Shown here piece by piece: positions 1 to 48,848 of a DNA stretch of 48,848 nucleotides; position 1 is the first letter of the stretch, and the number at the start of each line of letters is the position of its first letter. The position numbers were made by a program, and so were the translations under genes. Origin of the DNA: an uncultured Eubacteriales bacterium (GTDB lineage Bacteria > Bacillota > Clostridia > Peptostreptococcales > Anaerovoracaceae). The notes beneath the pieces were generated by a model. The model did no database searches. It had not been told where the DNA came from and saw nothing but the letters and a program-made list of their open reading frames with translations. Where the stretch lies: positions 1-48,848 of the forward strand of contig CACZAM010000036.1 of the NCBI GenBank assembly GCA_902779185.1, read 5' to 3'.

Positions 1-94
<94 letters not shown>

Positions 95-272
95 TTTTTT
101 CATTTTTTGAAAAGAATTCCTGCTGAACAGCAATTAAAAGATATAAATGGAAGCTTTATGATTTAAAACAGCGTATCGTTGTTTTTTTTGTTTTTGCTAT
201 ATATGTTTCTAAATTAATACAATTTGATATTCACCTAATATTAACAATCATTATGTTTTAGGATACTGAAAA

Positions 273-281
273 TGATATAAT
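273..281 (+). promoter_or_regulatory. Extended -10 promoter of the coiled-coil protein gene
   Basis: TGATATAAT is a perfect -10 hexamer (276-281) with the TGn extension; no good -35 is visible. It sits 88 bp before the start codon. A 7-bp inverted repeat, CTATAAC (327-333) and GTTATAG (350-356), lies between it and the ribosome binding site. The 13-bp string AAAATGATATAAT recurs in front of the next gene. I see no gene in the AT-rich stretch 95-272. Confidence 0.55.
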
Positions 282-369
282 AGTTTCGGCAATGCGGGTT
301 GCGGTTTTTTGCGCGCCTGGCAATGACTATAACCAATAAATTATTACTTGTTATAGAGAGGGAATAAAG

Positions 370-3027
370 ATGAAGAAAGGATTAAGCATTCTCCTCGTAG
401 CAGCAGCACTGTTCGGATTCTATGGCGGAGCCGCTAATCTGAATGATGTGCTTGCCTGCAAAGACTATTGGGAGAAAGCAGGAGAAGAGTCCACAGCAAA
501 TATGAACAAGCTGGAAGACGGACTTAATCAGCTCAAGGAGAATGAGCAGGCTTATCTCGACGGCAAAGATCAGGTAGCAGATGGTGAAGTTGCTCTGGCA
601 GACGCAGAAAAACAGCTTGCTGACGGTGAGGCTAAACTCGCTGACGGAAGAGCAGAGCTTGCAAAGGGCGAAGCTGATTACGCAGCAGCTCCTGGAAAAC
701 TTGCCGATGCAAGGCGGAAAATCGCAAAGGGCGAGAAGGATCTCGCAGATGGAAAGAAGAAACTTGCTGCCGGCTATAAAGAATACAATGCCGGCAAGGA
801 TGCGCTTAAGGCAGGTAAGGCTGCTGTAGCTGACGGTGAGAAAAAGCTTGCAGCTGCAGAAGATCAGCTTGCACAGGGCGAAAAAGAACTTGCAGCAGGA
901 AAACAGCAGGTAGCTGACGGCGAAGTAGCGCTTGAAGAAGGACAGGCTTCACTTGATCAGCTTGACGGAGCGATTAAGGGAGTCCAGAATATTCTTGATG
1001 GCTACAATGAATGGAAGACTGGCTACGAAAAGCTTAAAAAAGGAAGACATGATCTGTTTGAAGGATCATCCCCTGCAAAAGAGGATCTGGCTAAACTCGC
1101 GGCATTCCTTCCTGAGGTATCTCAGGCAGCATATGTAAATGCTGTTAATGATGTAGCCGGTGACGATGAAAAGCAGACCGCTGATGATTATAAGCAGTTC
1201 ATTAAGAGCACAAATGCTATTGCGGATGCTCTTCCTGTCATTCAGAAGGTTGTTGCAGAAAAATATGCTCAGGTTAGTCAGCTGTATAAAGGCCTGAATG
1301 ACCTTGCAACACAGTCTACAGAAAATGATATTAAATTTGCCGGTGCATGTGCGCAGTACAAAGACAGCCTTGCAGAACTGGCTGAGTCACTCGGTGACAA
1401 AAAAGACACATTCAACGGACTGGTAAACAAACTTGCTGGATTGTATGTGAACTACGCAACTGCTGATGGAAAGATGCAGCAGAAGAAAAGCGCATTTGAA
1501 AGTGCTTACAATGCTGTAAAGGATTATGATACAGATGGAAATCAGCAATTTAGTGATGGAGAAAAGTTAGCTGCTGCTTCTGCTGGCAAGACAGCTGAGC
1601 TTCAGGCATACGCTACAGCTGCTGATGAGTATAAGTCCGCTGCGGCAGATACACAGACAGCTGCCGGAGAAATAGCAGGAAAGATAGACACTGAAAAGGC
1701 TACAATCCTTGCATGCATTAAGGGCGTTCTTGATCAGCTTGAAACTGCAAATACGAGCGTAAACAGCGAAGATGGCGCAATAAAAGCAAAGCTGCAGCCT
1801 GGACTTAAAGAATTCAACGAAGCTACAAAGCCTGATAAAGACAATGTCAGCCCTGTCGATGTACTGACAGGCGGTCAGGATCAGATTGCAGACGGCGTTA
1901 GCCAGATCTGTGCCGGAGTCCTAGGAAACGAGCAGCTTAAAGAAGGTGTTGAAAAGAACCTCGGAAAGGACGCTATAAATCTCCTCAAAGTTTATCAGAA
2001 TTCACCTAATCCGCTTTCAAGCAAGGGCGGAAAGAACTTTGCGGAGTTTGAAGGCCAGATGGATACCAATCCGGATCTCGTGACAAATCTCACAAAGGCA
2101 AAGGCACTTCTCACAGCAACAAAGGCTCAGGGCGAGAAGGACCTTGCAGATGGAAAGCAGGCTCTCGAAGCAGGCAAGCAGAAGGTAGCTGAGGGCGAAG
2201 AAGCACTCGCAGCCGGATATGCTGAATACGAAAAAGGAAAGAAAGACCTCGCAGCAGGTAAGAAGCAGGTAAAAGAGGGAGAACCTAAGCTCGCGGCAGC
2301 AGCTAAGCAGCTTGCAAAGGGTGAAAAGGATCTTGCAGCAGGTAAAAAGAAGCTGGCAGATGGTAAAGCACAGTATGCTCAGGGCCTGAAGGATTACAAG
2401 GCAGCTCCTGCAAAGCTCGCGGATGGCCGCAGACAGCTTGCGGAAGGTGAAGCTCAGCTGCAGGACGGATATCAGGCATATGAGCAGGGCAAGCAGGATC
2501 TTGCTGATGGTAAGGCTAAGCTTGCTGAATACGAAGATGGTGAGCAGCAGGTAAGAGATGGTCTTAAGACTCTTACTGAAACAGAAACAGATCTTGACCT
2601 TCAGAGCATTTTAGACAGACTAAACGGAGATGATGACTTCGATAACGGAGACAAGCACCTCGAACTCGACGAAGGTCTTGCAGCGGTAGAAGTCGGAAGA
2701 GGCTATCAGGCTGATGACGGCGTTCTGATTTCAGACGAGATCATGGCAAGAGCAGTAGGCACAGGAGCTCTTCTCGGAGCAGGAGTCCTTGCGGTACTCG
2801 CGGCTATTCTTTCCTTCATGAAGAAGAACAAGGGCGCTGGCGTATTCGCTATCCTTGCTGCAGCAGCAGGCGCGTTCGGCGCGTTCTACGGCACACAGGC
2901 AGGAACATACTTCTCGAGCATCGCAGGCTCGACAGTTGGAGCAACCGGATGGATTGCTGCCGGAATCCTCGGAGCAGTTGCACTGGTTCACGCCATTGCT
3001 CACTTCACTGCAAAAAAAGAAGCTTAA
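370..3027 (+). CDS. Membrane-anchored coiled-coil protein with glycine-punctuated repeats; putative exporter partner
   Basis: This 885-residue protein has an N-terminal hydrophobic anchor (about residues 4-22) and three hydrophobic segments at the C-terminus (about 800-880). Two long arms (about residues 50-200 and 590-735) are built from degenerate repeats of the type LADGxxxLAxGxxxY, rich in A, K, E, D and G. They flank a central non-repetitive helical domain. The arrangement suggests an antiparallel coiled-coil hairpin projecting outside the cell. Similar repeats occur in YhgE/Pip-like and RND/MMPL-like Gram-positive membrane proteins, but I cannot assign a named family. It precedes two ABC ATPase-permease genes that share its promoter motif, so a role as accessory or adaptor subunit of that exporter is inferred. 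The start is supported by GAGAGGG upstream of the ATG. Confidence 0.72.
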   Translation: MKKGLSILLVAAALFGFYGGAANLNDVLACKDYWEKAGEESTANMNKLEDGLNQLKENEQAYLDGKDQVADGEVALADAEKQLADGEAKLADGRAELAKGEADYAAAPGKLADARRKIAKGEKDLADGKKKLAAGYKEYNAGKDALKAGKAAVADGEKKLAAAEDQLAQGEKELAAGKQQVADGEVALEEGQASLDQLDGAIKGVQNILDGYNEWKTGYEKLKKGRHDLFEGSSPAKEDLAKLAAFLPEVSQAAYVNAVNDVAGDDEKQTADDYKQFIKSTNAIADALPVIQKVVAEKYAQVSQLYKGLNDLATQSTENDIKFAGACAQYKDSLAELAESLGDKKDTFNGLVNKLAGLYVNYATADGKMQQKKSAFESAYNAVKDYDTDGNQQFSDGEKLAAASAGKTAELQAYATAADEYKSAAADTQTAAGEIAGKIDTEKATILACIKGVLDQLETANTSVNSEDGAIKAKLQPGLKEFNEATKPDKDNVSPVDVLTGGQDQIADGVSQICAGVLGNEQLKEGVEKNLGKDAINLLKVYQNSPNPLSSKGGKNFAEFEGQMDTNPDLVTNLTKAKALLTATKAQGEKDLADGKQALEAGKQKVAEGEEALAAGYAEYEKGKKDLAAGKKQVKEGEPKLAAAAKQLAKGEKDLAAGKKKLADGKAQYAQGLKDYKAAPAKLADGRRQLAEGEAQLQDGYQAYEQGKQDLADGKAKLAEYEDGEQQVRDGLKTLTETETDLDLQSILDRLNGDDDFDNGDKHLELDEGLAAVEVGRGYQADDGVLISDEIMARAVGTGALLGAGVLAVLAAILSFMKKNKGAGVFAILAAAAGAFGAFYGTQAGTYFSSIAGSTVGATGWIAAGILGAVALVHAIAHFTAKKEA

Positions 3028-3063
3028 GCAGTAGCATATAAAAGAAATCAAATCAAATAATCT

Positions 3064-3099
3064 CAGAGAGGCGCATGACTGCGCCTCTCTGTACTTTTC
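3064..3099 (+). terminator. Rho-independent terminator after the coiled-coil protein gene
   Basis: An 11-bp perfect stem (CAGAGAGGCGC, 3064-3074, pairing with 3081-3091) closes a 6-nt loop and is followed by a T-rich tract. It separates the coiled-coil gene from the ABC genes, which then need their own promoter. Confidence 0.85.
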
Positions 3100-3128
3100 A
3101 TAATAATTCAGTCTGATATGTTTCAAAA

Positions 3129-3137
3129 TGATATAAT
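3129..3137 (+). promoter_or_regulatory. Extended -10 promoter of the ABC exporter genes
   Basis: TGATATAAT at 3129-3137 is an extended -10 element within the same AAAATGATATAAT string found before the coiled-coil gene. No clear -35 is present. It lies 47 bp before the TTG start, downstream of the terminator at 3064-3099. Confidence 0.55.
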
Positions 3138-3184
3138 GACTTGGAACGTGGCCGCTTAGCCGGTCATAACAAGGAGGATAATAA

Positions 3185-5665
3185 TTGTCTCATACAATTG
3201 AGTTAAGAAACGTCTCAAAATATTATGCCGGTGAAGACTCCGTAAGCATGGGTATCTCGCGTATAGATCTTGATCTTGACATGGGCGAGTTCGTTGCGAT
3301 AACAGGTGAAAGCGGAAGCGGAAAGTCAACTCTTCTGAATGTTATCAGCGGCCTCGATACATATGAAGAAGGTGAAATGATCGTATGCGGAGAGGATACC
3401 ACTGCTTACAGTACAGAAGAATACGAGAATTATCGGAAGACTTATATCGGAAACATCTTTCAGGACTTCAACATCATAAACAGCTACACTGTTTACGAAA
3501 ATATCGAGCTTGTGATGCTTCTGTCGGGCAAAAGCAAGAGCGAGTGCAAGGAGCGTGTTGAACAGCTGATCGAACTGGTTGATCTGAGTCCGTACCGTAA
3601 TACAAAAGCATCGAAACTGTCCGGCGGTCAGAAGCAAAGAGTGGCCATTGCCAGAGCAATTGCGAAGGATGCGCCGATCATTGTTGCTGACGAACCTACC
3701 GGTAATCTCGACAGCGCGTCTGCCGAAGCTGTAATGGAGACTCTGGCAAAGGTTGCAGGGAATAAACTGGTAGTGATCGTTACTCACAATTACGAGCAGG
3801 CGGAGCCTTATGCTACGCGCAAACTGACAATGCACGACGGAAAGATCATCGAGGACAGGCAGATAAGTAAAGAGATCAGCACGGAGCCGATGTCCATCGA
3901 TCAGTTATACGACAGTCTTGCGAAAAAAGCTTACGGTCTGGAGCACGATAATGTGGATCCGGAACCGGAATCAGCGGCAGCAGTGCCGAAGAAGATGACA
4001 AAGTCGTCCGAGCTGAGACTCGGGGCAAGAAACACATTCAACCTGCCTGCGAAATTCATACTGCTGTTTATTGTATACTTTTTCGTTGCGACTGCCGTGC
4101 TGGGGCAATACGCGAGTGAAAAAAACAGCATGCACGAGAGCGATCTTCTTGGAACCAATCCGTACTTCGTGAATACAAGCGCAAACAGGATAGTAGTCAA
4201 AAAGGCAGATGGAACGACTTTTGCAGATAAAGACTATGCAGCTATAAAGGCTTTACCGAACGTAAAGGATATAGTGAAAAGTGACATAGCACTGGACAAG
4301 GGAGTAAGTATAAGCCTGGGAGATTTTGCTGTAACAGGACCGATGGCCTCGTTCGATCAGATCCCGGAAGGCGGGCTCACGTACGGTCATATGCCTCGGA
4401 ATGAAAGTGAAATAGTCATAAGAGTCGATGCCACAAACGATGCTTTTATCAATATGGCAAACGACGGGGAACAGTACATCGGGACTCCGGTCCTGATCAG
4501 AGACATAAATCAGAAGCATGTGTACGATATCAATGAAGAAATAACACTTGCCGGCATAATTGTTGACAGTCTGGATACCGAAACGGATAAGGACTATTCA
4601 ATTTACGGATACTCCACTATATACACAAGTGAGGCTGTGTCAGAAATGATTATGGCTTCGATGATGGCATCTGCCTCCAGAACTGATCTTGATTTCGGGG
4701 GCACGATCCTCAATATAGAATACGGGCGGGCAGTATACGTTTCGCCGAATGTTCCGGACGGGAAAGCCTTCCTGCTGGAAGACGAGATGCATTTCTACAC
4801 AGCCGGAGAAACTGATGAGGATGAAGTAACTGAAGAAACTGTAGAAACTGAAGAGGCCGAAGAAGACGCGGACAGTGAAGAAGCTGAAGAGGCCGAAGAA
4901 GACGCGGACAGCGAAGATACAGATAGTGATGAAAGCTATCTGGGCATCAGGATCCACAACCGGTTTTTCAGCTCTGAAGGAAAGTATACAGTAGACAAGG
5001 TAATCACAAAACACAACTGCAAAAAGCTGCTGGGTATAACGCAGGATGAATACGAGGAACTGTACAACTGTGTGTTCATAAGCTTCGATGACTTCATGAA
5101 GCTCTTTGACAAGGGGCATTACCAGATAAGCGTTTTCATGATAAACGAGCAGGAGTCTGATGCGTTGCAGCAGGCGCTGGAGGAAAACGGCTTCACGACA
5201 CTGATGGTCAAGAATTCGCTGGCTGATCCTGAGGGCGACCTCGGAAAAGTGCTGGATCTGGCGACATATGGCAGACTGGCGCTTGAGCTCATAGTGCTGT
5301 TCTTCATTGCTTATGCCGTCATAAGACTCATAATGCGTTCGAGGAACTCTTATTATTCGACTCTGAGAATGCTTGGAGCATCGGTCGGTAATACACGCAG
5401 TATACTGAGAACTGAGCTCACCCTGATGATGCTGATAGCCTACGGTGTGGTAGTCGCGCTTTCAGTGCTCATAAACAGCGGCAAACTACAGGAAATAACA
5501 GGCTTTGAAATGACAGAGGTCACAAAGCTGCTGCAATATCTTGACTGGCCTGATTACAGCATACTCGGCGTTGTGCTATTGCTTATGTCACTGCTTATCG
5601 CCAACAGATACTCCAGACGCATCTTTAAGATGAGTGCCATGAAGACATTCAGGGAGGAGGTGTAG
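3185..5665 (+). CDS. ABC transporter ATPase-permease fusion, MacB-like (first subunit)
   Basis: This 826-residue half-transporter has an N-terminal ATPase with Walker A GESGSGKS (residues 41-48), Q-loop Q93, signature LSGGQ (145-149) and Walker B IIVADE (165-170). A permease follows: one membrane segment near residues 288-308, a large extracellular domain, then three membrane segments near the C-terminus. This is the FtsX/MacB layout, fused to the ATPase. MacB-type proteins couple ATP hydrolysis to movement outside the membrane rather than forming a channel. The substrate is unknown. The extracellular domain carries a very acidic tandem repeat. The TTG start follows a strong AAGGAGG. The next gene begins 3 bp after the stop, so the pair probably forms a heterodimer. 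Confidence 0.88.
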   Translation: MSHTIELRNVSKYYAGEDSVSMGISRIDLDLDMGEFVAITGESGSGKSTLLNVISGLDTYEEGEMIVCGEDTTAYSTEEYENYRKTYIGNIFQDFNIINSYTVYENIELVMLLSGKSKSECKERVEQLIELVDLSPYRNTKASKLSGGQKQRVAIARAIAKDAPIIVADEPTGNLDSASAEAVMETLAKVAGNKLVVIVTHNYEQAEPYATRKLTMHDGKIIEDRQISKEISTEPMSIDQLYDSLAKKAYGLEHDNVDPEPESAAAVPKKMTKSSELRLGARNTFNLPAKFILLFIVYFFVATAVLGQYASEKNSMHESDLLGTNPYFVNTSANRIVVKKADGTTFADKDYAAIKALPNVKDIVKSDIALDKGVSISLGDFAVTGPMASFDQIPEGGLTYGHMPRNESEIVIRVDATNDAFINMANDGEQYIGTPVLIRDINQKHVYDINEEITLAGIIVDSLDTETDKDYSIYGYSTIYTSEAVSEMIMASMMASASRTDLDFGGTILNIEYGRAVYVSPNVPDGKAFLLEDEMHFYTAGETDEDEVTEETVETEEAEEDADSEEAEEAEEDADSEDTDSDESYLGIRIHNRFFSSEGKYTVDKVITKHNCKKLLGITQDEYEELYNCVFISFDDFMKLFDKGHYQISVFMINEQESDALQQALEENGFTTLMVKNSLADPEGDLGKVLDLATYGRLALELIVLFFIAYAVIRLIMRSRNSYYSTLRMLGASVGNTRSILRTELTLMMLIAYGVVVALSVLINSGKLQEITGFEMTEVTKLLQYLDWPDYSILGVVLLLMSLLIANRYSRRIFKMSAMKTFREEV
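4850..4916 (+). repeat. 36-bp acidic tandem repeat inside the ABC permease gene
   Basis: Two near-identical 31-bp units (4850-4880 and 4886-4916, one mismatch, offset 36 bp) encode repeated EEAEEDADSE. They lie in a run of Glu/Asp/Ser residues within the extracellular domain. The 36-bp offset keeps the reading frame, so copy-number change would alter length without inactivating the protein. Confidence 0.85.
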
Positions 5666-5668
5666 AGG

Positions 5669-8125
5669 ATGATCAGGATCGATAACGTTAACAAGTACTA
5701 TAACAAGGGCAAGGCAAATCAGATCCACGTCATCGACAATACATCCATGACTCTGCCTGATAAAGGAATATTCTGTTTCCTCGGACCATCAGGATGCGGT
5801 AAGACCACATTGCTTAATGCTGTAGGCGGACTGGACAAGGTCGACAGCGGAACTATCACCATAGATGACCAGCTCATTACCAGAGCTTCCTCTGACAGGA
5901 TAGATGACATACGTAATGCGCACATCGGATATATTTTCCAGAACTTCAATCTGCTTGATGACAGAACGGTTTTCGAAAATGTAGCAATTGCTCTGCGGAT
6001 GACAGGGATAGTCGATGACGCAGTTGTAAACTCCCGTGTAAGATACTGTCTTGAAAAGACCGGTATGGATCAGTACAGAAACAAACCGGCCGGCGCTCTT
6101 TCGGGCGGTCAGCGTCAGAGAGTCGCTATCGCAAGAGCGATCGTAAAGAACCCGAGCATTATCATCGCTGATGAGCCGACAGGGAATCTTGACAGTGCCA
6201 ACACGCTGGAGATCATGAACATAATCAAGACGATCTCGAAAGAGCGTCTTGTCATACTCGTCACGCATGAGCAGAACATAGCTGAATTCTATTCTGACTA
6301 TATAGCGCAGATCAGTGACGGCAAGGTAATTAACATAATTTACAACGATCCGTCACGCTCGCTCGACTACAGACTCGATAATAAAATCTATCTCAGGGAT
6401 ATGGAGTTCCATACGGAGCTTTGCCGGGATGGAGTGAACATCGATGTTTACAGCGATAAAGAGCAGCAGCCAGGCATTAAGCTGGTATTCAGAGATAATA
6501 ACCTGTACATCGATGCAGGCGAAAGCATCAATGTGCTCGACGGAAAGTCAAATGTAGAACTCGTAGACGATCACTATAATGCCATCGACGAAACTTTCTT
6601 TGAAGAAAGCGACTTTGACTACACCGCTTTTCTGCCTCCGGACCATACGGCAAGGTATACATCGGTCTACAGACTGCCGAGGATCGTGAGTGACGGATGG
6701 GAGAGAATCAAGAGCTTCAGCAGCATCAGGAAGATCCTGCTGGCAGGCTTTGTGTTCGCGGCGATGTTTGCGTTCCTGGCTGTGAGCAGTGTGCTTGGAA
6801 CTCTTGAAGTAGAGCCTGTGGATTACAGGACGACAAATATCAACTATATTACGGTATATAATCCGGACAAAACAGAGGACCTTATGGACCTGGTAGAGAG
6901 CCTGGATAACGTTGATTATGTGCTTCCGGGTGAAACAACGATCCGCGTCACTCTGCCGATGGATGATTATATACAGTCCGACAGCGCGCAGGAAGATATC
7001 ACGGTGTCGCTGGTACTTGCAGACGTGCTGGATCCTGAGCTGCTCATTGCCGGTTCAATGCCTGTGAGCAATACTGATGTTGTTCTGGATAAGATGGTCA
7101 TTGACCGCTTTCTGAGAGACAGCCGGGGCAAAGCGATCGGGCTTGATTCCATGGAGAAATTCATAGGCAGAAGCATTAAAGTCCCGAACCTGGATGAATA
7201 TAGAATAACGGGAATCGTTGATACCGGTTCGCCGTCACTTTTTGCCGGTAAAGGTCAGGCTATGTATATCCTTTCCAATGCAAGGGATGCAAGTGAAAAA
7301 ATTACCATAAGCTTTGCGGATGACGATGAAAGTGAAACTGACATCGTGAGAAGCGGTAAAATGATGGATCTTGACATCACCAGGAGCAGGATAGAGATCA
7401 CAAAGGGGCACGCCCCTGAGGCGGCCTATGAAGTCATAGTAAACGAAAGCCATTCGAATGATCTGAAATTAGGCAAAACAATAAAAACTGAGGTGAACGG
7501 GCAGAAGCTGAAAGTCGTAGGCTTTTATAAAAGCAATACGGCATATGATGACACCTACTACGTTAATGCAGATACGATCAGAAAATACTATACAGGCAAA
7601 CAGAAGTATTTTACCGTATACACACAGGATACGGCGCTTCTCAAGGCTATGTTTGATGAAGTCGGGATCTCTTCAAATATCAATGATACTAGAGACCGGG
7701 CTGCGTATCTGGACGCGCACAGGAATCAGCTGATATCCGCTATAATAGTAGCCGCCATCATAGTGATGATCTCGCTTATAGAAATGTACCTGATGCTGCG
7801 GTCATCATTCCTTTCAAGGATCAAGGAGGTGGGCACACTGAGAGCTATCGGCCTGAAGAAGAGCGATATTTACAGGATGTTCACGGGTGAGATCCTTGTG
7901 ATGACATGCATCACAGCTGTTCCGGGGATCGCTTTGATGTATATCATACTCAGTCAGTTCGCGAATATCAGCTATCGCTTACAGGGGAAGTATCTTTTAA
8001 CGCCTTCTGTTGCGGCTGCTACCTTCGTGCTTCTGCTGGTATTCAATATGCTCGCGGGACTTATTCCGGTATTTACTACGATGAGAAAGACTCCTGCGCA
8101 GATACTTGCAAGATCAGACATATAA
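5669..8125 (+). CDS. ABC transporter ATPase-permease fusion, MacB-like (second subunit)
   Basis: This 818-residue protein has the same architecture as the preceding subunit. The ATPase carries Walker A GPSGCGKT (residues 39-46), an LSGGQ signature and Walker B IIIADEPTGNLD. A linker of about 100 residues leads to membrane segment 1, an extracellular domain and three C-terminal membrane segments with an FtsX-type permease core. The extracellular domain differs from that of the first subunit and lacks the acidic repeat, so the two may contribute different surfaces to a heterodimer. Its ribosome binding site, GGGAGGAGGTG, overlaps the end of the upstream gene, which suggests translational coupling. 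The substrate cannot be read from the sequence. Confidence 0.88.
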   Translation: MIRIDNVNKYYNKGKANQIHVIDNTSMTLPDKGIFCFLGPSGCGKTTLLNAVGGLDKVDSGTITIDDQLITRASSDRIDDIRNAHIGYIFQNFNLLDDRTVFENVAIALRMTGIVDDAVVNSRVRYCLEKTGMDQYRNKPAGALSGGQRQRVAIARAIVKNPSIIIADEPTGNLDSANTLEIMNIIKTISKERLVILVTHEQNIAEFYSDYIAQISDGKVINIIYNDPSRSLDYRLDNKIYLRDMEFHTELCRDGVNIDVYSDKEQQPGIKLVFRDNNLYIDAGESINVLDGKSNVELVDDHYNAIDETFFEESDFDYTAFLPPDHTARYTSVYRLPRIVSDGWERIKSFSSIRKILLAGFVFAAMFAFLAVSSVLGTLEVEPVDYRTTNINYITVYNPDKTEDLMDLVESLDNVDYVLPGETTIRVTLPMDDYIQSDSAQEDITVSLVLADVLDPELLIAGSMPVSNTDVVLDKMVIDRFLRDSRGKAIGLDSMEKFIGRSIKVPNLDEYRITGIVDTGSPSLFAGKGQAMYILSNARDASEKITISFADDDESETDIVRSGKMMDLDITRSRIEITKGHAPEAAYEVIVNESHSNDLKLGKTIKTEVNGQKLKVVGFYKSNTAYDDTYYVNADTIRKYYTGKQKYFTVYTQDTALLKAMFDEVGISSNINDTRDRAAYLDAHRNQLISAIIVAAIIVMISLIEMYLMLRSSFLSRIKEVGTLRAIGLKKSDIYRMFTGEILVMTCITAVPGIALMYIILSQFANISYRLQGKYLLTPSVAAATFVLLLVFNMLAGLIPVFTTMRKTPAQILARSDI

Positions 8126-8150
8126 AAGAAAAAACTGTCAAAGAAAATGT

Positions 8151-8179
8151 TTGACAGACAATAACGAACATGTTATTAT
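8151..8179 (+). promoter_or_regulatory. Sigma-A type promoter of the ylxM-ffh operon
   Basis: TTGACA (8151-8156), a 17-bp spacer and TATTAT (8174-8179) make a near-consensus vegetative promoter. It lies 26 bp after the stop of the ABC gene and 57 bp before ylxM, consistent with strong expression of the SRP/ribosome operon. Confidence 0.85.
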
Positions 8180-8189
8180 ATGGCGGTGT

Positions 8190-8206
8190 GACCGGTGGGA
8201 CCGGTC
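8190..8206 (+). repeat. GACCGGT inverted repeat in the ylxM leader
   Basis: GACCGGT (8190-8196) and ACCGGTC (8200-8206) form a perfect 7-bp inverted repeat around GGG, starting about 11 bp after the -10 element. It could be an operator or an RNA hairpin at the 5' end of the transcript. There is no T-tract, so it is not a terminator. Confidence 0.6.
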
Positions 8207-8236
8207 ATGCCGCTGATCAATTTTAGGGGACATGCG

Positions 8237-8581
8237 ATGAAAGACAACATCGAAAGAGTAGAATATGCGAGCATGCTCTTTGACTTTTACGGCAGCCTGC
8301 TGAATAAAAGTCAGAATGAGGTCATGTCTCTCTACCACGAAGACAATCTGTCGCTTTCAGAGATCGCTGAAGAGCTTGGGCAAACGCGCCAGGCTGTCCA
8401 CTATACGCTCAGGAAAGCCGAGACGGCTCTTAAGTCATATGAGGAGAAGCTTGGGCTTCTGACCTCATACAAAGAGAACCGCCGGCTGGCAGAAAAAGCG
8501 TTCAGTATCATTGATTCTGCATGTATGGCTGAGCCGTATGCAGATAAACTGAAACGTTTGATAGAACAGATCACAGAGTGA
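8237..8581 (+). CDS. ylxM: YlxM/p13-like helix-turn-helix protein
   Basis: This protein of 114 residues has a sigma-70 region 4-like helix-turn-helix (NLSLSEIAEELGQTRQAVHY, about residues 36-55). The family is encoded next to ffh across Bacillota and is thought to modulate the SRP pathway. The ATG at 8237 (MKDNIERVEYASM) fits the family length and start and has AGGGGA upstream. An in-frame GTG at 8195 would add 14 residues that overlap the GACCGGT inverted repeat, so it is unlikely. It is first in the operon and sits 16 bp before ffh. ftsY, a frequent neighbour in other genomes, is not here. Confidence 0.9.
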   Translation: MKDNIERVEYASMLFDFYGSLLNKSQNEVMSLYHEDNLSLSEIAEELGQTRQAVHYTLRKAETALKSYEEKLGLLTSYKENRRLAEKAFSIIDSACMAEPYADKLKRLIEQITE

Positions 8582-8597
8582 GATAGGGATAAAACGA

Positions 8598-9941
8598 ATG
8601 GCATTTGAAGGATTATCCGAAAAATTACAAGGCGCATTCAAGGACCTGAGAGGCCAGGGTGTAGTTTCTGAGAAAGACTTCGAAGACGCGATGCGTGTCG
8701 TCAAGATGGCTCTTCTGGAAGCTGATGTAAACTTCAAGGTCGTCAAGGAATTTGTTGCAACAATAAAAGAGAAGGCGCTCGGAGCGGGAGTACTCAAGAG
8801 CCTGACTCCTGACCAGATGGTAATCAAGATCGTCAAGGACGAACTGGTCGAGATGATGGGAGGTACTGCTAGTAAGCTGACGTATTCACCTAGCGGGTTC
8901 ACGATCATCATGCTGGTCGGTCTCCAGGGTACCGGTAAGACTACGACTGCTGGCAAGCTCGCGGCATGGCTCAAACAGACAGGCAAGCATCCGATGCTGG
9001 CCGCATGTGATATTTACAGACCTGCTGCTATCGATCAGCTCGAGATAGTTGGCAAGGCTGTCAATACACCGGTCTATGTCAACAGGGACTCGAGAGATGC
9101 AGAGCAGATCGCTTCGGAAGCGATCAAAGAAGCACAGAGGCGCGGCTGCAACGTGCTTATCATCGATACTGCCGGACGTCTTCAGATAGACCAGGAGCTC
9201 ATGGATGAGCTCAAGATACTGAAGTGGTCCGTCAGACCTCACGAAATACTTCTTGTAGTCGACGCTCTCACAGGTCAGGATGCTGTCAACATTGCTGACG
9301 GATTCAACCAGGCGCTCGGAGTCGACGGTATCATCATGACCAAGATGGACGGTGACTCAAGAGGCGGTGCGGCACTCTCTGTAAAAGCTGTCACAGGCAA
9401 ACCGATCAAGTTCATGGGTACGGGCGAGAAGTACAATGCTCTCGAGCCGTTCTACCCTGACAGGATCGCGTCCAGAATACTCGGCATGGGCGATGTAATG
9501 TCGCTCATTGAGCAGGCTGAGAACGCCTTTGATGAGGAGGAATCGCGCAAGCTCGAGGAGAAGATCCGCCGCAACAAGTTCGACCTTGAGGATTTCCTCG
9601 GTCAGATGAGACAGATCAACAAGCTCGGCGGTCTTTCAAAACTCATAGACATGATACCGGGCATCTCGGCAGCTCAGAAGAAAGACATCAATTTTGAGCA
9701 GGGCAGGGCAGAGCTCCAGAAGTGGGAGGCCATAATCCTGTCAATGACGCCTTTCGAAAGGGCGAAGCCTAATGTGCTGAACGCGTCGCGCAGAAAGCGC
9801 ATCGCGGCTGGCTCAGGCCACACAGTGCAGGATGTCAATCAGCTCATCAAAAAGTACGAAGAGATGAAAAAACTTACAAAAGTTATAGCAAATCCGGATT
9901 CGAAGAAGGCCAGAAGCATGATGCGCAACCTCGGATTCTAG
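8598..9941 (+). CDS. ffh: Signal recognition particle protein Ffh
   Basis: This is the SRP54 GTPase that binds signal sequences and 4.5S/6S-type SRP RNA and delivers ribosomes to FtsY at the membrane. Its 447 residues show the N-domain helical bundle, then the G domain with G1 GLQGTGKT (residues 108-115), DTAGR (G3) and TKMDGD (G4). The C-terminal M domain is rich in Met (for example LGQMRQINKLGGLSKLIDMIPG, broken by loops) and ends in the RNA-binding helices around SRRKRIAAGSG. Length and motif order are normal. It lies 16 bp after ylxM and 92 bp before rpsP, with no convincing terminator between. Confidence 0.97.
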   Translation: MAFEGLSEKLQGAFKDLRGQGVVSEKDFEDAMRVVKMALLEADVNFKVVKEFVATIKEKALGAGVLKSLTPDQMVIKIVKDELVEMMGGTASKLTYSPSGFTIIMLVGLQGTGKTTTAGKLAAWLKQTGKHPMLAACDIYRPAAIDQLEIVGKAVNTPVYVNRDSRDAEQIASEAIKEAQRRGCNVLIIDTAGRLQIDQELMDELKILKWSVRPHEILLVVDALTGQDAVNIADGFNQALGVDGIIMTKMDGDSRGGAALSVKAVTGKPIKFMGTGEKYNALEPFYPDRIASRILGMGDVMSLIEQAENAFDEEESRKLEEKIRRNKFDLEDFLGQMRQINKLGGLSKLIDMIPGISAAQKKDINFEQGRAELQKWEAIILSMTPFERAKPNVLNASRRKRIAAGSGHTVQDVNQLIKKYEEMKKLTKVIANPDSKKARSMMRNLGF

Positions 9942-10033
9942 ATGCTCGTCCACTTGCAACCTCGCTGTGAACGAAAATACTTCGCATCAAAATAAAGATA
10001 CTAAATTATTATTTTATAAATGGAGGAACAAAA

Positions 10034-10276
10034 ATGGTAAAAATCAGACTTAAGAGAATGGGAGCTCACAAGAAGCCTTTCTACAGAGTAGTTGTTGCTG
10101 ACTCGAGAACACCGAGAAACGGCAAGTTCATCGAGGAGATCGGAACTTACGATCCACTGAAGGATCCAAGTGAGATCATCATTGACAACGAAGCTGCTAA
10201 GAGATGGCTCGCAAACGGAGCTCAGCCGACTGATACAGTAAGAGCACTTCTCAAGAAGTCCGGCGCTATCGAATAA
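10034..10276 (+). CDS. rpsP: 30S ribosomal protein S16
   Basis: This is an 80-residue S16, which helps assemble the 5' domain of 16S rRNA. The start [20 protein letters not shown] and the motif [18 protein letters not shown] are typical of the family. It has a strong TGGAGGA ribosome binding site. It heads the usual rpsP-khpA-rimM-trmD order, and the next gene begins 11 bp after its stop. Confidence 0.98.
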
Positions 10277-10287
10277 GGAGGCGCGGC

Positions 10288-10524
10288 ATGGGAAGTCTGG
10301 TAGAAGTAATCGCGAAAGCGCTGGTCACTAAGCCGGACGAGGTCCTTGTCACCGAAGAGACTGACGGAAGAGACATAATTGTCAAGCTCAAGGTAGCGGA
10401 TGAAGATATCGGCAAGATAATCGGAAAGTCGGGAAGGATAGCCAAGGCGATCAGGACCGTGGTAAAGGCTGCGGCCATAAAGCAGAATCTCAGAGTGTCG
10501 GTAGAGATAGTTGAAGAAGACTGA
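10288..10524 (+). CDS. khpA: KH-domain RNA-binding protein KhpA (YlqC)
   Basis: This 78-residue protein consists of one KH domain with the GxxG loop in GKIIGKSGRIAKAIR (about residues 48-62). In Bacillota, KhpA partners with KhpB (Jag/EloR) to bind small RNAs and influence cell elongation and division. Its place between rpsP and rimM is the standard one. The ribosome binding site AAGGAGGCG is strong. The gene overlaps the rimM start by 14 bp. Confidence 0.93.
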   Translation: MGSLVEVIAKALVTKPDEVLVTEETDGRDIIVKLKVADEDIGKIIGKSGRIAKAIRTVVKAAAIKQNLRVSVEIVEED

Positions 10525-11041
10525 TAATACAAACGAGACGGTCTTAATAGGCAAAGTCGGGAGCCCTGTGGGGATCAAAGGCGAAGTCAGGATCACACTC
10601 TATGCACAGGATTCGACCAATCTGAAGGAGGGCAAAGTCCTCCTTCTTGAGCGTGCAGGAAAAATAACAGAAGCTGCTGTCAAAAGATTAAGATATCAGA
10701 AGGAAAGGCCTGTAGTTAAGCTTGAAGGCATCGATGACCGCAATGCCGCCGAAGAAATCAGGGGCATGGAGGTCAGCATCTATGTTACCGAACTGGAGGA
10801 ACTGCCTGAAGGCGAACACTATGTGCGCGATCTCATCGGCTGCAGGGTAATAGACATTACGGACGGCAGTGAAGTCGGCATCCTCAGAGATGTGATACAG
10901 AATACTGCGCAAAGCATACTCGAAGTAATTACTGCCGAGGGCAGGAGCGTTCTCATCCCGGCGGTAGACGCTTTCCTCAGAGGTATCGATGAAGAGACCG
11001 GCATCATCGAAGTGGAACTCATACCGGGGTTTATAGACTGA
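10511..11041 (+). CDS. rimM: Ribosome maturation factor RimM
   Basis: This 176-residue 16S rRNA-processing factor binds S19 and aids maturation of the 30S head. The N-terminal RimM barrel is marked by LIGKVGSPVGIKGEVRI and the C-terminal PRC-barrel by HYVRDLIGCRVID. The TTG at 10511 is chosen because it yields the expected short lead before IGKVGSPVG, and no ATG is available in that place. It overlaps the end of khpA by 14 bp, so translational coupling is likely. trmD starts 1 bp after its stop. Confidence 0.93.
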   Translation: MKKTDNTNETVLIGKVGSPVGIKGEVRITLYAQDSTNLKEGKVLLLERAGKITEAAVKRLRYQKERPVVKLEGIDDRNAAEEIRGMEVSIYVTELEELPEGEHYVRDLIGCRVIDITDGSEVGILRDVIQNTAQSILEVITAEGRSVLIPAVDAFLRGIDEETGIIEVELIPGFID

Positions 11042-11042
11042 T

Positions 11043-11768
11043 ATGAAGATAAACATTCTCACGATTTTCCCTGACATGTTCGCGCCGCTTCGCATGAGCA
11101 TGCTGGGAAGAGCGGTTGACAACGGAATAATCGAGCTTAATATCACTGACATCAGGGACTACACGACTGACAAACATAACCGCGTTGACGACACTCCTTA
11201 CGGGGGCGGAGCCGGCATGGTAATGCAGGTGCAGCCTATCCTTGACGCATTCGAGGGGAGCGGTTCCGGCGGAGATGTTATCTACATGTCACCGCGCGGA
11301 GAGATGCTGTCCGGCGATATGGCCAGAGAGCTTTCCCTGAAGGAAGAGATCACCATTCTCTGCGGCCACTATGAGGGCGTGGATCAGCGTGCTCTTGACA
11401 GGCTTGGCGCGCGTGAAGTCTCGATTGGGGACTACGTGCTGACGGGAGGCGAACTGCCTGCCATGGTGCTTATTGACACTGTCGCAAGGTTCATAGACGG
11501 CGTGCTGGCAGGAGATGAGTCTGTCAATGATGAATCCATCTATTCCGGTCTGCTCGAGTATCCTCAGTATTCCAAACCGCGTGTGTATGGGGGCGATGAA
11601 GTGCCTGAGATTTTGCTTTCCGGAAATCACGGAGAAATAGATCTGTGGCGTTGGGAACAGGCACTTTCACTCACTAAGGAAAAGCGTCCGGACCTCTTTG
11701 AGGCTTATGTAAGAAGTGAGCCTTCACTCACAAAAAAACAGAAGGCTATACTGGCAAAATACATGTGA
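11043..11768 (+). CDS. trmD: tRNA (guanine37-N1)-methyltransferase TrmD
   Basis: This 241-residue SPOUT-fold enzyme makes m1G37 next to the anticodon of tRNAs reading CUN, CCN and CGG, which prevents +1 frameshifting. It starts with MKINILTIFPDMF. The trefoil-knot motifs LCGHYEGVDQR and SIGDYVLTGGELPAM are present, as is the substrate-binding VDDTPYGGGAGMVM. Length is normal. In most bacteria rplS (L19) follows; here a terminator comes 30 bp later and no L19 gene is in the window. Confidence 0.97.
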   Translation: MKINILTIFPDMFAPLRMSMLGRAVDNGIIELNITDIRDYTTDKHNRVDDTPYGGGAGMVMQVQPILDAFEGSGSGGDVIYMSPRGEMLSGDMARELSLKEEITILCGHYEGVDQRALDRLGAREVSIGDYVLTGGELPAMVLIDTVARFIDGVLAGDESVNDESIYSGLLEYPQYSKPRVYGGDEVPEILLSGNHGEIDLWRWEQALSLTKEKRPDLFEAYVRSEPSLTKKQKAILAKYM

Positions 11769-11797
11769 TTAGAGTAATCACAAAATGTAGTAATAAG

Positions 11798-11839
11798 AAG
11801 ACTTGCGGGTAAATAGATGTTGTACCGCAGGTCTTTTTT
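11798..11839 (+). terminator. Terminator of the ylxM-ffh-rpsP-khpA-rimM-trmD operon
   Basis: AAGACTTGCGG (11798-11808) pairs with CCGCAGGTCTT (11825-11835) with one G-U pair, followed by TTTTTTG. The 3' arm overlaps the -35 region of the next promoter. Confidence 0.85.
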
Positions 11840-11849
11840 GTTGTATAAT
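11820..11849 (+). promoter_or_regulatory. Promoter of the HlyD-like/yggS/sepF group, overlapping the trmD terminator
   Basis: TTGTAC (11820-11825), an 18-bp spacer and a perfect TATAAT (11844-11849). The -35 lies in the loop and 3' arm of the upstream terminator. With transcription starting about 7 bp after the -10, the ATG at 11861 would be only about 5 nt from the RNA 5' end. Confidence 0.7.
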
Positions 11850-11860
11850 CTTTCTGAACT

Positions 11861-13063
11861 ATGAAAACCAATCGAAGAGGGCTATTTAACAAAAAGTGGA
11901 TAGTTGCGTTCCTGGTATATGTAGGACTTGTCGCATTGTGTTGTATAGCGCTCTATGTCGTGCCTTCAGTCATCGGCATGTTCGAAAGGACCTATATAGC
12001 GGAACATGGCAAAATAGACGTCGCTGACGAGGTCTCTGCTTTTATTGTGAGAGATGAAAGAGTATATGCTGCATCACAGAAGAGTTCTATAAAAAGGCTT
12101 GCAGACAGCAATACACTTGTAAAGGCAGGTACAAAAGTCATTGAGCTTACACCTACAGAGGAAGTGCTGGATCTCGGTCTTGATGAAGATGAGACTGAGG
12201 AAGATGCTGCGGCTGAAGACAAAACCAAGGCAAAATCCAAGGACAAGACGGCAGAGACAAAGGACAAGTCTGAAAAGACCGGCAGCGAAAAGGCTGAAGA
12301 AGCTGCTGAACATGACGAAAAGCTTGGAATACAGGGCAGCAAATACTCCGGCATCATGAAAGATCTCGGAGATACATACTCGCTAACTGAAAACGGAGCC
12401 ACCCGTACGGCAGGCTATGTAAGCTACTATGTGGACGGAGCGGAAGCCAGACTAAGCACAAAAGCGATAGAGAGTCTGAACCGCGATGACCTGAAGGAAC
12501 TTACCGGGCGCAAGGCGGTAAAGACTCCTTCGAAAAACTGCGGGAAAGATTACCCGGTGTTCAAGATCGTACGTAACAGGAAGTGGTATCTCGTATACTA
12601 CCTGAAAAAGGAGGATGCGGCCAAGTATACGGCAGGAGAGACTGTCTTCATTGAGGTAGACGGCGAGAATGTTCCGGTTACGGTAAGAGATGTCAGGGAC
12701 GAGGGGAAGAATACCAGGATCACACTTACCTGCAAAACGTTTTTTGACGGATTTACTGAGACCCGCACACTTGACACCAAAGTCACAGTGGAAAGCGCTG
12801 AAGGACTGGTGCTCGAAGACGGAAGCATAGTCGAAGCACCTGATGGCAAGAGAGGCGTGTTCGTGGTCAATAAGCTGGGAGAGCATGTGTTTACTCCGGT
12901 CAGGGCGAAAGCTGACGATGGTACAAAGTGCGTGGTTTTCTCAGATATTTATGTTGATGATGAAGGCAACTATGTTGAGACAATCGGTACTTATGATGAG
13001 GTTATCGCAGTGCCTTCAGAAGATGACATAGCAAGTCTGAAAAAGACTAAGAGCAAAAAATAA
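11861..13063 (+). CDS. HlyD-like membrane-anchored protein of the division cluster
   Basis: This 400-residue protein has a short cytoplasmic tail, one membrane segment (about residues 14-36) and an extracellular part that resembles the biotinyl-lipoyl/HlyD-like barrel-sandwich proteins found before yggS-sepF in many Clostridia. A Lys/Glu/Asp-rich low-complexity insert covers about residues 106-155. Its function is unknown; no outer membrane is expected here, so a classical adaptor role is doubtful. No Shine-Dalgarno precedes the ATG, and the promoter position suggests a leaderless mRNA. The next in-frame Met lies past the membrane segment, so a later start would remove the anchor. yggS starts 8 bp after the stop. 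Confidence 0.65.
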   Translation: MKTNRRGLFNKKWIVAFLVYVGLVALCCIALYVVPSVIGMFERTYIAEHGKIDVADEVSAFIVRDERVYAASQKSSIKRLADSNTLVKAGTKVIELTPTEEVLDLGLDEDETEEDAAAEDKTKAKSKDKTAETKDKSEKTGSEKAEEAAEHDEKLGIQGSKYSGIMKDLGDTYSLTENGATRTAGYVSYYVDGAEARLSTKAIESLNRDDLKELTGRKAVKTPSKNCGKDYPVFKIVRNRKWYLVYYLKKEDAAKYTAGETVFIEVDGENVPVTVRDVRDEGKNTRITLTCKTFFDGFTETRTLDTKVTVESAEGLVLEDGSIVEAPDGKRGVFVVNKLGEHVFTPVRAKADDGTKCVVFSDIYVDDEGNYVETIGTYDEVIAVPSEDDIASLKKTKSKK

Positions 13064-13070
13064 CAAAGAA

Positions 13071-13769
13071 ATGACCATAGGTGAAAGATATACAGAAGTA
13101 AAGAGAAGGGCAGATGAAGCAGCAGTAAGAAGCGGCAGAAATCCTGCTGATGTGAGGCTTGTAGCGGTCACCAAGACGCATACCGCGGCAGAGATAAATG
13201 AGGCGATCGAGGCAGGCGCGACAGACATCGGCGAGAACCGCGTGCAGGAGCTGCTTGAAAAATACGAAAATGTGAGTCCTGCCCGATGGCATCTTATAGG
13301 TCATCTGCAGACCAATAAGGTGAGGCAGGTGATCGACAGGGTCGTCATGATACATTCCGTCGATTCGCTGAAACTTGCGCGCGAGATAAACAAGCGGGCA
13401 GCGGCAGCGGGCATCACGATGGACGTGCTGATCGAGATCAATTCCGCGATGGAAGAAACGAAATCCGGTATAGCGGCATCAGATCTTAAGCAGCTGGTAA
13501 AAGAAATAACGGAAGAATGCTCCAGCGTGAGAGTGTGCGGCATTATGTGCATACCACCGATCGCGGCGGAGCCCGAGGAATCAAGGCCGTACTTCAGAGA
13601 GGCGGCGGAGCTCTTCGAAGAGATGAAGAGCTGGGAGCTCCCACCGGAAAGATTTGCGCCGACTGAGCTCTCGATGGGAATGTCGGGAGATTTCGAGGTA
13701 GCTATCGAAGAGGGAGCAACAATAGTCAGAGTGGGCAGTTCAATATTCGGACCGCGCAATTACAGATAG
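13071..13769 (+). CDS. yggS: YggS family PLP-binding protein
   Basis: This 232-residue single-domain alanine-racemase-fold (PLPBP/COG0325) protein binds pyridoxal 5'-phosphate and maintains vitamin B6 and amino-acid homeostasis. The PLP lysine lies in VRLVAVTKTH. Other family signatures are IGENRVQE, WHLIGHLQTNKV, VCGIMCIPP and LSMGMSGDFEVAIEEGAT, the last with the phosphate-binding loop near the C-terminus. Adjacency to sepF and divIVA is common in Gram-positive bacteria. The upstream ribosome binding site is weak, so translation may depend on the preceding gene. A strong GGAGGAAAA follows its stop for sepF. Confidence 0.95.
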   Translation: MTIGERYTEVKRRADEAAVRSGRNPADVRLVAVTKTHTAAEINEAIEAGATDIGENRVQELLEKYENVSPARWHLIGHLQTNKVRQVIDRVVMIHSVDSLKLAREINKRAAAAGITMDVLIEINSAMEETKSGIAASDLKQLVKEITEECSSVRVCGIMCIPPIAAEPEESRPYFREAAELFEEMKSWELPPERFAPTELSMGMSGDFEVAIEEGATIVRVGSSIFGPRNYR

Positions 13770-13786
13770 AGGAGGAAAAAGGCAAA

Positions 13787-14244
13787 ATGGGTTTCATGGA
13801 CAAAATGAAAGACCTGGTCGGAATCACAGATGAGTATGATGACGACTATGATAACATCTCTCAGGAAGAGATCGAGCATTCAATGAGGTGGCGCCGCCGC
13901 AGAGGTTCGTCGAGAACAAGGAACCTGTAGATAAGGTTTCGCGCAATGACTCCGGTGCATTCAAAATGGTGATCATTGAGCCGAAGAACATTGACGAGTG
14001 CCGCAAGCTGATCGACAATCTCAGAGCAAACAAGCCTATAATTATCAATCTCGAAAAGGTCGAGACAGATCTCGCGCGTAAGATGTTCGACTTCCTCAGC
14101 GGAGCAACATATGCTCTCAAGGGCAACATCCAGAGAATCAACCAGAATATCTACCTTTTTGCTCCTCATAATGTTAACATTAAAGCAATGGTAGACAGGG
14201 CCACAGAGGCTGGCAAATCTTCAAAAGAAAGTCCGTGGAAATAA
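13787..14244 (+). pseudogene. sepF: Cell division protein SepF, frame-disrupted as written
   Basis: SepF anchors FtsZ rings to the membrane and aligns Z-ring assembly. The first frame (13787-13930) encodes MGFMDKMKDLVGITDEY, the membrane-binding amphipathic helix, and an acidic linker, then runs into a basic out-of-frame tail and stops. The conserved core (APPQRFVENK, then MVIIEPKNIDECRKLIDNL through FLFAPHN-like YLFAPHNVN) lies in another frame, open from 13855 to 14244. The two frames overlap in 13855-13927, so one missing base in the linker, or a -1 shift, would join them. No heptameric slippery sequence is evident. A GTG at 13888 could start the core alone, without a visible ribosome binding site. 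A sequencing or assembly error, or a real mutation, is possible. Confidence 0.85.
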
Positions 14245-14305
14245 CAAGTTCCAATTTCATAAATCAGGTCAGATAATTCAAGAGGAAAGATGAGGTGCAG
14301 ACACT

Positions 14306-14989
14306 ATGATAATGCCGATTGATATTGATAAGAAAGAATTCAGCCGTGATAAAAAAGGTTACAACTCCAGAGAGGTAGACGAATTTCTGGATATCATCGT
14401 AGCAGATTACGAGAAGGTGCTTAACGACAACAGGTCAATGGCACATAAGATCAAAGCGCTTGAGAAGCAGCTTGAAGAGGCTCAGAAAGATGATAATGCA
14501 ATGGTTGAGACTCTTGAGACAGCAAAGAAGCTTATGGCAGACATATCTGCAAGTGCTGAGAGAAGAGCAGAGCTTATGATGAGAGATGCTGAGCTTGAGG
14601 CAGAGAATATGCTCCTCGATGCAAAGGTCAATGTCAAAAAGCTGAATGATGAGCATGAACTGCTGAGCGCAAAGGTCAGAAGACTCAAAGATAACTTCCG
14701 CAAGATGCTTCAGTCTGAGCTTGCGCGTCTCGATGGTGACGATTTCGATATCATAAGAGACCTTGCAGAAGAAGCTGAGCTCCCTGAGATCGAAGTGCCT
14801 GCAGCAGAGGATGTCAGCAAGGCGCCTACGATCGTAATGGATAAGATCGGAAACGAAGATCCTGTTGCTGCGGATTTCAGTGTTCCTGTAACAGATCTTG
14901 AGCATGCTACAGTATCTGATCTTTCGGATGGGCTGAAGGCAATCGCTGAGGATGCGTCGGCTATCGACAACACCATTATCCTCAAGTAA
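14306..14989 (+). CDS. divIVA: DivIVA domain-containing protein
   Basis: This 227-residue protein has an N-terminal DivIVA domain (DIDKKEFSRDKKGYNSREVD, about residues 5-24) that senses membrane curvature, then a long coiled coil (about 35-150) and an acidic C-terminal tail. DivIVA/GpsB proteins mark poles and septa and recruit division or wall-growth factors. It is the last gene of the yggS-sepF group, 61 bp after sepF. The ATG at 14306 has GAGGTG eight bases upstream; the ATG two codons later is spaced too far. A terminator follows. Confidence 0.9.
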   Translation: MIMPIDIDKKEFSRDKKGYNSREVDEFLDIIVADYEKVLNDNRSMAHKIKALEKQLEEAQKDDNAMVETLETAKKLMADISASAERRAELMMRDAELEAENMLLDAKVNVKKLNDEHELLSAKVRRLKDNFRKMLQSELARLDGDDFDIIRDLAEEAELPEIEVPAAEDVSKAPTIVMDKIGNEDPVAADFSVPVTDLEHATVSDLSDGLKAIAEDASAIDNTIILK

Positions 14990-15007
14990 TTTCTGAGAAC
15001 AAATCAA

Positions 15008-15045
15008 AAACGCTTTACCGTTCTTCTGCGGTAAGGCGTTTTATT
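15008..15045 (+). terminator. Terminator after divIVA
   Basis: AAAACGCTTTACCG (15008-15021) pairs with CGGTAAGGCGTTTT (15030-15043) around an 8-nt loop, with a T-rich 3' side. The A-rich 5' arm lets it also act for the convergent regulator gene on the minus strand. Confidence 0.88.
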
Positions 15046-15082
15046 ATGCTTTTTTGCGAAGATTATGAGATCCGGGCTCTGG

Positions 15083-15481
15083 CTATTCGAAATCGTAGTT
15101 GCCCAGCTTTTCTTCACTGTCTTCGTTCACATAATTGCAGATAGCTACATATGTCTCGTGGGAGATGACGTGCTCTATCTTGCACGCATCCTCTTCAGCC
15201 TGCTCCTCACTTACGCCGAGCTTAACAAGGAATGCAGTCAGGGCTTTGTGACGCTCATATATCCTCTTTGCGATCTTATAGCCCGCAGGAGCCAGAGTAA
15301 TAGGTCCATTGGCATTCATGTTGATATAGCCGCTTTCTCTGAGACGCTTTACGGCATAAGAAACGCTCGGCTTGGTGACACCGAGGTATTTCGCTATATC
15401 TATAGACCGTATATAACCGTGCTTTTCCTGGAGCACGAGCATTGCTTCTAAGTAATCTTCTGCAGACTGTTGTATCTTCAT
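15083..15481 (-). CDS. DtxR/MntR-family metal-dependent transcriptional regulator
   Basis: This 132-residue repressor has an N-terminal winged helix (IRSIDIAKYLGVTKPSVSYAV, split here by loops, about residues 24-44) and a helical dimerization/metal-binding domain. It lacks the SH3-like third domain of DtxR, like MntR. Likely metal ligands are D9 and E12 (MntR D8/E11), H78, C100, E103 and H104. A Cys at the MntR E99 position is the DtxR/IdeR state, so Mn versus Fe specificity is uncertain. It is transcribed away from the rubrerythrin gene across 228 bp, which suggests a shared control region in metal or oxidative-stress response. AAGGAGA precedes the start. Confidence 0.88.
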   Translation of the reverse strand: MKIQQSAEDYLEAMLVLQEKHGYIRSIDIAKYLGVTKPSVSYAVKRLRESGYINMNANGPITLAPAGYKIAKRIYERHKALTAFLVKLGVSEEQAEEDACKIEHVISHETYVAICNYVNEDSEEKLGNYDFE

Positions 15482-15604
15482 ATCCGTTTCTCCTTATTCG
15501 CGGATCATATATTACGCATTTTACAATATCATATTACAGAGTTATATTCAATGAAAAAAAGGTTAACAATTGCACATATAAAAACCACATGAAATTGTAC
15601 ATAA

Positions 15605-15646
15605 AACGATGCAAGCTCGGAGCAGTTGTGGTAATATTACATCGTT
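15605..15646 (+). promoter_or_regulatory. Inverted repeat and possible promoter before the rubrerythrin gene
   Basis: AACGATG (15605-15611) and CATCGTT (15640-15646) form a 7-bp inverted repeat around a 28-nt interior. The interior holds an extended -10 candidate, TGGTAATAT (15629-15637), with a poor -35. A second small hairpin, AGAGCA/TGCTCT, lies at 15654-15669. This is the likely rubrerythrin control region, but no operator can be assigned to a named regulator from sequence alone. Confidence 0.35.
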
Positions 15647-15709
15647 GAACAGAAGAGCAGAGATGCTCTGAACTAGACAAATTTGATAATTCCAAAGGAG
15701 GGAATAATT

Positions 15710-16252
15710 ATGGCTAAATGGGTATGCAGTGTTTGCGGTTACGTTCATGAAGGGGATACACCTCCTGAAAAGTGCCCTGTTTGCAAGGTCCCTGCAGAAA
15801 AGTTCATCAAGCAGGAAGAGGAGATGACATGGGCAGCTGAGCATGTTCTCGGAGTTGCGCAGGGGGTTGATCCTGAGATCATCGCAGACCTCAGAGCAAA
15901 TTTCGAGGGCGAGTGCAGCGAAGTAGGTATGTACCTTGCTATGTCCAGAGTAGCTTTCAGAGAGGGATATCCTGAGATCGGCGAGTACTGGAAGACAGCA
16001 GCATGGGAAGAGGCTGAGCACGCAGCTAAGTTTGCAGAGCTCCTCGGCGAGGTGCTGACAGACAGCACAGAGAAGAACCTCAAGATGAGAGTAGAGGCTG
16101 AGAACGGTGCTACACTCGGAAAGACAATGCTCGCTAAGAAAGCTAAAGAGCAGAACCTCGACGCTATTCACGACACAGTTCACGAAATGGCAAGAGACGA
16201 GGCCAGACACGGAAAAGCTTTCGCAGGACTCCTTAAGAGATATTTTGGCTAG
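15710..16252 (+). CDS. rbr: Reverse-type rubrerythrin
   Basis: This 180-residue peroxidase has an N-terminal rubredoxin domain (Fe ligands C6, C9, C22, C25) ahead of a ferritin-like diiron domain. That is the reverse of classical rubrerythrin and typical of Clostridia, where such proteins reduce H2O2 with NAD(P)H-derived electrons. Diiron ligands are visible in [21 protein letters not shown] and [11 protein letters not shown]. The ATG at 15710 has a strong AAAGGAGGG; an in-frame upstream ATG at 15683 has no comparable site. A 42-codon gene follows 28 bp later and is probably cotranscribed. Confidence 0.95.
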
Positions 16253-16280
16253 CAGCTAATTCCGAAAGGAGTAGAGCAAA

Positions 16281-16409
16281 ATGAAGAAGGACAAAGATTT
16301 TTCAACAAGGCTGATGGCATTTACATTCTTTTATGCTGTAGCTATCTATACTATGTTTGTAGGCTTTTTCTTCTGGAACAAGCATGCTGAAGATAAGAAA
16401 AACGGTTAG
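16281..16409 (+). CDS. Small single-pass membrane protein (42 residues)
   Basis: This short gene has a good ribosome binding site (GAAAGGAG, ten or so bases before the ATG). The product is charged at the N-terminus (MKKDKDFSTR), then has a hydrophobic aromatic-rich segment (residues 11-32, ending in GFFFWN), then a charged tail (KHAEDKKNG). It would span the membrane once. I do not recognise a family. It sits between rubrerythrin and a terminator, so it is probably the second gene of that transcript. A role in oxidative or metal stress is inferred only from position. Confidence 0.7.
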   Translation: MKKDKDFSTRLMAFTFFYAVAIYTMFVGFFFWNKHAEDKKNG

Positions 16410-16472
16410 TCGGACTTCATTGGCTAAAGGCTCGATCTTTACGCCTGAAGGATGCATCAACATACTAACGAA

Positions 16473-16512
16473 ACGGGCAGCGGATTACTCCGCTGCCCGT
16501 ATTTCATTTTTA
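16473..16512 (+). terminator. Terminator of the rubrerythrin transcript
   Basis: ACGGGCAGCGGA (16473-16484) pairs perfectly with TCCGCTGCCCGT (16489-16500) around TTAC, followed by ATTTCATTTTT. Strong rho-independent terminator. Confidence 0.92.
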
Positions 16513-16631
16513 CCCATGGTGTCGTTCCCCTTTCTCTGTGACGCCGTGTAAACTTGAGTTTGTCTACATTACAGCACAATGGTTAACAACATACTATTAT
16601 CAACGTTAACAAGAGAACGGGGTTACATACA

Positions 16632-17546
16632 TCAGTAAAATTTCTTCCCAAGTGCGAGCTGTATCAGGTCTGAAGCGAGCTGGCCGGTCTTGTTTCGCTC
16701 GTCGAGTATAGGGTTGACTTCAACAAGATCCATCGATAGGAGCTTGCCTGAATCCGCGAGCATCTCTACGGCGAGAAAAGCTTCTCTGGCCGTGATCCCG
16801 TTAGGCACAGGAGTCCCGGTGCCGGGAGCATACTCAGGCGTGATCGCGTCAACGTCGAAGCTAAGATGTATGCCGACAGTGCCTTCGCTTGCGATCCTTA
16901 TCGCGTCTTTCATGACTTCATACATACCGCGCCTGTCGATATCATCTATAAGGAAGACGTTCATCCCGGCTTCCTTCATACGGGCGGCCTCAGGCTCGTC
17001 AAAGTCATGACCGCCGACCTGTACACAGTGAGCTGTAGGCACATAGTGCGGCTCCTGCCCGAAATCCACCATGCTTGCGGGGCCCCATCCGCATATTGCG
17101 GAGTAAGGCATGCCGTGCATGTTGCCGCTGAGTGTGGACTTGTCATCGTTCCAGTCGCCATGAGCATCTATCCAGATGACCCCTATCTCACCCTCAGGTT
17201 CATAGTGCTTTGCGACCGCTGAAACGCTGCCTGCCGCTACGCTGTGATCGCCGCCGAGGACCAGCGGAAAATGATCTTCCGAAAGCGTCTCATAGACTGC
17301 CTCATAAAGCTGCCTGTTGGTGGCGTTTACCTGCTCAAAGCGAATCATGTGGCGGAGGCTCATGCCGTCAGGCGGAGGAATAATGTCGCCCTTGTCGCGT
17401 ACCGTGTAGCCCATTTTTCTCAGATCTTCCCGTACTCCCGCATAACGGATGGCCAGAGGTCCCATCGCAACGCCTTTCTGAGAAGCGCCGAAGTCGATCT
17501 GCGCGCCGATTATATCTATATTCTTTATCCTGTTAAGCTTGTGCAT
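16632..17546 (-). CDS. rocF: Arginase
   Basis: This ureohydrolase of 304 residues most likely splits L-arginine to ornithine and urea. Mn ligands match the family: H101 in GGDHS, D127/H129/D131 in IDAHGDW, and D231/D233 in SFDVDAITP. The substrate-loop GTGTPV follows. Length is that of bacterial RocF-type arginases; agmatinase or formimidoylglutamase cannot be excluded by motif alone. The ATG at 17546 (MHKLNRIKNIDIIG) has GGAGATG upstream; an earlier in-frame start at 17678 would add 44 hydrophobic residues without a ribosome binding site and overlap the nrdD promoter. It stands alone, divergent from nrdD. No urease or ornithine pathway gene is nearby. Confidence 0.85.
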   Translation of the reverse strand: MHKLNRIKNIDIIGAQIDFGASQKGVAMGPLAIRYAGVREDLRKMGYTVRDKGDIIPPPDGMSLRHMIRFEQVNATNRQLYEAVYETLSEDHFPLVLGGDHSVAAGSVSAVAKHYEPEGEIGVIWIDAHGDWNDDKSTLSGNMHGMPYSAICGWGPASMVDFGQEPHYVPTAHCVQVGGHDFDEPEAARMKEAGMNVFLIDDIDRRGMYEVMKDAIRIASEGTVGIHLSFDVDAITPEYAPGTGTPVPNGITAREAFLAVEMLADSGKLLSMDLVEVNPILDERNKTGQLASDLIQLALGKKFY

Positions 17547-17672
17547 TGAATCATCTCCTTCAGAAAGATGATAACCGATTAGCAGGGACAATACAAGGCG
17601 CGGCATTGCATAAGACGCGGCTATAACACTGCGCGTTTGTATTAAAAAACAATAAAATAGATAAAAAGTGTA

Positions 17673-17720
17673 TAACAATATATTGACACAAAATGAAGCT
17701 GTGACTACAATATATAGTGT
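17673..17720 (+). promoter_or_regulatory. nrdD promoter overlaid by two NrdR-like boxes
   Basis: A near-consensus promoter is present: TTGACA (17683-17688), 17-bp spacer, TACAAT (17706-17711). Two sites resembling the NrdR box (acaCwAtATaTwGtgt) cover it: 17673-17688 (weaker) and 17705-17720 (CTACAATATATAGTGT, stronger). Their starts are 32 bp apart, about three helical turns, as is usual for paired NrdR boxes. One box covers the -35 and the other the -10, which fits repression when dATP is high. No nrdR gene is in the window. The rest of the 317-bp arginase-nrdD gap holds a leader with an 8-bp inverted repeat (TTTTACGC, 17739-17746; GCGTAAAA, 17762-17769). Confidence 0.78.
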
Positions 17721-17863
17721 TTGAAAAAGAACGTTATTTTTTACGCCTCAAATTGCAAAGCGCGTAAAAGGCATGAAAAACAAGGCTTTCAGAGCCCGGG
17801 ACATAAAACAGATAATACTTAAGAATAATCATATAAAACTATAATCTAACGGAGAGAAAGATC

Positions 17864-20140
17864 ATGAAAAGCATTATCAAAAGAGACGGCAAGGAGATGC
17901 CGTTTGATGAGTCTAAGATCTTCAACGCAATCTACGCCGCTAACAAGGCTGTTGAAGGCGAGAAGATGACGAGCATCGACTTTACTTATCTCACCAAGAA
18001 AGTCGTGGAACAGCTCGATGGAGAAACATGCACTGTAGAACAGGTGCAGGATATCGTTGAAGCAATGCTCATCAAGTATGACTGGGAGAAGACCGCCAAG
18101 GCTTACATCCTTTATCGCGCTGAGCATGCAAAGATCCGTGAAGCTGAGTCGGATCTGATGAACATCTACAATGAGCTCACGTATTCCTATTCAAAGGATG
18201 CTGACATCAAGAGAGAGAATGCCAATATTGACGGCGATACATCGATGGGCACCATGCTCAAGTATGGTTCGGAAGGCGCCAAGTATTTCGTAGACAACTA
18301 TGTGCTTCCTAAAGATATCGCTAAGGCGCATATCAATGGTGACATCCATATTCATGACAAGGATTTCTACATGCTCACCGAAACATGCTGCCAGATCGAT
18401 CTTATAAAGCTTTTCAAAGATGGATTCTGCACCGGCCACGGTTACCTCAGGGAGCCGCAGTCGATTATGAGTTATGCATCACTGGCATGCATCGCGATCC
18501 AGGCAAACCAGAACGAGATGCACGGCGGCCAGTCAGTACCTAACTTCGACTATGCTATGGCTCCGGGCGTTGCCAGAACATACATCAAGGAATTCTTCTC
18601 TGCGCTGACAGAGATCATCGCAGCCAAGCTCGACATGGCATATCCGGATGCAAAGGCTGTTTCGGAAAGGATCAAGGCTGAAGCTGCCGCTCCTACACTT
18701 GCAACGAACGGTTCTTACGGGGACATTCTGGGTGAATGGCTCGACAGAGGCGGTGATGCCGGCGGACTCACAAGAGAGCAGCTGGTGAGATGCAGCGCTC
18801 AGGCCGCAGAGGCAGCATGGGCAAGGACAGACAAGATGACCTACCAGGCAATGGAGGCACTTATCCACAACCTCAATACAATGAACTCCAGAGCCGGCGC
18901 ACAGGTGCCGTTCAGCTCGGTCAACTTCGGTACTGACACGACTCCTGAAGGCCGCATGGTCATCAAGAATTTCCTGCTTGCTACAGAGGCCGGGCTCGGA
19001 AACGGTGAGACTCCGATATTCCCTGTATCTATCTTCAAGGTGAAAGAAGGTGTCAACTACAATGAGGGAGATCCTAACTATGATCTCTTCAAGCTGGCCA
19101 TCAGATGCAGCGCAAAGAGGCTGTTCCCTAACTTCAGCTTCCTCGACGCTCCTTTCAACAAGAAGTTCTACAGAGAAGGAGACTACAACTCGGAAGTTGC
19201 TTACATGGGATGCCGCACGAGAGTAATGGCCAATAACTACGACCCTACAAAGGCTGTAGTATGCGGAAGAGGAAACCTCTCGTTCACATCGATCAACCTG
19301 CCTAGACTCGCAATCGAGTCAAACAGAGATTTCGATGTTTTCTACAAAAAACTTGATGCGATGATGGATCTCGTTGCGAGACAGCTTCTGCACAGATTCA
19401 AGATACAGTGCAGCAAGAAGGGTCGCAACTATCCGTTCCTGATGGGACAGGGTATCTGGATAGATTCGGACGACCTCGGACCTGACGACAGCGTAGCAGA
19501 GGTGCTGAAGCACGGTACTCTCTCGATCGGATTCATAGGACTGGCCGAGACAATGAAGGCCCTGACAGGCAAACATCACGGCGAGGATGAGACGTCCAGA
19601 GAGCAGGCATTCGAGATCATCAAGCATATGAGAGCGGTCTGTGACAGAAAGAGCGCAGAGACAGGCCTGAACTTCACACTGCTGGCTACACCTGCCGAGG
19701 GACTCTCCGGAAGATTCGTAAAGATCGACAGAGAAAAGTACGGCAAGCTGCCTGGAATCACAGACAGGGATTACTACACCAACTCGTTCCACGTTCCGGT
19801 ATACTATCCGATCGGAGCGTTTGAGAAGATCGCCATAGAAGCGCCTTACCACGATCTCACTAACGCCGGACACATCAGCTATGTTGAGCTCGACGGCGAT
19901 ACAGCGAAGAACCCTGAAGCTTTCGAATCCGTGATCAGATTCATGAAGGAAGCCGGCGTCGGATACGGCTCGGTAAATCATCCGGTAGACAGAGACCCTG
20001 TATGCGGATATACGGGAGTAATCGATGATGTCTGCCCGAGATGCGGAAGACGCGAGGGCGAACCTGTGACGATCGAGAGGCTGAACGAGCTCCGCATGAG
20101 ATTCCCGAGCGTACCGGTACCATGCGACTGCAACCGTTAA
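17864..20140 (+). CDS. nrdD: Anaerobic (class III) ribonucleoside-triphosphate reductase NrdD lacking its glycyl-radical tail
   Basis: This 758-residue catalytic subunit reduces NTPs to dNTPs under anaerobiosis. An N-terminal ATP-cone (IIKRDGKEMPFDESKI) senses ATP/dATP. The barrel carries SRAGAQVPFSSVNFGTDTTPEGR and the thiyl-radical cysteine C450 in MGCRTRV. The C-terminus keeps part of the zinc site (C714, C724, C727) but then diverges (TIERLNELRMRF to PCDCNR) and stops. It has no RRxxGYL glycyl-radical motif, which is indispensable in known NrdD enzymes. C754/C756 could complete a metal site. The missing motif is encoded by the 55-codon gene 168 bp downstream. GGAGAGAAAG precedes the ATG. 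Confidence 0.95.
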   Translation: MKSIIKRDGKEMPFDESKIFNAIYAANKAVEGEKMTSIDFTYLTKKVVEQLDGETCTVEQVQDIVEAMLIKYDWEKTAKAYILYRAEHAKIREAESDLMNIYNELTYSYSKDADIKRENANIDGDTSMGTMLKYGSEGAKYFVDNYVLPKDIAKAHINGDIHIHDKDFYMLTETCCQIDLIKLFKDGFCTGHGYLREPQSIMSYASLACIAIQANQNEMHGGQSVPNFDYAMAPGVARTYIKEFFSALTEIIAAKLDMAYPDAKAVSERIKAEAAAPTLATNGSYGDILGEWLDRGGDAGGLTREQLVRCSAQAAEAAWARTDKMTYQAMEALIHNLNTMNSRAGAQVPFSSVNFGTDTTPEGRMVIKNFLLATEAGLGNGETPIFPVSIFKVKEGVNYNEGDPNYDLFKLAIRCSAKRLFPNFSFLDAPFNKKFYREGDYNSEVAYMGCRTRVMANNYDPTKAVVCGRGNLSFTSINLPRLAIESNRDFDVFYKKLDAMMDLVARQLLHRFKIQCSKKGRNYPFLMGQGIWIDSDDLGPDDSVAEVLKHGTLSIGFIGLAETMKALTGKHHGEDETSREQAFEIIKHMRAVCDRKSAETGLNFTLLATPAEGLSGRFVKIDREKYGKLPGITDRDYYTNSFHVPVYYPIGAFEKIAIEAPYHDLTNAGHISYVELDGDTAKNPEAFESVIRFMKEAGVGYGSVNHPVDRDPVCGYTGVIDDVCPRCGRREGEPVTIERLNELRMRFPSVPVPCDCNR

Positions 20141-20155
20141 TCGGGTAAATAAGGA

Positions 20156-20188
20156 TTATCCACAGGGTTTTCCACAAGTTTATCCACA
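20156..20188 (+). promoter_or_regulatory. Three DnaA boxes at 12-bp spacing
   Basis: TTATCCACA (20156-20164), TTTTCCACA (20168-20176) and TTATCCACA (20180-20188) are in the same orientation and spaced exactly 12 bp apart. The first and third match the DnaA-box consensus TTATNCACA perfectly. They lie between nrdD and the radical-domain gene, about 50 bp upstream of the latter's candidate promoter. DnaA control of ribonucleotide reductase genes is known in other bacteria. Confidence 0.8.
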
Positions 20189-20237
20189 AGATGATGTGGT
20201 ATGCATTAAAAGAAACAACAATATACATTAATATTGC

Positions 20238-20266
20238 TTTACAAATCCCTGTGCAGGGATTAGAAT
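20238..20266 (+). promoter_or_regulatory. Candidate promoter of the radical-domain gene with palindromic spacer
   Basis: TTTACA (20238-20243), 17-bp spacer, TAGAAT (20261-20266). The spacer is almost entirely a palindrome: AATCCCTG (20244-20251), TG, CAGGGATT (20254-20261), an operator-like placement. A further inverted repeat, CAATAT/ATATTG, lies at 20219-20236. The start codon is 43 bp downstream of the -10. Confidence 0.65.
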
Positions 20267-20308
20267 GATTGCGCATCAAATAAGAAGATAACGTACGGAG
20301 GTACTGGT

Positions 20309-20476
20309 ATGAATAACAAGGTAGTAAAGAATGTAAACGGTCAGGTCGGCGAAGGCGTTGGCTTTGAGAGAATCAGAAGGATCACAGGCTATCTCGTGGG
20401 TACACTCGACAGATTCAACAACGGCAAGAGAGCTGAAGTACAGGACAGAGTCAAGCACGGACTGTCCCACAACTAA
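20309..20476 (+). CDS. Stand-alone glycyl-radical domain of class III ribonucleotide reductase
   Basis: This 55-residue protein contains FERIRRITGYLVGTLDRF, the canonical NrdD glycyl-radical loop, with the radical glycine at residue 27, followed by the usual tail (NNGKRAEVQDRVKH). These are the residues missing from the upstream nrdD product. It has a strong GGAGGT six bases before its ATG and its own candidate promoter. It is in the same frame as nrdD, but at least four stop codons intervene, so simple readthrough cannot fuse them. The likely role is to carry the radical made by NrdG and dock into NrdD, comparable to the spare-part protein GrcA/YfiD for pyruvate formate-lyase. A hairpin terminator and nrdG follow. 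Confidence 0.9.
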   Translation: MNNKVVKNVNGQVGEGVGFERIRRITGYLVGTLDRFNNGKRAEVQDRVKHGLSHN

Positions 20477-20493
20477 TTGACCATCTGAATAAA

Positions 20494-20532
20494 ATGGCCG
20501 CCTTAACCGTATAGAGGTGGGCGGCTATTTTT
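20494..20532 (+). terminator. Terminator between the radical-domain gene and nrdG
   Basis: TGGCCGCCT (20495-20503) pairs with GGGCGGCTA (20519-20527), including G-U pairs, followed by TTTTTG. It lies just before the nrdG ribosome binding site, so nrdG would be expressed by partial readthrough. Confidence 0.7.
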
Positions 20533-20552
20533 GTGAAAGAAGAGGTGCCGCA

Positions 20553-21125
20553 ATGGTTGAGATGGACAAAAGCAAGGACAAAAGCAAAATAATAAGGATG
20601 TGCGGGATCGAGCCGGAGTCGATAGTCGACGGACCGGGATTCAGGTATGTTATTTTCGTACAGGGATGCCCGCATCATTGCCATGGATGCCACAATCCTG
20701 AGTCGTGGGCTTTCGATGGTGGATACGACATGACAGTAAATGAGGTGTTCGAGGATATATGCGGCAGGCCATGGCTGCGCGGGGTGACTTTCTCCGGCGG
20801 CGAGCCTTTCGAACAGGTGCCGGCCCTCCTGGACCTTGCGAAGAACATAAAGGGAGCTGGGCTCACACTGATGAGTTACAGCGGTTATACGCTTGAAGAG
20901 CTCGAAGCGAGGCATGATAAGGACACCGATGAGCTTCTTGAAATGCTCGATATCCTGGTAGACGGACGATATGACGAGAAGCTGCGCAACCTGACTCTCG
21001 TATACTGCGGATCCGAGAACCAGCGTGTTATTGATATGAAGAAGACAAGAAGAGCGAGAAGGGAGGGAGACACAGGAATGGTGATCCCTTACAAGTCGGG
21101 ATTCGATTTCGAGATAAAAATCTAG
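20553..21125 (+). CDS. nrdG: Anaerobic ribonucleotide reductase activating protein NrdG
   Basis: This radical-SAM activase of 190 residues generates the glycyl radical of class III ribonucleotide reductase using a [4Fe-4S] cluster and S-adenosylmethionine. The cluster motif CxxxCxxC is at C39, C43, C46 (GCPHHCHGCHNPES), preceded by DGPGFRYVIFVQG. TFSGGEPF is the SAM-binding GGE motif. The ATG at 20553 has GAGGTG upstream; an earlier in-frame start at 20517 would lie in the terminator stem. Here its substrate may be the separate 55-residue domain rather than full-length NrdD. Confidence 0.95.
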   Translation: MVEMDKSKDKSKIIRMCGIEPESIVDGPGFRYVIFVQGCPHHCHGCHNPESWAFDGGYDMTVNEVFEDICGRPWLRGVTFSGGEPFEQVPALLDLAKNIKGAGLTLMSYSGYTLEELEARHDKDTDELLEMLDILVDGRYDEKLRNLTLVYCGSENQRVIDMKKTRRARREGDTGMVIPYKSGFDFEIKI

Positions 21126-21143
21126 GTACGGAGGCACCGGACT

Positions 21144-22331
21144 ATGAAACTCGAACTGGTAGCTACAGCGACCTTCGGCCTCGAAGCAGTAGTAAGGCGC
21201 GAGGTCGAGGCACTCGGTTATAAAGTAATAAAGACAGAAGACGGAAGAGTCACGTACATGGGTGACGAGCGAGCCATTGTGAGATCAAACCTCTGGCTCA
21301 GGACCGCAGACAGGGTTTACGTGCGCATGGGCGAATTCAGGGCAACAGAATTCGAGGAGCTCTTTCAGCAGACTAAGGCTCTGGAATGGGAGAGCATGAT
21401 CCCTCTCGAGGGTGTGTTCCCTGTAGTGGGCGGATCGGTCAAGTCGGTTCTCCACAGTGTGCCGGCATGTCAGAAGATCATAAAAAAGGCAGTCTCAGTG
21501 AGGCTGTCCGAGTTTTATTGCAGAGATATGATGCCTGAGACGGGTGCTGAGTACAGGATAAGATTCATCGCTCACAAGGATCAGTTCCTGCTGCTTCTGG
21601 ATACCAGCGGAGCAGGCCTTCACAAAAGAGGGTACAGAGTGCGTGATGTGGCGGCTCCGATGAAGGAGACGCTGGCTGCAGCTCTTGTTCAGCTCAGCTT
21701 TTACAGGAAGGACCGGGTGCTGGTGGATCCGTGCTGCGGCTCCGGCACTATACCGATAGAAGCAGCGCTCATAGCCCGTAATATAGCGCCGGGAATCAAC
21801 CGGACATTTGCTTTTGAAGACTGGGACATAATACCGGAGCGCATCCGGAAAGAGGAGAAAAAGGCGGCATTCGAGGCTGCGGATCTTGATTCGCAGCTGA
21901 GCATAACAGGCATGGACATCGACAGGAATGCTGTCAGGGCTGCTGTATCCAATTCTGATGAAGCAGGGGTCATTGATGATATAGACTTTGCCTGCGTCGA
22001 TCTCACAAAATGGATGCCTGGCGAGGGCATTCCGAAAGGCGCGACGCGTGACGAATACGGAGTGGTCATTTCGAATCTTCCGTACGGGATCAGGATAGGT
22101 GACCGCAAAGCCAATCAGAAGATATACGAACACTTCGGCAGACTGATGAATGAATGCCCTAACTGGTCGTTCTTTCTGATAACATCCGATAAGGAGTTTG
22201 AAAAAGAAATAGAAAAGATAACAGGGCGCAGAGCAGATCGCAGACGCAAGCTGTATAATGGCACTATAGAGACACAGTTCTATCAGTATCACGGGGCAAG
22301 GCCTCCGAGAACGGAGGCGGACAGGTCATAA
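21144..22331 (+). CDS. THUMP-domain class I RNA methyltransferase (RlmL/YpsC-like)
   Basis: This 395-residue protein has an N-terminal ferredoxin-like/THUMP RNA-binding region (about residues 1-155) and a Rossmann methyltransferase domain. SAM-binding motif I is DPCCGSGTIPIEAALIARN, and the catalytic NPPY-type motif is SNLPYGIR, typical of guanine-N2 methyltransferases. The family includes the first half of E. coli RlmKL, which makes m2G2445 in 23S rRNA. The site in this organism is inferred. A strong ACGGAGG precedes the ATG, 18 bp after nrdG, so it may be cotranscribed. Confidence 0.88.
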   Translation: MKLELVATATFGLEAVVRREVEALGYKVIKTEDGRVTYMGDERAIVRSNLWLRTADRVYVRMGEFRATEFEELFQQTKALEWESMIPLEGVFPVVGGSVKSVLHSVPACQKIIKKAVSVRLSEFYCRDMMPETGAEYRIRFIAHKDQFLLLLDTSGAGLHKRGYRVRDVAAPMKETLAAALVQLSFYRKDRVLVDPCCGSGTIPIEAALIARNIAPGINRTFAFEDWDIIPERIRKEEKKAAFEAADLDSQLSITGMDIDRNAVRAAVSNSDEAGVIDDIDFACVDLTKWMPGEGIPKGATRDEYGVVISNLPYGIRIGDRKANQKIYEHFGRLMNECPNWSFFLITSDKEFEKEIEKITGRRADRRRKLYNGTIETQFYQYHGARPPRTEADRS

Positions 22332-22356
22332 GCGGCTGAGCTCATAAGGTGTCGGG

Positions 22357-23583
22357 ATGTTTGAGCAATACAGGGGATTGAGAAAAGAAAATTACATACT
22401 GGCCTTCGGACGTCTTGTCACAGGCCTCGGTTCAATGATCTGGCCCATGATGACTCTGATACTGAGTCAGAAAATGGGTGTGAGCGAAAAGGGCGTCTCT
22501 GTACTGCTTGCAGCCGCTATGGTGGGAATGGCTCCTGCTATATACCTGGGAGGAAGGATATCTGACAAAAGGGATAAGAAACAGACAATAGTCGTGCTTG
22601 ATCTGATGTCAACAGTGTCTTTTGTCACATGTGCGTTCATTCCGATGTCATGGATAACCATAGGTCTTCTGTTTTTCGGCTCAGTATGCCAGAATATGGA
22701 GAATCCTGCCTATAACGCGCTCACAGCAGATCTTACTGTTACCGAGGACCGTGACAGATCGTATTCTCTGCAGTATCTTTGTGCCAATCTCGGACTTGTT
22801 ATGTCGCCGACCCTTGCCGGACTGCTGTTCAGAAGTCATTTATGGCTGGCGTTTCTTATAAACGGTCTTTCAATATTCTGCTCCGCACTTCTTATTCAGT
22901 TCTTCGTCAGAGACACTGTCCCGTCTGTAGAGACCGGAGCAAAGGCCGAATACCAGAAAGAGAAACAAAACGAAAGTATTCTGGAGGTGCTCGGGGAAAA
23001 CCGCCTGATAATACTGTTTATCTTAGTGCTGAGCGGATACTTTGCCATCTACCAGCTGGGATATGTTTATCTGATCCCTCTCGATCTTGTGAAGATACAG
23101 GGGGAAAGAGGAGCTCTGATATACGGTTCGGTCACGAGTGTAAACTGCATTGTAGTAGTGCTGTTCACACCTGTGATCACCCGGCTGTTCGGATCGAAGT
23201 CCGAACCTTCCAGACTTACCGCAGGCGTATCGCTGGTTGCAGCCGGCTTTGTCCTGTTTTCGGTGTTCAGGAATTACATTCCGATGTACTATATATCCAT
23301 GATCATCCTGACATGGGGAGAGATATTCACCCTGACAGCAGACAGTCCTTATCTCTCACGCAGGATACCGTCAAGCCACAGGGGAAGGCTCAACGGAGCA
23401 GTAACGGTAGTACGCACTGTTATTACGAGCCTGTCACAGCTGGTGCTGGGGTGGATATATGCCGAAGGCGGGTCAGATAAGGCCTGGATAGCCATAATGG
23501 CTGCAGGGGCGGTAACGATAGCGGCTTCATGCGTAATAATAATAAGGGACAGGATCGATTACCCCAACCTGTATCAGGGTTGA
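22357..23583 (+). CDS. Major facilitator superfamily transporter
   Basis: This 408-residue membrane protein has about 12 hydrophobic segments. The MFS loop 2-3 signature appears as GGRISDKRDKKQT (about residues 65-77), and a charged central loop (about 190-210) divides the two halves. It resembles drug/proton antiporter-type MFS carriers, but the substrate cannot be read. It begins 25 bp after the RNA methyltransferase gene. The ribosome binding site (TGTCGGG) is weak. Homology is supported by topology and signature only. Confidence 0.85.
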   Translation: MFEQYRGLRKENYILAFGRLVTGLGSMIWPMMTLILSQKMGVSEKGVSVLLAAAMVGMAPAIYLGGRISDKRDKKQTIVVLDLMSTVSFVTCAFIPMSWITIGLLFFGSVCQNMENPAYNALTADLTVTEDRDRSYSLQYLCANLGLVMSPTLAGLLFRSHLWLAFLINGLSIFCSALLIQFFVRDTVPSVETGAKAEYQKEKQNESILEVLGENRLIILFILVLSGYFAIYQLGYVYLIPLDLVKIQGERGALIYGSVTSVNCIVVVLFTPVITRLFGSKSEPSRLTAGVSLVAAGFVLFSVFRNYIPMYYISMIILTWGEIFTLTADSPYLSRRIPSSHRGRLNGAVTVVRTVITSLSQLVLGWIYAEGGSDKAWIAIMAAGAVTIAASCVIIIRDRIDYPNLYQG

Positions 23584-23612
23584 TACTTGGTCAGAAATAC
23601 AGAAAAACTATG

Positions 23613-23621
23613 TGATATAAT
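23613..23621 (+). promoter_or_regulatory. Extended -10 promoter before the alpha/beta hydrolase gene
   Basis: TGATATAAT at 23613-23621 combines the TGn extension with a perfect -10 hexamer, 49 bp before the start codon. No good -35 is seen. Confidence 0.5.
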
Positions 23622-23670
23622 CATACGCAGAAGACAGAGCCCGGTACGCAATTAATCCAGGAGGCACCAT

Positions 23671-24645
23671 ATGATTAAGAAAGACTTCTATTATCCATCG
23701 TCTGATGGCATGACAAGGATACACGCCATCAGCTGGGAGCCGGCAGGAAAGCCGAAGGCTATAGTGCAGATAATCCACGGCATGGTCGAGTTCATTGACA
23801 GATATGACGAGTTTGCCAGATTTCTTGTGGAACATGACTTTCTGGTCTGCGGAGAGGACCATCTCGGACACGGAGAGTCCGTTATTTCCGATGAGTACCA
23901 TGGCTTCTTCGGCAAAAACGGTAATGCCTGGGTAATTTCCGACATACATAAGCTCAGAACTATCATGCAGGCTGAGTATCCGGATCTTCCGTATCTGATG
24001 CTCGGACACAGCATGGGGTCATTCCTGGTGAGACAGTACATTACCGAGAACGATGCGGAGTATGCCAGAGGCCTTTCCGGCGTGGTCGTGATGGGGACCG
24101 GCTGGCAGCCTGATGCCGTGCTTCTCGCAGGCAAGATCATAGCCATGATACTTGGGACAGGCAAGGTCGGCAAGAGAGCCAAACTGATAGACGGGATGAG
24201 CTTCGGTTCGTATCTCAAGAGGATAGAAAACCCGAGAACCATCAGCGACTGGCTCACCAAGGATAACGATATAGTGGATAAGTACAGGCAGACGCCGTGG
24301 TGCACCTTCCATTTCACACCGAATGCATATTTCCATATGTTCAGCGGCATGCTGAAGGCCCACGATACGAAACGGATGCAAAAGCTGCCTGAAGGTCTGC
24401 CTCTGCTGCTCACATCCGGCGCGGAAGATCCTGTCGGCAACTGGGGAGAAGGTGTTCGCAAGGCATATATGGTTTACCTCGAGAACTCACCGTGCAAGGT
24501 GGATATCCGTCTCTATGAAGATGACAGGCATGAGATACTGAATGAGACAGACCGCGAGGATGTATTCAGGGATCTCAGGGCATTCTTCGACAACTGCCTG
24601 AAGGGCTACGAGGAAACATACGGTGTTCTGCCGGTAGAATATTAA
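23671..24645 (+). CDS. Alpha/beta hydrolase, monoacylglycerol-lipase-like (serine aminopeptidase S33 family)
   Basis: This 324-residue cytoplasmic hydrolase starts with a family-typical HAISWEP...KAIVQIIHGMVEF oxyanion-hole region. The nucleophile elbow GHSMGS holds the catalytic serine near residue 113. The Asp lies probably in GAEDPVG and the His in EDDRHEIL near residue 287. The family includes lysophospholipases and monoglyceride lipases; the substrate is not known. It has AGGAGG upstream and overlaps the next gene by 1 bp, so the two are translationally coupled. Confidence 0.87.
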   Translation: MIKKDFYYPSSDGMTRIHAISWEPAGKPKAIVQIIHGMVEFIDRYDEFARFLVEHDFLVCGEDHLGHGESVISDEYHGFFGKNGNAWVISDIHKLRTIMQAEYPDLPYLMLGHSMGSFLVRQYITENDAEYARGLSGVVVMGTGWQPDAVLLAGKIIAMILGTGKVGKRAKLIDGMSFGSYLKRIENPRTISDWLTKDNDIVDKYRQTPWCTFHFTPNAYFHMFSGMLKAHDTKRMQKLPEGLPLLLTSGAEDPVGNWGEGVRKAYMVYLENSPCKVDIRLYEDDRHEILNETDREDVFRDLRAFFDNCLKGYEETYGVLPVEY

Positions 24646-25412
24646 TGCAATACAGTATAGATATAGTACTGAGAATAGTTGTTGCTGTTATCTGCGCTGC
24701 CGTTTTCGGTAACGGCAGTGTTGTCGCGTTTAACCGCATAAAACCGCGCTGGTTCGAAGACTATGATGAGGACCAGTCAGGCACAGAGCCGGGAGAGCCG
24801 CGCAAAGTGCTTCCTCCGAAGCTTCTCGAAGCAGACAATGCCGGGCGGCAAAGGCTCCCGAGCAGCCCCTGGAAGTACGCTTTCACCGGTTATTTTGCGA
24901 TTACAGGCCTTTATCTTGCTATAAGAGGCGGGAGCCTCACATACGAGATTTCTGTTCTCTGTGTGCTGTTTATCGTGCTTGAGATGGCTATAGCTGATCA
25001 GATGTACAGGGTAGTACCCGATGAGTTCAGTATAATGCTTGCCATATCCGCAGCAGCCTTCGTTGAGTACCACGAGAAATGGTGGGAGCCGGCAGCAGGA
25101 GCAGCGCTCGGACTGGGAATATCACTGGCAGTACTGCTGCTGGGCATGCTTCTCTTCAGGACAGGAAGCATAGGAGGAGCGGATATAAAGTTTTTCACAT
25201 GCATGGGTCTTGTAGCGGGCAGAACGGGCATAGCTATAATATATGTACTGACTACGCTGTTTTTTGCGGTCTACTCGGCGGTGATCATCGCATCCGGGAG
25301 AGGCAGTATAAAGGACCGGAATCCGATGATTCCGTCGGCGTGCGCCGCGGTCACGGTATACTTCCTGTTCCTGTTCAACACAGGCGACCTTATTCTCAGC
25401 AGCCTTTTCTAG
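24645..25412 (+). CDS. A24 family (prepilin) peptidase-like membrane protein
   Basis: This 255-residue polytopic protein carries both aspartates of A24 peptidases: one in IADQMYRVVPDEF and one in GGADIKF. These enzymes cleave prepilin leader peptides at the inner face of the membrane. The N-terminal part is degenerate compared with PilD: it keeps a GSVVAFNRIKPRW-like start but has no paired zinc cysteines of the methyltransferase domain. It may therefore only cleave. No pilin or type IV pilus gene is in the window. The ATG overlaps the stop of the hydrolase gene. Confidence 0.82.
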   Translation: MQYSIDIVLRIVVAVICAAVFGNGSVVAFNRIKPRWFEDYDEDQSGTEPGEPRKVLPPKLLEADNAGRQRLPSSPWKYAFTGYFAITGLYLAIRGGSLTYEISVLCVLFIVLEMAIADQMYRVVPDEFSIMLAISAAAFVEYHEKWWEPAAGAALGLGISLAVLLLGMLLFRTGSIGGADIKFFTCMGLVAGRTGIAIIYVLTTLFFAVYSAVIIASGRGSIKDRNPMIPSACAAVTVYFLFLFNTGDLILSSLF

Positions 25413-25460
25413 GGAATGCACATTAAAGCATGAGGCAGCCGCGGCTGTGTATATATACAT

Positions 25461-26234
25461 ATGGGCAAAAATGTTCTGATAAAAATCGAATATGACGGTA
25501 CGGACTTCCGCGGATGGCAGATACAGCCTGATGTACGCACTGTGCAGGGCGAGATAGAGCATGTGCTCAGATACATTGCCGGCGAAGAGGTCCACATACA
25601 CGGAACCAGCCGGACCGATGCAGGAGTACACGCACTCGGCCAGTGTGCCACTTTCGAGTGGAACTCGAACATGCCCGTTGAAAAACTTCCCGAAGTGATG
25701 AACCGCAGGTTCGGAGCGGGAGGCGAGGGCAGAAGCGGCGCTCCCGGAGATATACGCATAATCTCCGCGGAGGTGATGCCTGATGACTTCCATGCCAGAT
25801 ACTCATGCACGGGCAAAACATACAGATATGTGATCGACAAGACAGGTGACATATTCCTGAGAAACAGAGCGTTCCAGTATCCCGGAGCGGCACAGCTTGA
25901 CACTGACGCGATGCGCCGGGCAGCGGCCCATATAGTGGGGACCCACGATTTCAAATGCTTTGAGACAGCTGGGGGCACCCCCCGCGAAACGACAGTTCGT
26001 ACAGTTAGCAGGCTCGATATAACTGAGGATGATAAATCCATAGTGATCGAGATAACGGGTGACGGATTCCTTTATAATATGGTGAGGATCATTACCGGTA
26101 CGCTGGTGGAAGCAGGAGCCGGCAAAAGGACAGCGGACAGCGTCCGTACGGCAATAGAGAGCCTCGATCGCGCAAAAGCGGGATTTACAGCACCGCCGCA
26201 GGGGCTTTATCTGAAAGAGATATATTTCGATTAA
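25461..26234 (+). CDS. truA: tRNA pseudouridine(38-40) synthase TruA
   Basis: This 257-residue enzyme modifies uridines 38-40 in the anticodon arm of many tRNAs. The catalytic aspartate lies in TSRTDAGVHA (about residue 55). The opening IEYDGTDFRGWQIQP and the later GDGFLYNMVRIITGTLVEAGAG are family landmarks. A short insertion (GAGGEGRSGAPG) is present near residues 85-96. No strong ribosome binding site is visible before the ATG. It lies 48 bp after the A24 gene and 16 bp before scpA. Confidence 0.95.
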   Translation: MGKNVLIKIEYDGTDFRGWQIQPDVRTVQGEIEHVLRYIAGEEVHIHGTSRTDAGVHALGQCATFEWNSNMPVEKLPEVMNRRFGAGGEGRSGAPGDIRIISAEVMPDDFHARYSCTGKTYRYVIDKTGDIFLRNRAFQYPGAAQLDTDAMRRAAAHIVGTHDFKCFETAGGTPRETTVRTVSRLDITEDDKSIVIEITGDGFLYNMVRIITGTLVEAGAGKRTADSVRTAIESLDRAKAGFTAPPQGLYLKEIYFD

Positions 26235-26250
26235 ACCGACAGGAGAAAAA

Positions 26251-27009
26251 TTGTACAAAGTCAGAATAGACAAATTCGAAGGACCGTTCGACCTTCTCAT
26301 ATATCTCCTCGAGAATGCGAGGATGGATATTTATGACATAAAGGTCGCCGAGATTACGGAGCAGTATATCGGGTATCTCAAGGAGATGGAAGATCTCGAT
26401 GTAGAGGTGGATACCGAGTTTATTGTGCTCGCGGCCATCCTGATAAGGCTCAAATCACGCATGCTGCTGCCGAGAATAAACGAGGCCGGTGAGATCGAGA
26501 TAGTCGAAGACCCGAGGATAGAACTCAGGGGAAGGCTGCTCGACTACATGCGCATCAAAAGGGCGGCAGAGATTCTCATGGCTGCAGAGGAGTTCAACCT
26601 CGCTGTTCATGAAAAACCGGCCGAAGACATGTCTGTATATCTGGAAAATCCCGATGAGATCCTGCAGGTGAGCGATGAGCAGATGGTGAATGCTTTCATT
26701 CAGTTCCTGACACGCAAGAGAAAGGTCGAGGATGTGACCAGACGCTACAGCAGGGTGCGCCGCCGCAAGGAGACGATAGAGTCGCGCATCAGCGAAATGA
26801 CGGAGATACTTGAAAGGAAGTTCAGGGAAGGTAACGGCAAGGTGCTGTTCTTCGAGCTGCTGCCTGAGAAGCCGGACAGATACGATATCACGCTCAGCTT
26901 CATGTCGCTGCTGTCAATGATCAAGAATCAGGGCTACGATGCGGAGCAGACCGAGAACTTCGGCGATATAAAAGTGATCAGGAGGGAGACCGCAGATGTA
27001 CAGCAATAA
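26251..27009 (+). CDS. scpA: Segregation and condensation protein A
   Basis: ScpA is the kleisin that bridges the heads of the SMC dimer in chromosome condensation. The 252-residue protein opens with YKVRIDKFEGPFDLLIYLLE, the conserved N-terminal kleisin helix region, and ends with a winged-helix-like part. The TTG at 26251 is chosen because it lies just before the conserved start and has AGGAGA in place. It overlaps scpB by 14 bp, as is usual for this pair. Confidence 0.95.
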   Translation: MYKVRIDKFEGPFDLLIYLLENARMDIYDIKVAEITEQYIGYLKEMEDLDVEVDTEFIVLAAILIRLKSRMLLPRINEAGEIEIVEDPRIELRGRLLDYMRIKRAAEILMAAEEFNLAVHEKPAEDMSVYLENPDEILQVSDEQMVNAFIQFLTRKRKVEDVTRRYSRVRRRKETIESRISEMTEILERKFREGNGKVLFFELLPEKPDRYDITLSFMSLLSMIKNQGYDAEQTENFGDIKVIRRETADVQQ

Positions 27010-27580
27010 AACTATGAAATCCGCTCTCGAGACCATGATGTTCATGTGGGGAGAACCGCTCGCGGTAAAGGATGCGGCGGAAGTACTCGAGGCTGATAAA
27101 AATGTTATACGTGGGCTTTTCGGTGAACTTCAGGCAGAATACGAGCAGGAAGGCAGGGGCATCAGGATACGCGAGGTAGATGACGCGTTCGGTTTTGTCA
27201 CGCTTGCAGAAAACGACATGTTCCTCAAAAAACTCTGCACTCCTGTAAGGGTCAGGAGACTGTCGCAGGCAGCCCTCGAAGTACTCGCGATAATTGCATA
27301 TCGCCAGCCGGTAACGAGGTCTGAGATCGACTCGATAAGAGGCATCAAGAGCGAGAGGGTCATTGACGGACTTATCGACAAGGAGCTTGTGGAGATCTCA
27401 GGCAGGTCAGAAGGTGTAGGCAGACCGCTGCTCTACAGGACAACAAAGGAATTTCTTAAAAAGTTCGGCTTCTCGTCTCTGAAAGACCTCCCTGAGGTGC
27501 CTGAGTACGAAGAGATGAGACGTGAGCGCGAAGAAGAGGGCTACGGACAGCTAGCCATAGATTTTGAGGACAAGGAATGA
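26996..27580 (+). CDS. scpB: Segregation and condensation protein B
   Basis: ScpB forms dimers of tandem winged helices that bind ScpA and regulate SMC. The 194-residue protein shows the family motifs LEVLAIIAYRQPVTRSEID and GVGRPLLYRTTKEFLKKFG. The ribosome binding site GGAGGGAG sits inside scpA. It overlaps the next gene by 4 bp (ATGA), so scpA, scpB and the pseudouridine synthase gene form one translationally coupled set. Confidence 0.95.
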   Translation: MYSNKTMKSALETMMFMWGEPLAVKDAAEVLEADKNVIRGLFGELQAEYEQEGRGIRIREVDDAFGFVTLAENDMFLKKLCTPVRVRRLSQAALEVLAIIAYRQPVTRSEIDSIRGIKSERVIDGLIDKELVEISGRSEGVGRPLLYRTTKEFLKKFGFSSLKDLPEVPEYEEMRREREEEGYGQLAIDFEDKE

Positions 27581-28284
27581 GGATAAACCAGTATATAGCT
27601 TCGGCGGGTGTTACCAGCCGCCGCAAGGCAGACGAATATATAGCGGATGGCCGCGTCAGGGTGAACGGCGCGGTACTGACATCACCGGGATATCATGTGG
27701 AAGAAGGTGACATCGTAGAGGTTGACGGTGTGAGAATCACTCCGGCTGAGCGCAAGGTATATTACCTGCTCAACAAGCCTGCGGGCTATGTGACATCGAC
27801 AGCAGACAAGGAGGGCAGACCTCTTGTTACGGAGCTTGTTCCGGACGAAGTAAGGGTTTTCCCTGTAGGGAGGCTAGATCTCAACACCACAGGGCTCCTG
27901 ATACTCACAAACGACGGAGACCTTTCAAACAGACTCATGCATCCTTCGCATGAGTTCAGCAAGAGATACCTTGTGAGGGCTCAGGGCATAGTGACCAGAG
28001 CTGAGGCAGCAAAACTCGAAAAAGGTATAGACATAGGAGGATTCGTTACTTCTCCGGCCGATGTGCATCTTCTGAAGCACGACCGCAACTCGACAGTGGC
28101 TGAAATAGTCATACATGAGGGTAAAAACCGCCAGGTGCGCCGCATGTTCAAGGCGATAGGGCATCCGGTTCTGGAGCTCTGCCGCACAGGGATCGGGAAC
28201 CTCGAGATAGGAAGGCTGGCAGTCGGGCAGTGCAGAAAACTGAGCCCGGCAGAAGTAGAAAGTCTTAGAAAAGCTGTAAAATAA
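27577..28284 (+). CDS. rluB: rRNA pseudouridine synthase, RsuA/RluB family
   Basis: This 235-residue enzyme has an N-terminal S4 RNA-binding domain (MRINQYIASAGVTSRRKADE) and a catalytic domain with the aspartate in VGRLDLNTTGLLILTNDG. RluB modifies 23S rRNA near position 2605; RsuA and RluE are other possible specificities. Location after scpB is typical of RluB in Bacillota. The protein lacks the long C-terminal extension of E. coli RluB. Confidence 0.9.
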   Translation: MRINQYIASAGVTSRRKADEYIADGRVRVNGAVLTSPGYHVEEGDIVEVDGVRITPAERKVYYLLNKPAGYVTSTADKEGRPLVTELVPDEVRVFPVGRLDLNTTGLLILTNDGDLSNRLMHPSHEFSKRYLVRAQGIVTRAEAAKLEKGIDIGGFVTSPADVHLLKHDRNSTVAEIVIHEGKNRQVRRMFKAIGHPVLELCRTGIGNLEIGRLAVGQCRKLSPAEVESLRKAVK

Positions 28285-28289
28285 ACCGG

Positions 28290-28313
28290 ACCCGGAAGAG
28301 CGATCTTCCGGGT
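28290..28313. terminator. Hairpin between convergent genes
   Basis: ACCCGGAAGA (28290-28299) pairs perfectly with TCTTCCGGGT (28304-28313) around GCGA. There is no T-run on the plus side, while the minus strand reads TTTATTTT a few bases later, so it may mainly end the minus-strand transcript. Confidence 0.6.
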
Positions 28314-28346
28314 ATGTGAATTCTGTGAACAATGTCAGGGCGGGAG

Positions 28347-29003
28347 CTATTCGCTGACAATGTCAGGCAGATCTGACATCAGATCCTTGTCCTTGCCTCC
28401 CTTTATATACGCTTCGATTATGTCTACTGCACCTTCAACTCCCGCACGGCTAGTGTTGATAAGCAGATCATACTCGTCACGGCCGCCCCATTTATTGTCG
28501 GTATAAAACTCGTAATATCTGCGGCGCTGTTTGTCGATCTGCCTTACCTGCTTTTCGACAGTCGGAAGATCGAAAAGGTTCTCAGGCTCCATGGTGTTGT
28601 GGATCTGGAGTTTTCTTCTGACTCTTTCTTCGAAAGGCGCAAAGAGGAATATGCTTACATGGCGCTCATCATTGAGTATGTAGTCAGCCGCACGTCCTAC
28701 TATAACGCAGCTGCCCTCAGATGCTATCTCGCGGATTATGTTGAACTCTTCTTCCTGAACCTTCGCGAATGGCGAAGTCTGGAACGAGTCAAAGCCGGAG
28801 AATAGAGTGCTGAAGGAATAATCAGGTGCCTTTTCATCATTCTCACGGATATATTCTTTATTGTATCCTGTGCTTTCTGCGGCTCTGGCGATGATCTCCT
28901 CATCGTAGAAAGGGACCCCGAGCCGTTCTGCCAGACGCCTTGCGACTTCATGACCGCCGCTTCCGAATTCCCTGTCTATTGTTACTATGACCTTGTCGTT
29001 CAT
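28347..29003 (-). CDS. Cytidylate kinase-like family protein
   Basis: This 218-residue P-loop protein starts MNDKVIVTIDREFGSGGHEVA, where GSGGHEVA is an atypical nucleotide-binding loop shared with the cytidylate-kinase-like family (COG1102-related) common in Clostridia. DEEII and a later LID-like basic region (RQIDKQRRRYYEFYTD) fit a nucleoside-monophosphate-kinase fold. True CMP kinase activity is not established for the family. The ATG at 29003 has a strong AAGGAGGA; an upstream in-frame start at 29042 lacks one. It is 46 bp downstream of alaX. Confidence 0.82.
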   Translation of the reverse strand: MNDKVIVTIDREFGSGGHEVARRLAERLGVPFYDEEIIARAAESTGYNKEYIRENDEKAPDYSFSTLFSGFDSFQTSPFAKVQEEEFNIIREIASEGSCVIVGRAADYILNDERHVSIFLFAPFEERVRRKLQIHNTMEPENLFDLPTVEKQVRQIDKQRRRYYEFYTDNKWGGRDEYDLLINTSRAGVEGAVDIIEAYIKGGKDKDLMSDLPDIVSE

Positions 29004-29048
29004 GTCTGTCCTCCTTGTTTCTGTACAGCTTAATTGTACCACGCGGTC

Positions 29049-30284
29049 TCAGTTTTGAGAGCAAATTTCTCCGATGAATGCATCCATGTCGGAAGTGGAA
29101 GGGAAGATGGCTCTCGCGTTGTCATCACGGCCTCCGCCCTTGCCGTTGAAATTTTTTGCGTTTGCTTTGACTATAGCTCCGCATTTGCGCTCTTCTGAAG
29201 AGGAGAGGAGCAGGCATGTGTGAGATTCCGGCTGTCTCATGATAAGGAAGAGTCCCGGAACTTCATTTATGACCGAAAATCCCAGCTTCAGAAGATCGTC
29301 AGCGTTAAGGACATCTGAGCTGTATACGTATCCGGACGTGCCGGTATCGCTGACAGATCCAAGGATCTTTTCTTTTTCTGCGTCTTTTATATATGCTGTC
29401 ATTTCCGCGAGTCTTGCTTTCAGAGCAGCGATGCTTTCTGCTTCGGCATTCAGTCTGCCCGGAAGATCAGCAGGAGAGCAGGAGTAACGTCTGGCTGCCT
29501 CTGCCAGTATGCCTGAGTCAGCGCTGAGCTTATCGAATGCAGCCTTTCCGCAGTCAAAGTATATGCGGTTCATGCCTTTGTTAGGCTCGCGCTTATAGAT
29601 CGCAAGCAGCCCTACTTCTGATGACCTGGCAGGGTGGGTGCCGCAGCATGCGATGCAGTCATACGGATCATTCAGATCCCCGACCGTTACTACAGATACT
29701 CTGCCGTCGTGCGGTACCTGCTTGCGCACAGGAAGCGCGAGCGAAGATTCATAGTCATCGAACCAGGTTACAGTTACAGGAAGATCCGCCCAGATCGCAC
29801 TGTTCACAGTGCGTTCTGCGAGATCAAGCTCTTCGTCTGTGAGCATGCGTCCTCCGAGGTCAATGTCTATGGTGATGTATTCATCTCCCATGTGAAAGCC
29901 TTTGTTGATACCTCCGAAGAGAGTGTCCATTGTGCCGCTCAGCATGTGCTCACCGCAGTGACGCTGCATGTTGCGGAAGCGGAGTTCCCAGTCTATGTTA
30001 AGTCCGACCCTGTCCCCTGTGCTGAAGGTGCCTGCCGGAGCATCCGTGATATGCCATACATCGCCTGTAAGAGACTCGTCAAAAGCGCGGCTTATCCCGA
30101 AGACCTTCTGCGATCCTGACAGGGATACGCTGCCGGTGTCTGAGGGCTGTCCTCCGCCTTCCGGATAGAATACCGATGAATCGCAGGCTATCACATCCTT
30201 GCCGTTTTTTTCGCGTACGGCGGTGATCACAGCCTCGTTTTTAACAGCGTACGGGTCTGTCTGGTATATCCTTTTTGTGACCAT
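29049..30284 (-). CDS. alaX: Alanyl-tRNA editing protein, AlaX type with DHHA1 domain
   Basis: This 411-residue protein matches the editing half of alanyl-tRNA synthetase and hydrolyses mischarged Ser- or Gly-tRNA(Ala). The zinc site is H109/H113 in HCGEHMLSG and C213/H217 in CCGTHPA. An N-terminal TTLD-like barrel (SVFYPEGGGQPSDTG) and a C-terminal DHHA1 region (NFNGKGGGRDDNA) complete the long AlaX form. The ATG at 30284 has AAAGGAAC upstream; an earlier ATG at 30329 adds 15 residues without a site. The 311-bp region upstream contains DnaA boxes. Confidence 0.92.
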   Translation of the reverse strand: MVTKRIYQTDPYAVKNEAVITAVREKNGKDVIACDSSVFYPEGGGQPSDTGSVSLSGSQKVFGISRAFDESLTGDVWHITDAPAGTFSTGDRVGLNIDWELRFRNMQRHCGEHMLSGTMDTLFGGINKGFHMGDEYITIDIDLGGRMLTDEELDLAERTVNSAIWADLPVTVTWFDDYESSLALPVRKQVPHDGRVSVVTVGDLNDPYDCIACCGTHPARSSEVGLLAIYKREPNKGMNRIYFDCGKAAFDKLSADSGILAEAARRYSCSPADLPGRLNAEAESIAALKARLAEMTAYIKDAEKEKILGSVSDTGTSGYVYSSDVLNADDLLKLGFSVINEVPGLFLIMRQPESHTCLLLSSSEERKCGAIVKANAKNFNGKGGGRDDNARAIFPSTSDMDAFIGEICSQN

Positions 30285-30357
30285 TTGTGTTCCTTTCTGA
30301 TGTTTCACGCGTTTCACAAAATCGAACAAAAACGCGCGTCATGAAAATTCAAAAATA

Positions 30358-30488
30358 TGTGGATAAATCCTGTTGACACAAGGAAAAAATCGTTTCAAAC
30401 GTTGAAATTTCAACGATTTACCGCTTCGAGTTTTCCACATGCATAAGTGGAAAAGATTGTATACGATTTTTCAAATCCTTGTGGAAAA
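30358..30488. promoter_or_regulatory. DnaA-box cluster upstream of alaX
   Basis: Sites are TGTGGATAA (30358-30366, perfect on the minus strand), TTTTCCACA (30431-30439), AGTGGAAAA (30446-30454) and TGTGGAAAA (30480-30488). TTTTCCAC (30431-30438) and GTGGAAAA (30447-30454) form a perfect inverted repeat with an 8-bp spacer. A 16-bp palindrome, CGTTGAAATTTCAACG, is at 30400-30415. Direct repeats GTTTCAC lie at 30302-30308 and 30311-30317. On the minus strand, a weak TTGTGT-18-TATTTT promoter for alaX would have the first DnaA box in its spacer. Confidence 0.65.
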
Positions 30489-30540
30489 GTCGCAAACCAT
30501 ACAAATTAAAGGCGTTCCTGTTTTGTTGAAAAACCTCCGG

Positions 30541-30577
30541 CAAAAAAACGAACAAAATGTGAAGATGCGTTTTTTTG
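30541..30577 (-). terminator. AT-rich inverted repeat downstream of the 430-residue protein gene
   Basis: CAAAAAAACG (30541-30550) and CGTTTTTTTG (30568-30577) are perfect inverted repeats with a 17-nt loop. On the minus strand the 3' arm is T-rich, so this may be a weak terminator for the gene ending at 30596. Confidence 0.4.
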
Positions 30578-30595
30578 TTTTAAAAAAAATCCTGA

Positions 30596-31888
30596 TCAGT
30601 CTCCCTCGGGCTCAACCATATCTTCGAACATAGCTCCTGCTGCTCCGCATAAAGTCTGGAAGACAGGAGTGTCAAGACGGAACCTTCCCTTGGTGCTGAT
30701 AAACGGCGAATACATCGAAAAAATAGTTGCATCATCGAGCATCGAAATGTATCTGAGCTCGTTGCTCATGAGTATGAGCTCACCGGCTATGGAAAGCAGG
30801 GCAAAGCCGTAAACATCATCATTTAACCTGTATGAAGAGCTGTCTACATGAGAATTGTCACCTTTATAGGCGGTATACAGCCATCCGTTCGGCACTGCCA
30901 TCTGGGTGGAATTGGCAAACAGATTTATGTACTTGGGATCAAAGCCCCTGATCATGTCATCCTTGCAGTCGAAGACCGTAAGAAACTCGGGGCGGCTGAT
31001 CTGCATGGCTGCTTCATAATCCGAGAGCTTTATGACTGATCCGACTTTGATATCCGTTACGAGAGGATTTTTTGCGCGGTGGTTCCCGTTCAGCCAGATG
31101 ACGAGAGTGTAGTGATAGTACGCGTCCCTTGCGAGGGTCGTCAGCCGGCAGCGGAAAGGGAAGGAGAACCTGTCCGCGGGGACATCTTTCTTACGGTCAC
31201 TTCTCTTTATGTCGCACTTGATAAGTGTCTGTATTCCGGGTCCGACAAGTTCGCAGTCACAGAGGTCATCGGTGCTTATAGTCGAAAGGTATGAGGCGGC
31301 AGCAAAGTCCCTGTCTACCATCCTCATGATGAAATAGTTTATGGTCTCATATGTCGACAGCCTGAGAGGAGACGCGGTCTCTATGGCGTCTCTTGTGCTG
31401 CAGTCGGCTGAAGTGATGCCTTCGCAGTTGAGCGCGTCCTGCATGAACCCGATACGCATCCTGGCATATGCGCGGAACTTCCTGTTTTCTTCGCTGTCAT
31501 ACTCTCGTGAGATATCTTCCGAAGCAAGCGGCAGGGCATCTTCGATGAGCCTCAGCATGCAGGCCGCGTCTATGCTTTCTGTTTTGCCGCCCATAACATA
31601 GACGAAGTGGTTCCAGAGAGAATTCATCTCTTCTTTCTTATCCGCAAAGTCAGCGCTTCCCGGAGTACAGATGAATTCCCGGTACTCATCGATGCCATAT
31701 TCGGAATAATCCAGATGTATCACCTGATACATTCGCTCGCGCCTGTCAATCCTGCTGCGCCAGGTCACTTTAAGAGCGACGACTCCCATCAGCCGCGTGC
31801 ATACAATGCGGCATGTTTCGAAGTCGAATTCCCTGAAATGATCGTATTTTTCGGACTGTTTTCCGTGTATCAGTTTTAATTCAGCCAT
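30596..31888 (-). CDS. Unrecognised 430-residue cytoplasmic protein
   Basis: I do not recognise this protein. It has no signal peptide, no clear membrane segment and no nucleotide-binding or catalytic motif that I can identify. Composition is that of a folded soluble protein, with several Cys (for example DDLCDCEL and ECS-like ADCSTRD) but no regular metal-binding spacing. An N-terminal mixed alpha/beta region leads to a helical middle and a C-terminal part rich in beta-type residues. No Shine-Dalgarno is visible; the candidate -10 is only 6 bp from the ATG, suggesting a leaderless mRNA. It is transcribed away from metK. Codon use resembles that of its neighbours. Confidence 0.75.
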   Translation of the reverse strand: MAELKLIHGKQSEKYDHFREFDFETCRIVCTRLMGVVALKVTWRSRIDRRERMYQVIHLDYSEYGIDEYREFICTPGSADFADKKEEMNSLWNHFVYVMGGKTESIDAACMLRLIEDALPLASEDISREYDSEENRKFRAYARMRIGFMQDALNCEGITSADCSTRDAIETASPLRLSTYETINYFIMRMVDRDFAAASYLSTISTDDLCDCELVGPGIQTLIKCDIKRSDRKKDVPADRFSFPFRCRLTTLARDAYYHYTLVIWLNGNHRAKNPLVTDIKVGSVIKLSDYEAAMQISRPEFLTVFDCKDDMIRGFDPKYINLFANSTQMAVPNGWLYTAYKGDNSHVDSSSYRLNDDVYGFALLSIAGELILMSNELRYISMLDDATIFSMYSPFISTKGRFRLDTPVFQTLCGAAGAMFEDMVEPEGD

Positions 31889-31894
31889 GCATCA

Positions 31895-31903
31895 AGTATA
31901 GCA
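31895..31903 (-). promoter_or_regulatory. Extended -10 promoter for the unrecognised gene
   Basis: On the minus strand TGCTATACT (31903 to 31895) is an extended -10 element ending 6 bp before the ATG at 31888. Transcription would begin at or next to the start codon. No convincing -35 is present. Confidence 0.5.
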
Positions 31904-31934
31904 GATGAGACTTGACTTTGCACACAGCGGAGCA

Positions 31935-32005
31935 CGGGGCTAAGACCATGCCCCGGCAGATGAGGATTAAGGGTTCTCTCTGCGTGCGGCAGAGAGCTTT
32001 TTTTT
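31935..32005 (+). promoter_or_regulatory. metK leader with two hairpins; possible attenuator
   Basis: CGGGGC (31935-31940) pairs with GCCCCG (31950-31955). Next comes a rho-independent terminator-like hairpin, CTCTCTGC (31976-31983) with GCAGAGAG (31989-31996), followed by eight T residues. It ends 42 bp before metK. The strong terminator inside the leader suggests attenuation, but the sequence does not match a SAM riboswitch class I can recognise. It might simply end a transcript coming from upstream. Confidence 0.5.
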
Positions 32006-32047
32006 CGGCTCGATATTTTGCGCCGTTATCACTAGGAGTTTAGAAAA

Positions 32048-33235
32048 ATGAAGAAGTTATTTACATCAGAATCAGTTACTGAAGGCCATCCTGACAAATT
32101 ATGCGATCAGGTGTCAGATGCCGTGCTCGACGCGATCCTGGCTCAGGATCCGAATGCTCATGTTGCCTGCGAATGTGCAGCGAAAACGGGCTTTCTAATG
32201 ATATTCGGTGAAGCATCGGGTAATTTTGATGTGGATTATGAGGCGATCGCGCGCAAGGTTATCTGCGACATCGGCTATGACAGCGAGGATGCGTGCTTCG
32301 ACGGCAACACCTGCAGAATAATCGTACACATGGAAGAACAGTCGGCGGACATAGCCATGGGAGTCAACAAGTCGTACGAGGAAAAAGCAGGCATTGAGAG
32401 CGATGAATTCTCGCATATCGGAGCGGGAGATCAGGGCATGATGTTCGGTTACGCAAATTCCGAGACTGAAGAGCTGATGCCGCTTTCCGTAAAGCTGGCA
32501 CATGTGCTTGCGCTGAGGCTGACGGAGGTCAGAAAGAACGGCATGCTGCCTTACCTTAGACCGGACGGGAAGACTCAGGTGACCGTAGAGTATGATGACG
32601 GAAAGATCACCAGGATAGATACAATAGTTGTATCGACACAGCACAGTGAAGAAGTGACTCTCGAGCAGCTCAGGGCAGATATACGTGCTCATGTTATCGC
32701 GCCGGTAGTGCCTGCAGAACTGATAGATGAAAAAACAAAATATTACATCAACCCTACTGGAAGATTTGTCATAGGCGGCCCAATGGGTGATTCCGGACTG
32801 ACCGGACGCAAGATCATCGTTGATACTTACGGCGGACATTCAGCACACGGCGGCGGAGCTTTCTCGGGAAAGGATCCTACGAAGGTAGACCGCTCAGGCG
32901 CCTATATGGCACGCTATATAGCTAAGAACATCGTTGCCGCCGGACTCGCGACAGAATGCGAAGTACAGCTGGCATACGCGATCGGAGTCGCTCAGCCTGT
33001 ATCGGTATGCGTCGATACATTCGGTACAGGCAGACTTGATGAAGAGCAGTTATCCGGTCTTGTAAAGGATCATTTCGACATGCGTCCTGCTGCGATCATC
33101 AGGAAGCTTGAGCTCAATAAGCCTCAGTACAGAGAACTCGCTGCCTACGGACAGATGGGCCGTACGGCGCTTGGCGTAAAGTGGGAAGAGACAGACAAAG
33201 CAGACGAGCTCAGAAGAGCAGCGGGATGCTGTTAG
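32048..33235 (+). CDS. metK: S-adenosylmethionine synthetase
   Basis: This 395-residue enzyme makes S-adenosylmethionine from methionine and ATP. It opens with [21 protein letters not shown], broken by the usual residues, which binds ATP and Mg. The signatures [12 protein letters not shown] and [22 protein letters not shown] are present. Length is normal. AGGAG stands at the right distance before the ATG. SAM is also used by NrdG and by the methyltransferases in this window. It is followed 8 bp later by dut, so they are probably cotranscribed. Confidence 0.98.
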
Positions 33236-33243
33236 GAGAGAAC

Positions 33244-33747
33244 ATGTCACATTTTGAGAAGGTTTCATTCGAACGGTGGAAGGCTGATTGCGGAGTAAAA
33301 GGACTCCCTGAAAGCGGACTGAAAGAATGGTATGATGCTATAAAACTGCCGAAGCAGGCTACAGCAGCATCTGCGGGCTGCGATTTCTTTATGCCTTTCA
33401 GTCTCAACTTCGAAGGCGGAAGCAGCTTCAGGATAGCGACCGGAGTGCGCTGGGTCTGTAATAAAGATGAGGACAGGGACAGGGTGCTCCTTGTTATGCC
33501 AAGAAGCGGACTCGGATTCAGATACGGAATAAGGCTGTCCAACACGGTAGGCGTTATTGATGCAGACTACTGCGATTCCGACAACGAAGGTCACATAATC
33601 GTGAGTCTGGTAAACCCGTCAGATCAGACGGTGCTGCTCGGGGAGGGCAAACCCTTTGCGCAGGGCATCGTGGTGAGATATGAGGTGCCGGACGGCGCTG
33701 AGTCTGACAGCTTGCGCAACGGCGGATTCGGAAGCACTGACAGATAA
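33244..33747 (+). CDS. dut: Deoxyuridine 5'-triphosphate nucleotidohydrolase (dUTPase)
   Basis: This 167-residue trimeric-type dUTPase converts dUTP to dUMP, keeping uracil out of DNA and feeding dTMP synthesis. The motifs appear in order: AGCDFFMPF (motif 1), MPRSGLGFRYGIRL (motif 2), GVIDADYC (motif 3), GKPFAQGIVV (motif 4) and GGFGSTD (motif 5, the flexible C-terminal arm). The ATG at 33244 has AGGAGAG upstream; an in-frame start at 33181 lies inside metK. An N-terminal lead of about 35 residues is longer than in E. coli Dut. Confidence 0.9.
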   Translation: MSHFEKVSFERWKADCGVKGLPESGLKEWYDAIKLPKQATAASAGCDFFMPFSLNFEGGSSFRIATGVRWVCNKDEDRDRVLLVMPRSGLGFRYGIRLSNTVGVIDADYCDSDNEGHIIVSLVNPSDQTVLLGEGKPFAQGIVVRYEVPDGAESDSLRNGGFGSTDR

Positions 33748-33759
33748 TCCGGAAGAAAA

Positions 33760-35073
33760 ATGGAAAGAGAGACCAGAAGAGCAGATGTTGTAATAGCGGG
33801 CGGCGGAGCATCGGGCCTTGCAGCGGCCATAGAGCTGGGTATGAAAGCCCCGGCTCTTAGCGTGCTGGTAATAGAGAAGATGCCCGAGCCGGGACGCAAG
33901 ATACGCGCGACCGGAAGCGGACGCTGCAATATCAGTAATACTGATGCTGCCGGATTCAGCCGCATAATGGAATTCTTCAGGGAGATAGGGCTCGTGACAA
34001 GGACTTACGATAACGGACTTGTGTATCCTTACTCTGAATCGGCAGCGGATGTGGCAACCCTCCTGACTGAGAGAGCTGCGTCTCTCGGAGTGTTTTTCGC
34101 CTGCGGCGAGGAGCTGATGTCCGTGAGATACATGCCTGCATCGCTTGTATCGGACGCTGCTCCCGGCAGCAAGAACATATTCAAACTCGAATCGGTTATC
34201 AGGGACCGTGACGGGCTCAGAAGCATAGTCACATACGCGTCGTTCGTCATACTGGCTATGGGCGGCAAGGCCGGTCCGACTTTCGGAACGATAGGAGACG
34301 GATACAGGATCGCCAGAAATCTGGGACACAGCATTGTGACGCCGGTGCCGGCTCTTACCGGAATCGAGTGCGATGAATGGGACGGAGGCTGCGAGCCTTG
34401 CGGCATTACTCTGGGCGGTACAAGAAGCGCAGGTGTGGTGTCGCTGTACAAAGATCCGGAAGAGGTATTCAGCGAAGAAACCAGAGTGTTCGGGGAAGCG
34501 GGCGAGATACAGTTCACAAAGTACGGTCTCTCGGGGATCTGCGTTTTCAATATGACCAGACACATGAGATACAACAGGCGGGCAGGCGAGAGTCTTGACC
34601 AGTTCCTTGTAAGACTCGATCTGTTCCCTGACGGCGACATAGCCGCGTACATTCGCGACAGACAGAAGGGATGCTTTGCGGATACTCCTGCAGGAGAGAT
34701 CCTACGCACCGTGCTGAAGGAACCTCTTGCCGATTATGTGATTGCGAAGGCAGATGATGGTCCGGATGAAAACGGCAGGTCACTTGCTGACAGACAGCTT
34801 TCTTCTCTGAGTGATGAAGAGGTGAGTAAAATTGCGGACTGCGTACATGCCCTGACATTCCATCCTTCGCAGATAAGGGGATGGAATGATGCGCAGGTCA
34901 CGATGGGCGGCATATCTCTTGATGAAATAAATGAAGCGACTTCGGAGTCGCTTCTGGTAGATGGACTGTATATAACAGGTGAGCTTGCCGACCGGGATTT
35001 CCGCTGCGGCGGATACAACCTCAGCAATGCCTGGATCACAGGTCTTGCTGCAGCGGATGATATCGCTCTATAA
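33760..35073 (+). CDS. NAD(P)/FAD-dependent oxidoreductase, HI0933/YhiN family
   Basis: This 437-residue flavoprotein has the N-terminal dinucleotide-binding motif VVIAGGGASGLAAA and the family blocks GRKIRATGSGRCNISN, GGKAGPTFGTIGDGY and FRCGGYNLSNAWITG. The family (BaiN/YhiN-like) includes a bile-acid 7-dehydroxylation enzyme in gut Clostridia; most members have no proven substrate. The last 38 bp overlap the convergent FAD-dependent dehydrogenase gene. It starts 12 bp after dut with a weak ribosome binding site (GGAAGA). Confidence 0.9.
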   Translation: MERETRRADVVIAGGGASGLAAAIELGMKAPALSVLVIEKMPEPGRKIRATGSGRCNISNTDAAGFSRIMEFFREIGLVTRTYDNGLVYPYSESAADVATLLTERAASLGVFFACGEELMSVRYMPASLVSDAAPGSKNIFKLESVIRDRDGLRSIVTYASFVILAMGGKAGPTFGTIGDGYRIARNLGHSIVTPVPALTGIECDEWDGGCEPCGITLGGTRSAGVVSLYKDPEEVFSEETRVFGEAGEIQFTKYGLSGICVFNMTRHMRYNRRAGESLDQFLVRLDLFPDGDIAAYIRDRQKGCFADTPAGEILRTVLKEPLADYVIAKADDGPDENGRSLADRQLSSLSDEEVSKIADCVHALTFHPSQIRGWNDAQVTMGGISLDEINEATSESLLVDGLYITGELADRDFRCGGYNLSNAWITGLAAADDIAL

Positions 35074-36613
35074 TATGCCACGCTGCTCTTATGCCATCGC
35101 AGGCAGCAGACGTGATACCTCCGGCGTAACCCGCGCCTTCACCGGCAGGGTATACGCCTTTTATATTGCTTTCACCCTGCTCATCTCTGATTATCCGTAC
35201 CGGAGATGAGCTTCTTGTTTCTACAGCTGTGACTATTGAAGACGGGTCGTCATATCCATGGATCTTACGGGCAAAATCCGGCACAGCTTCTCTGATAGCC
35301 TCCGCTGCAAAAGCAGGCAGCGAATCCGTGACTTTCGCGGCCTCGGGATCCCCATTAAGAAAGGCATCCATATGGCATGAAGGCGCGGTAAAATCGCTTC
35401 CTCCATTAATGAAAGCAAGTCTTTCATACTTCTCCTGGAATCTCACTCCGGCAAGCACGTCGTCACTTCCGAAGTCTTCGGTCCTCACGTCGCAGAGAAT
35501 ACCGCTGTTGGCTGTTCCGCTGTCACGCTTTCTGTTGCTCATTCCGTTAACGCAGAGCTCTCCGTCTTTTGTACTGCATACAACGACTTCTCCGCCCGGG
35601 CACATACAGAATGAATAGACACCGCGGCCGTTCGATGCCTTGTAATTGATCCTGTAGTCAGCAGGAGGCAGTTTGCCGGCGTTCTCCCTGCCATACTGCG
35701 CCTCATCGATAAGTGACTGAGGATGCTCCATGCGCACGCCTATTGAGAATGGCTTCTGCTGCATGCTGAGTCCGGTCGCGTTGATCATTGAAAAGGTGTC
35801 GCGCGCGCTGTGACCTATGGCGAGTATGAGTGCACCTGCTGAAATGCGCTCGTATGCTGTGGCGTTCTTCCGGGTGATACCGATCGCCTTCAGGCGGTCT
35901 CCTTCTGTAATGATTGCCTCGAGCTTAGTGTCAAAAAGGATCTCGCCTCCGAAAGATTCTATTTTTTTCCGGATGTTTACGATCACATCGCGAAGCACGT
36001 CTGTCCCTATATGAGGCTTTGCAAGGTACATGATATCGTCGCCGGCTCCGGCGTCGCGGAACTCTTTCAGCACTTCGCGTATGAGACTGTCCTTTATGCC
36101 TGTACCGATCTTTCCGTCCGAGAAAGTACCTGCACCGCCTTCTCCGAAGAGCATGTTGGCTTCGGGATCGAGTATCCTGTCTTTTCTGAAACGTTCGACC
36201 GCGTCGATGCGTCTTTCCATGGAAGGACCGCGCTCCAGCACGAGAGGACGGTAACCTGCCTTCGCCAGCTCGAGTGCTGCAAACAGTCCTGCCGGACCCA
36301 TTCCGACAACGACCGGACGTGAAGCAAGCGGGGCATCGCCCGGAGAAGGAGGGAGAGGACGCTCACTCTCAGTATCTGCAATGCTTATATCCTGCGCGAA
36401 CTTTTTTGGTATGTGAAGCTTTTTTACCGTATCGAAATCGACCGTATACACATACTGTATATACGGCTTCTTTCTGCTGTCCACCGATTTGCGGCGGATC
36501 TCAAAGTCCTTTATGTCAGAGACCGGGATGCGGAGCTTTGCTGCGGTTACAGCCGGAAGTTCTGACATAGGGACATCGATATTCGTTTTTATACCCCTGA
36601 ACCTGTATCTCAT
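35036..36613 (-). CDS. FAD-dependent dehydrogenase (COG2509-like)
   Basis: This 525-residue protein has an N-terminal alpha/beta domain (about residues 1-95) and then an FAD-binding Rossmann motif (VVVGMGPAGLFAALELAKAG). GEGGAGTFSDGKIGTGIKD and GYAGGITSAACDGIRAAW-type blocks are typical of uncharacterised FAD-dependent dehydrogenases widespread in Bacillota. The physiological substrate is unknown. It begins 8 bp after the dapB stop, so it is the last gene of a minus-strand group (dCMP deaminase, dapB, this gene). Its 3' end overlaps the opposing flavoprotein gene by 38 bp, leaving no room for a separate terminator. Confidence 0.9.
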   Translation of the reverse strand: MRYRFRGIKTNIDVPMSELPAVTAAKLRIPVSDIKDFEIRRKSVDSRKKPYIQYVYTVDFDTVKKLHIPKKFAQDISIADTESERPLPPSPGDAPLASRPVVVGMGPAGLFAALELAKAGYRPLVLERGPSMERRIDAVERFRKDRILDPEANMLFGEGGAGTFSDGKIGTGIKDSLIREVLKEFRDAGAGDDIMYLAKPHIGTDVLRDVIVNIRKKIESFGGEILFDTKLEAIITEGDRLKAIGITRKNATAYERISAGALILAIGHSARDTFSMINATGLSMQQKPFSIGVRMEHPQSLIDEAQYGRENAGKLPPADYRINYKASNGRGVYSFCMCPGGEVVVCSTKDGELCVNGMSNRKRDSGTANSGILCDVRTEDFGSDDVLAGVRFQEKYERLAFINGGSDFTAPSCHMDAFLNGDPEAAKVTDSLPAFAAEAIREAVPDFARKIHGYDDPSSIVTAVETRSSSPVRIIRDEQGESNIKGVYPAGEGAGYAGGITSAACDGIRAAWHIIERYHPLQQDL

Positions 36614-36621
36614 CAGTAATG

Positions 36622-37422
36622 CTACAGTCCCATGGATTCGCGTATGCCGTAGAGGCCGACCGGTTTACCGGCCATCCATCTGCAGGCGTTGACTGCACCC
36701 TTCGCGCAGCCCTTCCAGTTGAGACAGTGGTGGGTGATCTCGAGCCTTTCGCCTTCACCGAAAAAGAAGACCGTGTGGCTCGAAGGGGTATCGCCGCCGC
36801 GTACTGCATGGAAGGTGACTTTGCCTTTCTCGCGCGGATGGCGTCCGAGCGGCCTGCCGTATACGGCATCGTCGACAAGGTCGACGCCGACCGCTTCGCC
36901 CATAGACTCGATAAGCTCGCGGGCGGTGCCGCTCGGCGCATCGAGTTTGGTGTTATCGTGCATGTCAATTATTTCAATATCCGTATCGTCATAGAGCTCT
37001 TTAGCAGCATCCATAAGAAGCTTTCTCATCACGTTCACCATGCGGTCCGTATTTGCAGCTATCATGATAGGTATCTCTGTGGCTGCTGCTTCGAGGCGGG
37101 CACGCTGCTCTGCATTGAAGCCCGTTGTACCTACGACCAGGGCTTTTTTATGCTTCAGGCAGGCATCGAGCACTTTCATGCCGAGCTCGACTGTCGAAAA
37201 ATCACAGACTACATCTGCGTCATCGATGACAGACTCGATGTCATCAACGACCGGCGCGCCAACAGTACTGCCTGTCATTGCGACTTCACCTATGTCTTTT
37301 CCGATATAGTCCCTTCCTGCAGGCCCTATTCCGGCTATGATCTCCACATCATCTCTTGACGCGGCATCGGCAACAATAAGACTTGCCATCTTGCCGCGGG
37401 GAGCGGTAATAATCAACTTCAT
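36622..37422 (-). CDS. dapB: 4-hydroxy-tetrahydrodipicolinate reductase
   Basis: DapB reduces 4-hydroxy-tetrahydrodipicolinate with NAD(P)H in the lysine/diaminopimelate pathway. The 267-residue protein shows a nucleotide-binding start (MKLIITAPRGKMASLI, with PRGKM replacing the more common GAxGRMG). Further motifs are DFSTVE, VGTTGF, the catalytic IIDMHDNTKLDAPSGTA and the domain that follows. The start ATG at 37422 has AGGAGAA upstream; an earlier in-frame ATG at 37461 falls inside the neighbouring gene. No dapA is present in the window. Confidence 0.95.
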   Translation of the reverse strand: MKLIITAPRGKMASLIVADAASRDDVEIIAGIGPAGRDYIGKDIGEVAMTGSTVGAPVVDDIESVIDDADVVCDFSTVELGMKVLDACLKHKKALVVGTTGFNAEQRARLEAAATEIPIMIAANTDRMVNVMRKLLMDAAKELYDDTDIEIIDMHDNTKLDAPSGTARELIESMGEAVGVDLVDDAVYGRPLGRHPREKGKVTFHAVRGGDTPSSHTVFFFGEGERLEITHHCLNWKGCAKGAVNACRWMAGKPVGLYGIRESMGL

Positions 37423-37438
37423 GAAAATTCTCCTTTTT

Positions 37439-37930
37439 TTATTTTGCAACTTTGAAATCAAGCACCAGCTGATCGATGTCAGGGTGCATCTGTGTCAGTT
37501 TTACTCCCGCTGTTTTCAGCATCAGCTTCGATGCCTGTGTTGACGGTGTATCAGCATATTTATCGGAGAGATAGATGACCTCCCTGATCCCCGACTGGAT
37601 TATGGCCTTCGCACATTCGTTGCATGGGAAGAGAGCAACGTAGATCCTGGAACCGCTGAGATCCTTACCCGACGCATTAAGTATGGCGTTGAGCTCCGCG
37701 TGTACAACGAATGGATATTTCGTGATCTCACCTTCACGGTCCCACGGAAACTCATCATCTGAGCATCCCTTCGGGAACCCGTTATATCCGGTTGTAAGTA
37801 TGACGTTGTGCTTATCGACTATGCAGGCGCCTACCTGCGTATTAGGATCCTTGCTCCTCTTTGCGGCCAGAATGGCAACTCCCATGAAGTATTCATCCCA
37901 GGAAATATAATCTTCTCTTTTAGTCACCAT
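37439..37930 (-). CDS. dCMP deaminase family protein
   Basis: This 163-residue zinc deaminase converts dCMP to dUMP for dTMP synthesis. Zinc-site residues are visible in VHAELNAI (His and catalytic Glu) and PCNECAKAI (two Cys). The N-terminal WDEYFMGVAILAAKRSKDPNTQVGACIV is typical of the dCMP deaminase/ComEB family. GGAGG precedes the ATG. A minus-strand TATAAT with an upstream CCGGC/GCCGG hairpin (37947-37961) lies in the leader. It fits with dut and nrdD elsewhere in the window. Confidence 0.92.
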   Translation of the reverse strand: MVTKREDYISWDEYFMGVAILAAKRSKDPNTQVGACIVDKHNVILTTGYNGFPKGCSDDEFPWDREGEITKYPFVVHAELNAILNASGKDLSGSRIYVALFPCNECAKAIIQSGIREVIYLSDKYADTPSTQASKLMLKTAGVKLTQMHPDIDQLVLDFKVAK

Positions 37931-38038
37931 GATAACCTCCGAAACCCCGGCTGAAGGCCGGATTATATGTATATGTTTGATGTGATTTTACAACTGGCGG
38001 AAGCTGTTATCAAGCCCGGCGGGAAGAGGTGTTCGGAC

Positions 38039-38068
38039 TTGAAAGAACAGCATGCAGAGTGCTAAAAT
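38039..38068 (+). promoter_or_regulatory. Promoter of the DUF2207 gene
   Basis: TTGAAA (38039-38044), an 18-bp spacer and TAAAAT (38063-38068), 37 bp before the TTG start. It lies in the 175-bp divergent region shared with the dCMP deaminase group. Confidence 0.55.
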
Positions 38069-38105
38069 ACTAATAACTATGGCTTCATAAAGGATTGACT
38101 GAAAA

Positions 38106-39962
38106 TTGAACAATATATCCAGATCAAATAATAATAAAAACAGAATATTTCGCATAGCAGCGCTTATTGCTTTAGTGCTTTTTGTCGTTGTATTTCCGCT
38201 CGCGTTAAGATTATTTGCCGGGCCGGGAGATGACGAAACGGCAGCACCTGCAGATGCAGAGGGTATACAGGGAGGCGCGTTTGAGGTCACGGATTACGAC
38301 TTTACAGCAGAAGTCGGCAAAGATCATACATATACCGTTGAAGAAAAGATAAGTGTCAATATCCCTGACCAGCTGCAGAGCATGGAGTTCGCGATACCAA
38401 GCGGCAACTTCCGCATAAGTGATATCGAGGTGGAGAATGCGCTGTACGAGGCAAAAACCGCCTCAGAGGCGAGCAAGGTCGTGATCTCCGACCCCAAAAA
38501 GCTCACGAAAGGCGCTCATGAATATACGGTCAGGTACAGAATACGTGAATACCGCGATCACGATGAATCAAAGGACATGTTCTACTTTGATGTATTGCTG
38601 CCAGAGTGGAAACAGCCTATAGGAAATGTATCAATCAATGTCACTTTCCCTGACGACTTCCCGTTCGACGACATGCACTGCTATGCAGGCCAGTTCGGAG
38701 TTCAGGATGCAAATAACAAAATAGCGTTCAAGGCAAAGGATTCCGCGCATACTGTCAGCGTCAAAGGACAGATGATACCTGAAAACTTCGGAATAACCCT
38801 TAAGGCGCAGCTGCCGGATGGTTACTGGGAGAAAGCACTCGACGGAAGCTGGTCGATAACGGCTATCATGCTCGTCATGTCCGGACTGCTTCTGATCCTG
38901 CTTATCCTCTGGCTCATAGGCGGCAGGGATCCTAAAGTGAAGAAGGAGATCGTGACGAAGCCTGTTGAAGGACTCACTCCGGTAGAGCTCGGATACATAT
39001 TCAACAGCGAGGTCAGGACGAGAGATGTTCTGAACCTGATACTGCAGTTCGCTCAGAAAGGCTATCTCACTATCAGCGAATATGAGCCAAAACATTACAG
39101 GCTCATCAGGGGCAAGGCACCTGTTAATGAGGAGAGGATGTACCGCAACGCGTTCAGGATCCTCTTTGAAGATGTATATAAAGGCCGGACGCTCAGCATG
39201 GATAAGATAGGTCCGAGGCTCGAAAAAATCAGGGCGGTTATCAACGATGATGTTGCTGCAGGATTCAATACGAGCGAAAGTTCACCGTTCACGCCGATAT
39301 CGCGCGCTTTCAGAATTGCAGGCGCTGTGCTTCTGGGACTGGGACTGGGGCTTTCGGCCATGCTCTCATATTACTATGATTACAGGTCGCCTAATTATGT
39401 TGAGGCGCTGGTGGTGGCTGTTGCAGGAGCTGCGGCTGCCATGGTTTTCTGCAAGGCGATAGACAGCAGGGACTCAACATCGACATATGCCGGAAGATAC
39501 GCGGAGATACTTGCCGTTATGATATTTGCGCTTCCGGTGATATACACCGCGTTCAGAGTTGTGATGAACACAGGTAAACCTTATGCGGCAATACCGATGA
39601 TAATTGCATCGGGCATAGACGGATTCCTGATTGTCATAATGCGTGCCAGAGGAAAGGAAAACGCAGAGATCGTAAACAAAGTGCGCCGTCTCAGACATTT
39701 CATATCTCATCCGACCCCGAAAGAGGTGCTCGAGAACCATCTTGCGGACAGCGATTACTACTACGACATGCTGCTGTATGCTCTGGCATTCGGCTCGGAA
39801 GAGGCCTGGGCGATTTCTTTCCTGACGCTGGATGTGCCGGAGCCGGACTGGTATTCCGACGACATTGAAGGGCATGCCTTCTCAAATCTCAGAAGCGAGC
39901 CTTCAACCGTTGATTACGCAAGGGACCTGAGATCGTTCATCAGAACATTTGATAATAATTAA
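38106..39962 (+). CDS. DUF2207 domain-containing membrane protein
   Basis: This 618-residue protein begins with an N-terminal membrane segment (about residues 16-38), then an extracellular DUF2207 beta-rich domain (YDFTAEVGKDHTYTVEEKISV to about 235), a membrane segment near 250-275, a cytoplasmic part, and further hydrophobic segments near 395-530. The C-terminus carries FGSEEAWAISFL, a motif of this family. Function is unknown. The TTG start is used because no in-frame ATG precedes the signal-like segment; AAAGGA lies somewhat far upstream. The gene before typA, 11 bp away, is probably cotranscribed with it. Confidence 0.82.
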   Translation: MNNISRSNNNKNRIFRIAALIALVLFVVVFPLALRLFAGPGDDETAAPADAEGIQGGAFEVTDYDFTAEVGKDHTYTVEEKISVNIPDQLQSMEFAIPSGNFRISDIEVENALYEAKTASEASKVVISDPKKLTKGAHEYTVRYRIREYRDHDESKDMFYFDVLLPEWKQPIGNVSINVTFPDDFPFDDMHCYAGQFGVQDANNKIAFKAKDSAHTVSVKGQMIPENFGITLKAQLPDGYWEKALDGSWSITAIMLVMSGLLLILLILWLIGGRDPKVKKEIVTKPVEGLTPVELGYIFNSEVRTRDVLNLILQFAQKGYLTISEYEPKHYRLIRGKAPVNEERMYRNAFRILFEDVYKGRTLSMDKIGPRLEKIRAVINDDVAAGFNTSESSPFTPISRAFRIAGAVLLGLGLGLSAMLSYYYDYRSPNYVEALVVAVAGAAAAMVFCKAIDSRDSTSTYAGRYAEILAVMIFALPVIYTAFRVVMNTGKPYAAIPMIIASGIDGFLIVIMRARGKENAEIVNKVRRLRHFISHPTPKEVLENHLADSDYYYDMLLYALAFGSEEAWAISFLTLDVPEPDWYSDDIEGHAFSNLRSEPSTVDYARDLRSFIRTFDNN

Positions 39963-39973
39963 AGGAAATAATA

Positions 39974-41860
39974 ATGGCAGACAAGCAAAAGATAATAAAT
40001 ATAGCAGTTATAGCGCATGTAGACGCAGGCAAGTCAACACTTGTTGATGCTTTGCTTGCTCAGTCGCATGTGTTCAGGGATAACGAGCAGATAGTGGACT
40101 GCGTGATGGATTCTGACGCTATCGAAAGAGAGCGCGGCATCACGATCTACTCAAAAAACTGCTCTATCATGTATAAGGACTACAAGATCAATATCGTTGA
40201 CACCCCGGGACACGCGGACTTCAGCTCGGAAGTTGAGCGTATAATGAAGACCGTAGACACGGTGATACTCCTTGTAGACTCAAGCGAGGGGCCAATGCCT
40301 CAGACACGGTTCGTTCTAAGTAAGTCACTAGCACAGGGAATAAATCCTATCCTTTTCATAAACAAAATCGACAAGAAAGACGCTAGAATAGACGAAGTGG
40401 TCGATGAAGTATACGAGCTTTTCATGGACCTCGAAGCCAACGACGAGCAGCTTGATTTCCCTATCCTGTACGGTATAGCCAGACAGGGAATCGCAGTCAA
40501 TGATCCATCGGAAGTTGAAGGTATACAGATCGGAGAAGGCGCCGCGAAGATCCGCAAGTCTCCGAAGGGTTACGGCGGACTGAGCATTGAGCCGCTCCTC
40601 GAATGCATAACAAAGCACTGCGATCCGTATCCGGACATGGATGATGAACCTCTGCAGCTTCAGGTGTCGACGCTTGCATATGATGATTACATCGGAAGGC
40701 TTGGTATCGGCAGGATCACCCGCGGCACAATTAAAGAAGCCCAGATGGTATCCGTTACCAGAGGAGACGGCAGCGTCACCAGAAACAAGATCAACCAGAT
40801 ATTCGTATACAGAGGGTTAAGCCGCACCGTGACATCGGAAGCCGGATCAGGTGATATAGTGGTGGTCTCAGGCATTCCGGACATCTCGATAGGTGACACC
40901 ATCTGTGACCCTGATCATCCTGAGTCTCTCGGCACTATCGTTATCGAGGAGCCGACTCTCTCAATGAATTTCATGGTAAACACATCGCCTTTTGCGGGCA
41001 AAGTGGGCAAGTATGTCACATCGAGACATATCAAGGACAGGCTTGAGAAAGAACTTGAGGTGAACGTAGGACTCCTGGTTGAACCAACGGATACGACAGA
41101 TTCCTTCAAGGTATCCGGCAGAGGCGAGCTGCATCTTTCTATCCTTATAGAGAATATGCGCCGCGAAGGGTATGAACTTGCGGTATCGAAACCTGAAGTT
41201 GTCATCAAGAGGGGACCGGACGGTGAGAAACTCGAGCCGGTAGAAGAGGTCGTTGTGAGCGTGCCAGATGAATATACAGGGCCGGTCATCTCAAAACTGA
41301 ACATCCGCAAGGCTCTCATGACTGCCATGATGTCAGAGGGCAACGGCTATTCAAGAATAGTTTTCACTGCACCGACCAGAGGTCTTATGGGTTACCGTTC
41401 GGAGTTCATCAACGATACACGCGGCGAAGGCACAATGGTAAGGCGTTTCAGCGGATTTGAACCATGGAAGGGCGAGATACAGGGACGCATCAACGGCGTC
41501 GCCGTCGCTCAGGAAGAGGGAAACTGCACCGCATATGCCATCTTCACCATCCAGGAGAGAGTGCAGATGTTCGTGAAGCCTCAGGATCACGTATACGAAG
41601 GTCAGCTGGTGGGAATGAACGCCAGGTCTGACGACATGGTCGTAAATCCTTGCAGAGCCAAAAAGGCTACTAATATGAGAGCTGCCGGTTCCGATGATAC
41701 CATCAAGCTGACGCCTCCGCGCACATTCACTCTCGAAGAAGCGCTGGAGTTCATCGATGATGACGAGCTCGTTGAAGTGACACCGACTGACATCCGCCTC
41801 CGCAAGAAGCTCCTCACGGAACTGGAGAGGCGTAAATATAACAACCGCATGAACAGGTAA
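39974..41860 (+). CDS. typA: Translational GTPase TypA/BipA
   Basis: This 628-residue ribosome-associated GTPase of the EF-G family is involved in ribosome assembly and stress or cold adaptation. G motifs are AHVDAGKST (G1), RGITI (switch I, G2), DTPGHADF (G3) and NKIDKKDA (G4). The C-terminal domains contain the family-specific [12 protein letters not shown] and the region ending in [14 protein letters not shown]. Length is slightly above the usual 610. AAAGGAAA precedes the ATG. Confidence 0.96.
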
Positions 41861-41927
41861 TAATACTTAAAAAGGGAAACAGCCAGACAGAGATCAGCAA
41901 AAAAAGATACCGAAAGGAGAATCCAAA

Positions 41928-42995
41928 ATGAAAATTCTTGTAATCAACCCGGGCGCTACTTCGACCAAGATCTGCGTTTTTGAGGATGAAGAGGAAGTGA
42001 TGCGCGTAGGCATCGACCATGATGCATCCGAGATCGCAAAATATCCTCATGTGGTAGATCAGGCTCCGTTCAGAAAGGCTGCCATTCTCGAAACGATCGA
42101 AAAGAACGGCTATAAGCTTGATGATTTTGACGCTATCTGCGGGAGAGGCGGGCTCTTCAAACACATACCTTCGGGTACATACAAGGTGAATGACGCGGTC
42201 ATCCACGATATCGAGAACCCTCCTTACGGTGAGCATGCTGCCAACCTCGGAGCATATATATCGAAAGAGCTGGCTGATTCTGCAGGTATTCCTGCTTTCT
42301 TCGTTGACCCGGTCTGCGTAGACGAAATGGAACCGCTCGCAAGATACTCCGGCCTCGGGCTTGAAGGATTTGAAAGACAGTCGTTCTTCCATCCACTCAA
42401 CCACAAGTCGGTGGCACGTAAGGCCGCTAACCATCTCGGAAGAGCCTATGAAGAACTCAATCTGGTTATATGCCATCTCGGCGGAGGAGTATCCGTCGCT
42501 GCTCACAAGAAGGGCAGAGTCGTCGATGTAAACAACGTCAAGGACGACGGAGCCATGGGAATGGACAGGGGCGGAGCTCTTCCGGCTAATGCTCTTGTTA
42601 ATCTCTGCTTCAAGGAGGGCATGACGAAGGCTGAAGTAAAGAGGATCATAGGACAGGAAGCCGGTGTGTATTCTTACACAGGAACAAAAGACTTCAGAGA
42701 TGTAGAGAATGCCGCGTTCATCGATGGAGATGAGAAAATGCTTATGGCATTCAAGGCAATCGCTTACCAGCTGGCAAAGGATATCGGCGCTATGTCGGCA
42801 GTCCTCCGTTTCGATGTAGACGCCATAATCTTTACAGGCGGCATGGCATATTCGGAGAGATTCTGCGATGAGATCGCATCGTATGTAAGCAAGATCGCCC
42901 CAATCATGAGGTTCCCTGGCGAAGAGGAAATGAGAGCTCTTGCTGAGGGCGCCCTCAAGGCACTCAGAACCGGACACTGGGAGATCTACGAATAG
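41928..42995 (+). CDS. buk: Butyrate kinase
   Basis: This 355-residue ASKHA-fold kinase converts butyryl phosphate and ADP to butyrate and ATP, the energy-yielding end of butyrate fermentation. It starts with ILVINPGATSTKICVFEDE and has the family motifs FDAICGRGGLF, VICHLGGGVSVAAHKKGR and IIFTGGMAYS. The partner phosphotransbutyrylase gene (ptb), usually adjacent, is absent from the window. Branched-chain acyl substrates are possible. GAAAGGAG precedes the ATG. Confidence 0.94.
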   Translation: MKILVINPGATSTKICVFEDEEEVMRVGIDHDASEIAKYPHVVDQAPFRKAAILETIEKNGYKLDDFDAICGRGGLFKHIPSGTYKVNDAVIHDIENPPYGEHAANLGAYISKELADSAGIPAFFVDPVCVDEMEPLARYSGLGLEGFERQSFFHPLNHKSVARKAANHLGRAYEELNLVICHLGGGVSVAAHKKGRVVDVNNVKDDGAMGMDRGGALPANALVNLCFKEGMTKAEVKRIIGQEAGVYSYTGTKDFRDVENAAFIDGDEKMLMAFKAIAYQLAKDIGAMSAVLRFDVDAIIFTGGMAYSERFCDEIASYVSKIAPIMRFPGEEEMRALAEGALKALRTGHWEIYE

Positions 42996-43015
42996 AAACC
43001 GGTATGTAAATACTT

Positions 43016-45286
43016 ATGACACGGGATAAGAAAAAGCGCCTTTCGGGGCGCTTGATCTCAATATTGCTGTTTTTTGTCATGATCTGCTCTGCGGGTCCGT
43101 CTTTTGCTGCAAACGGCGAGACAGAATATCTGAAGCAGGAGCCTTACTATGGTGTCAGCAATATCTGGTACGAGCTGCTTGACACCGCGAACAGCGCGTA
43201 TGGCTGGGAATTCCCTTATACCGACAGTTTTTTCAGGAATCCATCCGGGGAATTCAGTATAAAATTTGCGCAGGGTTCACTGGGACTGGCGCTGTCCGCT
43301 TTCCGGAGCACTACAGGTCTGCTCGAATACAAATATGAAAAGTATCTTAAAGGCGCCGGTTTCACTAAGCTGTACGCCTTCGGGTATGACAAGGAAACGA
43401 CTGAAGATTCACTGTCAGGTGTCATAGGAATGAAAGAGATAGATGACTTCACGGTCATCGCCGCGGTCACCTGCGGCCAGGGATACGGCAAGGAATGGGC
43501 CGGCAACTTCAAAGTCGGAAACGGCGTGCGGCATGAAGGCTTCGATTCGGCATCGGACATGCTTGAGAAGTACATCAGGCAGTATGTCAGCAATAATAAT
43601 ATAAAGGGAAAGAAAAAGCTCTGGCTTACGGGCATCTCTCGCGCAGCAGCCATCAGCAACCTGACTGCCGCCGATATGATAGAGAGCGGTGAGTATGATG
43701 ACGTATACGCCTATCTGTTCGGTGTTCCAAGAACTACCAGGGAGCCGGTTGCATATGAAGGCATTTACAACATAAACGGGCAGTACGATCCGGTCGCGTG
43801 CATACCGTTCGAATCATGGGGATACCAGAGATACGGGATCGATCTTTTTACTCCTGCGCAGGAATCGGATGCTCAATACCCGATGTATGCCAGAAAGGCG
43901 AAATCCGTAGGAGATAAGATGGCTCTCGACGGTTTCCGCAATAATCCGGAGGTCAATTATCAGCTGCGCCTGGCGATGGAAGAGATCAGTGAGCTGTTCG
44001 GGACCAGCGAGGATTATGCCGAAAGACTGCAGCCTCTTATCCTGGAAGGCATGCAGAACAACAGCAGTGAAGAATGGTTCAAGATCTTTCAGACCGCGAT
44101 CGAAAATGTGGCAGCTAAAGACAGCAGCGAACGTTTCAGGCTGGAGGAATTCGCTGACTATATTTCATACATCGCCGGTCAGCATCTGCGCGCCGATCAG
44201 AGACAGATAAAGGACGGCAGCTGGAATCCTGATGAGGCTCTTGAAGCCAATCTCGTGATAGAACACAGGCCTGTGACATATATAAAATGGCTGTTTTCAC
44301 AGGATGATCCGGCAAGACTGTTTGCCTGCGGCACCGAGTCGAGGAGGATCACCTTCACCGGAGACGTAAGCATTGAAGTGTACAGGGACGGCAAGGGGAT
44401 ATCTGCCATAAATAATAAAGGCGATATCTATGTGCCAGATGGCGGTGATGACAGACCCGGGACCGGGGAAAGAGGCACCTTCCTGATGAGAAACGGAAGC
44501 CAGACTGTGCTGAGCCTTCCTGCTGACACTGAATACGATGTGCTCATCATCACTCCAAAGGGCGGCGCGGTATCCATGTTCGACCTGCTGGTATCCGCAG
44601 AGAAGCTCAGGGATGAACCGGGCAGGATGTATGTAGGAGTGGTCCAGCAAGGCGTATATGGTTTCAAAGTAAGACCGGGAGAGTCGCCGGATATGCCTGA
44701 TGAGATTGGGTACGATACGGGCCAGGCTTATTTCAGGGAAACTGATTTCAGTTATTCGCCTGACATGGTAATGAGCAATGAGCTCAACGCCACAAAAGGG
44801 TCATATATGAGTATTTCAGGAGCACTTGAGCTGCTGTTAAAGATCCTTATGGGAATGACGGCGTTCATGATCGTCTGCATAGGGATAAGCGTTTTTCACA
44901 GATACCAAAGGAAGCAGGGGCACCCGCCGTATTCCGACTGGTATGTTATAGTGCCATATCTGATAATCATAACGGGACTGGCAGTTCTGACACAGTATGC
45001 TGCTTTCTACATGAACGGTATAGGCTCTGTGAGAGCCCAGTGCGCAGCAGCTACTGTAGTATTTATAGCACTGCTCGCATTGCGCGGAGCCATAAGGAGC
45101 AGAGTGCCGCAGAGGCTGCTGATCGGAGGCTTCCTCCTGATACTTGCGCAGCTGACGGCAACCTATTACAATAAACTTCCGATAGATTCGTTTTCGATTG
45201 TCAATATGCTTATGTTTTTCATCATAGTGGCGCTTTTAAGTGCGCTGGCGGTGTGGACATTCAGAAGAAAAAACATTGAAGGATAG
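43016..45286 (+). CDS. Secreted/membrane lipase-like protein with C-terminal membrane domain
   Basis: This 756-residue protein has a signal peptide (about residues 10-32, ending SFA). The extracellular domain contains LWLTGISRAAAISNLTAADM, which resembles the GxSxG nucleophile elbow of class-3 lipase-like hydrolases (serine at residue 208). An upstream block (AAVTCGQGYGKEWAGNFKVG) and a downstream acidic motif (YDPVACIPFESWGYQRYG) are shared with secreted lipase-like proteins of Clostridia. After an extracellular beta-rich stretch come about five membrane segments (about 605-750). No substrate is known. No strong ribosome binding site is visible. The end overlaps the next gene. Confidence 0.65.
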   Translation: MTRDKKKRLSGRLISILLFFVMICSAGPSFAANGETEYLKQEPYYGVSNIWYELLDTANSAYGWEFPYTDSFFRNPSGEFSIKFAQGSLGLALSAFRSTTGLLEYKYEKYLKGAGFTKLYAFGYDKETTEDSLSGVIGMKEIDDFTVIAAVTCGQGYGKEWAGNFKVGNGVRHEGFDSASDMLEKYIRQYVSNNNIKGKKKLWLTGISRAAAISNLTAADMIESGEYDDVYAYLFGVPRTTREPVAYEGIYNINGQYDPVACIPFESWGYQRYGIDLFTPAQESDAQYPMYARKAKSVGDKMALDGFRNNPEVNYQLRLAMEEISELFGTSEDYAERLQPLILEGMQNNSSEEWFKIFQTAIENVAAKDSSERFRLEEFADYISYIAGQHLRADQRQIKDGSWNPDEALEANLVIEHRPVTYIKWLFSQDDPARLFACGTESRRITFTGDVSIEVYRDGKGISAINNKGDIYVPDGGDDRPGTGERGTFLMRNGSQTVLSLPADTEYDVLIITPKGGAVSMFDLLVSAEKLRDEPGRMYVGVVQQGVYGFKVRPGESPDMPDEIGYDTGQAYFRETDFSYSPDMVMSNELNATKGSYMSISGALELLLKILMGMTAFMIVCIGISVFHRYQRKQGHPPYSDWYVIVPYLIIITGLAVLTQYAAFYMNGIGSVRAQCAAATVVFIALLALRGAIRSRVPQRLLIGGFLLILAQLTATYYNKLPIDSFSIVNMLMFFIIVALLSALAVWTFRRKNIEG

Positions 45287-46241
45287 AAGCTTTATACGAT
45301 CAATACTGGTTCTGATAATAGCCGTGGCGGCAATTGTAATATGTTTTGCTGCCACTCCTTCTTTTGCTGGTTCTTCTGACGTAGTTTATTATGAGACTGA
45401 AGACGAGGCAGCTGCCGAACTGCGGGAGCACATGAAGCAGAGAGAAGAGTCGGTGACGATAGGGCTGAAAGGGCGTGTCGACCAGGAAGGTCTGGAGGAA
45501 CTCCTCGGAAGTCTGATCAATAAGGCTATTGACCATACCGGCGAGCCGGACGAAGGTGATTATCTGGCATTTCAGTATTCTTCCTACAAGGGTTTCGGTC
45601 ACACAACTTTCGCAGGGTTTTCACCAGCGGTGGAAGTGGAATATACATTGGCATATTATGACGATGCCGGGAAGGAAGCCGAGGTAGACAAAAGGGTCCG
45701 TGAAATCATCGCCGGACTTGAGCTCAGTGAAAAGACCGACTTTGAGAAAATAGCCGCGATCCATGACTACATCTGTGATAATGTCGAGTATGAGGCAGAA
45801 GAACGCAGCGATATCGTCCGCACGGCATATGGCGCACTCATAGAAGGACACGCTGTTTGTCAGGGTTATTCCGTCAGTCTTTACAGATTGCTTCTGGAAG
45901 CAGGGATCGACAACAGGATAATATTCGGTCAGGGGCTTGCAGATGATGGTTCATCCGGCGCTCACAGCTGGAACATCATTGAACTGAATGACGAGTATTA
46001 TTATATAGATGTTACATGGGATGACGTAGGACACAACTATGACTATTTCATGGTGCCTGCAGAAACCGGTTTTGAAAAAAATCACGTTGCTGATGAAAGC
46101 TATGACGACAGCTTTTTCTCAGAAAAGTACCCGATGTCAGTAAAGGTGTATACGGAAGAGGCAGTTGGTCTGAAAGGGAAACTCCTCAAGCTGGCAAAGG
46201 CCCTGACACGCAGAATTCAGGAAGTACTTTCCCATGAGTAA
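45276..46241 (+). CDS. Secreted transglutaminase-like domain protein
   Basis: This protein of 321 residues has a signal peptide or anchor (MKDRSFIRSILV to SFA, about residues 1-31) and a C-terminal transglutaminase-like cysteine-peptidase domain. The catalytic Cys195 lies in GHAVCQGYS, His230 in GAHSWNII, and the Asp in YYIDVTWDD. Such proteins occur on clostridial surfaces; the activity may be protease-like or cross-linking. I choose the TTG at 45276, overlapping the upstream stop by 11 bp, because it puts the signal peptide at the terminus; a GTG at 45240 would add 12 residues. The upstream gene shares a near-identical signal-peptide end, and the two are probably coexpressed. Confidence 0.8.
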   Translation: MKDRSFIRSILVLIIAVAAIVICFAATPSFAGSSDVVYYETEDEAAAELREHMKQREESVTIGLKGRVDQEGLEELLGSLINKAIDHTGEPDEGDYLAFQYSSYKGFGHTTFAGFSPAVEVEYTLAYYDDAGKEAEVDKRVREIIAGLELSEKTDFEKIAAIHDYICDNVEYEAEERSDIVRTAYGALIEGHAVCQGYSVSLYRLLLEAGIDNRIIFGQGLADDGSSGAHSWNIIELNDEYYYIDVTWDDVGHNYDYFMVPAETGFEKNHVADESYDDSFFSEKYPMSVKVYTEEAVGLKGKLLKLAKALTRRIQEVLSHE

Positions 46242-46261
46242 TATTTTTCATATTCTTTCAG

Positions 46262-46297
46262 TTGCAAACAAGTACCCGATATGTTAACATAATCGGG
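46262..46297 (+). promoter_or_regulatory. Palindrome and possible promoter before tRNA-Ser
   Basis: TATGTTAACATA (46280-46291) is a perfect 12-bp palindrome, flanked by CCCGA (46275-46279) and TCGGG (46293-46297). It could be the hairpin ending the transglutaminase-like gene. The same stretch includes TTGCAA (46262-46267), a 17-bp spacer and TAACAT (46285-46290), a plausible promoter for the tRNA 36 bp downstream. Confidence 0.4.
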
Positions 46298-46325
46298 CTG
46301 AATAATAATCAATTTAATTAGCCGT

Positions 46326-46410
46326 GGAGGATTGACCGAGTGGCTAAGGAGCCTGATTGGAAATCAGGTAAGGCGTAACAGCCCCGTGGGTTCGAGTCCC
46401 ATGTCCTCCG
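46326..46410 (+). tRNA. tRNA-Ser(GGA)
   Basis: This 85-nt tRNA has acceptor arms GGAGGAT (46326-46332) and GTCCTCC (46403-46409), with a T-G closing pair. The anticodon stem is CCTGA/TCAGG around loop TTGGAAA, with anticodon GGA at 46359-46361 (reads UCC/UCU). The T arm contains GGGTTCGAGTCCC. The long variable region is a class II serine feature. The CCA end is not encoded. Its 3' end is the presumed integration site of the element that follows. Confidence 0.95.
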
Positions 46411-46414
46411 CCTT

Positions 46415-46433
46415 GGGTACAGCCGGGTACAGC
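46415..46433 (+). repeat. GGGTACAGC direct repeats at the element border
   Basis: Two copies of GGGTACAGC (46415-46423 and 46425-46433) are spaced 10 bp, one helical turn. They fall between the tRNA end and the recombinase stop codon. They may be recombinase or excisionase binding sites. Confidence 0.5.
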
Positions 46434-47770
46434 TATGCTGCCCCGGTGAAAGAGATCTGAACACGAGCATTTTCAAGCTGTCTGGCTCTTTCTTCCCGTG
46501 CAGATCTGTCATAACAGTAATTGTTTAAAGTAGTTCTGGCATCATTGTGACCAACATAATTCTGTATGGTTCTTATGTTCACATTCGCGTCAATAAGCGA
46601 TGAAATGAACGTTCTCCGGCCAGAATACGGAGTGTTTTGCGGTATCCCTATGCTCTTACAGATGACAGGAAATGTCTTGCGGAGTCTGTCATAAAAACTC
46701 TTGAAGCGATCGTTCATCATGAAGATATATTCAGGTTTTTCAATACCTTCCTCAAGCTGCCTTTGTCTCGCAGCTTCAATTATCTCTTTGGCCAGTGAAG
46801 TCAGGATGATCCGCCTGAAGCCGTGACCGGCTTTGGTGCGGTTTTCCCTGATGACATTCGCCTTATCTGAGTAATACCTCCTGATGATGATCTCATCACC
46901 ATCAATGTCAGAATACCGCAGAGTAGCGAGCTCACTTGGTCTGAGACCTGCCTGAAACAGCATTATTATGCCAAGCGGCAGGAGCTGATGAACCGGATAG
47001 TACCTGCTTTCGAAGTGTTCCCAGCATTTCTTGTAAAGTGCAAGTTCCATGTCAGGAGAGAGCACTTTGTGCTCGTCCGACTTGATCTCCGGCTGCCGGA
47101 ATACATTGCGATTGGTGATCTTGAGCATGGTGTATGGATTCCTGTCGATAATCTCCTCCATGGCAGCATACTCAAACATCTGCTTCATCCATGTGGCGAC
47201 ATTTCCGAATTCCTTTTGAGTCAGGTCATGCTTTTCGATCAGACCATAAGCCCATTCCTGAAGAAGCTTAAGCCTTATCTTCCTGATAGGAACATGGATG
47301 ATCTCGGTATCTTTGTAATGATTTTTCCATACTGACAGATTCCTTTTGGCAGTGGACTCGCTCCATGTCGTTTTCTTCTTGTACTCAAGAAACTCGGGAA
47401 AAATGCTGGCAAGGGTAGGCTCTTTGATCTTTTCAACATTCTCAAGGTGCCACAAAAACACTTTTTCAAGCAATTCTTCTTCGGTAGGTGCCTTGATGGT
47501 GTACCTGCCGTCACTGCGGCTGCTATCCTTTAACTTGATATAGTATCGCTGGTCCTTGCCGTTAAGCTTCTTTATCTGTCCTCTGTAATTGTCAAGGATC
47601 TTGTTCTTGCGTGCTTTTCTCATATATTCTTTCACGCCGTCCAGACTTATACTACCATCATCATTTCTGAATTGTAAACATTCATCCGGGCAACGTGTTA
47701 TGAATTCCAGTACTTCAGCATCAGAAGGTGCTGATGCCTTCAGCAGGAATTCTTTCTTGCTGTCAGTCAT
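46433..47770 (-). CDS. Tyrosine recombinase/integrase
   Basis: This 445-residue site-specific recombinase has an N-terminal part with an arm-type-binding-like region and a core-binding SAM-like domain (about residues 115-225). The catalytic domain (about 235-435) shows R277 in AGLRPSEL, K313 in RTKAGHG, R386 in SGRRTF, H408 in YVGHND and Y418 as nucleophile in NNYCYD. The first H of the usual HxxR is Ser here (S383). It probably inserts and excises the element at tRNA-Ser. GGGAGGTG precedes the ATG. The relaxase gene lies 60 bp upstream in the same direction. Confidence 0.93.
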   Translation of the reverse strand: MTDSKKEFLLKASAPSDAEVLEFITRCPDECLQFRNDDGSISLDGVKEYMRKARKNKILDNYRGQIKKLNGKDQRYYIKLKDSSRSDGRYTIKAPTEEELLEKVFLWHLENVEKIKEPTLASIFPEFLEYKKKTTWSESTAKRNLSVWKNHYKDTEIIHVPIRKIRLKLLQEWAYGLIEKHDLTQKEFGNVATWMKQMFEYAAMEEIIDRNPYTMLKITNRNVFRQPEIKSDEHKVLSPDMELALYKKCWEHFESRYYPVHQLLPLGIIMLFQAGLRPSELATLRYSDIDGDEIIIRRYYSDKANVIRENRTKAGHGFRRIILTSLAKEIIEAARQRQLEEGIEKPEYIFMMNDRFKSFYDRLRKTFPVICKSIGIPQNTPYSGRRTFISSLIDANVNIRTIQNYVGHNDARTTLNNYCYDRSAREERARQLENARVQISFTGAA

Positions 47771-47830
47771 CTAAACACCTCCCGTCGTATTCATAATTAC
47801 AGCAAAAAAATAAAGTGATGAACTTAGTTA

Positions 47831-48848
47831 TCACCTCCCATCTCGATTTCTGTGATTTCTGCTGCGGATAATTCCGCAGGCGTTGAGTTCTAATTCTATG
47901 TCCTTTTGTACCTGCTGACTTCTTTCAAGTGTGAATTCAGCAGTTTTGATATCCTTGCGCAGCTTACCGATATCTGCAGTAAAGCTGTCTCTTTCAGCCT
48001 TCAATTGTTCTTTCTGATCAGGATCTGAAGCTCTCCTCAGTTTATTTCTTACCTTGTCTCTGGCTTCGGAAAGCTCCACCATTTTCTGCTCAGAACCAGA
48101 TATGAAAGCATTCACATCTTCATCTGTTCTGAGATGTTCCCGTGCCATAAGCCTTGCGCAGGCAGAGTACTTATCGCATATCCGGCCCGCCTCTCTCATC
48201 TCAGGTGACAACGGCCGGTGCTTTTTCTTAGGGCGGTATCCGAGCAGATACAGATAGTGAAGATAAAGTCCGTAGAGTCCGCCGATCTTTCGCGCTGTAT
48301 TCTTCGTGCCGTTGACATGGATGCGTGTATGCTTTGGAGGCTTCATGGTCATGCTAAGCTTTTCACGATTAACTGCAACGACCTTATAATCATTTGCATT
48401 GACCCTTTGAGCGATTCTTTCGAGCTCATAATCCTCGCCAAGCCTGTATAGTCTTACAGCTTTCTGAGAGTTTACAGACCTGATAGTTGGGTACTTCCTT
48501 GAATAGCTGTAGTTGATGATATATCCCTGCTGCTTCATCAGGCTTATGAACGTTGGGAAGTTGGTACTGAGTGAAACAGCATTATTTATGGCTTCGCGCA
48601 TCAGATTGTATCTGGTAGGCTCACCGTTCTTCTCGGCAAAGTGGATCTGCCTCGGAGTTTTCCCACGCGGCTTTTCTATAACAGAAAGTCCTTCCTCGCG
48701 GCATATCTCATCAGATAATCTGCGGAGCCTGCTGTATGCAGCTTTATTATCATTGAATTTCTTTCCGTCAATGAATGAAACAGAACAACATACCAGGTGG
48801 TTGTGCAGGTGATCACGATCCAGATGGGTAGCGACCAGCACCTGGTAT
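47831..48848 (-). CDS. MobA-type relaxase, 5' end outside the window
   Basis: This is the C-terminal part (338 codons seen) of a mobilization relaxase that nicks DNA at oriT for conjugative transfer. The metal-binding three-His motif appears as THLDRDHLHNHLV right at the window edge. Next comes FNDNKAAYSRLRRLSDEICREEGLSV-type sequence, typical of MOBP/Rlx-like relaxases of Gram-positive elements. A basic helical region and a coiled coil (about the last 100 residues) follow. The frame stays open to the edge (YQ before LVATHLD), so an internal GTG at 48841 is not the true start. The N-terminal catalytic Tyr lies outside. Confidence 0.9.
   Translation of the reverse strand, partial: YQVLVATHLDRDHLHNHLVCCSVSFIDGKKFNDNKAAYSRLRRLSDEICREEGLSVIEKPRGKTPRQIHFAEKNGEPTRYNLMREAINNAVSLSTNFPTFISLMKQQGYIINYSYSRKYPTIRSVNSQKAVRLYRLGEDYELERIAQRVNANDYKVVAVNREKLSMTMKPPKHTRIHVNGTKNTARKIGGLYGLYLHYLYLLGYRPKKKHRPLSPEMREAGRICDKYSACARLMAREHLRTDEDVNAFISGSEQKMVELSEARDKVRNKLRRASDPDQKEQLKAERDSFTADIGKLRKDIKTAEFTLERSQQVQKDIELELNACGIIRSRNHRNRDGR

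Follow-up and report, generated by a model that had tools for sequence, protein, structure and literature searches.

A class III ribonucleotide reductase predicted to carry its glycyl-radical loop on a separate, obligatory subunit

Gene organization of the nrdD locus

The window, by which we mean the whole stretch of DNA that was analyzed (48,848 nt), comes from an uncultured Eubacteriales bacterium of the family Anaerovoracaceae (assembly GCA_902779185.1, contig CACZAM010000036.1), whose genome (G000) is a metagenome-assembled genome with 79% completeness. It contains a class III ribonucleotide reductase (RNR) locus in the order nrdD, a gene for a 55-residue protein, and nrdG. The small gene is called grd in this study, and GRD denotes the glycyl-radical domain. 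The coding features are as follows.

17864..20140, plus strand: nrdD core of 758 aa with ATP-cone and NRDD barrel and without the glycyl-radical loop (profile matches, alignment)
19211..19213, plus strand: codon of C450, the finger-loop thiyl cysteine (role by homology; aligned to 8p23 and other solved NrdDs)
20003..20044, plus strand: zinc-site region with C714, C724, and C727
20054..20137, plus strand: C-terminal tail EGEPVTIERLNELRMRFPSVPVPCDCNR, aligned with the FERIRRI that precedes the Gly loop in fused NrdDs
20297..20302, plus strand: Shine-Dalgarno sequence GGAGGT of grd (read from the sequence)
20309..20476, plus strand: grd, the candidate standalone glycyl-radical subunit of 55 aa (profile matches, alignment to the glycyl loop)
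20387..20389, plus strand: codon of the radical Gly27 of grd (alignment to Prevotella copri NrdD)
20553..21125, plus strand: nrdG activase (the ORF opens at 20517; the ATG at 20553 is the likely start)

The NrdD chain matches the ATP-cone at residues 3–89 (PF03477, 67.7 bits) and NRDD at residues 118–731 (PF13597, 632 bits). The latter match covers profile positions 1–531 of 562, and that to PRK07111 covers positions 2–711 of 746. C450 lies within MGCRTRV at the same alignment place as in solved NrdDs and is invariant in a 41-row alignment, as are C714, C724, and C727; a fourth zinc-site cysteine, expected from the P. copri alignment, is not seen. The RRxxGYL motif is absent from the 758 residues, and the chain ends after the zinc-site region. 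The profile matches and the alignment thus confirm the preliminary description of this DNA, which had assigned to NrdD an ATP-cone, a barrel, and C450 but no RRxxGYL motif.

The remaining part of the family profile is found in the product of grd, which matches NRDD positions 533–562 of 562 (E-value 2.4e-8) and PRK07111 positions 711–744 of 746, placing the radical glycine in a different gene from the barrel. Alignment of the 55-residue protein with the P. copri NrdD (8p23) glycyl loop points to Gly27 as the radical glycine. The matches of the two proteins to the family profiles are complementary and support a two-chain reading. NRDD is the only Pfam family above cut-off in the small protein, with no PFL-type domain among the matches, and the GRD hits only NrdD-type models in NCBIfam and PHROGs. 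Over 40 codons, the median pN/pS of grd is about 0.05 (22 copies from the same genus), indicating purifying selection.

The motif had been predicted to belong to an independent downstream gene preceded by GGAGGT, and grd does have its own ATG and Shine-Dalgarno sequence. It follows nrdD in frame after a gap of 168 bp. Five in-frame stops, counting that of nrdD itself, interrupt the frame, in line with the at least four reported previously, and one continuous frame is not present. The nrdG product matches TIGR02491 with 148.6 bits (cut-off 126.1).

In the window's group, the tail VTIERLNELRMRFP occupies the FERIRRI columns of the fused enzymes. This position is suggestive of homology between the NrdD C-terminal tail and the start of the glycyl domain of fused NrdDs, and the tail is possibly a decayed domain start that also serves as a docking element. 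C754 and C756 in this tail had been put forward as a docking or zinc site. Among 66 split tails, 18 have a CxC following the zinc motif, mainly those of close relatives. A zinc or docking role of the pair is not supported beyond these, and we rejected it as a shared zinc site.

Distribution of the split and the reductase in use

We sampled loci by taking the 80 best among 595 relatives confirmed in GTDB genomes, a selection that leans to close kin. Sixty of the 80 have the same linked pair, 13 have a fused gene, five lack a linked GRD (none in the 3.5–5 kb fetched after nrdD), and two lie at contig ends (L036 and L081) and were left out of the linked/fused count. Two of the genomes, G022 (L010) and G027 (L012), are split, and an automatic fused-motif flag at L042 was false. 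A gap of the same kind is present in the relatives, so the misassembly considered earlier does not account for that in the window. Among 61 linked pairs (window included), 18 are in the same frame and 43 are out of frame; this share is close to one third, suggesting that frame continuity is not kept. The 50 genomes behind the sampled loci comprise 45 split and five fused genomes. A standalone GRD gene is present in all 45 split genomes, five of which have none near nrdD and carry it elsewhere. The sole GRD detected in one of them, G228, shares its contig with genes for a GH108 endolysin and RusA, which makes the contig phage-like; the assembly may lack a chromosomal copy. Three genomes (G230, G234, and G237) have two NrdD cores and one GRD gene. 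The radical-site glycine is kept in 200 of 201 hits to a motif that permits any residue there, and the sole exception, in L274, looks spurious.

In Selenomonadaceae, the two genes are often far apart. An NRDD match is present in 58 of 61 genomes, of which three are fused only and 54 are split with a GRD (including G261, which has a fused NrdD as well); in G272, NrdD is partial and a GRD is not listed. The GRD gene is linked to nrdD in 22 of the 54 split genomes and unlinked in 32. In G260, the two genes are 429 kb apart on one contig. The nrdD gene lies more than 5 kb from the start of its own contig in 27 of the 32 unlinked genomes (start side only), and copies on separate contigs could partly be due to broken assemblies. 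An nrdG-like ORF was seen by eye beside 9 of 17 unlinked main GRD copies examined in this family. Class-wide, the split is rare and not the rule: among the matches listed, it was found in 2 of 147 genomes (G161 and G200; 133 with a match), and no standalone GRD is listed in 24 order-level relatives.

Within the genus, an NRDD match is present in 31 of 35 genomes, 29 of which are split with a GRD; G031 and G034 carry distant NrdD subtypes. No class I or II RNR large subunit was found in the window's own genome (79% complete) or in the 20 same-genus genomes searched, suggesting that the split enzyme is probably the one in use. A second intact nrdD, for which a search had been recommended, was not found in this genome at its 79% completeness. 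The split enzyme is not the sole reductase everywhere: among the 45 split genomes, a fused NrdD accompanies it in 11, and a class I/II match was obtained for 12. In G228 and G241, neither a class I/II RNR nor a fused NrdD was found.

These data bear on three simpler explanations. A sequencing or assembly artefact, or a pseudogene, would amount to a frame break in one nrdD. While the adjacency and common frame of nrdD and grd in the window are what such a break would leave, the same organization at 60 of the best 80 related loci, the low pN/pS, and the unlinked partners in other genomes reduce its probability to a negligible level. Production of one polypeptide by readthrough, bypassing, splicing, or an intron is extremely improbable as well. 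The 168-bp gap of the window is in frame, but 43 of 61 linked pairs are not, the small gene has its own translation start, and the unlinked Selenomonadaceae copies, on other contigs or far apart in 32 genomes, rule out readthrough, bypassing, and splicing as a general explanation. Finally, the small protein might be a spare part only, with the work done by another reductase or by a missed intact nrdD. The incompleteness of the window's genome leaves some room for this, as do the split genomes elsewhere with a fused NrdD or class I/II RNR and the three genomes that combine a fused NrdD with a spare copy (see below). We consider it highly unlikely, since no fused NrdD was found in the 29 same-genus split genomes, several of which are at least 90% complete, and the 20 same-genus genomes searched have no class I/II enzyme.

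We therefore favor, with a probability of about 0.87, a class III RNR in which the glycyl-radical loop is predicted to be a separate obligatory subunit. The proposal of an obligate two-chain assembly is supported by comparative genomics: the split recurs across Clostridia, Desulfovibrionaceae, and Selenomonadaceae, the small gene frequently lies away from nrdD, and searches of genus members revealed no other RNR.

Origin, proposed mechanism, and control of the two-chain enzyme

We trimmed 81 NrdD cores at the zinc site and built a phylogenetic tree from them by a quick method. It does not include L036, L062, L081, and L084, in which the zinc motif was not found, any row below 1000 bits (L087, L088, L090–L099, and other subtypes), or loci from L115 on. 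The tree requires six changes between split and fused forms, at least five of which are forced by well supported branches. Split L069 pairs with fused L079, and split L067, L082, and L083 pair with fused L070. The tails of these four split proteins retain a stub that resembles the start of the glycyl domain (VERIERPKRF, HERIKRI) and is truncated at the Gly loop. In three genomes, an intact fused NrdD is accompanied by a standalone GRD. G140 has the order nrdD-grd-nrdG-nrdR (nrdR assigned by eye), grd of G126 is located behind rubredoxin and flavodiiron protein genes, and that of G183 is at another place. G079 has an insertion of about 110 residues that separates the zinc site from the Gly loop; this gene had been taken as a probable split, which we rejected because it is one open frame, and it is counted as fused. 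We read these genomes as putative living intermediates in which the spare part came first and the obligate part later. Most likely, an additional copy of the domain first appeared as a spare next to a fused NrdD, after which the domain in the fused chain underwent decay at the Gly loop.

We propose the following mechanism for the two-chain enzyme. The 55-residue protein would dock on NrdD and bring Gly27 within reach of C450. NrdG would place the radical on Gly27, C450 would turn into the thiyl radical, and nucleotide reduction would proceed as in ordinary NrdD. Docking, activation, and catalysis are what we infer from the sequences. The advantage would be that an oxygen-cut radical subunit could be renewed at low cost and supplied at a dose of its own, a benefit to which we give about even odds.

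The window's enzyme shares the barrel, the finger-loop cysteine, the glycyl motif, and NrdG with the known class III systems (P. copri 8p23; T4 NrdD 1h78), and the ATP-cone is common to the NrdDs of the window and P. copri. Known class III NrdDs, as far as the consulted parts of the literature describe them, end in the glycyl-radical domain, whereas here this domain is another protein. Like this protein, the spare parts of pyruvate formate-lyase (PFL), GrcA/YfiD and T4 Y06I, are small, bear a radical glycine, and act on a larger partner, according to the sections consulted (PMC8683613). The same sections indicate that the N-terminus of YfiD and the residual C-terminal stretch of its partner matter for binding, and that PFL spare parts alone have been validated so far, with others speculated (PMC8683613). 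However, YfiD belongs to the PFL family, and PFL, by this account, keeps its own glycine, which YfiD replaces after damage (PMC8683613), while NrdD here has none. A partner with its own intact glycine is absent from the window and present in G140, G126, and G183. The earlier comparison with GrcA/YfiD is thus apt as an analogy, and the genomes that combine a fused NrdD with a standalone copy fit it. The split class II RNR NrdJa/NrdJb likewise has two chains but is a B12 enzyme, as described in the part consulted (PMC9669993). Phage RNR genes, including nrdD, are divided by introns, inteins, and homing endonucleases; these are sporadic insertions, and the consulted portion of that account does not describe a standalone glycyl-radical protein (PMC3653736).

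No report of a separate glycyl-radical subunit of a class III RNR was found in the open-access full text searched. RNR is essential, and the class III enzyme is otherwise described, in the portions of the literature consulted, with the glycyl-radical domain in the catalytic chain. If our reading is true, an essential enzyme of various gut and rumen anaerobes would be a two-component system whose oxygen-labile part is swappable, and the repair of glycyl radical enzymes, the docking of the glycyl domain, and activase recognition would become testable on separate proteins. Furthermore, grd would be a direct RNR candidate for the spare-part principle, complete with living intermediates.

Several features around the two genes concern their control.

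15683..16252, plus strand: rubrerythrin gene, given as context only, 1.6 kb upstream of nrdD (family match)
17704..17720, plus strand: NrdR-box-like site ACTACAATATATAGTGT upstream of nrdD
20156..20188, plus strand: three DnaA-box-like sites TTATCCACA, TTTTCCACA, and TTATCCACA before grd
20238..20266, plus strand: promoter-like TTTACA-17-TAGAAT
20489..20533, plus strand: T-run hairpin separating grd from nrdG, either terminator-like or an attenuator (z -3.2)

The site upstream of nrdD resembles the NrdR-box consensus. Ten of the 13 loci compared, the window included, have AATATATAGTG ahead of nrdD, and an NrdR gene is present in the same genome. The sites before grd resemble the DnaA-box consensus; the window has seven such sites against 0.61 expected, and two or three precede grd in the window and its five closest relatives. 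A more distant locus, L028, also has them; they were not found in seven of eight other same-genus or near loci beyond these. The hairpin with its T run was seen by eye in the five closest relatives and was not listed by a consensus scan. Concerning the promoter previously proposed for grd, the hexamers are indeed present, but a scan of the region found two such sites against about 1.3 expected by chance, so that promoter-like hexamers alone are weak evidence, no better than chance. A palindrome in the promoter spacer was also rejected; it is present in the window and imperfect or absent in the relatives compared.

The DnaA-box-like sites and hairpin around grd, together with the NrdR-box-like site at nrdD, suggest that the small gene may be dosed separately from nrdD. 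The split might accordingly serve independent dosage or DnaA/NrdR control instead of oxygen repair. This alternative is tentative and, in our estimate, somewhat improbable: the cluster and hairpin in the window and its closest relatives and the presence of NrdR speak for it, but the DnaA-box-like sites are not found in most of the other near loci, and some genomes have a GRD beside rubrerythrin or flavodiiron genes. The GRD adjoins a rubrerythrin gene in L234 and rubredoxin and flavodiiron protein genes in L246. Such oxygen-gene neighbors, seen in few loci, give a slight hint that would fit the replacement of oxygen-cut subunits, and oxygen repair is a plausible rationale for the split. By eye, ORFs near the GRD in L231 and L233 resemble antisense reads of rubrerythrin.

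Standalone copies in conjugative and phage settings

GRDs fall into different types. In type A (window, Lachnospiraceae, and Desulfovibrio), a GxG-like motif immediately precedes FERIRR and there is no extra domain; the motif is present in 50 of 53 main A copies. Types B and C (Selenomonadaceae and some Oscillospiraceae) have an extra N-terminal domain of about 50 residues. A type B domain HMM, built from the same B copies that it matches, hits 27 of 27 main B, 5 of 7 C, and 0 of 53 main A copies. The window's own genome has a second GRD, which is located between conjugation-type genes.

G000:C41 9887–10105, minus strand: second GRD of the same genome (L210)

A VirB2-like pilin gene lies on one side of this copy, and VirB6-like, PrgI, TraG-type ATPase, and CHAP genes lie on the other. 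The VirB2-like and VirB6-like matches are below the Pfam curated cut-offs, and the others are above. This genome and 11 same-genus genomes have 22 unlinked GRDs, of which 18 have a conjugation-type gene nearby and four do not; a VirB6-like gene is directly downstream of 13. Outside the genus, the mobile setting was judged mostly by eye from neighboring ORFs; L230 is the one locus for which family matches were obtained.

In IMG/VR, 293 stretches encode a relative. Among the best 80 of these loci, 74 have a standalone GRD without NrdD (within fetched stretches of at most 12 kb), four have a split pair, and two have a fused NrdD. The initial viral GRD HMM was built from three sequences only, and the count was verified by motif, which gave a standalone GRD ORF in 78 of the 80, four of them beside NrdD. 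An NrdG-like motif is present in three of the 80.

The type of the second copy equals that of the host NrdD in 35 of 35 cases: all 28 in type A genomes lack the extra domain and have the GxG-like motif, and all seven in type B genomes have the extra domain. The second copies are interrelated, so this number overstates their independence, and L273, counted among them, may be a main chromosomal copy. The radical glycine is retained in all 78 viral and 22 same-genus unlinked copies counted, and the median pN/pS of the mobile copies is about 0.21.

The mobile copies are most likely helpers for dNTP supply during the element's own replication; matching copies would keep the host reductase active while the element replicates. 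Alternatively, they could be inhibitors or decoys that capture the host NrdD. An inhibitor would also match the host type, but the retained glycine and the pN/pS make this unlikely. Combining the helper role with the proposed origin, we see an even chance that the radical domain repeatedly became a free subunit, first spare and then obligate, and that phages and conjugative elements use host-matched copies to seize or rescue dNTP supply, for example after oxygen exposure in transfer. If true, the radical would be a commodity, carried by these elements as a tiny subunit alone. The tiny genes of phages and integrative and conjugative elements would thereby gain a function-level reading; a phage-borne PFL spare part, Y06I, is already described for T4 in the section consulted (PMC8683613). 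Scanning of seven phage neighbors gave a portal protein, two terminases, two tail fibers, an endolysin, and a DGR Avd protein, and the three GRDs scanned in PHROGs match only families of full-length or large-fragment NrdD.

Catalytic cores and radical subunits in related genomes

Three of the genomes compared (G230, G234 and G237) each have two split NrdD cores and one glycyl-radical domain (GRD) gene among the matches listed; two catalytic subunits may share one radical subunit. The NrdD of locus L253 (G079, contig C144) is fused in a single open frame, with a long insert of approximately 110 residues separating the zinc site from the Gly loop.

An 800-aa NrdD-like frame of a different subtype is present in G031, which belongs to the same genus as the window (L118:1624-4026). 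By eye, its C-terminal sequence looks like a thioredoxin/glutaredoxin-like domain. G148 has two 45-aa glycyl-end matches with identical scores, L250 (contig C5) and L251 (contig C9), both located at contig ends, which are perhaps repeat copies of a single gene end.

Phage GRD genes and plasmid glycyl motifs

In IMG/VR loci L143 and L168, a reverse transcriptase or DGR Avd protein is encoded near the phage GRD gene. Clostridioides difficile plasmid records (matches H42-H54), several of them small (10-14 kb), contain an NrdD-type glycyl motif, in either fused or standalone form, and are annotated as anaerobic ribonucleoside triphosphate reductase.

Additional DnaA-box-like sites

The motif scan of the window also detected three additional DnaA-box-like sites, intergenic to both flanking ORFs:
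29049-30329 (-), flanking ORF
30358-30488, three DnaA-box-like sites
30596-31888 (-), flanking ORF
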